This document shows, one piece after another, positions 1-39,114 of a DNA stretch of 39,114 bases. The stretch's first letter is position 1. Each line of letters starts with the position of its first letter. This stretch comes from Spirochaetota bacterium (lineage in GTDB: Bacteria > Spirochaetota > UBA4802 > UB4802): contig JAOAIH010000006.1 of NCBI GenBank assembly GCA_026414805.1, positions 1-39,114 on the forward strand, in the 5' to 3' direction. Made by a program: the position numbers and the translations under genes. The notes beneath the pieces are model-generated. The model saw only the letters and a list, made by a program, of their open reading frames with translations. It was not told the origin of the DNA and made no database searches.

Positions 1-2
1 AA

Positions 3-182
3 GCAGGTAAAGTAAAAAGCCCGTTTGAGAGTTATTTTGGTGGCTCTAAGGCATATTTTGACAGTAACTATCGCCCATACTTAAAAATTACACTACACCA
101 GTATTTCTTGCAATTGGGTGATACTTTGGAAGAATGCTGCCAAAGACTATGTGCATACTGTAGGGGTGAACTTTTGCTCTGA
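3..182 (+). CDS. 3' end of an unidentified gene (5' cut by window edge)
   Basis: An open frame runs from the window edge for 59 codons to TGA at 180-182. It is rich in aromatic residues (YFGGSKAYFDSNYRPY) and ends with a cysteine cluster (EECCQRLCAYC). It stops four bases before the 3' end of the convergent nitroreductase gene, which is how a real gene end would sit here. I do not recognise a family, and with only 59 codons the reading could be chance. Nothing can be said about function. Confidence 0.35.
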   Translation, partial: AGKVKSPFESYFGGSKAYFDSNYRPYLKITLHQYFLQLGDTLEECCQRLCAYCRGELLL

Positions 183-185
183 CCC

Positions 186-740
186 CTATCTATACACATT
201 ATGGAACGCAAACTCTTCTAATGCCTTGCGTGGCGGTCGGATTTTTTCACTTTCCTTCTGCCACTCAGTTAGATCATCGTGAATTGTAGAGTCCTTTTTG
301 CCAATTATTATTAGGGTGATTACTGTATATTCATCTGGTATATTGCACACTTTGTGAACTTCCGCCTCATCATATCCAGCAATAGGGTGAGCCACAAGCC
401 CAAGTTCAGTTGCCTTGAGTAAAAGCAGAGCTGTCGCCATACCTGTATCAAACTGATGATATATACGATTTTTTAGCACACAATCGTCTTTTTCCTTACT
501 GAACACTGCAATAATCATTGAAGCTTTATGAGCCCATTCATTCCCCTTTGCCAGGGTTTTTTTTAACTCCTCAAGCTTAGTCTTTTCATATACAAATACA
601 AAACGCCATGGCTGATTGTTATAGCATGAAGGTGCAAGTGACGCAGCCTTGGCTAGCTCTGACACCATATTTTCTGTAATAACAACTGGAACCAGTGACC
701 TGTAAGCTCTACGATTCTCAATAGCTTCCTGTAAATTCAT
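186..740 (-). CDS. nitroreductase family protein (FMN-dependent)
   Basis: This 184-residue protein belongs to the nitroreductase/FMN oxidoreductase superfamily, cytoplasmic flavoenzymes that use NAD(P)H to reduce nitro compounds, quinones or similar acceptors. The N-terminal FMN phosphate-binding motif is visible (ENRRAYRSL, about residues 8-16), followed by SLAPSCYNNQPWRFVFV (about 35-51), and in the second half by DTGMATALLLLKATELGL and AHPIAGYDE. The length fits the short single-domain subgroup. A clear Shine-Dalgarno (AGGAGGG) precedes the ATG. It lies 15 bases downstream of the peroxiredoxin gene on the same strand, so the two probably form a redox-related operon. The true substrate cannot be told from sequence; family assignment is secure. 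Confidence 0.9.
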   Translation of the reverse strand: MNLQEAIENRRAYRSLVPVVITENMVSELAKAASLAPSCYNNQPWRFVFVYEKTKLEELKKTLAKGNEWAHKASMIIAVFSKEKDDCVLKNRIYHQFDTGMATALLLLKATELGLVAHPIAGYDEAEVHKVCNIPDEYTVITLIIIGKKDSTIHDDLTEWQKESEKIRPPRKALEEFAFHNVYR

Positions 741-755
741 ATATTTCCCTCCTAT

Positions 756-1229
756 TTATTGTAATGATGCAAGTGTCTGCAAAACCTCATCAACATGTCC
801 AGGTACTTTGACTTTTCGCCATACTGCTCTGACCCTGCCGTCTGGATCAATAAGAAAGGTACTGCGTTCAATTCCCATAAAGCTTTTTCCATACATACTT
901 TTTTTCTTCCATACACCATACTCTTGGGCCACCTTGTGATCTGTATCTGACAGTAAAATAATATTAAGATTATGGGTATCATAAAACCTGCAATGGCTTT
1001 CAGGGCTATCAGGACTAATGCCAACGACAACTGCTTTATATTTCTTAAATTCATTTATACTGTTTGTGAAATCGATAGCTTCTAATGTACATCCCTGAGT
1101 GTTGTCTTTTGGATAAAAGTATAATACTACCCATTTGCCTTTAAAACTGTCACTATCAACGACCTTTTTATCTTTATCAGGAAGTTTAAATTGTGGAGCT
1201 TCTTTATTTAATAGATGATCTCTTAACAT
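756..1229 (-). CDS. bcp: thiol peroxidase, Bcp/PrxQ-type peroxiredoxin
   Basis: Peroxiredoxin of the AhpC/TSA superfamily, BCP/PrxQ subfamily, 157 residues, which reduces hydrogen peroxide and organic hydroperoxides in the cytoplasm. The motif FYPKDNTQGCTLEAIDF contains the peroxidatic Cys47 with its conserved Pro and Thr. Many BCPs have a resolving Cys five residues later; here that position is Ile52. The only other cysteine is Cys80 (PESHCRFYD), near but not exactly at the helix-3 resolving position of other PrxQ enzymes. It is therefore either an atypical 2-Cys enzyme or a 1-Cys enzyme needing an external thiol. AGGAG lies upstream of the ATG and a promoter at 1292-1320. The nitroreductase follows directly. 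A thioredoxin reductase pair at 18.4-20.1 kb could supply electrons (inference). Confidence 0.93.
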   Translation of the reverse strand: MLRDHLLNKEAPQFKLPDKDKKVVDSDSFKGKWVVLYFYPKDNTQGCTLEAIDFTNSINEFKKYKAVVVGISPDSPESHCRFYDTHNLNIILLSDTDHKVAQEYGVWKKKSMYGKSFMGIERSTFLIDPDGRVRAVWRKVKVPGHVDEVLQTLASLQ

Positions 1230-1291
1230 GATTTCTTCTCCTACGTACTCAGAAATTATTCATACATTTACCCGATAATCAAGTATATTCT

Positions 1292-1320
1292 AAAATACTA
1301 ACATTTTTAAGATTTGTCAA
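1292..1320 (-). promoter_or_regulatory. predicted sigma70-type promoter of bcp-nitroreductase
   Basis: Read on the minus strand, TTGACA (1315-1320), a 17-base spacer and TATTTT (1292-1297, 4/6) lie about 60 bases upstream of the bcp start. The -35 box is perfect and the -10 box moderate. Confidence 0.5.
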
Positions 1321-1345
1321 TTATAGCAAGATAAAATATATGCAC

Positions 1346-1374
1346 TTGACAAAAAATATTTAACGTGAAATAAA
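1346..1374 (+). promoter_or_regulatory. predicted sigma70-type promoter of the OmpA-family gene
   Basis: TTGACA at 1346-1351, a 17-base spacer, then AATAAA at 1369-1374 (4/6). It lies about 50 bases before the GTG start at 1424, which has an AGGAGG at 1412-1417. It forms a divergent pair with the bcp promoter. Confidence 0.45.
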
Positions 1375-1423
1375 TGCAAAAAAATAATAAAAATAAAAAT
1401 CACAATTTCACAGGAGGTAAATC

Positions 1424-4054
1424 GTGAGAATTTGTGCACTTATAATAAATATAATTTTGCTTTGCTCTGTCACCGCTTTACATGCTGCTTCTGATGGGAC
1501 TGCATTGATGATGCTGGGTGGCAGTGCAAGCATGTTAGGAAGAGCCGACACTGGCGTTGCATACTTTGGCTCTGACACCTTCTTTCTCAATCCCTCAAGC
1601 ATTGCCAAAGAAGAGAGGTTCGTTGGCTCATTTAATTTTGGCAATCTTCTTCTGGATTACTATAACCCTTCAGTTGTTGCTGGATTCCCAACCTCCTATG
1701 GTGTTATTGGCGGTGCATTCAGGATGATTTCCGGCTCTGACACCCTCAATGGATATCAATTTGTCCTTGGCGGTGCTAAAGAATTTACCAAGCGCTTGTC
1801 AATGGGAGCATCGCTATCACTGCTTTTGGGAAATGGTCCAGATTCTGGTGCATATTTTACTGGAATCAATATTGGCAGTATCTATCAAACTAAAATAAAT
1901 GCAGATATTGGCAGTGGATTTGGAATATATCTCCCCAGCATTGGATTTTCAATTAATGCAGGCCTACCAATGGGTAATGACAAGGATTTTGCCGATTTAA
2001 ACCAAATCACTATTGGATATACACTTCCACTGTATAAAAGAAATGATATTCAAGTAAGCCTGCTCAATGATCTTTCATTTGTACAATATGACGAACTAGC
2101 AGTCAAAGTTGGTGCTGAGGCTGTTTATAAAAATTCCTATATTGTACGCACGGGCTTCATGTCACCTGACGCCTACCACTATGCTGATTTTACATTGGGC
2201 GCTGGCTACAGGCTGACAGGCCAGGAATATCAAGCTGAATTCAATTATGCTCTGGTACATTATAAAAAGACTGATTTTGTCCATTATGTTGGCACTCAAA
2301 TCCGGTATGGCAAATTGGATAAGGAGCCGCCCCAAACTAGCATAAAAGCAAGCGAACGATACATATCCCCCAATACTGATGGTGTACAGGATTTTGTTCT
2401 GTTTAATCTTACTGTTAGCGATACAAGTAAGATTGGTGGCTGGCGATTACAGATCAAAAATGATGCTGGCACAGTCGTTAAAGAATATAGGGTAAGCGAT
2501 AGAGATGTGGAAGAATCCCTGACATTGAAAACATTTATACAGAAGATATGGACACCAAGGGAATCAGCTGTGGTTCCAGAAACAATATTTTGGGATGGCA
2601 CTGATGCAAATTCTAATATATTGCCTGATGGTGATTACGTGTACGCATTCATGGCATGGGATGAGCGCGACAACATATCGCCAGAGGTTACTGGTGTAGT
2701 TACTATCGACAATACTGCCCCGGCGGTAGAACTGACGGTAGAGGATAGATTCTTTTCTCCTAACAACGATGGCCGCAAAGATACATTAAAAATAATTCAG
2801 GCAATAAAAACACAGAGTAATGACATGTGGCAGGCTTCTTTTGTAGATAAATCCGGTAAAATAGTGAAAAGGTATAGCTGGCAGGGAACTGATGTCCCTA
2901 AAGCATTAATATGGGATGGTAAAGATGATGCTGGCAATGATGTTCCTGAGGGTTTATATACCTACCAGATTCAGTGTACCGACAATGCTGGGAATAAAGC
3001 AAACGCTTTAGTCCGCGAAATCAGTTTAACCCGACAATACCAAACAGTGGATATCAGTGCTTCATTAGAATATTTTTCTTACTCGTTACACAATACAATA
3101 ACATTTACCCCATCAGTCTCTGACACTAAAGACCTTGTGAAATGGCAATTTGTTATTACTAATGAAAAAGACAAGCCAGTATATCAGCTAGAAGGTCAAA
3201 CGGTGCCAAAAACAATTACATGGGACTGTAAGGATAATAAAGGTCAAAAATTAAATGATGGCATCTACCGCTATAGATTCACGGCAGAATATTTAAGCGG
3301 TAACAACCCTCAGTCTTTTGTTAAATCATTTATACTGGATAGTACACCGCCTGATGTTGACCTTGCATATGAACCAAAACTGTTTTCACCTGATGGCGAC
3401 GGTGAAAATGATATTCTTACCATAACCCCTTCCATTAACGATAATGTGGGAGTTAAAAATTGGGAAATAACAATCTATGCACCCGCAGGGTATGTATTCA
3501 AAACATTTAAAGGCACAGATGTCCCAACCGAACTTAAATGGGACGGCATCGGTATAAACAATGAACTGGTTGAATCTGCTGCGGATTATTTTGTTGAGCT
3601 ATCGGCCACCGATATAACTGGCAATACTGCAAAAACAAAACGCATTAAGCTGCCTATCGATGTACTTGTAATGGTAACAGAGCGCGGCTTGAAAATCCGC
3701 ATCAGCAATATTGAATTTGCATTTGACAGCGCAAAACTAACAGGGAAAGCATTTCCAATTTTGAACAGAGTTACAGAAATCCTTAATAAATACGAAAAAT
3801 ACAATGTTCTGATTGAGGGCCACACTGATGACATTGGCGAAGAACAGTATAATCTGAAGCTTTCTGAAGCGCGGGCAAAATCAGTACTGGATTATCTAAT
3901 CAGTAAGGGTATTGATAAAAAGCGTTTATCTTCGCGGGGCCTGGGTGAATCATCACCATTTATGCCCAACACCAGCGTAGAAAACAGAAGGCGTAACCGA
4001 CGTGTTGAATTTTTACTTATCAAGCCTGAAGAAATAATGCAGGATAAAAGGTAA
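1424..4054 (+). CDS. large OmpA-family outer-membrane protein with N-terminal barrel and FlgD/CHU_C-like Ig repeats
   Basis: An 876-residue exported protein. A signal peptide (about 1-21, ending LHAA) is followed by about 280 residues rich in alternating Gly/aromatic strands that resemble PorV/UPF0164-type outer-membrane beta-barrels. Three modules then carry Ca-binding-like motifs: SPNTDG near residue 315, SPNNDG near 445 and SPDGDG near 655, with FlgD-like W-D-G-x-D...G-x-Y strands between. A further module (about 540-630) keeps the W-D-C-K-D...D-G-I-Y-R strand but lacks the SPN motif. The C-terminus (about 750-866) is an OmpA peptidoglycan-binding domain with EGHTDD and LSEARAKSVLDYL, whose Asp and Arg bind diaminopimelate. 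It probably tethers the outer membrane to the wall. The start is GTG with an excellent Shine-Dalgarno; an HAD phosphatase follows one base later. Confidence 0.85.
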   Translation: MRICALIINIILLCSVTALHAASDGTALMMLGGSASMLGRADTGVAYFGSDTFFLNPSSIAKEERFVGSFNFGNLLLDYYNPSVVAGFPTSYGVIGGAFRMISGSDTLNGYQFVLGGAKEFTKRLSMGASLSLLLGNGPDSGAYFTGINIGSIYQTKINADIGSGFGIYLPSIGFSINAGLPMGNDKDFADLNQITIGYTLPLYKRNDIQVSLLNDLSFVQYDELAVKVGAEAVYKNSYIVRTGFMSPDAYHYADFTLGAGYRLTGQEYQAEFNYALVHYKKTDFVHYVGTQIRYGKLDKEPPQTSIKASERYISPNTDGVQDFVLFNLTVSDTSKIGGWRLQIKNDAGTVVKEYRVSDRDVEESLTLKTFIQKIWTPRESAVVPETIFWDGTDANSNILPDGDYVYAFMAWDERDNISPEVTGVVTIDNTAPAVELTVEDRFFSPNNDGRKDTLKIIQAIKTQSNDMWQASFVDKSGKIVKRYSWQGTDVPKALIWDGKDDAGNDVPEGLYTYQIQCTDNAGNKANALVREISLTRQYQTVDISASLEYFSYSLHNTITFTPSVSDTKDLVKWQFVITNEKDKPVYQLEGQTVPKTITWDCKDNKGQKLNDGIYRYRFTAEYLSGNNPQSFVKSFILDSTPPDVDLAYEPKLFSPDGDGENDILTITPSINDNVGVKNWEITIYAPAGYVFKTFKGTDVPTELKWDGIGINNELVESAADYFVELSATDITGNTAKTKRIKLPIDVLVMVTERGLKIRISNIEFAFDSAKLTGKAFPILNRVTEILNKYEKYNVLIEGHTDDIGEEQYNLKLSEARAKSVLDYLISKGIDKKRLSSRGLGESSPFMPNTSVENRRRNRRVEFLLIKPEEIMQDKR

Positions 4055-4055
4055 T

Positions 4056-4832
4056 ATGAACAGTCATCCCATCATCTTTTGTGATATTGATGGGACAATT
4101 CTTGATTTAAATACATACTCATATGATGTATCCCTGCCGGCAATACAAAAGCTTGCCAGCAGGGATATTCCTCTCATACTTGTATCAAGTAAAACATACA
4201 TTGAGATGCGTAAGCTACACACAAAACTATCGCTCAAATGGCCATTTATTTTTGAAAACGGCGCTGGCATAGCCCATCCTGACGGTACGTACTCACTATT
4301 AGGAAAAAAGCAACATGAACTTATAGGCTACAAATCAATTGTGCACAAGCATTTTAACCACCTACGATGGGCCGACAGCATGTCAATTCAGGAACTATCG
4401 CAGTATACAGGATTATCGCATGCTGATGTAAAAGACATGATGTCCCGCACAGCATCAGTGCTGTTTCTTTCAGATGACAATGTCAATATTTACACAATCA
4501 ACGATACACTAAAACAGTATGGCATTGCAATAACAACTGGTGGGAAATTTTTTACATTAATTGACAGTTCTGTTAACAAGGGAACTGCAATACAAATAGC
4601 AAAAGAATCATTCAGTGCAACTGTCCCTTCAATCTTTTCCTATGCTGTTGGTGATGGATTAAACGATTGCGAAATGTTCAATGCAGTTGATGAAGCATAT
4701 TTTGTAGGGACACAGGAAGTGTATCTCTCTATTCAAAACCACTGTTCACATGTACATAAGACAAAACAGCAGGGGCCCGCTGGTTTTGTGGAAGTGGTAG
4801 AATATATACTTACTCTTCATTCAGTTTTTTGA
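4056..4832 (+). CDS. mannosyl-3-phosphoglycerate phosphatase-like HAD hydrolase
   Basis: This 258-residue cytoplasmic HAD phosphatase resembles the mannosyl-3-phosphoglycerate phosphatase (MpgP/YedP) group, which makes the compatible solute mannosylglycerate. Motif I is CDIDGTILDL (nucleophile Asp near residue 10), motif II is the Ser in LVSSKT, the ENGAGI segment is typical of MPGP/Cof-type enzymes, and motif IV is GDGLND near residue 203. The ATG lies one base after the stop of the OmpA-family gene, so they are cotranscribed and probably translationally coupled. No mannosyl-3-phosphoglycerate synthase is in the window, so the substrate is inferred from family likeness only; a broader Cof-type phosphatase role cannot be excluded. 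Confidence 0.8.
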   Translation: MNSHPIIFCDIDGTILDLNTYSYDVSLPAIQKLASRDIPLILVSSKTYIEMRKLHTKLSLKWPFIFENGAGIAHPDGTYSLLGKKQHELIGYKSIVHKHFNHLRWADSMSIQELSQYTGLSHADVKDMMSRTASVLFLSDDNVNIYTINDTLKQYGIAITTGGKFFTLIDSSVNKGTAIQIAKESFSATVPSIFSYAVGDGLNDCEMFNAVDEAYFVGTQEVYLSIQNHCSHVHKTKQQGPAGFVEVVEYILTLHSVF

Positions 4833-4957
4833 ACATTCTGTTCAACGTATGTTTCAAATTCTTCACGTGACATTTTGTCTTTGTACAACTGCCACATCAC
4901 TTCTTTCAGTTCTTCAAGTGTCTCAAATTTTGCGCCATCAAGCTTAAAGTGTGCCAT
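4817..4957 (-). CDS. small 46-residue protein of unknown function
   Basis: A short frame of 46 codons plus TGA, starting MAHFKLDGAKFETLEELKE and ending YVEQNVQKTE. It is charged and probably all-helical, with no signal peptide or membrane segment. Three things make it more than a chance ORF: a promoter of high quality (TTGACA-16-TAGAAT at 4998-5025, minus strand), a short leader with a GGGAAG purine stretch, and protein-like composition with alternating acidic, basic and hydrophobic residues. Its 3' end overlaps the phosphatase gene by 16 bases, tail to tail. I recognise no family. It could be a regulator or adaptor, but nothing in the sequence says which. Confidence 0.65.
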   Translation of the reverse strand: MAHFKLDGAKFETLEELKEVMWQLYKDKMSREEFETYVEQNVQKTE

Positions 4958-4997
4958 ACTACAACTTCCCTTTTATTGATATTTCATTTTTTATACC

Positions 4998-5025
4998 ATT
5001 CTATGAAAACGGCAGCCTGTGTCAA
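4998..5025 (-). promoter_or_regulatory. strong predicted promoter of the 46-residue protein gene
   Basis: On the minus strand: TTGACA (5020-5025), a 16-base spacer, TAGAAT (4998-5003, 5/6). It ends about 40 bases before the ATG at 4957. The same -10 hexamer and spacer occur in the promoter at 31532. Confidence 0.65.
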
Positions 5026-5113
5026 TGGATATTTTACCACATAATATACTGTTGACAAAAAACATATCAAAATTTACTTGAATTAGTCTTGCTGTACTGT
5101 TATTGTAATTAGC

Positions 5114-8100
5114 ATGAGGTTATTTGTGGGTAATAGCTTACTGTTATCTTCAATAGTACTATTATGTTGTGCGATAGCAACCGGTGCCGTTGCTGAAGCA
5201 TTAGTTATTGATGACAATTTTGAATTTGCTGAAGCAGGCCCGTATGTGCAATACCTTACTGATGTACCACTTCATACAACAATTGATGAAATTGTAACCC
5301 GTTACAAAAACAAAGAATTTACCCATTCCACCGCTCTGCATCCGTCTTTTGGATACTCACAATATTGCGTATGGATTGCATTTACTGTTAAAAATAAATC
5401 CATGAACACTGTATCATTACTTTTTGAGTATGATTACCCCATTATAGATGACATAACATTATTTATTCCTGATACACCCTTTAAAGCCATTCAGACAGGC
5501 GACAGGTATCCATTTGTAACACGCCCTATCCCCTACCGGTCATTCGTGTTTCCTGTTAACCAAAGACCAGGGCTTACTACATATTTTTTACGTATTCGCT
5601 CCGAGGGTTCATTAGTTGCACCTTTAAAACTGTGGTCACCCCATGCATTTGAACACATGCGTAATAGTACTCTTCCGCTTATCTGGATGCATTATGGGCT
5701 TATGCTAGCATTATTTTTCTACAATATGTTTTTATTCGCTACTGTGCGTGAAAAAAGCTTTTTATTTGTATCAATGTTTATTATTGGTGTGACTCTTTTT
5801 GCAATGGCAAATAACGGCATAGCAGCACAATATCTATGGCCTTCTTCAACCTGGTGGGGAAATATCTGCCATCCATTTTTTGTATTCTTTGCAATGGTAG
5901 GAATTTTACTTTTTACTCGTGAATTTTTATCACTGCACATTTACATCTCACGCCTTGATAAATTTATTCTCTATCTTGCAGGCATTACAACCCTGTGCTG
6001 TGTTCTTCCGTTTATTCTTCCATATTATTATGTTACACAGCTATCGGTGCTTATGGCAGCCATAGGCTCGTGTGTAGTTATCATAACTGGTATTATTGCC
6101 CAGATAAAAAAAATCAGAGAAGCAATTTTTTACAATATTGCAACCATAAGCTTTGTAACAGGTGTATTGCTTATTGGACTGCGTTCCTTTGGAGTGCTTG
6201 GCGACAATTTCTTTACAGCCTGGGGATACCAATTAGGCTCTTCTGCTATGATAATACTCTTTTCGCTGGGCATTGCAGATAAAGTAAACACCTGGCGCAG
6301 GGAAAAAGAGCGTGCTCTATCGCGGCTGGCAACATCAGAAACCAGATACCGCACCCTGGTTGAAAATGCCCACGATGGCATTATCCTTGTCCAAAATGGT
6401 ACAATAATCTATGCTAATGCAGCCTTTGCTCGTATAATGGGCTACTCCATTGAAGAACTTACTGGCATGCCCATTGAATCAATTATAGCTCCTACACCAT
6501 TAGGGCAAGAGGTAATCATACAATACAACAATAGATTACACCAACGCCAGGCAAAACTCCAGTACGAAGCTCAACTGAAACGCAAGACAGGAACAATCGT
6601 AGATGTATTAATCTCGGCTCAACTTGTAGCGCTTGATGGCATTCCCACCAGCATTGCCATAATCACCGATATAAGTGCGTTGAAGGAAGCCTATGATACA
6701 ATACAGCAGCAATATGAAGAAATACAATCACAATATGAAGAACTGGAAGCAATAAATGAAGAAATGGCACGTACACATTATGAGTTATTTGACACAACCA
6801 ATAAACTAGCGGAAGAGAAGGAGCGGTTGCAGGCAACATTGCATTCTATCTATGATGCTGTTATAGCAACCGATTTACACGGAACCATTATTTTAACCAA
6901 TGAACGTGCAGAAAATTTAACCGGAAAAACATTTCAAGAGTTACAGGGCAAGCCATTTAATCAAGTCTTTTCATTCAAATATATGACTACAAAAGAGGAT
7001 TTTAAAGATCCGGTGGAAACTATTTTGCAACACGGGAAGCTTGATACCAGTGGTATTGCGCTAAGCCTTCAAACATCAGAAAAGAATATTATTGTTGAAT
7101 TGTCGGGCGCTCCAATTTATGTTGAAGGTAAACGTATCGGCACGGTTATTGTGGTGCACGATATTACTGATCAGTACTTTCTTGAAAAGGAAATACAAAA
7201 AATCAGCAAGCTTGAATCTCTCAGCATTTTAGCAGGTGGTATTGCACATGATTTTAACAATTTATTGACCTCTGTAATTGGCAATTTATCAATATTAAAA
7301 GTAAAATTGGGCGATAGCTCCGATAATCAGAAATATATTGAACGGATTGAAAACGCAGCACAAAGGGCAGCCGACCTGACCAAGCAATTACTCACCTTTT
7401 CAAAAGGTGGTGAACCAATAAAAGAAGTTGCATCTTTGGAACAGATAATTCATGATACCGCCCAATTTACGCTCTCAGGCTCCAACGTACGGTGCGATAT
7501 AGCCATTGACCATGATTTATGGAATTGTGAGATAGATGTAGGGCAAATAAGCCAGGTATTCCACAATCTCATTTTAAACGCTGCGCAATCAATGCCTCAC
7601 GGTGGCACAATTTCTATCACTGCCCACAACTATATTTACGATGGCTCTGAGCAAAAGCCACTGCTTGCAGGCAAGTACATCAAAATTTCAATTAAAGATC
7701 AGGGTGTAGGCATCCCAAAAGAAAATATCTCAAAAATATTTGATCCTTTTTTTACCACAAAAGCAACCGGTAGTGGCCTTGGCCTTGCAACCAGTTACTC
7801 AATAATAAAGCGCCATGGTGGCTACATAGAGGTAAATTCCGAGATTGGCAAAGGCTCCGAATTTATTATCTACTTGCACGCCACAGACAAACAATCACAT
7901 CACAAAGGGGAATCACCTTTACAGGTATCATCTGCTGAGGGGAGGATACTTTTAATGGATGATGATTTCACAATCTATGAAGTTGCGTCACACATGCTCG
8001 AAATATACGGATTTAGTGTTGACTGGGTTGAAAATGGCGAAAAGGCAATTGCAAAATACAGAGAATCTATTGGCAAGGGTACTCCCTACGATATAATCAT

Positions 8101-8314
8101 TATGGATTTAACAGTCCCCGGTGCAATGGGCGGAGCTCAGGCTGTACAGGAGATTCTTGAGATCAACCCTAATGCAAAAGTTATCGTTTCCAGCGGATAT
8201 TCCAATGACCCCATCATGTCCCACTATCACGAATACGGATTTAAAGGAGTTATCGCTAAGCCCTACAATATAGCAGAAATAATAAAAGTCATAAACCAAG
8301 TCCTGGCACAATAA
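5114..8314 (+). CDS. hybrid sensor histidine kinase (7TMR-DISM, PAS, PAS, kinase, receiver)
   Basis: A 1066-residue membrane sensor. Domain order: signal peptide (about 1-28); an extracytoplasmic 7TMR-DISMED2-type sensing domain (about 30-180); seven membrane segments (about 190-395); PAS (about 408-525); a Gln/Glu-rich coiled coil (about 530-575); a second PAS (about 577-690); HisKA with GGIAHDFNN, phospho-acceptor His712; HATPase with N box NLILNAAQSM, KDQGVGIP, FDPFFTTK and GSGLGLATS; and a receiver (about 944-1066) with the acidic triad MDDD, phospho-acceptor Asp998 (IIMDLTVPG) and Lys in IAKPY. All catalytic residues are present. DISM domains are thought to bind carbohydrates or related ligands; the signal here is unknown. 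TTGACA at 5052 has only a weak -10 after it, and no Shine-Dalgarno is seen. No partner regulator is adjacent. Confidence 0.95.
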   Translation: MRLFVGNSLLLSSIVLLCCAIATGAVAEALVIDDNFEFAEAGPYVQYLTDVPLHTTIDEIVTRYKNKEFTHSTALHPSFGYSQYCVWIAFTVKNKSMNTVSLLFEYDYPIIDDITLFIPDTPFKAIQTGDRYPFVTRPIPYRSFVFPVNQRPGLTTYFLRIRSEGSLVAPLKLWSPHAFEHMRNSTLPLIWMHYGLMLALFFYNMFLFATVREKSFLFVSMFIIGVTLFAMANNGIAAQYLWPSSTWWGNICHPFFVFFAMVGILLFTREFLSLHIYISRLDKFILYLAGITTLCCVLPFILPYYYVTQLSVLMAAIGSCVVIITGIIAQIKKIREAIFYNIATISFVTGVLLIGLRSFGVLGDNFFTAWGYQLGSSAMIILFSLGIADKVNTWRREKERALSRLATSETRYRTLVENAHDGIILVQNGTIIYANAAFARIMGYSIEELTGMPIESIIAPTPLGQEVIIQYNNRLHQRQAKLQYEAQLKRKTGTIVDVLISAQLVALDGIPTSIAIITDISALKEAYDTIQQQYEEIQSQYEELEAINEEMARTHYELFDTTNKLAEEKERLQATLHSIYDAVIATDLHGTIILTNERAENLTGKTFQELQGKPFNQVFSFKYMTTKEDFKDPVETILQHGKLDTSGIALSLQTSEKNIIVELSGAPIYVEGKRIGTVIVVHDITDQYFLEKEIQKISKLESLSILAGGIAHDFNNLLTSVIGNLSILKVKLGDSSDNQKYIERIENAAQRAADLTKQLLTFSKGGEPIKEVASLEQIIHDTAQFTLSGSNVRCDIAIDHDLWNCEIDVGQISQVFHNLILNAAQSMPHGGTISITAHNYIYDGSEQKPLLAGKYIKISIKDQGVGIPKENISKIFDPFFTTKATGSGLGLATSYSIIKRHGGYIEVNSEIGKGSEFIIYLHATDKQSHHKGESPLQVSSAEGRILLMDDDFTIYEVASHMLEIYGFSVDWVENGEKAIAKYRESIGKGTPYDIIIMDLTVPGAMGGAQAVQEILEINPNAKVIVSSGYSNDPIMSHYHEYGFKGVIAKPYNIAEIIKVINQVLAQ

Positions 8315-8391
8315 GTTTTTTCATCCTACTATCCGATTATAACACTGTATAGTGAAGGAGTGTTGTAGTATAAGTTTAATAAGGAGCATCA

Positions 8392-8403
8392 ATGCAAATA
8401 TGA
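8392..8403 (+). other. three-codon leader ORF overlapping the M23 start codon
   Basis: AAGGAG (8381-8386) is ideally spaced from ATG at 8392, which opens M-Q-I-stop. That TGA (8401-8403) overlaps the ATG at 8400 that begins the signal peptide of the peptidase. The peptidase ATG itself is 13 bases from the Shine-Dalgarno, longer than usual. Reinitiation is possible; chance is also possible. Confidence 0.3.
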
Positions 8404-9098
8404 AAAAACATGTGATTTTGATTATACTGCTTATCATGCTTGTAAATATACAGGCCACAGTTGTCACACAAAAACATACTGATACTGAAAGGGTTAAAAA
8501 CCAACATGAAGCTGATATTGAAAAAAAGGAAGCTTTAAAAAAGAGAATGTATGAGTTAATGGATGAAATTAATTCACATGTTGACGGAAAGGCAAAATTA
8601 ATCATACCTGTTGAACCGGATAAAGCTACAGATGTTATAGACCACGATGAATATGCAAAGAAAGAAAAGGCACCTGAAAAAAAACATACCCCAGCAAAGA
8701 AAAAAGATGAAGCTTTCATTGCACCAGCCCAAGGAAAAATGACAAGCAAATACGGATACAGGGAAAACCCGGTCACTAAAAAATATTCATTCCATAAGGG
8801 AATTGACATAGCAGCACCAAAGGGGAGTAAAGTGGTTGCAAGTGCAAGTGGCACAATAGTTACATCTGTCTACATGAACAATGGTTATGGTAACTGTATT
8901 ATCATTGAACATGCCAATGATATAAAAACACTATATGCACATCTGGAAAAAAGGATAGTTAAAGCAGGCGATATCGTTTCCCAGGGTCAACAGATAGGAA
9001 CTGTAGGAGCAACAGGAAGAGCAACTGGCCCGCATCTCCACTATGAAGTGTATAAGGGAAAAAATTCTATAAATCCTCAAGAGTTGGTTCATTACTAA
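8400..9098 (+). CDS. secreted M23 family metallopeptidase (peptidoglycan endopeptidase)
   Basis: A LytM/NlpD-type zinc endopeptidase that cleaves cross-links in peptidoglycan. I start it at ATG 8400 (232 residues) because MKKHVILIILLIMLVNIQA forms a signal peptide there; a longer GTG frame from 8352 would place 16 unlikely residues before it. A charged Lys/Glu-rich linker (about 25-110) precedes the catalytic domain (about 115-232). Zinc ligands are His132 and Asp136 (FHKGIDIA) and His214; His212 (HLHYE) and His181 (YAHL) are the catalytic histidines. The site is complete, unlike the M23 protein at 31.6 kb. The next gene starts within its stop codon (TAATG), so translation is coupled. Confidence 0.92.
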   Translation: MKKHVILIILLIMLVNIQATVVTQKHTDTERVKNQHEADIEKKEALKKRMYELMDEINSHVDGKAKLIIPVEPDKATDVIDHDEYAKKEKAPEKKHTPAKKKDEAFIAPAQGKMTSKYGYRENPVTKKYSFHKGIDIAAPKGSKVVASASGTIVTSVYMNNGYGNCIIIEHANDIKTLYAHLEKRIVKAGDIVSQGQQIGTVGATGRATGPHLHYEVYKGKNSINPQELVHY

Positions 9099-9583
9099 TG
9101 ATCCTGAAATTTATAATTACTATCACAGGATTTTTTTTCTGGATAGTGCTTTTACCAGTTACTATCGCATATATTTCATTTTATGTAACATATACACATT
9201 ATACTTTACCTCCAATAACGTTTTGTAGTACCGGCATTGCATTGTCTGTTAGTGGTCTATTAATTTCTTTATGGGCAGTAGTATCATTAATTGTACTTGG
9301 AAAAGGTACACCAATTCCAATGTATGGGCCACAAAAACTTATTATTTCAGGACCGTATAGATTTTGTCGCAATCCCATGACGTTGGGATTGCTGCTATAC
9401 TACATCGGAGCGGGGATGATAATATATAATTTGATTGCTGCTATACTATTAATTGCCATAGCTATTGCTCACATGATCTACGATAAGTATTATGAGGAAA
9501 GAGAACTTATACACAAATTTGGCGACGAGTATATTCATTACAAAAAAATCACACCCTTTATTGTGCCAAAGCTTTTAAAATAA
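9098..9583 (+). CDS. ICMT/PEMT-like membrane methyltransferase
   Basis: A 161-residue integral membrane protein with about four hydrophobic segments. The C-terminal half carries the pattern of isoprenylcysteine carboxyl methyltransferase and phospholipid methyltransferase (PEMT) family proteins: GPQKLIISGPYRFCRNPM, then YYEERELIHKFGDEYIHYKK near residues 130-150, with the paired Glu residues that bind S-adenosylmethionine in this family. The acceptor in bacterial members is generally unknown; phospholipid headgroups or isoprenoids are possible. It overlaps the M23 peptidase stop by one base, so the two are made together, which suggests a cell-envelope role (inference). Confidence 0.75.
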   Translation: MILKFIITITGFFFWIVLLPVTIAYISFYVTYTHYTLPPITFCSTGIALSVSGLLISLWAVVSLIVLGKGTPIPMYGPQKLIISGPYRFCRNPMTLGLLLYYIGAGMIIYNLIAAILLIAIAIAHMIYDKYYEERELIHKFGDEYIHYKKITPFIVPKLLK

Positions 9584-9640
9584 TAAAAAATTATTTTCAT
9601 TTTTGTTGACTTTATCAAACATTTATATTTCATTACTTTT

Positions 9641-10279
9641 ATGTGCAGGAAAGCGTGTGTACTTGGAGCAACCGGTCTGGTAGGTTCAAAGCTCCTTTCG
9701 TTACTTATTGATGATCCATATTATACTAGTATTAATATTATAACACGCCGCAAGATTTCACTGGAGGCTAAAAACATTATTCAATATATAGCTGATTTTA
9801 ATACTATAGAAACTTTTGCTAATGCATTTGCTGTTGATGATATTTATTGCTGCCTTGGTACAACAATGAAAAAAGCAGGCTCAAAAGAAGCTTTCAAGCA
9901 GGTTGATTATCATTATGTAGCGAAAGCAGCACAATTAGCTTATTCACAAGGAGCAAAACAATTTCTTGTAGTCAGTGCTGTTGGTGCAAACCCACATTCA
10001 CTTTTTTTTTATAACAGAATTAAAGGCCTTATGGAAAAAGACGTTGCATCAATTCCATTTGAGGCTGTGCATATATTCAGGCCCTCACTTTTACTGGGAC
10101 AAAGGGAAGAATCACGTTTTCTTGAAGATATCGCTCAGCGATGTGCAAAACCTTTTAGCTATATACTGAAAGGGCCTCTAAGAAAATATGCACCAGTGGA
10201 TGCAATGCACGTTGCACACTCTATGATACATGCAGCTAAAACACACACAAATGGTGTGCACATTCATGAGGCATTTTAA
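9641..10279 (+). CDS. atypical SDR, NAD(P)-binding oxidoreductase of the HTATIP2 type
   Basis: A 212-residue Rossmann-fold protein similar to the atypical short-chain dehydrogenases related to HTATIP2/TIP30. It opens with the nucleotide-binding motif VLGATGLVGSKLL, followed by TRRK (which favours NADP), CLGTTMKKAGS (about 73-83), VVSAVGANPHSLFFYNRIKGLMEKD with the Tyr-x-x-x-Lys pair, and FRPSLLLGQR. The length is typical. No Shine-Dalgarno is visible upstream of the ATG, but the Rossmann motif starts right behind it, so the start is likely correct. Substrate and pathway are unknown. Immediately after the stop, GCGATAGC and GCTATTGC (10281-10310) can form an imperfect hairpin. Confidence 0.8.
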   Translation: MCRKACVLGATGLVGSKLLSLLIDDPYYTSINIITRRKISLEAKNIIQYIADFNTIETFANAFAVDDIYCCLGTTMKKAGSKEAFKQVDYHYVAKAAQLAYSQGAKQFLVVSAVGANPHSLFFYNRIKGLMEKDVASIPFEAVHIFRPSLLLGQREESRFLEDIAQRCAKPFSYILKGPLRKYAPVDAMHVAHSMIHAAKTHTNGVHIHEAF

Positions 10280-10342
10280 GGCGATAGCTTTAAAAAATTA
10301 GGCTATTGCTGTATATAATGAATTAACACACTTTATTACACC

Positions 10343-10373
10343 TTGACATCTCTTTTTTGCCAACCTGTATAAA
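10343..10373 (+). promoter_or_regulatory. predicted promoter of the tandem exported-protein genes
   Basis: TTGACA (10343-10348) and TATAAA (10368-10373) are separated by 19 bases, longer than ideal. A perfect TATAAT at 10377-10382 lies too close to the Shine-Dalgarno (AAGGAGG, 10391-10397) to be the main -10. Confidence 0.4.
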
Positions 10374-10403
10374 GTGTATAATCATACCCAAAGGAGGTTA
10401 TGT

Positions 10404-10880
10404 ATGTATCGCAAATTATTTACTATTGCGATTGTTGTATGTTTTACCGTCCCGTTTATTGCATTTGCCCTTGATGATGCTCATTTCATCCAGGATGATG
10501 ACTACTTTATTTCCAAACAGCCCTACAAACAAGGATGGATATATGTAGAGTTGGCTAAAATGGTACAGCCGCCAAAACCGGAAACAAAAAATGAGGCCCA
10601 GTTCATGACAGTACGAGAAGGTCAGGAGTGGTGGACTAAATATTTCTGGAAAACTAAAGTAGCAACTGTAGCGGAATGCAAAGTTGGGACTGTAGTTATT
10701 TGTTTTAATGATAACATAAAAGATGACGTATACCATGCACCTGAGGATAAGGACAATGCACGATACGGTTCATGGTTTATGGCAAGGATAACTGATATGT
10801 CCGACCTATATAAAGGCTACCTGACAGTATCAGGAGGATACAAAATTGATAAAGAAAATATTCGCATTACAATAAAATAA
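10404..10880 (+). CDS. secreted protein of unknown function (first of two tandem paralogs)
   Basis: A 158-residue protein starting at ATG 10404, six bases after AAGGAGG; an upstream in-frame ATG at 10374 precedes that Shine-Dalgarno and is less likely. MYRKLFTIAIVVCFTVPF is a signal peptide, probably cleaved after AFA. The mature part matches the next gene along its length: GWIYVELAK, TKNEAQFM, WTKYFWK and DLYKGYLTVSGGYK all recur there. I do not recognise the family and see no catalytic motif. The conserved W-T-K-Y-x-W-K and D-L-Y-K-G-Y blocks with many aromatics suggest a compact beta-rich domain. It shares a transcript with its paralog (18-base gap) that ends at the terminator at 11555. 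Confidence 0.8.
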   Translation: MYRKLFTIAIVVCFTVPFIAFALDDAHFIQDDDYFISKQPYKQGWIYVELAKMVQPPKPETKNEAQFMTVREGQEWWTKYFWKTKVATVAECKVGTVVICFNDNIKDDVYHAPEDKDNARYGSWFMARITDMSDLYKGYLTVSGGYKIDKENIRITIK

Positions 10881-10898
10881 CATCAAGGAGCAATAATT

Positions 10899-11510
10899 AT
10901 GAAAAAAATTATGATCATTTGTGTAGCCGTGCTATTTGTAGCAGTCATTTCCGGATGTAAAAGTGATACCGGAAATTATTTCAGCGATACAATAAAAGGG
11001 AGAGTAACTGATGCAGCGCTGGATAGTTTAACAACTAAATCTACTGACACCAAATCAACACAGAAATCAAAATCCACCGGCGACTATGTCCCATCCGATG
11101 CTGATGCCCACTATATTCAGCCATCTGATTATTTTATTGCCGATAGAGAATTTCCCAACCAGGGATGGATTTATGTGTACATTGCAAAAGTGGTTACTCC
11201 ACCTTCAACTCAAACTAAAAATGAAGGCCAATTTATGAAGGTTCAGGATGGTAAGGAAATCTGGACTAAATATCACTGGAAATCACGTATTGCAACAAGT
11301 TCTGATATTAAAATTGGAGCCATTGTAATCATTTTTGATGGCAATTATCAAAATAATATAGCTATGCCACCAAAGAATAAAGATGAAGCACGGGCTGAAA
11401 ACTGGTTTATGGCAAAGATAACTGACACTACAGACCTTTATAAAGGCTACGTTACCGTATCAGGTGGCTATAAGGTAAGTGTTGACAATTTACGGATGCC
11501 TTTAAAATAA
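10899..11510 (+). CDS. lipoprotein of unknown function (second tandem paralog)
   Basis: A 203-residue protein with a type II signal peptide: MKKIMIICVAVLFVAVISGC, lipobox VISGC, lipidated Cys20. A Ser/Thr/Lys-rich linker (about 45-65) spaces the lipid anchor from a domain that repeats the preceding protein: GWIYVYIAK, TKNEGQFM, WTKYHWK, NWFMAKITD and DLYKGYVTVSGGYK. So one copy is released and one is membrane-anchored. A good AAGGAG lies upstream of the ATG. Function is unknown; both could be subunits of one envelope structure or a soluble/anchored pair (inference). Confidence 0.85.
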   Translation: MKKIMIICVAVLFVAVISGCKSDTGNYFSDTIKGRVTDAALDSLTTKSTDTKSTQKSKSTGDYVPSDADAHYIQPSDYFIADREFPNQGWIYVYIAKVVTPPSTQTKNEGQFMKVQDGKEIWTKYHWKSRIATSSDIKIGAIVIIFDGNYQNNIAMPPKNKDEARAENWFMAKITDTTDLYKGYVTVSGGYKVSVDNLRMPLK

Positions 11511-11554
11511 CTACAGTTAAAAACAACATACTATCTTGTTGCACAATCATCAAT

Positions 11555-11577
11555 AAAAGGGGCATAATGCCCCTTTT
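11555..11577 (+). terminator. rho-independent terminator after the paralog pair
   Basis: AAAAGGGGCA pairs with TGCCCCTTTT (10 bp) around a TAA loop, followed by GTTTT. It lies 44 bases after the lipoprotein stop. Confidence 0.85.
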
Positions 11578-11688
11578 GTTTTCATTCACCATAATAATAC
11601 TTGACGAACATTTACACTACTCTGCCATTTCCTTTTATAAAACATTTATTATTCGATAGTTACTTATATATAATCAATGGAGGATTGT

Positions 11689-12579
11689 ATGGATGCCACA
11701 AACATCAAAACTGTATTAATTATTGGTTCCGGCACTATGGGACAGCAGATTGGCTTTTTATGTGCTCTTCATGGCTGTTCTGTTCACATGTATGATATAA
11801 GCGATGAAATCCTCAACAATGCACAGAGAAGATTAGAACGCTTAGCCCAATGGTTTGAGAATAATAATGTTACTACTGCAAAAGATGCTCTGTCAAAAAT
11901 TCATTATTTCACTGAACCTAAACAAGCCGCAAAAGATGTAGATTTTGTAAGTGAATCTGTACCTGAAGATCCAAAGTTAAAAGCAAAGGTTTTTGCAATC
12001 TTCAACACTTTATGTCCTGAACATGCAATTTTTACCACCAACACATCTTCACTTATACCTTCACAGATTGCACAGGAAACAGGAAGGCCAGAAAAATTTT
12101 TAGCATTTCATTTCCATGATGTCAGGATGACAAAGATTGTTGATATAATGCCACATCCCGGCACAAGTGAAGAAGCTACACAGGTTACTATCGCCTTTGC
12201 AAAAAGGCTAAATCAAATACCAATTGTTCTTAAAAAAGAAAATTATGGCTATGTATTCAATACCATGCTTATGACATTGATAAGCTCTGCATTGACGCTT
12301 GCTGCAAATGAGGTAGCCAACATACGTGATATTGATAGAAGTTTTATGGGTGTTATGCATACTGCTATAGGGCCTTTTGGCATAATGGATAGCATAGGTC
12401 TTGATACTGTGTACAAAGTAACTAAGTACTGGGCAGACTTATTAAATGACGCTCAGGGTAAAAAGAATGCAGATTTTTTAAAAACATACATTGATAAGGG
12501 CTTGTTAGGTACAAAAACTGGAGAAGGATTTTACAAATATCCTCACCCAGATTTTTCAAAACCTGAATTTCTTGAATAA
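11689..12579 (+). CDS. 3-hydroxyacyl-CoA dehydrogenase family protein
   Basis: A 296-residue NAD-dependent dehydrogenase of the 3-hydroxyacyl-CoA/3-hydroxybutyryl-CoA family. ATG 11689 is chosen because GGAGG (11679-11683) sits five bases before it; an ATG at 11677 overlaps that Shine-Dalgarno. The Rossmann motif is IIGSGTMGQQIG, and TTNTSSL contains the conserved Asn-Thr-Ser. The canonical H-F-F-N-P catalytic stretch reads HFHDVRMTKIVDIMP: the His is kept, Asn-Pro is replaced by His-Asp, and the Glu of the His-Glu dyad appears as Asp. The C-terminal helical domain (about 190-290) has GPFGIMDSIGLD and TGEGFYKY. It is a diverged subfamily; the acyl substrate is uncertain. No other beta-oxidation gene is nearby. 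Confidence 0.85.
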   Translation: MDATNIKTVLIIGSGTMGQQIGFLCALHGCSVHMYDISDEILNNAQRRLERLAQWFENNNVTTAKDALSKIHYFTEPKQAAKDVDFVSESVPEDPKLKAKVFAIFNTLCPEHAIFTTNTSSLIPSQIAQETGRPEKFLAFHFHDVRMTKIVDIMPHPGTSEEATQVTIAFAKRLNQIPIVLKKENYGYVFNTMLMTLISSALTLAANEVANIRDIDRSFMGVMHTAIGPFGIMDSIGLDTVYKVTKYWADLLNDAQGKKNADFLKTYIDKGLLGTKTGEGFYKYPHPDFSKPEFLE

Positions 12580-12634
12580 TTGTGCTTCAATGTTTACTAA
12601 CACCTAAATAATCTGATTGCCCAAATATTTATTG

Positions 12635-12663
12635 TTGTACAATTATTTTACCTATATTATATT
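12635..12663 (+). promoter_or_regulatory. possible promoter of tgt
   Basis: TTGTAC (12635-12640), a 17-base spacer and TATATT (12658-12663, 5/6) lie about 45 bases before the tgt ATG. The -35 box is weak. Confidence 0.35.
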
Positions 12664-12708
12664 CTGTTTCACATTTTCCATGTTTGCATATTAATAGCAG
12701 GATACCAC

Positions 12709-13845
12709 ATGCGTTTTGAAATTATAAAGAAAGATAGCACAACCCATGCTCGATTAGGTATGTTATTTACCCCTCATGGTATAGTTCGTACACCTGTATT
12801 TATGCCAGTAGCTACAAGAGCAGCTATACGCGCTCTCACCATTCGTGACATTGAAGAAATAGGCTTTGAAATAATCTTATCAAATACTTACCACATGTAC
12901 ATTCGCCCGGGGATTGAATTGCTTGCACAGGCTGGTGGATTACATGCCTTTATGAACTATCATAAACCCATATTAACAGATTCGGGTGGTTTTCAGGTTT
13001 TTTCTCTGGCGGATCTGCGAAAAGTGCATGATGAAGGTGTAGAATTTAAATCTCACATTGATGGCTCCAAACATTTTTTCAGCCCACAGAAAGTGCTCGA
13101 TATACAAAAAATTATTGGCTCGGATATTATGATGGTGCTTGATGAATGTGTGGAATATCCCGCATCGTACCATATCTCAAAAAAGGCAGTTGAAAGGACT
13201 ATACACTGGGCAACAGTTTCGTATAACTACTGGCATAGCAATTTTGATACTGATAGGCAAGCACTTTTTGCTATTGTACAGGGAAGCACATACCCGGATT
13301 TGAGAAAATTATGCACCGAAGCACTGCTAGAACATGACTTTTCAGGATATGCTATTGGTGGTCTTTCTGTTGGTGAACCAAAAGCAGATTATGCCCAGAT
13401 AACAGCTATGACTGTGCCTCTGTTACCCTGGAATAAACCCCGATATATGATGGGTGTTGGCAGCCCCTTAGAGATACTAGAAGCAATACAACATGGTGTG
13501 GACATGTTTGACTGTGTGATGCCAACAAGAATTGCCCGCAATGGAACACTGTTTACTTCAAAAGGAAGAGTCAATATTAAATCCGGTATATATGCACGTG
13601 ATTTTAGCCCATTGGATGAAGATTGTCAGTGCTATGTATGCCAAACGTTCACCAAAGCATATTTGCGGCATATCTACAAGATGAATGAGATAGCAGCATT
13701 AATTTATAATACTTACCATAATCTTTTTTTTATGAAGAAATTTATAGAAAGTATACAGAAAAGCATACAGGAAGATACATTTTTGCAAGAATATAAAAAA
13801 TGGGAAGCGATATATAAAAATAACGATGTAAACATTAAATCATAA
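12709..13845 (+). CDS. tgt: queuine/preQ1 tRNA-ribosyltransferase
   Basis: Tgt exchanges guanine-34 of GUN-anticodon tRNAs for preQ1 in queuosine synthesis. The 378-residue length is typical. LTDSGGFQVFSL contains the base-binding Asp91, GGLSVGEPK is the conserved glycine loop, and GVDMFDCVMPTRIARNG holds the nucleophile Asp268. The zinc site is complete: C-x-C-x2-C in DCQCYVCQTFTKAYLRH with the downstream His. A short GCAGGA Shine-Dalgarno precedes the ATG. No queuosine synthesis genes (queA, queC-F) are adjacent, so the gene stands alone between the dehydrogenase and the convergent ogt. Confidence 0.97.
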   Translation: MRFEIIKKDSTTHARLGMLFTPHGIVRTPVFMPVATRAAIRALTIRDIEEIGFEIILSNTYHMYIRPGIELLAQAGGLHAFMNYHKPILTDSGGFQVFSLADLRKVHDEGVEFKSHIDGSKHFFSPQKVLDIQKIIGSDIMMVLDECVEYPASYHISKKAVERTIHWATVSYNYWHSNFDTDRQALFAIVQGSTYPDLRKLCTEALLEHDFSGYAIGGLSVGEPKADYAQITAMTVPLLPWNKPRYMMGVGSPLEILEAIQHGVDMFDCVMPTRIARNGTLFTSKGRVNIKSGIYARDFSPLDEDCQCYVCQTFTKAYLRHIYKMNEIAALIYNTYHNLFFMKKFIESIQKSIQEDTFLQEYKKWEAIYKNNDVNIKS

Positions 13846-13896
13846 TGTGGAAAACTTTAATAAATTCAAATACGCAGCATATAATTAATACTTTTT

Positions 13897-14430
13897 TCAA
13901 GATTTCCCTGCTGCTATTTTCTCAAAATTTAGCAAAAACTTCTTTATATCTTCCCCTCCACTGTAGTTTCCAACACTGCCATTGCTTCGTATAACCCTGT
14001 GACAGGGATACACAACAGGAAACATATTCTTTGCCATTACATTGCCAACAAATCGTGCAGCACCTGCAAATCCACACTGCTGTGCCAGTGCACCATACGA
14101 AATCGTTGTGCCACTAGTTACCCTCAACAATTCCCGTAAAACGATCTGTTCTTTTTGTGTATAAAGTGAAAGATCACATGGTGGGGGTTTAAGAAATATT
14201 TTTTTTGTATATTTTTCCAAATAGTCAATTGCTTCAAGAATTACCGGAGTTATCCCTTTTTGTACTGTAGTGTTAATAATCTTCACTAAATCTTTTTCTT
14301 GGTAACTATCGAACACAATTGTTTTTAATAATTTTTCATTGCCAACTATATACATTTTGAAATGAAAAAAATTAAATGGAGTATACGTTGAATCTTTAAG
14401 ATAATCACGCATATCTACCAAAGCGTTCAT
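13897..14430 (-). CDS. ogt: methylated-DNA--protein-cysteine methyltransferase
   Basis: A suicide DNA-repair protein that takes O6-alkyl groups from guanine onto its own cysteine. The active-site motif PCHRVIRSNGSVGNYSGG is present, preceded by the helix-turn-helix region TSGTTISYGALAQQCGFAGAARFVGNVM. The N-terminal ~85 residues form the usual poorly conserved domain. I start at ATG 14430, which overlaps the ribF stop as ATGA; GTG 14439 in the same frame would add three residues. It is the last gene of the aroKC-ribF-ogt operon. Ogt and Ada C-terminal forms cannot be separated by eye; there is no Ada N-terminal domain. Confidence 0.93.
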   Translation of the reverse strand: MNALVDMRDYLKDSTYTPFNFFHFKMYIVGNEKLLKTIVFDSYQEKDLVKIINTTVQKGITPVILEAIDYLEKYTKKIFLKPPPCDLSLYTQKEQIVLRELLRVTSGTTISYGALAQQCGFAGAARFVGNVMAKNMFPVVYPCHRVIRSNGSVGNYSGGEDIKKFLLNFEKIAAGKS

Positions 14431-15365
14431 TTCAAACACTCAGATAATATTTTTTTTGATACAATTTTATCATTTTGCAGCTGGTCCTTTAGTTCAGCAA
14501 CTGAGTTAAAGCGTTTTTCATCACGGATTCGCTCTATAAAATGTACTTGGATAGATTTTCCATAAATGTCATCATCAAAATCAAATATATGAACCTCTAT
14601 TGTCCGCTCGGTATTTTCAAATGTAGGATTATTGCCAATATTGAGCATGCCATTAAATAATTTCCCCTCTACACCTACCTTTACTGCATATACTCCATCT
14701 TTTGGTATAATCTTATCCAAATCATCCGGGATAATATTGGCTGTGGGAAATCCCAAAAGCCTTCCCCGCATGTGCCCCTTCATCACCGTACCGCTAAGCG
14801 TATATGTTCTTCCTAAAAGCATATTTGCCATGGCAATATTACCATCCTCTATTTCAGTGCGTATCCAAGATGAAGAAACAGGGCGCGATTGAATACACAC
14901 TGGCTCAACTCGCTCAACAATAAACCCTTCACGCAATGCCAATTCTTTCAAAAATTCAAAATCCCCCTGTCTGCCTTTACCAAATGCATGATCATACCCC
15001 ACCACAATATGCGCTTTACCAATATGGTAAAATACAATCTTATATAAAAATTCTTCTGCTGTTAACGATGCAATCTCTTGCGTAAAAGGCATCATAACAA
15101 TATTAGTGATACCAGCATGCTCAATTGCATGAATTTTTTCAGTTGCTGTAGTTAATATTTTAGGTGGTGTGTGAGGTGTTAAAAGTTTACGTGGATGCTC
15201 GCTGAATGTAAAGACCACCGGTTGACCATTAATTGAATTTGCAAGGGCAAGCATACGGTTAAATATTGCCCTGTGCCCCATATGCACGCCGTCAAAGCTG
15301 CCAATAGTTATTACAGGATTTTCAAAAACCTCGTCACACTCAGATAAATTATACAGTACCGTCAT
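14427..15365 (-). CDS. ribF: bifunctional riboflavin kinase/FAD synthetase
   Basis: RibF makes FMN from riboflavin and then FAD. The 312-residue protein has an N-terminal nucleotidyltransferase domain with ITIGSFDGVHMGHRAI (HxGH class motif, about residues 21-36) and SSSWIR near 165, and a C-terminal riboflavin kinase domain with GRLLGFPTANI, DGVYAVKV and GMLNIGNNPTF. The ATG overlaps the end of aroKC by 17 bases and its stop overlaps the ogt start, giving a tightly coupled operon. Chorismate synthase needs reduced FMN, so cotranscription of ribF with aroKC is metabolically sensible (inference). Confidence 0.96.
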   Translation of the reverse strand: MTVLYNLSECDEVFENPVITIGSFDGVHMGHRAIFNRMLALANSINGQPVVFTFSEHPRKLLTPHTPPKILTTATEKIHAIEHAGITNIVMMPFTQEIASLTAEEFLYKIVFYHIGKAHIVVGYDHAFGKGRQGDFEFLKELALREGFIVERVEPVCIQSRPVSSSWIRTEIEDGNIAMANMLLGRTYTLSGTVMKGHMRGRLLGFPTANIIPDDLDKIIPKDGVYAVKVGVEGKLFNGMLNIGNNPTFENTERTIEVHIFDFDDDIYGKSIQVHFIERIRDEKRFNSVAELKDQLQNDKIVSKKILSECLK

Positions 15366-16956
15366 AGCGTCCTATCTTCTCCTGAAGTAACCATGCATCG
15401 TATAATACCAGAGCAACCATTGCCTCTACAACAGGAATTATTCGTGGTACAATGCATGGATCATGCCTGCCTTTAACCACCACATCAACAGTATTACCAT
15501 GTATGTCCATTGTTTTTTGTGTTTGTGCTATTGATGGCGTTGGTTTTACCGCAATACGCATCACTACATCCTGCCCTGTTGATATGCCACCCAGAATACC
15601 ACCTGCATGATTGGTCAAAAATTTTCCATCACTCATCTGGTCATTATTTTGGCTTCCCTTTTTTTGTGCAGCAGCAAAACCGCTACCAAACTCAACACCT
15701 TTGACTGCACCAATAGACATAACGGCCATTGCAAGACGTGCATCCAATTTATAGAATACTGGATCACCCAACCCTGCAGGCAAACCAGTAACAACACACG
15801 TAACAATCCCCCCAACAGAATCATGTTCCGCTTGAGCTTGCTGTATAGCCTGTTCCATTACATGCGCCTTATCCGGGTCTGCTGCCCGCACCGGGTTTTT
15901 TTCAATAAAATTGATATCTACTTTCTCACCTTTTACACCCGCAATCTCCTCGGCATATGCTATCACTCTCACACCTTTTTCCTGTAACATTTTGAGGGCG
16001 ATAGCTCCTGCAGCAACCCTTGCCACTGTTTCACGCCCTGACGACCTTCCACCACCTCGGTAATCTCTTATGCCAAATTTTTTCCAAAAAGTAAAATCAG
16101 CATGTCCCGGCCTAAATATATCTTTTATAGCACTATATGCGTCAGAATCCTGATCTTTATTATACACTATCATGCATAGTGGTGTTCCTGTTGTTTTACC
16201 TTCAAACACACCGGACACAATTTCAACACGGTCGGCTTCTTTTCGTTGTGTGCTCACTACACTTTGCCCGGGTTTACGGCGATCAAGCTGTTGCTGGATG
16301 TCGTCAGTGGATATTGGTATTCCTGGAGCCAATCCATCCACTACAGCCCCCAATGCTTTCCCGTGACTCTCACCAAAAGTTGTTACTCTGAGCACCTGCC
16401 CAAACGTGTTGGGAGCCCACATCCATTGAGAAAGCACAAAAGAAATTTGCTGTATTAAGTCTTCATGCACAGATTGTTCATTTTCTTTAGTTACAGTATA
16501 GACGATATCACTTATGTGTTCAACTGCTTCATACAGTTTCTCTACCCTCTGACTATATAAAGCATAAGCATCACTGCCCTGCAGAAATGGTGGGATTCCA
16601 GTTACCTTCATCCTTTCCCACAAAAAGTCAAGCTCTGCCTTTAATAGGATAATAATACTTTCTTTTCTTAATACAATTCTGTTCTCAGGATAAAGCATCG
16701 CACCGCCACCAGTAGTTACCACACACCAGTCATGCAATGCTGCTTTCTTTACTGCCTCTTTTTCCAGATCTCTAAAAAATGGCTCACCAAATTCTTTTGC
16801 AATTTCCCTGCAGCTTTTTTTTACAGAGTGTTTTTCTTCAAAAATAGATTCAATTATATCATCTGTTTCAAAAAAAGGTATATGTAAACGTTCAGCTATT
16901 TTTTTACCAGTAGTTGATTTTCCTACACCTTTGGGGCCGGTAATAATTATCTTCAT
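15349..16956 (-). CDS. aroKC: shikimate kinase-chorismate synthase fusion protein
   Basis: One 535-residue frame carries two shikimate-pathway enzymes. Residues 1-165 are a shikimate kinase-like domain: Walker A GPKGVGKST (7-15), Asp32/Asp33 (ETDDIIE), Arg62 (FRDLEKEAV), GGGA (83-86) and a late Arg137. The lid motif usually written R-P-L-L reads IPPFLQ, so the ATP-binding lid Arg is absent. From about residue 183 a full chorismate synthase follows: NTFGQVLRVTTFGESHG with His198, RRKPGQS, RPGHADFTF, YRGGGRSSGRET and the C-terminal RHDPCIVPR. Chorismate synthase converts EPSP to chorismate using reduced FMN. The intermediate step, AroA, is not in this window. The gene heads the aroKC-ribF-ogt operon. 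Confidence 0.94.
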   Translation of the reverse strand: MKIIITGPKGVGKSTTGKKIAERLHIPFFETDDIIESIFEEKHSVKKSCREIAKEFGEPFFRDLEKEAVKKAALHDWCVVTTGGGAMLYPENRIVLRKESIIILLKAELDFLWERMKVTGIPPFLQGSDAYALYSQRVEKLYEAVEHISDIVYTVTKENEQSVHEDLIQQISFVLSQWMWAPNTFGQVLRVTTFGESHGKALGAVVDGLAPGIPISTDDIQQQLDRRKPGQSVVSTQRKEADRVEIVSGVFEGKTTGTPLCMIVYNKDQDSDAYSAIKDIFRPGHADFTFWKKFGIRDYRGGGRSSGRETVARVAAGAIALKMLQEKGVRVIAYAEEIAGVKGEKVDINFIEKNPVRAADPDKAHVMEQAIQQAQAEHDSVGGIVTCVVTGLPAGLGDPVFYKLDARLAMAVMSIGAVKGVEFGSGFAAAQKKGSQNNDQMSDGKFLTNHAGGILGGISTGQDVVMRIAVKPTPSIAQTQKTMDIHGNTVDVVVKGRHDPCIVPRIIPVVEAMVALVLYDAWLLQEKIGRYDGTV

Positions 16957-17005
16957 TGTCTATATGCTTCCCTCACTAAAAAAAGTTCATATTAGTGTAT
17001 CAATC

Positions 17006-17034
17006 ACTACAGTGTACATAATCAAACAAGTCAA
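17006..17034 (-). promoter_or_regulatory. predicted promoter of aroKC-ribF-ogt
   Basis: Minus strand: TTGACT (17029-17034), a 17-base spacer, TGTAGT (17006-17011, 4/6), about 50 bases before the aroKC ATG. Confidence 0.5.
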
Positions 17035-17345
17035 TTAAAACTTTTTTACACTTGAATAATTATATAATCAATATCCCATAAACTAAAAAAAGTATACAGC
17101 TACCACAGCAAACATTACACTTTTCACGTAAACACATAGACAATTACATTAACTTTGATACTTAAAATATCTATGATGTCATTTAAGAATATTACACTTG
17201 ACATATATATTGACTGACAATAAATCAAATCACATTTTTTTTAGATTGTTTGTATAGTAATGATATAATAATACAATAATTTTCTTGTTCTTTTAATTAT
17301 ATTAATTTGTATAAATTACTCAATGAATTTGCAATATTAATCTTG

Positions 17346-17376
17346 TTGACATAATATACATAATATTATATTATGT
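17346..17376 (+). promoter_or_regulatory. promoter with embedded inverted repeat upstream of the FadR-family gene
   Basis: TTGACA (17346-17351), a 17-base spacer and TATTAT (17369-17374, 5/6) make a very good sigma70-type promoter. A perfect inverted repeat, ACATAATATA (17349-17358) and TATATTATGT (17367-17376) with an 8-base centre, lies across both promoter boxes. A dimeric repressor bound there would block polymerase, so this is a candidate autoregulatory operator for the GntR-type protein encoded just downstream. Confidence 0.6.
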
Positions 17377-17456
17377 ATTACGATATTACCAATATACACT
17401 TTTCTAAAAATAACATATTTTACTAATAATATAACAAACAAAAGGAGAATCAATTC

Positions 17457-18206
17457 ATGGCATCACGAAACAAAGGCATTCAATTGATGATTAACAAAAT
17501 TGAAAAAGCTCCTGATATTCCAAGCATGGTGGTTTCTCAAATAATAGAACTTATTTCTTCAGGTGTACTTAAACCCGGCGATAGACTCCCTTCAGAACTT
17601 GAAATGACACGCCGATTTGGCATAAGCCGTATATCCTTACGGGAAGCGATGAAATTACTGGAAGCTAAAGGTTACATTGAATCTCAGGGAAGAAAAGGGA
17701 AATACGTAAAATCAGTAGTTGATGATGCAATTAAAACTCCTATAGAAGGCTTAATTCAAATTGATCATAAAAAAATATGGGAGTTACTGGAAGTACGTCG
17801 CATAATTGATGCTGAAGCTGCAGCGCTGGCAGCACTACGAGCAAATGAGGAGCAGCGGCGAAAGCTCAATTCATTCAGGACGCAGATTGAACTTATGGGT
17901 GTTGAAAACCTTATACAAAAACGCGAAGGCGGTAAATTCTATGCTCAATTTTATAATCATCTGTACGAAGCAACAAATAATACTATCTTTGCTCACATCC
18001 TCAATGCAATTTCAACAATACTACGCGGTGTACTTCCTTACAGCCGTGAAAAATTAGCCAGAGTAAAAAACACATCACAAGATATCTATGAACACCATAT
18101 TAAGATTCTTGATGCGATAAATTCACATAAACCCGATCTTGCACGTGAAGCTGTGGTTGAACACATTGATTATTTAGAAAGAACACTAAAAAAGATACTT
18201 AAATAG
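17457..18206 (+). CDS. FadR-subfamily GntR transcriptional regulator (FCD domain)
   Basis: A 249-residue DNA-binding regulator. The N-terminal winged helix (about 20-85) has the GntR signature LKPGDRLPSELEMTRRFGIS, followed by RISLREAMKLLEAKGYIES. The C-terminal all-helical FCD ligand-binding domain (about 105-245) has the family's metal-binding pattern: Asp in IIDAEAAALAA, His in YNHLYEA, His in YEHHIKILDAI and His in VVEHIDYL. Such proteins respond to small carboxylates. No metabolic target gene is adjacent in the same direction; it is monocistronic, with AAAGGAG before the ATG and a hairpin terminator at 18230. The palindrome in its own promoter suggests autoregulation. Confidence 0.92.
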   Translation: MASRNKGIQLMINKIEKAPDIPSMVVSQIIELISSGVLKPGDRLPSELEMTRRFGISRISLREAMKLLEAKGYIESQGRKGKYVKSVVDDAIKTPIEGLIQIDHKKIWELLEVRRIIDAEAAALAALRANEEQRRKLNSFRTQIELMGVENLIQKREGGKFYAQFYNHLYEATNNTIFAHILNAISTILRGVLPYSREKLARVKNTSQDIYEHHIKILDAINSHKPDLAREAVVEHIDYLERTLKKILK

Positions 18207-18229
18207 TATTTTCGTATTTTCTTATAATC

Positions 18230-18261
18230 ACCTTGGGGAGCTTTAGAATGTTCCCCAAGGT
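18230..18261 (+). terminator. terminator hairpin after the FadR-family gene
   Basis: ACCTTGGGGA (18230-18239) pairs with TCCCCAAGGT (18252-18261), a 10-bp stem with a 12-base loop. It is followed by an AT-rich but not pure-T tail. Confidence 0.7.
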
Positions 18262-18371
18262 AATTAAATATTTTCTTCGTCACTTCATTATTACTCTACT
18301 ATACTATCCTCTTTGAAAACACTATACATTTTTGGATTGAAGTCATGCAAATTTATTTCATAATTTATTTA

Positions 18372-18400
18372 TTGACTCAAGTTAAATTTTTTGTTATTAT
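18372..18400 (+). promoter_or_regulatory. predicted promoter of trxB-selenoprotein operon
   Basis: TTGACT (18372-18377, 5/6), a 17-base spacer and TATTAT (18395-18400, 5/6). It covers the TTG codon at 18391, so translation must start downstream, at ATG 18433. Confidence 0.65.
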
Positions 18401-18432
18401 TTTACAATAATTTTCATAATAATGGTGTGTGT

Positions 18433-19416
18433 ATGGAATTGACATTTAATTTACCGGGACTTGAAACAATTGAACAACGAACTGTCCCCTTGGACAGTTC
18501 ATTTGTGTATGATGTTTTAATTGTTGGTGGTGGTCCAGCAGCACTCACCGCAGCAGTCTATTGTATGCGTAAAGGAATTAAGACAGGTCTTATTACCCTT
18601 GATGTAGGGGGTCAGGTTGCCGAAACCTCAACAGTTGAAAATTATATGGGATACAGACATATAGAGGGCATATCTTTAGTGCAGCGTTTTAAAGAGCAGG
18701 TTGAACAATTTGAAATAGGCTTCCTTCAAGGGTATAAAGCAACAAAAGTAATTGATGGTAACATTAAAAAAGTAGAATGTGAGGACGGGAATACCTATCA
18801 GGCTAAATCAATCATTATAACTACAGGAAAACGATGGCGCAGGCTTAACGTACCCGGCGAAGCTGAACTTACCGGAAAAGGGGTTGCTTACTGCGCTATC
18901 TGTGATGCACCTCTTTTCAAAAACAAAGATGTTATCGTGGTAGGCGGAGGCAATTCAGCAGTAGAAGCCGCCATTGACCTTGCAAAATTAGCTAACTCTG
19001 TTACTGTGATTCAACTATTACCAACATTAACTGCTGACAGAGTACTTATTGATGAATTATCAAAATTTACTAATGTTTCGATTCTATTTGAACACGAAAT
19101 AAAAGCAATACATGGAACCAATGCAGTTGAATCAGTTTCGGTACATGATAAAAAGAATAAAAAGGACCATACTCTTGTAGTTCAGGGTATCTTTATTGAA
19201 ATTGGACTTGTTCCTAATAGTGAGCTTGTAAAGAATGTAGTTGCATTGAATGAATATGGTGAGATAATTATTGATTGCAGCTGCAGAACATCACGACCGG
19301 GCATCTTTGCAGCAGGCGATGTAACATCCGTCCCTTATAAACAGATAATCATTGCAGCAGGGGAAGGTGCCAAAGCAGCTTTGTCAGCCTGCGATTATGT
19401 CTTAACCAATAAATAA
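18433..19416 (+). CDS. trxB: thioredoxin reductase-like flavoprotein
   Basis: A 327-residue NAD(P)H-dependent flavoenzyme that passes electrons to thioredoxin-type proteins. The FAD motif is VGGGPAALTAAVY (about 31-43), the redox-active disulfide is Cys154-Ala-Ile-Cys157 in YCAICDAP, the NAD(P)H motif is VVGGGNSAVEAAIDLA, and the second FAD motif is PGIFAAGDVTSVPYKQ. I use ATG 18433 rather than an in-frame TTG at 18391, because a good promoter overlaps the latter. The stop is 21 bases before the two-domain redoxin gene with the in-frame UGA, so reductase and substrate are almost certainly encoded together. The NADPH-binding HRR motif of classical TrxR is not evident, so cofactor preference is open. 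Confidence 0.92.
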   Translation: MELTFNLPGLETIEQRTVPLDSSFVYDVLIVGGGPAALTAAVYCMRKGIKTGLITLDVGGQVAETSTVENYMGYRHIEGISLVQRFKEQVEQFEIGFLQGYKATKVIDGNIKKVECEDGNTYQAKSIIITTGKRWRRLNVPGEAELTGKGVAYCAICDAPLFKNKDVIVVGGGNSAVEAAIDLAKLANSVTVIQLLPTLTADRVLIDELSKFTNVSILFEHEIKAIHGTNAVESVSVHDKKNKKDHTLVVQGIFIEIGLVPNSELVKNVVALNEYGEIIIDCSCRTSRPGIFAAGDVTSVPYKQIIIAAGEGAKAALSACDYVLTNK

Positions 19417-19437
19417 AATTTATGCAGGAGGTACATA

Positions 19438-20079
19438 ATGCCACTTTTTGACGACAAAGTAAAATCACAATTATCCCAGTTACTATCTAAAATAAAAGAT
19501 CCAATCGTAATAAATTTTTTTACTCAGGAAATTGAATGCCCAACATGTCAAACTACTCATCAATTTGTTGAAGAGATAGCCAGCCTCAATAACAAGATTT
19601 CGCTTAGAGTGTTTGATCTGGTAAAAAATTCTGATGTTGCCAAAGAATATGGCATCGATAAAATTCCAGCTATTGTGGTAACCGACTCACAAAATACCAT
19701 CAAAGGAGTACGTTTCTTTGGGATACCTGCTGGATATGAAATTAATTCATTTATTGCTGCCTGTATTGAAGTTTCAGGGGTTAAAGAAACATTGCCCGAA
19801 GCAATTCTTTCAAGAATAAAAAAAATATCAAAACCTATTCATATTCAGGTATTTGTCACCCTCACCTGACCATACTGTCCGGGTGCAGTTGCATCCGCTC
19901 ATAAGCTAGCAATAGAAAATCCAAATATTAAAGCTGACATGATAGAAAGCACTACCTTTACACCACTTGCGGTAAAGCACAATGTTTCTTCAGTACCCAA
20001 AGTAGTGATAAATGATATCTATGAGTTTGTTGGGGCTCAGCCAATCAATGTATTTTTAGATATGATAGAGAAGGTATAA
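19438..20079 (+). CDS. selenocysteine-containing protein disulfide oxidoreductase (two thioredoxin folds), UGA at codon 144
   Basis: Reading through TGA at 19867-19869 as selenocysteine gives 213 residues ending at TAA 20077-20079; stopping there would leave 143. The protein has two thioredoxin-fold halves, as in the PDO/glutaredoxin-like family. The first contains Cys34-Pro-Thr-Cys37 and a cis-Pro segment KIPAIVV. The second contains Sec144-Pro-Tyr-Cys147 (VFVTLT-U-PYCPGAVASAHKL) and SVPKVVI. UGA replaces exactly the first cysteine of the CPYC site, and family-like sequence resumes at once in the same frame. A SECIS-like hairpin follows (19880-19897). UGA is used as an ordinary stop elsewhere here (ribF, greA), so the code is not reassigned. 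AGGAGG precedes the ATG. The role is thiol-disulfide exchange fed by the adjacent reductase (inference). sel genes are not in the window. Confidence 0.88.
19867..19897 (+). promoter_or_regulatory. UGA (Sec) codon and bacterial SECIS-like hairpin
   Basis: After the UGA and ten further bases, 19880-19886 pairs with 19891-19897: seven base pairs including one G-U, closed by the loop A-G-T-T (19887-19890). The loop G is the second loop base and lies 19 bases after the UGA. This fits the known bacterial SECIS pattern (short apical loop with an early G, about 16-37 bases from UGA). As I recall the E. coli fdhF element, it has the same spacing and a G-U step in its loop. There is no bulged U in the stem, a difference from fdhF. 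Confidence 0.75.
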
Positions 20080-20089
20080 AAATGTAATT

Positions 20090-20173
20090 TGCCGCGAGAG
20101 GGATTCGAACCCTCACAGGCGTACGCCCACCAGACCCTGAACCTGGCGCGTCTACCAATTCCGCCATCGCGGC
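20090..20173 (-). tRNA. tRNA-Leu (anticodon CAG)
   Basis: Read on the minus strand, the acceptor stem GCCGCGA pairs with TCGCGGC. The D loop contains GGTAGACGC, and the anticodon stem CCAGG/TCTGG encloses TTCAGGG, giving anticodon CAG. A long variable arm follows (GGGCGTACGCCT), as in class II leucine tRNAs, and the T arm has GGTTCGAATCC. The discriminator base is A; CCA is not encoded. The 3' end faces the selenoprotein gene only ten bases away. Confidence 0.97.
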
Positions 20174-20287
20174 ATGTTTATTGTATTGATTTTATCACAT
20201 TACATATTTGTCAAATAAAAATTTTTAATTAAAATTCTTACGGACTTTTTAAGCAATTAGAATTTATCCATTTCTTGCATAAAAAAA

Positions 20288-21541
20288 TCATACCCTTTCA
20301 AGTGAAATCAAATCTTCATAGGTTTCCCTTTTACGGATAAGCCTGTATGTGTTTCCTTCTACCAGTACTTCAGCAGGTAAAGGATGCGAATTATACCGCG
20401 ATGCCATTGACATACCATAGGCCCCTGCGGACAATATGGCCAAATAATCACCCTGCATTGTATACGAAATTTCTCTATCTTTAGCAAAAAAATCACCTGA
20501 TTCACAAATTGGCCCTACAACATCAACTACCTCGCTGCCTTCCCTCAAGGTCAGGTTTGCAATATGTTGATATGCCTGATATAGCGTTGGCCTTATTAAA
20601 TGATGCATCCCCGAATCAACAATGACAAATGTTTTTGTATCCGCTTTCTTTTTGTACTGCACCTGAGTAATTAGTGCACCACTGTTACCCGAAATATACC
20701 TTCCTGGCTCAATTATCAAAAAAACATTTTTATTGCTAATGGTCTTTTGAATAATTTGAGACCATTTGTCTATATCAAGTGGAGTTTCATCTTTATACTG
20801 TATCCCAAAACCGCCGCCTAAATTCAATGTAGTGCACTCCCCCACACCCATTGCATTGATTTTGCCCATGATTTCCACAGCTTTCTTACATGCTTGTTCA
20901 AAGGGTGCAACGTCAGTAATCTGAGAACCGATATGAACATGAAGTCCTGCTAATTTCACATGTTTTAGATTCTTCAAACTATCTACAATACCCTGGAGAT
21001 TCTGTATAGATATACCAAATTTATTTTCCTTTTTACCGGTGGTAATATAATGATGTGTATTTGCCTCAACATCAGGATTTACCCTTATAGCAATATTAGC
21101 TATTTTCCCCATTTGTTTGGCTATTGTATTAATTCTTTCAATCTCTGGCAGCGATTCACAATTGAACATGCTAATTCCTGATGTAAGAGCAAGTTCAATC
21201 TCGGGCTGGGTTTTCCCTACACCTGCATACACAATCTTTCCAGGATCAACGCCCGCGGCGATAGCTCTGTATATTTCCCCACCGGACACCACATCCATAC
21301 CACATCCTAAAGCGTGCATCATCCGTAAAATATTAATATTTGAATTTGATTTCACTGAATAGCAAATCAGATGTCTGTACCCGGATAATGCGTTGTCTAA
21401 TTGCATAAATTTATCTTTAAAGCATTGTGAAGAATACACATACACTGGAGTCCCATATTCTTGTGCGATAGTTGAAAGCGGGACTTCTTCGCAATATAGC
21501 ATTCCGTTACGATAGGTAAAATATTCCTTGTATGTATTCAT
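20288..21541 (-). CDS. lysA: diaminopimelate decarboxylase
   Basis: LysA decarboxylates meso-diaminopimelate to lysine, the last step of lysine synthesis, using pyridoxal phosphate. The 417-residue protein has the PLP-binding Lys in CYSVKSNSNINIL (about residue 64), GCGMDVVSGGE, HVHIGSQITD, the phosphate-binding GGGFGIQY, EPGRYISGNSG, and GPICESGDFFAKDRE with the substrate-binding Cys/Glu. Length and motif order are standard. The ATG overlaps the greA TGA as ATGA, so lysA is translationally coupled to greA. Presence of this gene fits the DAP-binding OmpA domain at 4 kb. Confidence 0.96.
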   Translation of the reverse strand: MNTYKEYFTYRNGMLYCEEVPLSTIAQEYGTPVYVYSSQCFKDKFMQLDNALSGYRHLICYSVKSNSNINILRMMHALGCGMDVVSGGEIYRAIAAGVDPGKIVYAGVGKTQPEIELALTSGISMFNCESLPEIERINTIAKQMGKIANIAIRVNPDVEANTHHYITTGKKENKFGISIQNLQGIVDSLKNLKHVKLAGLHVHIGSQITDVAPFEQACKKAVEIMGKINAMGVGECTTLNLGGGFGIQYKDETPLDIDKWSQIIQKTISNKNVFLIIEPGRYISGNSGALITQVQYKKKADTKTFVIVDSGMHHLIRPTLYQAYQHIANLTLREGSEVVDVVGPICESGDFFAKDREISYTMQGDYLAILSAGAYGMSMASRYNSHPLPAEVLVEGNTYRLIRKRETYEDLISLERV

Positions 21542-24234
21542 GGCTTATATTTCTCAATTGACTCAATGGTATACTGTTTGATCTGATCATTTTTTCTAAT
21601 TTCCACCACATCACCTATTTTCTTACCCAGAAGCGCCTGCGCAATAGGTGAACGATACGATAATATACGTTTTTCAAAATCGGCATCCCATGGTCCAAGT
21701 ATTGTAAATGTTTCTTTTTCACCATCCCCACTTATTGTCACCACAGTACCAATATTCACCTTATCTGTTGTTATGGTACTTAAATCTAATATCTGAGCCT
21801 TTTTGATTTCGCTTTCCAGTTTATTAATGTCACGCTTTAGTATTGACTGTTTCTCTAGCAAGGCATTGTATTCAACGTTTTCACGCACATCGCCAGTTGC
21901 ATCAGAAACTTTTGCCAATTCCTTAGAAATAGTAGCTAATTCAACATTAACAAGCCTGTTGAGCTCTTCCTGCTTGCGGGTATACCCTTCCTGTGTTGTT
22001 ATAAGAACTTCAGCATCAATCTTCCACTCTTCTTCTGCAATTTTCTGTAATGGTTTAAAATCTTGATATCGGGATTTAATTATTTCTAAAAATTTCTCCC
22101 TCATTGACTCCTCAATATACGGGATACCGCTGAAAATATCATACACCTTTCCTAAAAACTGTATATCAAAAGTATTAACTATGTCTTTTAATACTGCTGC
22201 ATCGTTATCAAATATTATATCAAGCGCAAGGTTTTTAAGCTTATTCCCCTTTTGTTCAATTTTCTTAAGTTCATTCATCAACCTGAATAACGTAAGGACC
22301 AGCTGTTCACGGGAATAATCAAGCCAATCATAATCCCATGTTTTTGATAAAAGATTTTTTGCAACCCATAAGAATATTTCAGGAAATTCCTTGGCACCAA
22401 TGAGTGCCTGTTCAACAAATCTGTTAATAATTGTATATTCATGTGAGCGTATTAGAATATTAACAATATATTTATGAATTCTCACGGGTGTTTCAAAAAG
22501 AATCTGCGAAAAAATATCAGCCCAGTCTTCTCTAGCTTCTTTGATAAGATTAATTAAATCCTTTTTATAATCATATGAACCTATCTTTCGTGATATTGAG
22601 GGTAAGTCCTGCGATTCTTTCACTATAGCAAGTATATTCCTATAGGCCTGATCAAGTTTCAGCTTTTTAGCATCTATAAACTTGCTCAACCCATTTAAAA
22701 TAAAATATGATAAAATCTTTCTGGTAATCGAATCACCTTTTAATTCACTGGAAAAATAATCTACAAAGAATTGAGCAACTGCTGCGCCTTCACTAGCATC
22801 TATATTGTTTACAAACTCAATTGCAACATCAAGCTTTTCAGTAAATGAGTCAGTTTTAAGGAAATTATCAAGAAGCTCATCAGCAAAAGTAAGGGGTTTA
22901 TCACGCATTATGATGACATCTTTCTTATCAGGTGAAATTCCAAACAAAGGTGATTTTTTTATCTCTGTTCTTTTATTGCTCCACCATTTTGCCCATGCTT
23001 TTTCACTAACAAAATCCGGTATTAGTTCTTTCTTTATATCTGTTAAAGAAATACTCCCATTGTACGAACGAATTAGTATCTCAAAAAATTGCAGGAAGTC
23101 TTCCTCAAAAAGTTTTTTAAGGCCCTCATAGTCCTCGTATTTTAACACCTGGATATGATCATCTTTAAGTGGTGTCAAAGCCTGTAATGCCATCTGTACA
23201 GACATTTGATGCCCTGGCTTGTCTTTAAAATCGATAATGATATGGTTAGGAGTAATATCTACTATTCTACCCACACCCCAGCTTCTATGACGTACATAAT
23301 GGCCTTTGTCAAAAATAATACTGTTTTCAAAATCCTGTATTGCATGTTTTACCGGGTATTTAAAGTTATTAAGCTTTGATAACTTTAAAAATAGCTGGAA
23401 CTGCGAATGTGATCCGTATTTCTTCTCATATAATTTCACCAGTTCCCTGCGAGCAGCAGTATCATTGGGCGTATATTCTAATATCTTTTTTAACAGCTGT
23501 ATTGACTGATCAGGATGTTCCTCATCTTTATATTTATGCAACAGCACTTTTAACAATGAAGCTGTCAATTCATATTGGCGCGCTTCAATTAGCATCCTCT
23601 CAATTCTTTCAAAAAACTGTATATCCTCCCACGACACCTGCACAAGTTTATTCCAAAGATCAGTTATTTCATCATATAACCCGTTTTTAATATGTCCTTC
23701 AATAGAAAGTTTCATATACTGAATACTTTTCTGTTTATCCTCATCAATGAGCGCTACAGCTAATTTTTTTGCAACCTCAGCATCAAATCTGTCAATTTTA
23801 AGAAGGTTTTCCCACACCGGTATAGCCTCTTTACTTCTCCCAAGGCGTTCCAAACTCGTTGCAAGTGCTTTTAAAGCAAAGCTGCTTTCTCCATATTCTA
23901 ATACTTTTTCCGATAAAAGCTCTACAATAACCCATTTATGATATTTTTGATACATATCAATGAGTCTGCGCATTTCCATTTTATCATCGATAATATCCAG
24001 ATGATAGCCTGTTAACCCAATAAGATACGATGCAACTATTGAATCAGGATGACTTTGTATATGCTCTTTACATATATCTCTAACTTCTTTTACAATACCT
24101 GCTGCTACAACCGAATTGAAAAGATCATCAAGAATCCTGAACCGGGATATTCCTACATCCTTTGGATCCAATCTCCCCCACATTTCTTCTTTAAACATGG
24201 AATGTACACGTTCAATTAATTTATCCTTTTCCAT
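21538..24234 (-). CDS. greA: GreA transcription elongation factor with giant N-terminal helical extension
   Basis: An 898-residue protein. The last ~160 residues are a complete GreA: the coiled-coil part with the acidic tip GDVRENVEYNALLEKQ (about residue 780), which reaches into the RNA polymerase channel and stimulates transcript cleavage, and the C-terminal FKBP-like domain with VGTVVTISGDGE, SYRSPIAQALLGKKIGD and IESIEKYKP. The preceding ~740 residues are helical with TPR-like stretches (LATSLERLGRSKEAIPVWENLLKID near 110). From memory, Treponema and Borrelia also have ~900-residue GreA proteins, so this is a spirochaete trait rather than a chance fusion. The extension's function is unknown to me. 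GAGGAGC precedes the ATG. Confidence 0.93.
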   Translation of the reverse strand: MEKDKLIERVHSMFKEEMWGRLDPKDVGISRFRILDDLFNSVVAAGIVKEVRDICKEHIQSHPDSIVASYLIGLTGYHLDIIDDKMEMRRLIDMYQKYHKWVIVELLSEKVLEYGESSFALKALATSLERLGRSKEAIPVWENLLKIDRFDAEVAKKLAVALIDEDKQKSIQYMKLSIEGHIKNGLYDEITDLWNKLVQVSWEDIQFFERIERMLIEARQYELTASLLKVLLHKYKDEEHPDQSIQLLKKILEYTPNDTAARRELVKLYEKKYGSHSQFQLFLKLSKLNNFKYPVKHAIQDFENSIIFDKGHYVRHRSWGVGRIVDITPNHIIIDFKDKPGHQMSVQMALQALTPLKDDHIQVLKYEDYEGLKKLFEEDFLQFFEILIRSYNGSISLTDIKKELIPDFVSEKAWAKWWSNKRTEIKKSPLFGISPDKKDVIIMRDKPLTFADELLDNFLKTDSFTEKLDVAIEFVNNIDASEGAAVAQFFVDYFSSELKGDSITRKILSYFILNGLSKFIDAKKLKLDQAYRNILAIVKESQDLPSISRKIGSYDYKKDLINLIKEAREDWADIFSQILFETPVRIHKYIVNILIRSHEYTIINRFVEQALIGAKEFPEIFLWVAKNLLSKTWDYDWLDYSREQLVLTLFRLMNELKKIEQKGNKLKNLALDIIFDNDAAVLKDIVNTFDIQFLGKVYDIFSGIPYIEESMREKFLEIIKSRYQDFKPLQKIAEEEWKIDAEVLITTQEGYTRKQEELNRLVNVELATISKELAKVSDATGDVRENVEYNALLEKQSILKRDINKLESEIKKAQILDLSTITTDKVNIGTVVTISGDGEKETFTILGPWDADFEKRILSYRSPIAQALLGKKIGDVVEIRKNDQIKQYTIESIEKYKP

Positions 24235-24396
24235 ACATGCTCCTCTTAAATAAACATATAATGATATACGTTGTCATATCATATATAATAATAATTGTCC
24301 ATATATATATCAGTCTTTTAAAACTACTAAATACTACTTCACCCCTCAATGTATATATATATTAAAAAATTAGCCACACAGTTATAAAATTTAAGG

Positions 24397-24442
24397 AAGG
24401 AATTAGTACTTTACCTGGCAATAGGTATACTCTACATTCCTT
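24397..24442. other. nested hairpin of unknown role upstream of greA
   Basis: Three helices stack in order: AAGGAAT/ATTCCTT (7 bp), AGTA/TACT (4 bp) and TACCT/AGGTA (5 bp), closed by GGCAAT. They are separated only by a 1x4 internal loop and a 3-base bulge. This is well ordered for an AT-rich spacer. No T tract follows on either side, so it does not look like a terminator. Confidence 0.45.
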
Positions 24443-24488
24443 ATGCCAAAAAAGCAAGAACTTTTATAGCAAATCTCATATTTTGCCA

Positions 24489-24526
24489 ATATATAAACAC
24501 CACGGTAATCCGTGGTGTTTATATAT
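24489..24526 (-). terminator. perfect 17-bp hairpin, terminator of the flaA operon
   Basis: The arms at 24489-24505 and 24510-24526 are perfectly complementary (core AAACACCACGG/CCGTGGTGTTT) with a 4-base loop, 41 bases after the flaA stop. The tail is TATA-rich rather than a pure T run, but stem strength and place support termination. Confidence 0.75.
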
Positions 24527-24566
24527 AACATACAATATCTTTAATCAATAATCTATTTTTGCAGGC

Positions 24567-25397
24567 TTATTTTGTCCCTCCACCTTGTTCCATTAGTTGA
24601 TGAAGATTCTGACCATCAAAATTAACTTCAAATGTATCAGTGAGAACTTTCAACTGATCAAAAAAGAGGTATACATCCTCATTACCAGCTTCAGGTTTTG
24701 CTCTTATCACAAAGCGCACAATTTTTGTTACTCGTGTTTGTGGATATGAATTAGTTTCCTGAGGAACGTATTCAGGTATATATGCCTTCATTGGTCGCCA
24801 CCCAACAAAATTGAGCGAACCCATCTTCAATATATGCACATCGCCTTTATAGTCTTTTATCCAAACTTCCAGGTCATAATTGTTGCCTCTGCCATGAACC
24901 CATACAGAAACAGCCTTTGCTCTTCCAGGAAGCTGTATTGCACGTTCTTGAACTTCCTGACCAGCACGTGAATCGTATGTCATCACTTTTTTTGTTGGAT
25001 CATCCCATCTCACTTCAAGAGGTGGTAGTAAGTGAACACTATTAAACCCCGGGTATTTGAATTTAAAATGTATACCAAGACATTTCTTTTTATCCAATCC
25101 TTTGTTAAGCGGGCTCCACTTTTCAGGTATAAGGTCAGCCGGGCCACCATCAACATATTTTAATTCCAATACTGGTACGGGGTCCTTTTTGGGATCTTGA
25201 TGTTTTTTTGGAACTGTTTCCACAACCCAGTCAGCCTGTGTTTCAAAATCTTCTACAACAAGTGCATTATACTGCTCAGCGCTTATGTCAGGCTGTACAT
25301 TGGTTACTATCCTGGATTGTGCTTTTTCAGGGAAAACCCCTACAAACACCATCCCAATAATCACAACACATACTGCAATAAATCGTGTATATTTCAT
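24567..25397 (-). CDS. flaA: flagellar filament outer-layer (sheath) protein FlaA
   Basis: A 276-residue exported protein with a signal peptide (MKYTRFIAVCVVIIGMVFVGV, cleaved near residue 28). The family-typical VEDFETQADWVVET opens the mature part, and VWVHGRGNNYDLEVWIKDYKG and GWRPMKAYIP follow in the second half; YLFFDQLKVLTD lies near the end. FlaA forms the outer sheath around the FlaB core of the spirochaete periplasmic flagellum and affects its stiffness and helical shape. It is the second of two flaA paralogs in an operon, 43 bases after the first, followed by a strong hairpin. Assignment to a numbered FlaA subtype is not possible by eye. Confidence 0.88.
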   Translation of the reverse strand: MKYTRFIAVCVVIIGMVFVGVFPEKAQSRIVTNVQPDISAEQYNALVVEDFETQADWVVETVPKKHQDPKKDPVPVLELKYVDGGPADLIPEKWSPLNKGLDKKKCLGIHFKFKYPGFNSVHLLPPLEVRWDDPTKKVMTYDSRAGQEVQERAIQLPGRAKAVSVWVHGRGNNYDLEVWIKDYKGDVHILKMGSLNFVGWRPMKAYIPEYVPQETNSYPQTRVTKIVRFVIRAKPEAGNEDVYLFFDQLKVLTDTFEVNFDGQNLHQLMEQGGGTK

Positions 25398-25440
25398 ATT
25401 AATGCCTCCGAGGTCTCATATTTGGTCATCATACTCAATT

Positions 25441-26172
25441 TTACCAATTATCTCTGATGCTTGTATCACCAGTGAATTCGGACAGATCTGTAATTACTCT
25501 GAAATTATCAAGGTAGAAATAAAATGTCCCTGGAACCTCATAGATATCACTCTCAACAAAAAAGGACACAAAGTGTAAATTTTTATCCAACAATGCATAT
25601 CCCGGACTTTGGGGTAGCCATCCAGGAACAACAACTGACATCTCTCTCCACCCCCAGAAATCCAGCCTTCCTATTTTTATTTTATGAATAGTCCCTTTGT
25701 AATCTCTGAGTTTTATATACAGGGTATGCCTGAACTTCCTCCCTAAAGCCCATACTTTTACTTCTTTTGCTTTTCCTCGGATAATATATTCATTAGGTGG
25801 GAATACTTCAACCCTATCATATCCACGGTCTAAATAATATGTTTTTACACCTAACACATATTTATTCTCGTGAGTAATCCCATTATCGTCAGTAATAGTA
25901 TCAGGATAGTTGATTTCATTTCCACTATCATCTATTGGACGTGGTTTGCCAGGTATCTTCCTAATTTTTGTTTCACCAATAGGGCATGTTGCAACTGCAC
26001 GCCAGTCCTCGCATGCTTCAAAGTCATCCATCCAATCTTCAACTAACCCTGTTTGTTGTTTTTTTGGTTGCTGCGCTTCCTGCGCCTGCACCATTATATT
26101 GCCTCCACCGACAACTAATACCAGACTACCGATGGCAAGCGACAATATAAAAGCTTTGACCTCCCTTCTCAT
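25441..26172 (-). CDS. flaA2: flagellar filament outer-layer (sheath) protein FlaA, upstream paralog
   Basis: A 243-residue exported FlaA. I start at ATG 26172, preceded by AAAGGAG; a longer frame from 26220 would add 16 residues in front of a good signal peptide (MRREVKAFILSLAIGSLVLVV). The mature protein has a Gln-rich start, WMDDFEACEDWRAVATCPIG, VKVWALGRKFRHTLYIKLRDYKG, GWREMSVVVPGWLPQS and FYFYLDNFRVITDLSEF, which align block for block with the downstream flaA. Both probably form the sheath together, as the FlaA1/FlaA2 pairs of other spirochaetes do. Symbol order is arbitrary. Confidence 0.88.
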   Translation of the reverse strand: MRREVKAFILSLAIGSLVLVVGGGNIMVQAQEAQQPKKQQTGLVEDWMDDFEACEDWRAVATCPIGETKIRKIPGKPRPIDDSGNEINYPDTITDDNGITHENKYVLGVKTYYLDRGYDRVEVFPPNEYIIRGKAKEVKVWALGRKFRHTLYIKLRDYKGTIHKIKIGRLDFWGWREMSVVVPGWLPQSPGYALLDKNLHFVSFFVESDIYEVPGTFYFYLDNFRVITDLSEFTGDTSIRDNW

Positions 26173-26646
26173 TGTCGACTCCTTTATAAAAAAGATTATG
26201 GAACAATAAACGATATTCAACTATTAACACTATCATACCACTATGATATCATATACATAATCGGATAAAAAAGTAAAGAAATTTAGTATTAATTTGATAC
26301 CATAGTGAACTTACTAAACATTTTGTGTCATCACAAATTGAATAACACCACGAAATGCCAACTAATTACTTCGATAGTATGCAATAGTATAGTAAGTATG
26401 TCAAGAAATTAATATTTATTTATTTTTTTATACATTATTTATATACAATTATTATTGATTTTTATTCATATGTTTAAGAATATTTCAGACAGTTGTATTA
26501 AAATCATTATAATATAATAGCAATCATATTACACCCAACTTTTGAATATAACCAAAAGGTTATGTATAATGCTGTATCATGGAAAAATGCTATTTCTTTG
26601 GTGTTGGTAGCGCATATTATGCTACTTCATAATTAATACCCCTGTT
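26173..26646. other. 474-bp divergent intergenic region, flaA2 / metF
   Basis: On the minus strand a TTGACA-17-CATACT promoter candidate (26376-26404) would give flaA2 a ~200-base leader. In that leader TATCATA/TATGATA (26231-26237, 26242-26248) forms a perfect inverted repeat. On the plus side two overlapping TATAAT boxes (26508-26518) lack a good -35, and ATAACC-AAAA-GGTTAT (26548-26563) is a small hairpin before metF. I looked for SAM or cobalamin riboswitch sequence and recognised none. Confidence 0.5.
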
Positions 26647-26661
26647 ATGAGAGTGAGCAAA

Positions 26662-27525
26662 ATGAATTTAATGAATCGTTTACAGCAAAAAAAAACAATG
26701 TTATCGTTTGAGGTCTTCCCACCAAAAACTAAGATTGGGGAGGAAAATTTATTCCATGAGCTATCGGTCATGGTACGCTTTAAACCTGATTTCATCTCGG
26801 TTACTTACGGTGCAGGTGGTTCAACACGGGAAAAAACATTGGAGATAGCTCTTAGCATTAAAACCACATTTGCTATTGAGCCGTTAATTCATTTTACCTG
26901 TGTTGGACAAAGCAAGCAGGATATTGCACAATATCTTAATCATGTAAAATCACTGGGATTTCACAATATATTAGCATTGCGTGGTGATCCACCGGCAGGG
27001 CAAAATCAGTTTAAGCCCCACCCTGAAGGGTTCCGGTACGCAAATGAGCTTGTGGAATTCATTCGTAGTATGGACAATTTCACCATTGGTGTTGCGGGTT
27101 ACCCTGAAGGACACATAGAAGCACCTGATTTAGATACCGATATTACTAATCTGAAAAGAAAAGTTGATGCAGGGGCCAGCTTTATTATCACTCAACTTTT
27201 CTTTAACAATGATAAATTCTATACCTTCATGGATAAAACTGCAAAAGCTGGCATTACCGTTCCTATTATCCCTGGTATCATGCCACTAACCAATATGGCA
27301 CAACTTCAAAAAGTAACTGCCATGTGTAACCCTGATATTCCTGCACAATTGCTTAAGGAACTTCAAAGATGCACTTTGCCTGATGATATATGTAAAGTAG
27401 GGATAGAATTTACAATTAATCAGTGTAGACAGCTCCAATCATTTGGTGTGCCAGGTTTTCATTTTTATCCATTAAATAAATCTGCTGCTGTAGTATCAAT
27501 ACTAGAAGAGTTCTGGCACGGGTAA
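26662..27525 (+). CDS. metF: 5,10-methylenetetrahydrofolate reductase
   Basis: MetF reduces methylene-THF to 5-methyl-THF for methionine synthesis, using FAD and NADH. The TIM-barrel protein opens with the family hallmark LSFEVFPPKT (the catalytic Glu), then VTYGAGGSTREKT, NILALRGDPP, GVAGYPEGHIEAPDLDTDITNLKRKVDAGASFIITQLFF in segments, PIIPGIMPL and GFHFYPLNKS. I prefer ATG 26662 (287 residues), which has a partial GTGAG before it; ATG 26647 in the same frame has none. The length matches typical MetF. It is followed 24 bases later by an unrelated membrane protein gene. Confidence 0.95.
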   Translation: MNLMNRLQQKKTMLSFEVFPPKTKIGEENLFHELSVMVRFKPDFISVTYGAGGSTREKTLEIALSIKTTFAIEPLIHFTCVGQSKQDIAQYLNHVKSLGFHNILALRGDPPAGQNQFKPHPEGFRYANELVEFIRSMDNFTIGVAGYPEGHIEAPDLDTDITNLKRKVDAGASFIITQLFFNNDKFYTFMDKTAKAGITVPIIPGIMPLTNMAQLQKVTAMCNPDIPAQLLKELQRCTLPDDICKVGIEFTINQCRQLQSFGVPGFHFYPLNKSAAVVSILEEFWHG

Positions 27526-27549
27526 TACCCATACATTAGGGAGGGAGAA

Positions 27550-28440
27550 ATGAAAACATATCCATTTTATTTCTATACGGGCGTTGTTTTGATTCTTTTC
27601 ATGCAAATCTGCTTAATACTTGATTTTAGCTCTATAACCATTTGGGCTACTCCAACTTTGTGGACAGGATTGATCCTTCTATTAGATGGTATACTTGCCA
27701 AAACTAACCGTTCATTAATCCAGAACAAAGCCTTAGCTAAATTAGCAATTATCTCAGTAGTGGCGTGGTGGATGTTTGAATGGTTTAACATATATTTTTC
27801 AAACTGGCACTATCAGGGATTAGTACAATCTCTTAGTGTACGTTACTTTGGGTATGTCTGGTCATTTGCAACAATCTTTCCTGGTGTTCTTTTAGTATAT
27901 GGCATTGTACTTACAATTGTGCCAAGAATTCTGTATAAACAGTTGCATCTTACTTCTGCGTTTCTTGTTGCATCCTTCATCATTGGCTTATTGTTTCTTT
28001 TCATCCCCATACTGCCATTCTCAATGTATTATACAGGCAGGGCTGCAGATCCTGATCTTTTCATTTGGCTTAAGTGGGCAGCCAACACTTACTTCAGCGA
28101 ATTTACTGCAGGGTTTATCTGGTTAGGATTCATCTTCATTCTTGAACCTGTTAACTATCTCTTAAACCGACCATCCCTATATGCTGATCTGGTACTGGGG
28201 AAATACACAAAGCTTGTAGCAGTTTTAGTTTCAGGACTTCTGTGTGGTTACTTATGGGAATTCTGGAACTGGCGAGCAGCTACTAAATGGATATATACTG
28301 TACCCATACTTCCGCACATAAAATTATTTGAAATGCCAATTTTGGGGTATATTGGTTTTGCAACATTTGCCTGGGAAATTTACGCTATTACTGCACTTAT
28401 ATACCCTAAAGCCTTACTGATTCTGGAACGAGAGCATTGA
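27550..28440 (+). CDS. polytopic membrane protein of unknown function with internal duplication
   Basis: A 296-residue protein with about eight hydrophobic segments and no signal peptide cleavage site. Two similar blocks suggest internal duplication: WWMFEWFNIYFSNWHYQG (about 77-94) and GYLWEFWNWRAATKWIY (about 236-252), each with W/Y-x-F/W-E-x-x-N...W-x-Y inside or next to a membrane segment. The second is followed by LPHIKLFEMPILGYIGFA. The conserved Glu, Asn and Trp residues within the membrane look functional, but I cannot name a family. AGGGAGG gives a strong ribosome site. It lies between metF and the pyrophosphatase gene, six bases before the latter, so these three genes may be cotranscribed. 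Confidence 0.7.
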   Translation: MKTYPFYFYTGVVLILFMQICLILDFSSITIWATPTLWTGLILLLDGILAKTNRSLIQNKALAKLAIISVVAWWMFEWFNIYFSNWHYQGLVQSLSVRYFGYVWSFATIFPGVLLVYGIVLTIVPRILYKQLHLTSAFLVASFIIGLLFLFIPILPFSMYYTGRAADPDLFIWLKWAANTYFSEFTAGFIWLGFIFILEPVNYLLNRPSLYADLVLGKYTKLVAVLVSGLLCGYLWEFWNWRAATKWIYTVPILPHIKLFEMPILGYIGFATFAWEIYAITALIYPKALLILEREH

Positions 28441-28446
28441 TTAACC

Positions 28447-30075
28447 ATGGAAGAAATTATTGTCATTGGCCATAAAAATCCTGATACCGATTCAATTTGT
28501 GCAGCATATTGTTATGCACACCTTAAAAACATCATTGACCCACATAACAGGTATATTCCCTACCGATGTGGCAACGTTAATAGGCAAACACGCTTTGTCT
28601 TTGAAGAAGCTGGCCTAAAGCCGCCAGAGATTTTGAAAGACGTGTATCCCAAAGTAGGCGATATAATGACTCGCAATGTTATTACAGCTTATCCTGAAGA
28701 CCCATTATTTTCAATAATACAGCACATTGAAAAAGACAGAATACGCATAATTCCTATAGTTGATGGCGATAGTTACTATAAAGGGATCGTAAGTTTTGCT
28801 GAGCTTGCAGAATTTTATTTTTCTACTACATCCACTGCACATCCCGTGTATTACTTTAAGCCTGATAATTTCATTACAACCATTCCAGGTCACTTTATTA
28901 AAAGAGGTCAACCAGAGGAGTTTGAAGGCCATATCGTCATTGGTGCAATGGATTCAGCACAATCGCTCAATGTTTTAAAAAACGTTACTCCTGAAAAAAC
29001 AGTACTTATTGTTGGCAACCGCAAAAAAATAATTGAATTTGCAATCCAGCATAATTTTGCTGCAATTATTGTAACAGGCACCCAGGATTTTAATTATAAC
29101 ACAAGTACCTATTTGGGCTGGGTGTACCTATCAAAGTTAGATACATTCAATACATTGCGCCTGCTTACTCTGAGTATGCCATGTCACTATATCATGAGGC
29201 AAGCGGATAGTATTTCGCCGCAAAATACGGTTCAGCAAGCACGGGAACAATTACTAAAGAGCGAATACCGTGGACTGCCAGTATGTGACAATGGTAAGCT
29301 CACTGGTATAATCACCCGTTCAGATCTTATTAAGCACTATGCCAAGAAAATGATACTTGTTGACCACAATGAACTATCGCAGGCAGTTGAAGGTGCCCAA
29401 ACGGCTCATATCATAGAAATTATTGACCATCACCGGTTAGGTGCAATTAAAACAACAATGCCCATATTTGTTTATTCCAAACCAGTAGGCAGTACCTGCA
29501 CGCTTATCTATGAGTTGTATAAACACAATGGGGTTCAACCCCACCCCTCAATTGCACTTCTTCTGTGCAGCGGGATATTATCAGATACTGCAATGCTGTT
29601 ATCTCCTACAAGCACCGAGATTGATAGAAAAGCACTGGAAGAATTATCGGCAATTGCAGGTATACAGTATCAGGAATACGGGAAGAAACTGCTTTCATCA
29701 ACTGAAAGTCTTAAAACCATGGACCCAATGTATGTAGTAAGCAATGATTGCAAAATCTATCAGGAATATGGCATCTCAGTTGCCATCTCGCAGGTTGAAG
29801 TTATTACACTTGATGATGTTGAAAGCGTTAAGGACGCACTTCTTTCTGCATTGTCAGAATTTGCCAAAAGCAAAAATGTACATTGGGCATTATTACTGGT
29901 AACTGATATTACCACACAGAATAGTATACTCTTCTCCACTGATTTCAAAGGCCAACAAAATCTTAGTTATTCTGAAATTGCACCAAACATGTACAGCCTG
30001 CCAGGTATACTTTCTCGCAAAAAACAGCTGCTACCAGAAATACTGCGCATTTTAGAAGAGCTATCGCACAAATAA
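28447..30075 (+). CDS. ppaC: manganese-dependent inorganic pyrophosphatase with CBS-DRTGG-CBS regulatory insert
   Basis: A 542-residue family II (DHH) pyrophosphatase that hydrolyses PPi to phosphate. Catalytic motifs: GHKNPDTDSICAA at the N-terminus, then after the insert VDHNE and IIEIIDHHRLG, and SGILSDTAMLLSPT. The insert of about 250 residues contains a first CBS domain (DIMTRNVITAYPED, about 75-125), a DRTGG-like domain (about 150-225) and a second CBS domain (YIMRQADSISPQ...GIITRSDL, about 245-300). In characterised CBS-pyrophosphatases this insert binds adenine nucleotides, with AMP/ADP inhibiting. All Mn ligands appear intact. The ATG lies six bases after the preceding stop. Confidence 0.95.
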   Translation: MEEIIVIGHKNPDTDSICAAYCYAHLKNIIDPHNRYIPYRCGNVNRQTRFVFEEAGLKPPEILKDVYPKVGDIMTRNVITAYPEDPLFSIIQHIEKDRIRIIPIVDGDSYYKGIVSFAELAEFYFSTTSTAHPVYYFKPDNFITTIPGHFIKRGQPEEFEGHIVIGAMDSAQSLNVLKNVTPEKTVLIVGNRKKIIEFAIQHNFAAIIVTGTQDFNYNTSTYLGWVYLSKLDTFNTLRLLTLSMPCHYIMRQADSISPQNTVQQAREQLLKSEYRGLPVCDNGKLTGIITRSDLIKHYAKKMILVDHNELSQAVEGAQTAHIIEIIDHHRLGAIKTTMPIFVYSKPVGSTCTLIYELYKHNGVQPHPSIALLLCSGILSDTAMLLSPTSTEIDRKALEELSAIAGIQYQEYGKKLLSSTESLKTMDPMYVVSNDCKIYQEYGISVAISQVEVITLDDVESVKDALLSALSEFAKSKNVHWALLLVTDITTQNSILFSTDFKGQQNLSYSEIAPNMYSLPGILSRKKQLLPEILRILEELSHK

Positions 30076-30077
30076 AA

Positions 30078-30101
30078 ATACCCGCCACATGGGGCGGGTA
30101 T
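30078..30101 (-). terminator. terminator of flaB, with a duplicated right arm
   Basis: ATACCCGCC (30078-30086) pairs with GGCGGGTAT (30093-30101). On the minus strand the stem is followed by TTTTTATTT, a proper tract for flaB transcripts. A second GGCGGGTAT at 30110-30118 could pair with the same left arm, so two hairpins are possible. Confidence 0.8.
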
Positions 30102-30145
30102 ATGTAATTGGGCGGGTATTCCCTGCTACATTGCGCGTGTTTATA

Positions 30146-30998
30146 TTAAGTTCCTAAAAGCTGTAAGATTGTCCGTGGACGTAAATTTGCCTGAGCCAGC
30201 ATCGCAGTACCACTCTGCACAAGGATCTGATCCTTGGTTAAGTCTACCATTGTTTCAGCCATATCAGCATCTCGTATACGGCTTTCAGATGCCTGAATGT
30301 TTTCATAGGCATTCATTAAGCCTTTTGCAGCATGCTCCAACCTGTTGTAGTATGCACCAAGGTCAGCACGCTGTTTGGCTATTTTCTGCAAAGCTTCGTC
30401 TATTATACCAATAGTTCTGTTGGCACCTTCTGCAGTTGAAAGATTTGCCAAAAACTTTCCGGTTTTTTCCCGCAGATTCAAGCCCAATGAAGTCATGGTT
30501 CCAATATATACTCGCTCTCTCTGATGCATATTTGCACCCATATGGAACCACATACTTGCTTTTGGATTGGTTCTCGAGAAATCACCAAGCAAGAGCTTAA
30601 ATTTGTTGAATTCTGCCTGAGATGCAATTCGATCAATTTCATCTACCAGAGCAGACACTGTCTACCTGTATGAGCTGTCTGTCCTCAAGAGTATAAATAC
30701 CATTTGAAGACTGTACTGCAAGAACCCTGATTCGTTGCAGTATTGATGCAGTCTGATTCAAATACCCTTCAGCAGTCTGCACAAATGACATACCATCTTC
30801 AGTATTTCGTTCAGCCTGCCGCAACCCTTGAATCTGAGTCCTCATTTTTTCTGAAACAGCTAAACCGGAAGCATCATCCCCTGCTCGGTTTATTCGCATG
30901 CCAGAGGATAGCCTCTCCATTGACTTGTCAACATCCCAGTGCTTGAATTTAAGCACTTTGTTAGAGTTGATGGCTGTTAAATTGTGGTTAATAATCAT
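30146..30998 (-). pseudogene. flaB: periplasmic flagellar core flagellin FlaB, interrupted by a single-base frameshift
   Basis: Two adjacent frames together encode one FlaB of about 283 residues, the normal length. The first (from ATG 30998, with AAAGGAG five bases before) carries [29 protein letters not shown] and [16 protein letters not shown]. The second continues with [18 protein letters not shown] and ends [25 protein letters not shown]. The join near 30656-30662 has one extra base relative to a continuous QVEVSALVDE reading; as written, the first frame ends after 12 changed codons. No slippery homopolymer is visible. It is either a real mutation or a sequence error; both flanks are otherwise perfect flagellin. 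Confidence 0.85.
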
Positions 30999-31649
30999 AC
31001 ACACACTCCTTTGTGTTAAGTTGTCCCTGATCTCCCTATCAGGGCTTTAAACCGGGTTGGTGATCTTCAAAAAGGGAATACCCTTTTGTATTTCACTACA
31101 ACCCCTTGTTCCTCATTTATAGTGGTATTAAATACATTATACCATGAAGAACATGGCGTTGTAGCTACTCATTGTACAGTTTTCAAAGAACCTTACAGCT
31201 TATTGTGATGTTCGGTACTATTATTTATATTATTAAAGTTAAATAAAGTTATTTATTTTTGATTATAGGTAATTATTATAAAATATGCAATAGTATCATA
31301 TATTTTTATCTATTTTTTGATTTTTTATGCATATTTACCCTTAATCTCCATTTCGGATTATAAAATTTTTGCTTTAGAATTTTTTTTAAAATTTTTTTCT
31401 CTCTTTTGCTTTGTTATTCTAATTAAATTCATTTGCATAAACGTGTTTCTTAATGGAGGAGTAATGTTCTATTATATATAGTGCTATATATAAATAAAGT
31501 GCGATAGCAAATTACAAAAAAAAGAATAAACTTGACAATAATTAGTCGAATATTAGAATAGACAGGTTGTTTGTTTTTCATTTTTATATGCTGTAAAATT
31601 ACGCCACTATATTACAAAAAAGGACATAATACACAGGTTTTAATGATCT
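30999..31649. other. 651-bp divergent region with a structured flaB leader
   Basis: Next to flaB (read on the minus strand) come a terminator-like hairpin AAAAGGG/CCCTTTT (31070-31087) with a T run, then CCCTGAT/ATCAGGG (31025-31044), then the Shine-Dalgarno. A loose sigma28-like match (TAAT-15-ACCGAACA, near 31209-31235) lies further upstream. The middle is very AT-rich without ORFs. The plus side holds the promoter at 31532. A GGAGGAGT-ATG at 31455-31475 opens only five codons. Confidence 0.5.
31532..31559 (+). promoter_or_regulatory. predicted promoter of the degenerate M23 gene
   Basis: TTGACA (31532-31537), a 16-base spacer, TAGAAT (31554-31559, 5/6), about 90 bases before the ATG at 31650. 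It has the same boxes and spacer length as the promoter at 4998-5025. Confidence 0.65.
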
Positions 31650-32660
31650 ATGGGATTGAATCCATTTAAAGAATCAAACATAAGCGACCTCCAGAAACAA
31701 ATTCAAGAACTGATTTCCCAAAAGTGGGGTCATATTCGGCACAAGATTTCAACTCAGTGGGAATATATTAAAAAAAGAGGCAATGAGCGTTTAACCATAA
31801 TGATAATCCCACATTCAGAAAAAAAGATTGTTAACCTGCATGTAACTCTTTTTACACTTACTGGTATTATTGCCTCATTAATACTTATCCTTACATTAAC
31901 ATCTATTTTTATCATTAATCATACATCAACTATTAAAGAGGTATCACGTCTTAAGATGTATGGTTCTAATTCTAAAATTCAGATTGCAAAATATAAAGAG
32001 GAAATTAATAAGTTATACGATATATTTCAGCGTTTAAAACCGGAATTATCATACCTTTATTCATTAACACCTGGCAACAGGGCAGATACGCTCTGGGCAA
32101 AAGGCGGTGTATCCGAAAATATAGACGTTGAACAGGAACAGTCTTCACCCCCCATTGAAATCCTCAACATCGAGGAGATGGTCCAGGATCTTGAAACAGC
32201 AAAAGATGTGCTCAAAGATATTAAAAAATTTATGCGGGAGCGGCGTAAAGTTATCGAAAATACCCCTTCAATGTGGCCAGTTGATGGGTTTGTGATTGCC
32301 CGCTATGGTGTTCGAACATCCCCCTATACATTCCAAAAAGAATTTCATGAGGGCGTTGACATTGCGTCATTTCCCGGTGCCCCTATAAAAGTTACCGCAC
32401 CCGGTGTTGTGGAATCAGTACGATGGGATAGTCAACTTGGATTAACAGTTTCTGTAAAACATAAGTATGGATTTGTAACTGCATATTCCCATTGTCAGCG
32501 CGTTACTGTTGAAGAAGGGCAGAAAGTAACCAAAGGTGAAGTTATAGGTTATGTTGGCAAAACTGGCAATGCAACCCGCCATATATGTTTTTATCAGATT
32601 AAAATTGGAACAGAATTTGTAGATCCGCTGCCATATCTAAACAAAGTTGTGAACCAATAA
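31650..32660 (+). CDS. membrane-anchored M23-like protein with degenerate active site
   Basis: A 336-residue protein: a cytoplasmic N-terminus of about 65 residues, one membrane segment (LFTLTGIIASLILILTLTSI, about 70-90), a coiled-coil/linker (about 95-210) and a C-terminal LytM-like domain (about 215-330). The first zinc motif is intact (FHEGVDIA) and YSHC keeps the Tyr-Ser-His, but the HxH motif of active enzymes is replaced: TGNATRHICFYQI stands where TGxxxGxHLHYEV is expected. One His may be shifted, the other is Cys. It is therefore probably inactive, like the EnvC/NlpD activators of amidases, or uses altered zinc ligands. It converges with fliM three bases away; a flagellar or division role is speculation. 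Confidence 0.85.
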   Translation: MGLNPFKESNISDLQKQIQELISQKWGHIRHKISTQWEYIKKRGNERLTIMIIPHSEKKIVNLHVTLFTLTGIIASLILILTLTSIFIINHTSTIKEVSRLKMYGSNSKIQIAKYKEEINKLYDIFQRLKPELSYLYSLTPGNRADTLWAKGGVSENIDVEQEQSSPPIEILNIEEMVQDLETAKDVLKDIKKFMRERRKVIENTPSMWPVDGFVIARYGVRTSPYTFQKEFHEGVDIASFPGAPIKVTAPGVVESVRWDSQLGLTVSVKHKYGFVTAYSHCQRVTVEEGQKVTKGEVIGYVGKTGNATRHICFYQIKIGTEFVDPLPYLNKVVNQ

Positions 32661-32663
32661 ATT

Positions 32664-33686
32664 TTATTCTTCTTCGCTTCGCTTGCTGACTAGCAATTCA
32701 TCAGGGATTTCTTCTATCCTTTCGCCTATCTGTACTGCAATCCTATTCCCAATAACGCCCGGCCGACATTTGTATTTTTTTCTCCCACCAATTTTTACTA
32801 TCATATCCGAATTTATTTTTGTATTGGGGAGCTTAATTACATCTCCTACCTGTACCGCAAGCAATTCCTCCATGGTTATTTCAACTTCACCAACTTCAAC
32901 AACTATTGGCAATTCTACAGATTCAAGTCGGCTCTGGATAATTGCAGCATTCTCATCAGTTGCCCCTTTACGGATACTTGAATACCAGTACTGAGCAGAA
33001 AGCTTTGAAATAACCGGCTCAATAGTAATGTACGGGATACAAAGATTCATCATTCCTTCAACTTCACCCACCTTTGTTTCAAGCGTCACAAGCACCACCA
33101 TGTCGTTGGGTGGCACTATCTGAGCAAACTGGGGGTTTGTTTCAATATTCCCAAGACGTGGTCGTAAATCTATTACGTTTGACCACGCTTCACGAAGGTT
33201 ACCAAGTATTCGTACTATTATGCCTTCCATAACCGAAAGCTCAATATCAGTCAGTTCACGGCTTATCTTGGTGGATTCTCCGGTTCCGCCAAAAAGCTTA
33301 TCAATTATAGTGAAGGTAATTGAAGGATCTATCTCCAGGACAGCAGAACCTTTCAAGGGGTCCATATTAATAACAGCAAGTGTAGTTGGGTTAGGAATTG
33401 AACGTATGAATTCTTCATATGTCAGCTGATCAACTGATGCCACATGTACACTGACCAGTGCCCGTAATTGCGCTGAAAGTGCTGTGGTGGTTAAACGTGC
33501 AAATGTTTCATGCATCATCTGCAGCGTACGTATCTGGTCTTTGGAGAACTTATCTGGACGTCTGAAATCATAGATTTTGACCTTCCGCTGCTCTTTTACA
33601 GCAGTGTAGTCTGTTGTATCGGCCTCCCCAGTTGATATGGCAGTTAACAGGGCATCGATTTCATCCTGTGAAAGTATCTCTGTCAT
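32664..33686 (-). CDS. fliM: flagellar motor switch protein FliM
   Basis: FliM sits in the C-ring with FliG and FliN, binds CheY-P and sets rotation direction. The 340-residue protein starts MTEILSQDEIDALLTAIS, the CheY-binding motif LSQDEIDALL being intact at residues 5-14. The middle CheC-like domain has YDFRRPDKFSKDQ, then SIPNPTTLAVINMDPLKGSAVLEIDP in parts, LFGG and LTDIELSVMEGII. The C-terminal SpoA domain (about 250-330) has VGDVIKLPNTKINSDM and KYKCRPGVIGNRIAVQI. It lies four bases after a secreted-protein gene and is probably cotranscribed with it, away from other flagellar genes (no fliN or fliL here). Confidence 0.97.
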   Translation of the reverse strand: MTEILSQDEIDALLTAISTGEADTTDYTAVKEQRKVKIYDFRRPDKFSKDQIRTLQMMHETFARLTTTALSAQLRALVSVHVASVDQLTYEEFIRSIPNPTTLAVINMDPLKGSAVLEIDPSITFTIIDKLFGGTGESTKISRELTDIELSVMEGIIVRILGNLREAWSNVIDLRPRLGNIETNPQFAQIVPPNDMVVLVTLETKVGEVEGMMNLCIPYITIEPVISKLSAQYWYSSIRKGATDENAAIIQSRLESVELPIVVEVGEVEITMEELLAVQVGDVIKLPNTKINSDMIVKIGGRKKYKCRPGVIGNRIAVQIGERIEEIPDELLVSKRSEEE

Positions 33687-33689
33687 AGA

Positions 33690-34601
33690 TTATTCCTTAA
33701 CTATTGATGCATCTAAATTAACTATCACCCATAAATCCTTGTACGGTTCTAAGGTATACCTGTATTTCATTGTTGCAGGGAACCGCGGCCCCCATCGTTT
33801 CACCTTCACATCAACATAAGCAACATTTGTTTGGGGTATTATCTGCTCACCAATTATAGAAAAGTCAATCAAATAATCAGGACGTTCCTTTGTAATAAAA
33901 TTAATAAAATCCTGCTGAACAATCAAGCGTTCGTAATCATTTGTTGTGGAATACCGTTTTGCAAATTCAGAATATGCATATATATATTTTTCTATATTGA
34001 TGTATTTGACCACATTATCCCATTGTTTGTTCTTTTCCGCCATCAGTGCCAGCATTACCACCTCTGAAGGAGTTACTTTACGTTCATGCTTTACAATACC
34101 AGTACGCATGGCAAATTCAGGTACTGGTACTACTTTAATACATACTTCATTTGCTGACTTTATTACATATTCATCCTTTGCATCAGGGTAAAAATATACT
34201 TTTATCCTGTATTTTTCGTTTTTATTTAACGAATAAAAATTATTACAATATGCGGTATACACAAATTTTTCATCGGGCTGTAGCGTTATTGTGCGCCCCT
34301 GCTCATTAGTAAGTATCTGTGCAGTTGGTATATTCTTTAATCTATATTCAACTTTTATTGGGGCTTCTTTGCCATCCATTGAATAAACAACTGGCTGAAA
34401 TGTTGTATAAGGAATATCATATACCCTAAATTCAACAGGCACACCTGCTGTGTTATGAACTACGCAGTATACGATTATATCATCATTTTCATCGTAGGAT
34501 GTTTTTGGGCTTACCAGAGTTACTTTCAGGTACTGGCTTCCTTCAGGGAATATTGCAGTAGCGAGCAATATAAAAAAAACTGTCAATAGTATTTTTTTCA
34601 T
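33690..34601 (-). CDS. secreted protein of unknown function upstream of fliM
   Basis: A 303-residue protein with a signal peptide (MKKILLTVFFILLATAIF, cleaved near PEG). The first ~155 residues look like an Ig-like beta-sandwich (YLKVTLVSPKTSYDENDDIIVYCVVHNTAGVPVEFRVYD in pieces; LQPDEKFVYTAYC). The second half is helical around MLALMAEKNKQWDNVVKYINIEKYIYAYSEFAKRY in parts and then beta-rich, ending KYRYTLEPYKDLWVIVNLD, which resembles NTF2-like or lumazine-binding folds. I do not recognise the family. The tight link to fliM suggests a periplasmic protein made with the flagellar switch, but this is inference. Confidence 0.75.
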   Translation of the reverse strand: MKKILLTVFFILLATAIFPEGSQYLKVTLVSPKTSYDENDDIIVYCVVHNTAGVPVEFRVYDIPYTTFQPVVYSMDGKEAPIKVEYRLKNIPTAQILTNEQGRTITLQPDEKFVYTAYCNNFYSLNKNEKYRIKVYFYPDAKDEYVIKSANEVCIKVVPVPEFAMRTGIVKHERKVTPSEVVMLALMAEKNKQWDNVVKYINIEKYIYAYSEFAKRYSTTNDYERLIVQQDFINFITKERPDYLIDFSIIGEQIIPQTNVAYVDVKVKRWGPRFPATMKYRYTLEPYKDLWVIVNLDASIVKE

Positions 34602-34667
34602 ATTTTCAATTATCGTATAACGAGTAGATTTTCTTACTCATTTTATCGACTAATAGGCTTTTATTTG

Positions 34668-36545
34668 TTACCAAAATATATGTTTGGCTAATGCTTTTTG
34701 CATTATGGGAAGAAGTTTTGCTTTTGGGGTGCGATCAAAAGAAAATACGCCATTAGTTTCCTGAAAAGTATCGGTAAACTGTGTATAGCAAAATCCCTGA
34801 ATCTGGGGAAATTTTGCTAACACTGCGCAATGTTTTTGAAAACTCTCTTCCAGAGTTTTAGCCTGGGATTGGTACATGCCAAACCCAAATCCACCCATTT
34901 CACTTATTAAAAGGGGTGCTCTGGTATCGCCATATCCTTTTAGATACGGTGTTTGGACATTTTCCTTACCCATAATCATAGAAATAAAATTTGCCCACAG
35001 TGGCGCCTCACGAACTCCTGCTACAAGCCTGCGATAGAATTCCTCAATATCATCAAATCGCTGTAAATAGTGATGGATATCAGCAATATCGCTTTTTACA
35101 TGATGAAAACCACTGTTATCTATTACCAGATATCCTGGAAATTCAGATTTTACCGTTTGATACATATCTATGAGTTTTTCCCGCACTTTTCTTGAAAAAA
35201 ACATTGAATAAAGACCCCAGCTTTCATTGTACAGTACAAGCGTAATAATTGAAGGGTGCATGCAATCGCGCTTCATAACTTCCTTACATTGTGCATATAG
35301 CTTTTTCATATTTTTTTGTAACGGGAGATAGTAACTGGGCATTTCCTCCCATACTAAAAATCCCAACACATCAGCCCAATATAAAAATCGTGGATCCTCT
35401 ATCTTTTGGTGCATACGGCATCCGTTAAATCCCATCGATTTCATATTTTCAATATCAGTCTTATACATTGAGTTATCGGCAGGACGATACAACCCAATAG
35501 GATAATACCCCTGATTCAGCACAAGCCTTTGATACAGATTTTTTTTATTCAACATGATAGCACCATTATTAATCTCAATATCCCTTCTGCCAAAATAGCT
35601 ATAGATGCAATCAACCTCTTTTGTTCCTTTTTTCAGGATCACCTGAATTGGATGAAGTGCTGGATACTGAGGGCTCCAAGCTGAAAATAGCTGATCAGGC
35701 AACTCAAACGTAACCTCACCTTTTTTAAAAATATCAAACACTACAATGTCCTTGAACACCTTGATAGGCGTTTTTAATGCACTTTTTTTCCCATACACCT
35801 GAGATGCATATAGTAATAGTTCTATTCTGAAATCATTCACTGTATTTTCACTGCTTACCACATTTATAACAAAGCGTACGCTATTTCCTGATCTATAGGA
35901 TATCACTGAACTAATAAAAGATGTCCCGGTTTTTTCAACCCACACATCCTGCCATATACCGGTTATATTGGTATACCATACCATAAATGGTTTTTTTAAA
36001 AATGTTTGTTTCCCTCGTACCTGTGATAGCGAAAGGCTATCTTCCACCAGAACTGCTAAATAGTTAATTTCTTCAAAATTTGTAAAAAACGAAAATGGAG
36101 TATACCCGCCTTCATGTGAACCCAAAAGCTTGCCATTGAGCCACACTGTAGCTCTATAATCACATGCGCCAAAATGCAGTAATCCGCTTTTAATATCATC
36201 AATGGAAAATGAACAAAAATACCAGTATCGCTTATGAAATATTACATCCTCAGGTTTTATGTGGCTTTGAGCATGAAATTCCTTATTTATTTCTGCTTCT
36301 AAGGGAAATGGAACTATTACTGGATATGATTCAAATTCATCGATGTTATACCATTGATGCACAATTTTTTGAACATTTGTCTTTGAATACCATTGCAATA
36401 ATTTTCCCTTATTTTTTTTATCAGGCACAACTACCCATGTACCATTAAGGCTATATGTAGGAATTCGTATATAATCTGGCCTTGGAAAATGGTGACGCTC
36501 TTCAATGTTGTGTGGATTTTTCAATTTTAACCTAACGGGAATCAT
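34668..36545 (-). CDS. glycoside hydrolase family 2 protein (beta-galactosidase/glucuronidase type)
   Basis: A 625-residue retaining glycosidase without signal peptide, so cytoplasmic. Domain order is that of GH2: an N-terminal jelly-roll sugar-binding domain (about 30-205) with YRATVWLNGKLLGSHEGGYTPF in segments and TGIWQDVWVE; an Ig-like domain (about 210-320); and a TIM barrel (about 325-625). The acid/base Glu is in VLYNESWGL, the nucleophile Glu in LISEMGGFGFG; the family stretch FNGCRMHQKIEDPRFLYWAD with VWEEMPSY is also clear. Which glycoside it cuts cannot be told. It begins four bases after the upstream flavoprotein gene, an odd partner. GH2 genes are often acquired, but base use looks like the neighbours. 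Confidence 0.9.
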   Translation of the reverse strand: MIPVRLKLKNPHNIEERHHFPRPDYIRIPTYSLNGTWVVVPDKKNKGKLLQWYSKTNVQKIVHQWYNIDEFESYPVIVPFPLEAEINKEFHAQSHIKPEDVIFHKRYWYFCSFSIDDIKSGLLHFGACDYRATVWLNGKLLGSHEGGYTPFSFFTNFEEINYLAVLVEDSLSLSQVRGKQTFLKKPFMVWYTNITGIWQDVWVEKTGTSFISSVISYRSGNSVRFVINVVSSENTVNDFRIELLLYASQVYGKKSALKTPIKVFKDIVVFDIFKKGEVTFELPDQLFSAWSPQYPALHPIQVILKKGTKEVDCIYSYFGRRDIEINNGAIMLNKKNLYQRLVLNQGYYPIGLYRPADNSMYKTDIENMKSMGFNGCRMHQKIEDPRFLYWADVLGFLVWEEMPSYYLPLQKNMKKLYAQCKEVMKRDCMHPSIITLVLYNESWGLYSMFFSRKVREKLIDMYQTVKSEFPGYLVIDNSGFHHVKSDIADIHHYLQRFDDIEEFYRRLVAGVREAPLWANFISMIMGKENVQTPYLKGYGDTRAPLLISEMGGFGFGMYQSQAKTLEESFQKHCAVLAKFPQIQGFCYTQFTDTFQETNGVFSFDRTPKAKLLPIMQKALAKHIFW

Positions 36546-36549
36546 AGCA

Positions 36550-38109
36550 TTAAATCCTCTCTAATGTTGTTAATATCTTTTGTGCTGCACGTATGCCATC
36601 CACTGCCGAACTTACAATTCCACCTGCATATCCTGCACCCTCGCCAACAGGATACAACCCCTTGCAGTTAATCGATTGAAAATTTTCATCGCGCACAATT
36701 CGCACCGGCGAAGATGTTCTGGTTTCAACGCCCACCACAATGCCTTCCTGAGTCAAAAACCCTTTCATTTTTGAATCAAAATGTGCGATAGCTCTTTTCA
36801 ACGGTTCCCTTATTATATCGGGAAGAATTTCATTCAAATTATGCGGAATTACTTTTGGTTTATACGTACATACAGGCAATGAAGAATCAACTGAATTTTT
36901 CAAAAATGACGTTATGCGCTGTGCTGGAGCTACAAATCCACCACCACCTGCTCTATATGCTTTTTCTTCCAGTGCAATTTGAAAATGAATGCCATCCAGA
37001 ACATCATTAAAGTCATCTGCGGAAAGTGTTACTACCAAAGCTGCATTTGAGTAAGCACCATCTCGTTTTGAATAACTCATCCCATTTATACACAACCTGT
37101 CATTTTGGGATGAAGAATTAATAATATACCCACCAGGGCACATACAAAATGAATATACCCCTCTACCTGAACTATCTTTATACGTGAGACGGTATTCAGC
37201 GCCATATAATCCATATCTGTCTTTATCTTTGCCATATTGAATCTCATCAATAAGTTCTCGTGGATGCTCCACTCGTACACCTGCTGCAAAACCTTTTTTT
37301 TGCAATGCAATGCCTTTTTTTTGCAGCAACTGGTATATATCACGAGCAGAATGCCCTGTAGCAAGGACCAGTATATCAGTAACTATCTCCTCATTATTAT
37401 TTATGATGCACCTTTCCAAAGCGCCATTATTCACCGCAATATCTGTTAGTTTTTTCTTAAATTGTATTGTACAGTTTTTGTGTAAAAGATAATTCCTAAT
37501 ATTTTCGATTATCCCAACAAGCTTGTCTGTGCCAATATGCGGTTTTGCTTCATATATAATTGATGAAGGAGCACCAAATTGAATAAGAAAGTCATAAAAA
37601 AGTTTTATCTCTTTTTTATCTATCCGTGTTGTCAGTTTCCCATCAGAATATGTGCCCGCACCACCTTCACCAAACACAACATTGCTTTCGGTATTAAGAA
37701 TCCCCTGCTCATTTAAAATTGCAACATCCCTGTGTCTTTGGGACAGGCTTTGACCTCTTTCATATATATCTGCTGCTACTCCTGATGTGGCAAGAGTTAA
37801 AGCGCAGAACAATCCCGCTGGTCCACAACCAATTATTGGCACTCGTTTGTCTGTTTTCACTGTTGGTATAATGACAGGTTCTTCTTCACTGTAGGGCAAT
37901 GCCCTGCCAGTTGACACAAGCTCTGTTGCTATATGGCCGGGAATATCCACACAACAGCGATAATGATATAAAACTCTTTTACGCGCATCAAGTGATTTTT
38001 TCAGTATAGAATAATCTGTAATGGTACAGCCACAAATTCGCGACAGTTCAATTGAAATCGTTTCTTCCTTAAAATCTGGTGTAACTGAAAAATCTATTAT
38101 CACTTTCAT
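36550..38109 (-). CDS. NAD(P)/FAD-dependent oxidoreductase of the COG2509 type
   Basis: A 519-residue flavoprotein (ATG 38109; GTG 38118 in frame would add three residues). An N-terminal alpha-beta domain of about 80 residues precedes the FAD motif VPIIGCGPAGLFCALTLATSG. Then come ERGQSLSQRHRDV, NVVFGEGGAGTYSDGKLTTR, VLATGHSARDIYQLL and YSFCMCPGGYIINSS, and the C-terminal FAD contact GLYPVGEGAGYAGGIVSSAVDG. This pattern matches the uncharacterised FAD-dependent dehydrogenases (COG2509), whose substrate is, as far as I know, not established. It is cotranscribed with the GH2 gene. The Cys-x-Cys-Pro in the middle is typical of the group. Confidence 0.88.
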   Translation of the reverse strand: MKVIIDFSVTPDFKEETISIELSRICGCTITDYSILKKSLDARKRVLYHYRCCVDIPGHIATELVSTGRALPYSEEEPVIIPTVKTDKRVPIIGCGPAGLFCALTLATSGVAADIYERGQSLSQRHRDVAILNEQGILNTESNVVFGEGGAGTYSDGKLTTRIDKKEIKLFYDFLIQFGAPSSIIYEAKPHIGTDKLVGIIENIRNYLLHKNCTIQFKKKLTDIAVNNGALERCIINNNEEIVTDILVLATGHSARDIYQLLQKKGIALQKKGFAAGVRVEHPRELIDEIQYGKDKDRYGLYGAEYRLTYKDSSGRGVYSFCMCPGGYIINSSSQNDRLCINGMSYSKRDGAYSNAALVVTLSADDFNDVLDGIHFQIALEEKAYRAGGGGFVAPAQRITSFLKNSVDSSLPVCTYKPKVIPHNLNEILPDIIREPLKRAIAHFDSKMKGFLTQEGIVVGVETRTSSPVRIVRDENFQSINCKGLYPVGEGAGYAGGIVSSAVDGIRAAQKILTTLERI

Positions 38110-38359
38110 AACAGCCACTTTATGTCACTATCTTTAAGATTTTTTAAGCTTGTGCCCTTTTTATTGTTGCTAAACTTCATATCGTTTCATTTATTTATAT
38201 ATCAATTAACTACATATCCCATAAAAAAAGATAGACATTTTACAAAATTATTTTCTAATAGTAAATATTAATTTCATAATATCTTTGGCATTACAATCTA
38301 CGTATGCTCCATAAATGGGGATGTATAAAATTAGTATGTTAAATATACGGTGAAAGTAC

Positions 38360-39114
38360 GTGTTACAAAACGATATTGAAAAATTCAGCGCTATTAATAA
38401 AAGAATAAATTCAAACCTTAAGCTTTCAGATTTATTGATGGTTATTCTTGATATAACCAAAGACATGTTGCAAACAGAAGGCTGTTCAATCCTCCTTACC
38501 GATCCAATCACTGAAGATTTGTATTTTTACATTGTAAGAGGAGGGAGTGACTCTCTTATAAAAGGGGAGATAGTTCCTAAAGGCAAAGGCATTGCTGGAC
38601 ATGTAGCACTCACCGGGACCCCTTGTATAGTCAATGATCCTCAAAACGATGACAGGTTTTATAAGGAAATTGACAATAAAGCACATTTTCATACGCGCAA
38701 TATTATTTGTGCCCCCATGGTACTGGTTGACAGACTTGTTGGTGTTATAGAAGCAGTCAACACAATAGGCAGGGATTCTTTCACTCCGGATGATCTCAAA
38801 GTATTAATGTATATAGCTGATTCAGCTGCTATCGCAATTACGCACCGACAGCTCTATCAGGATCTGTCAACACGCTTGAAAGAGCTTGAAATAATGTATG
38901 AGATATCTCAGGCTATTGCACATTCCAGCCATTCAGAAAATATTTTTTCAAAGATAATACAGCCTCTTGCCTCCTCAGTGGGTGTTAAGCGAGCATCCAT
39001 ATTATTGTACAATACATCAACCGATAAGTTTTCTATTGCTTCATCTTACAATCTTCCTGAATCTATAAGTTCACCATTGACAAAAGATCAAGCACCTATA
39101 GCCTATCACGTTTT
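38360..39114 (+). CDS. GAF-domain signalling protein, 5' part (continues past window)
   Basis: An open frame of 251 codons from GTG 38360 runs off the window. A TGA three codons upstream in frame fixes the earliest possible start. Residues about 20-165 are a GAF domain: LMVILDITKDMLQTEGCSILL, VPKGKGIAGHVALTG, NDPQNDDRFYKEID, RNIICAPMVLVDRLVGVIEAVN and FTPDDLKVLMYIADSAAIAI in pieces. A coiled linker (LSTRLKELEIMYEISQAIA) leads into a second GAF domain (from about 200). Such tandem GAF modules usually precede a histidine kinase, cyclase or phosphatase output domain, which is cut off here. No Shine-Dalgarno is obvious. Confidence 0.85.
   Translation, partial: MLQNDIEKFSAINKRINSNLKLSDLLMVILDITKDMLQTEGCSILLTDPITEDLYFYIVRGGSDSLIKGEIVPKGKGIAGHVALTGTPCIVNDPQNDDRFYKEIDNKAHFHTRNIICAPMVLVDRLVGVIEAVNTIGRDSFTPDDLKVLMYIADSAAIAITHRQLYQDLSTRLKELEIMYEISQAIAHSSHSENIFSKIIQPLASSVGVKRASILLYNTSTDKFSIASSYNLPESISSPLTKDQAPIAYHV

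Follow-up and report, generated by a model that had tools for sequence, protein, structure and literature searches.

The "homolog of AhpF, amino-terminal domain" was listed as a selenoprotein family by Zhang and colleagues in 2006, with selenocysteine (Sec)-type members in Carboxydothermus hydrogenoformans and Symbiobacterium thermophilum (PMC1794560), and later reviews tie this family to TIGR02187 with a UxxC motif (PMC9312934, PMC13188914). A Sec form of the TIGR02187 family is also described from Asgard archaea of the Sifarchaeia/Borrarchaeales (PMC11227280). Sec/Cys interconversion leaving a remnant SECIS is known in other families, and the selenoproteins given for the spirochaete Treponema denticola are only SelD, Gpx, GrdA, GrdB and thioredoxin (PMC1794560). 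The bacterial SECIS element is defined as a stem-loop just 3' of the UGA with a small apical loop that contains a G (PMC1088965). A relay from NTR through a protein disulfide oxidoreductase (PDO) to a peroxiredoxin has been described in Sulfolobus solfataricus (PMC7278568).

Here we analyze a window of 39,114 nucleotides (the whole stretch, positions 1-39,114 of contig JAOAIH010000006.1) of a Spirochaetota MAG (GCA_026414805.1, labelled G000), in which a first-pass annotation had proposed an undeclared selenoprotein, a two-domain disulfide oxidoreductase that standard gene calling would end at residue 143, losing the catalytic second domain. Homology, a downstream hairpin, the recurrence of TGA among relatives and the decoding machinery, except for an intact selB, support this proposal, and the UGA at 19867-19869 almost certainly encodes Sec in the active site of a PDO.

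Results

The gene and its neighbours

Translation of 19438-20079 meets a single UGA, at residue 144, followed by 69 sense codons and a TAA (Table 1). The read-through protein aligns to PDB 1a8l over residues 12-210 (E=3e-37) and scores 250.7 bits against NCBIfam TIGR02187.2 (PDO_seleno_TRX; curated cut-off 185) over residues 6-212, covering positions 2-208 of the 209 of the profile. Two thioredoxin domains are present, one with a CxxC (CPTC) and one with a UxxC (UPYC, residues 144-147), and judged by these matches the gene product is a two-domain PDO of the TIGR02187 family. The first-pass annotation had placed the UGA where the family has the first Cys of CPYC in its second domain, had called the 69 codons past it family-like with a cis-Pro segment of their own, had confined Sec to the second site with CPTC kept at the first, and had noted a reductase gene 21 bases upstream. 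All of this is borne out: in the alignment that it had proposed, the first Cys of the second CPYC of 1a8l faces residue 144, the profile match runs on past the UGA, the SVPK segment lies beyond it, and 21 bases separate the reductase stop from the PDO.

Table 1. Features of the PDO locus, in window coordinates
Feature	Position	Strand	Description	Basis
Thioredoxin-reductase-like flavoprotein	18433..19416	+	CAIC active site	Pyr_redox_2 2.8e-48; AhpF, TRX_reduct matches
Shine-Dalgarno-like AGGAGG	19426..19431	+	upstream of PDO start codon	sequence
PDO coding sequence	19438..20079	+	213 aa, predicted Sec at residue 144	frame, homology, selection
First-domain active site	19537..19548	+	CPTC, residues 34-37	sequence, homologs
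In-frame UGA, read as selenocysteine	19867..19869	+	U of UPYC	TGA/TGC/TGT in every homolog read there
SECIS-like hairpin	19880..19897	+	7 bp CGGGTGC/GCATCCG, loop AGTT, G at 19888	comparative support
Proline codon of second-domain cis-Pro segment	19996..19998	+	SVPK (P187)	sequence, alignment to 1a8l

The upstream reductase, which may alternatively be read from a TTG at 18391, matches TRX_reduct at 309.7 bits, under the curated cut-off. In nearly all loci of the order that were read, a homologous reductase directly precedes the PDO on the same strand, and the reductase of the window probably supplies its PDO with electrons. An identity with AhpF was rejected, as there are two genes instead of one and both the reductase (382.7 bits) and the PDO (101.7 bits) fall below the cut-off of 502.9 of the AhpF profile TIGR03140. 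The minus strand carries a tRNA-Leu (CAG) at 20089-20174, 9 bases past the PDO stop codon, in a position that is apparently retained in several congeners, and this tRNA was the sole match in an Rfam search of the window at the gathering threshold.

The codons past the UGA

The length of the open frame was dropped as proof of read-through, since 2.5% of the TGA trinucleotides of the window are likewise followed by at least 69 sense codons. What raises the reading above chance is the homology across the UGA, the recurrence of TGA at one codon and the low dN/dS downstream, which amounts to 0.028-0.087 against four congeners, with synonymous sites near saturation, and is not higher than upstream. 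By this measure the codons past the UGA are under purifying selection that is strong and at least equal to that on the upstream part. That the UGA is a true stop and the 143-residue product functional might be argued from the use of UGA as a stop in this genome and from the termination that is to some extent expected at Sec codons; yet conservation past the UGA is as strong as before it, and homologs ending at residue 143, by which the first-pass annotation would have been refuted, were not seen among those examined, the full-length ones ending near residue 213. We therefore regard a functional truncated product as exceedingly unlikely.

The UGA could also be read as another amino acid, either by genome-wide reassignment (Trp, Gly) or by a near-cognate tRNA, for which nothing but the open frame past the UGA can be adduced. 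TGA ends 6 of the 30 listed genes of the window, in three cases with merely 3-7 more sense codons after it, and thus a global reassignment, which had been declared excluded on the strength of the neighbouring stops, is better called unlikely; as, in addition, homologs switch solely between TGA and Cys codons at codon 144 and the genome carries tRNA-Sec, selA and selD, any such decoding of this UGA has in our view a negligible probability. Elsewhere in the window, the gene at 27550-28440 ends in a TGA six bases ahead of the in-frame ATG of the next gene, and 544 in-frame codons follow this TGA because the next gene is in the same frame; the region 27550-30075 holds a normal junction between genes that one might take for recoding.

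Relatives with Sec and with Cys

A match to the protein was found in 35 of 46 genomes of the order. Codon 144 is TGA in G000, G014, G009, G010, G035 and G036. The remaining full-length homologs that were read have TGC or TGT there; they include the congeners G015, G016 and G017, whose proteins are 84-88% identical to the window PDO. TGA was also found at this codon in other phyla, in the Chloroflexota loci L105 and L135 and in L107 of the Nitrospirota/Nitrospirae. Within the order, all five Sec-type genomes besides G000 carry selA and tRNA-Sec, and selA is present in the genomes of L105, L107 and L135. As to the Cys-type congeners, G015 and G016 retain the Sec machinery; in G017 no selA was found and the best match to tRNA-Sec is a tRNA-Ser.

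Two further loci were noted in this survey. A Chloroflexota PDO (L111:647-1276) has a TGA at the second Cys of CPYC (CPY-TGA); it was rejected as a Sec site, its genome being without a selA match and its hairpin weak, and an error or a pseudogene is likelier. In the Nitrospirae MAG (L107:3001-4660) a Sec-type PDO and a thioredoxin reductase form a continuous fusion, arranged as in AhpF; SPSC replaces CxxC at the first site of this fusion, and only the second, UPYC, looks complete.

The hairpin downstream of the UGA

The hairpin of the window starts 10 nt past the UGA, and the G of its loop lies 19 nt from the last base of the UGA. Single-sequence folding was dropped as proof of a SECIS: compared with shuffles the window hairpin alone shows no greater stability (z=-0.71, not significant) and 7% of its synonymous recodings fold as well, so that the support for it is comparative, and a comparison among relatives was used instead. 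The distinct TGA sequences (9/9) have a stem of 6-7 bp, the same loop offset and a GU in the loop. The 9 Sec sequences have a mean MFE of -10.0 kcal/mol and the 105 Cys sequences one of -5.7 kcal/mol (Mann-Whitney p=2e-5, which is optimistic because the compared sequences are related), and a stem of at least 5 bp is formed by 9/9 Sec versus 38/105 Cys sequences (p=2e-4). On this comparative footing the window hairpin corresponds to the bacterial definition of a SECIS. The PDO genes of G000 and G014 are 76% identical overall, and their longest identical run, of 41 nt, spans the UGA and the hairpin, the next one being 20 nt. The Cys-type congeners G015-G017 are without the hairpin (3 bp); G017 retains the 5' arm and the loop, not the 3' arm, as would be expected of a relic.

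A sequencing or assembly error converting TGT or TGC to TGA was to be considered, as the nearest relatives, G015-G017, have Cys codons, and a Cys codon in relatives had been named beforehand as a sign of such an error. The Cys codons are indeed there, but they do not indicate an error because these are separate species with diverged DNA and not reads of the source genome; moreover, eight further genomes share the TGA and have the hairpin at the same offset, and it is the Cys-type relatives that lack it. An error at this codon is hardly conceivable.

A tree of 40 sequences requires at least 6 changes of state between Sec and Cys. Within the genus of the window, the first branch is G014 and the second G000, both of the Sec type, and the three Cys species are nested, a topology for which one gain followed by one Sec-to-Cys reversion is as parsimonious as two gains. 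The shared hairpin together with its relic in G017 favours the reversion.

Selenocysteine machinery

A search of the genome for the Sec machinery, as had been suggested, recovered most of it. On contig C20 of the bin, a tRNA-Sec with UCA anticodon (71.7 bits, C20:44886-44975) lies directly ahead of selA (471 bits, C20:45006-46268, truncated where the contig ends), and selD (363 bits, C20:43598-44524, L052) is of the Sec type, with an in-frame TGA in the SGUAAK motif. The selD of G000, which precedes tRNA-Sec and selA, is thus a selenoprotein gene as well. The bin thus contains selA, selD and tRNA-Sec, all three of which are expected beside a bacterial selenoprotein.

It is selB that came out only as an interrupted copy. 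It was found on C77 alone (from about position 427), behind a selA tail, and the overlap between this tail and the end of C20 is 351 bp long at 91% identity. Two contig ends of one operon at this identity suggest a mixture of strains in the bin, and C77 probably derives from another strain than C20. The C77 selB (L143) has, with no frameshift, an in-frame TAA at about codon 334 (about position 1426), ahead of the C-terminal, SECIS-binding part; three congeners have sense codons at this site. Past the TAA, pN is 0.28-0.32, compared with 0.30-0.31 for G014 with G015 or G016; since divergence in this part does not exceed that among intact relatives, the stop arose recently, is confined to the strain or is an error. 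When the bin was searched again with the DNA flanking selB, no other selB copy was found. The main caveat of this work is that the Sec-decoding apparatus is not fully demonstrated in the assembly, selB being the one weak link, because its sole copy carries a TAA, on a contig whose apparent source is a strain variant of 91% identity. It is conceivable that SelB consists here of two polypeptides split by the TAA, one for GTPase and tRNA binding and one for SECIS binding, and that such a split factor inserts Sec, although we hold this to be very improbable.

The interrupted selB also bears on the possibility that the UGA is a nonsense mutation in a decaying pseudogene, or that Sec decoding was just lost through a broken selB. 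Such decay would be in line with the TAA in the only selB copy, with the Cys of three congeners and with the one congener without selA and tRNA-Sec. It agrees poorly with a dN/dS of 0.03-0.09 past the UGA at nearly saturated synonymous sites, with the UGA and hairpin identical to those of G014 and with the retained UGA of selD; nor does selB itself speak for decay, given its probable origin in another strain and its undiminished conservation past the TAA. Hence we consider a pseudogene or a recent loss of decoding improbable.

Discussion

Based on frame, homology, hairpin, downstream selection, a recurring UGA and most of the decoding machinery, all read from sequence, we propose that the gene encodes a Sec-containing PDO of the TIGR02187 family, a protein of 213 residues with CPTC and UPYC sites that is probably driven by the reductase and into which Sec is inserted by SelB and Sec-tRNA-Sec with the aid of the hairpin, a reading that we consider very probable. 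The hairpin would recruit SelB with Sec-tRNA-Sec, and SelB would insert Sec at the UGA to yield a protein of two thioredoxin folds. The adjacent thioredoxin-reductase-like NAD(P)H flavoenzyme would probably reduce the PDO, which may pass electrons on to protein disulfides or to a peroxiredoxin, and the nucleophilic attack would come from the selenolate of Sec, the N-terminal residue of UPYC. Within this scheme, Sec insertion itself, the electron donor, the substrates and the nucleophilic role of Sec are inferred.

The first-pass annotation had left it open whether Sec in this two-domain family was undescribed; the published lists (PMC1794560, PMC9312934, PMC13188914) and the name of TIGR02187.2 correct this, as Sec in the TIGR02187 family is already known and has been catalogued since 2006, and no new selenoprotein family is added here. 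What is new is the Spirochaetota members and the switching between Sec and Cys within one genus. This genus, two species of which have Sec in the active site and three have Cys, is a compact natural experiment, in which near-identical proteins make it testable what Sec costs a PDO and what it contributes.

The known Sec-type members of TIGR02187 share with the window PDO the curated family, the UxxC motif and a predicted SECIS-directed decoding of UGA, a likeness that for these members, including ABB15282.1, is drawn from family profile and motif; they differ in their hosts, that of the window PDO being a Spirochaetota lineage. Sec-containing thioredoxins and glutaredoxins likewise carry UxxC in a thioredoxin fold, but are single-domain proteins, whereas the window PDO has two domains. 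In AhpF, the alkyl hydroperoxide reductase F subunit, the N-terminal part is PDO-like and the C-terminal part resembles the upstream reductase of the window; AhpF, however, is one polypeptide, whereas in the window the two are separate genes in reversed order, with CxxC-type sites kept in both domains. The Cys-type PDOs of Pyrococcus furiosus (1a8l) and P. horikoshii (1j08) and the related 2ywm/2ayt are built, like the window protein, of two tandem thioredoxin folds, with a CxxC in each, and align with it along its entire length, yet they come from hyperthermophilic sources and have Cys at the second site, where the window protein is predicted to have Sec.
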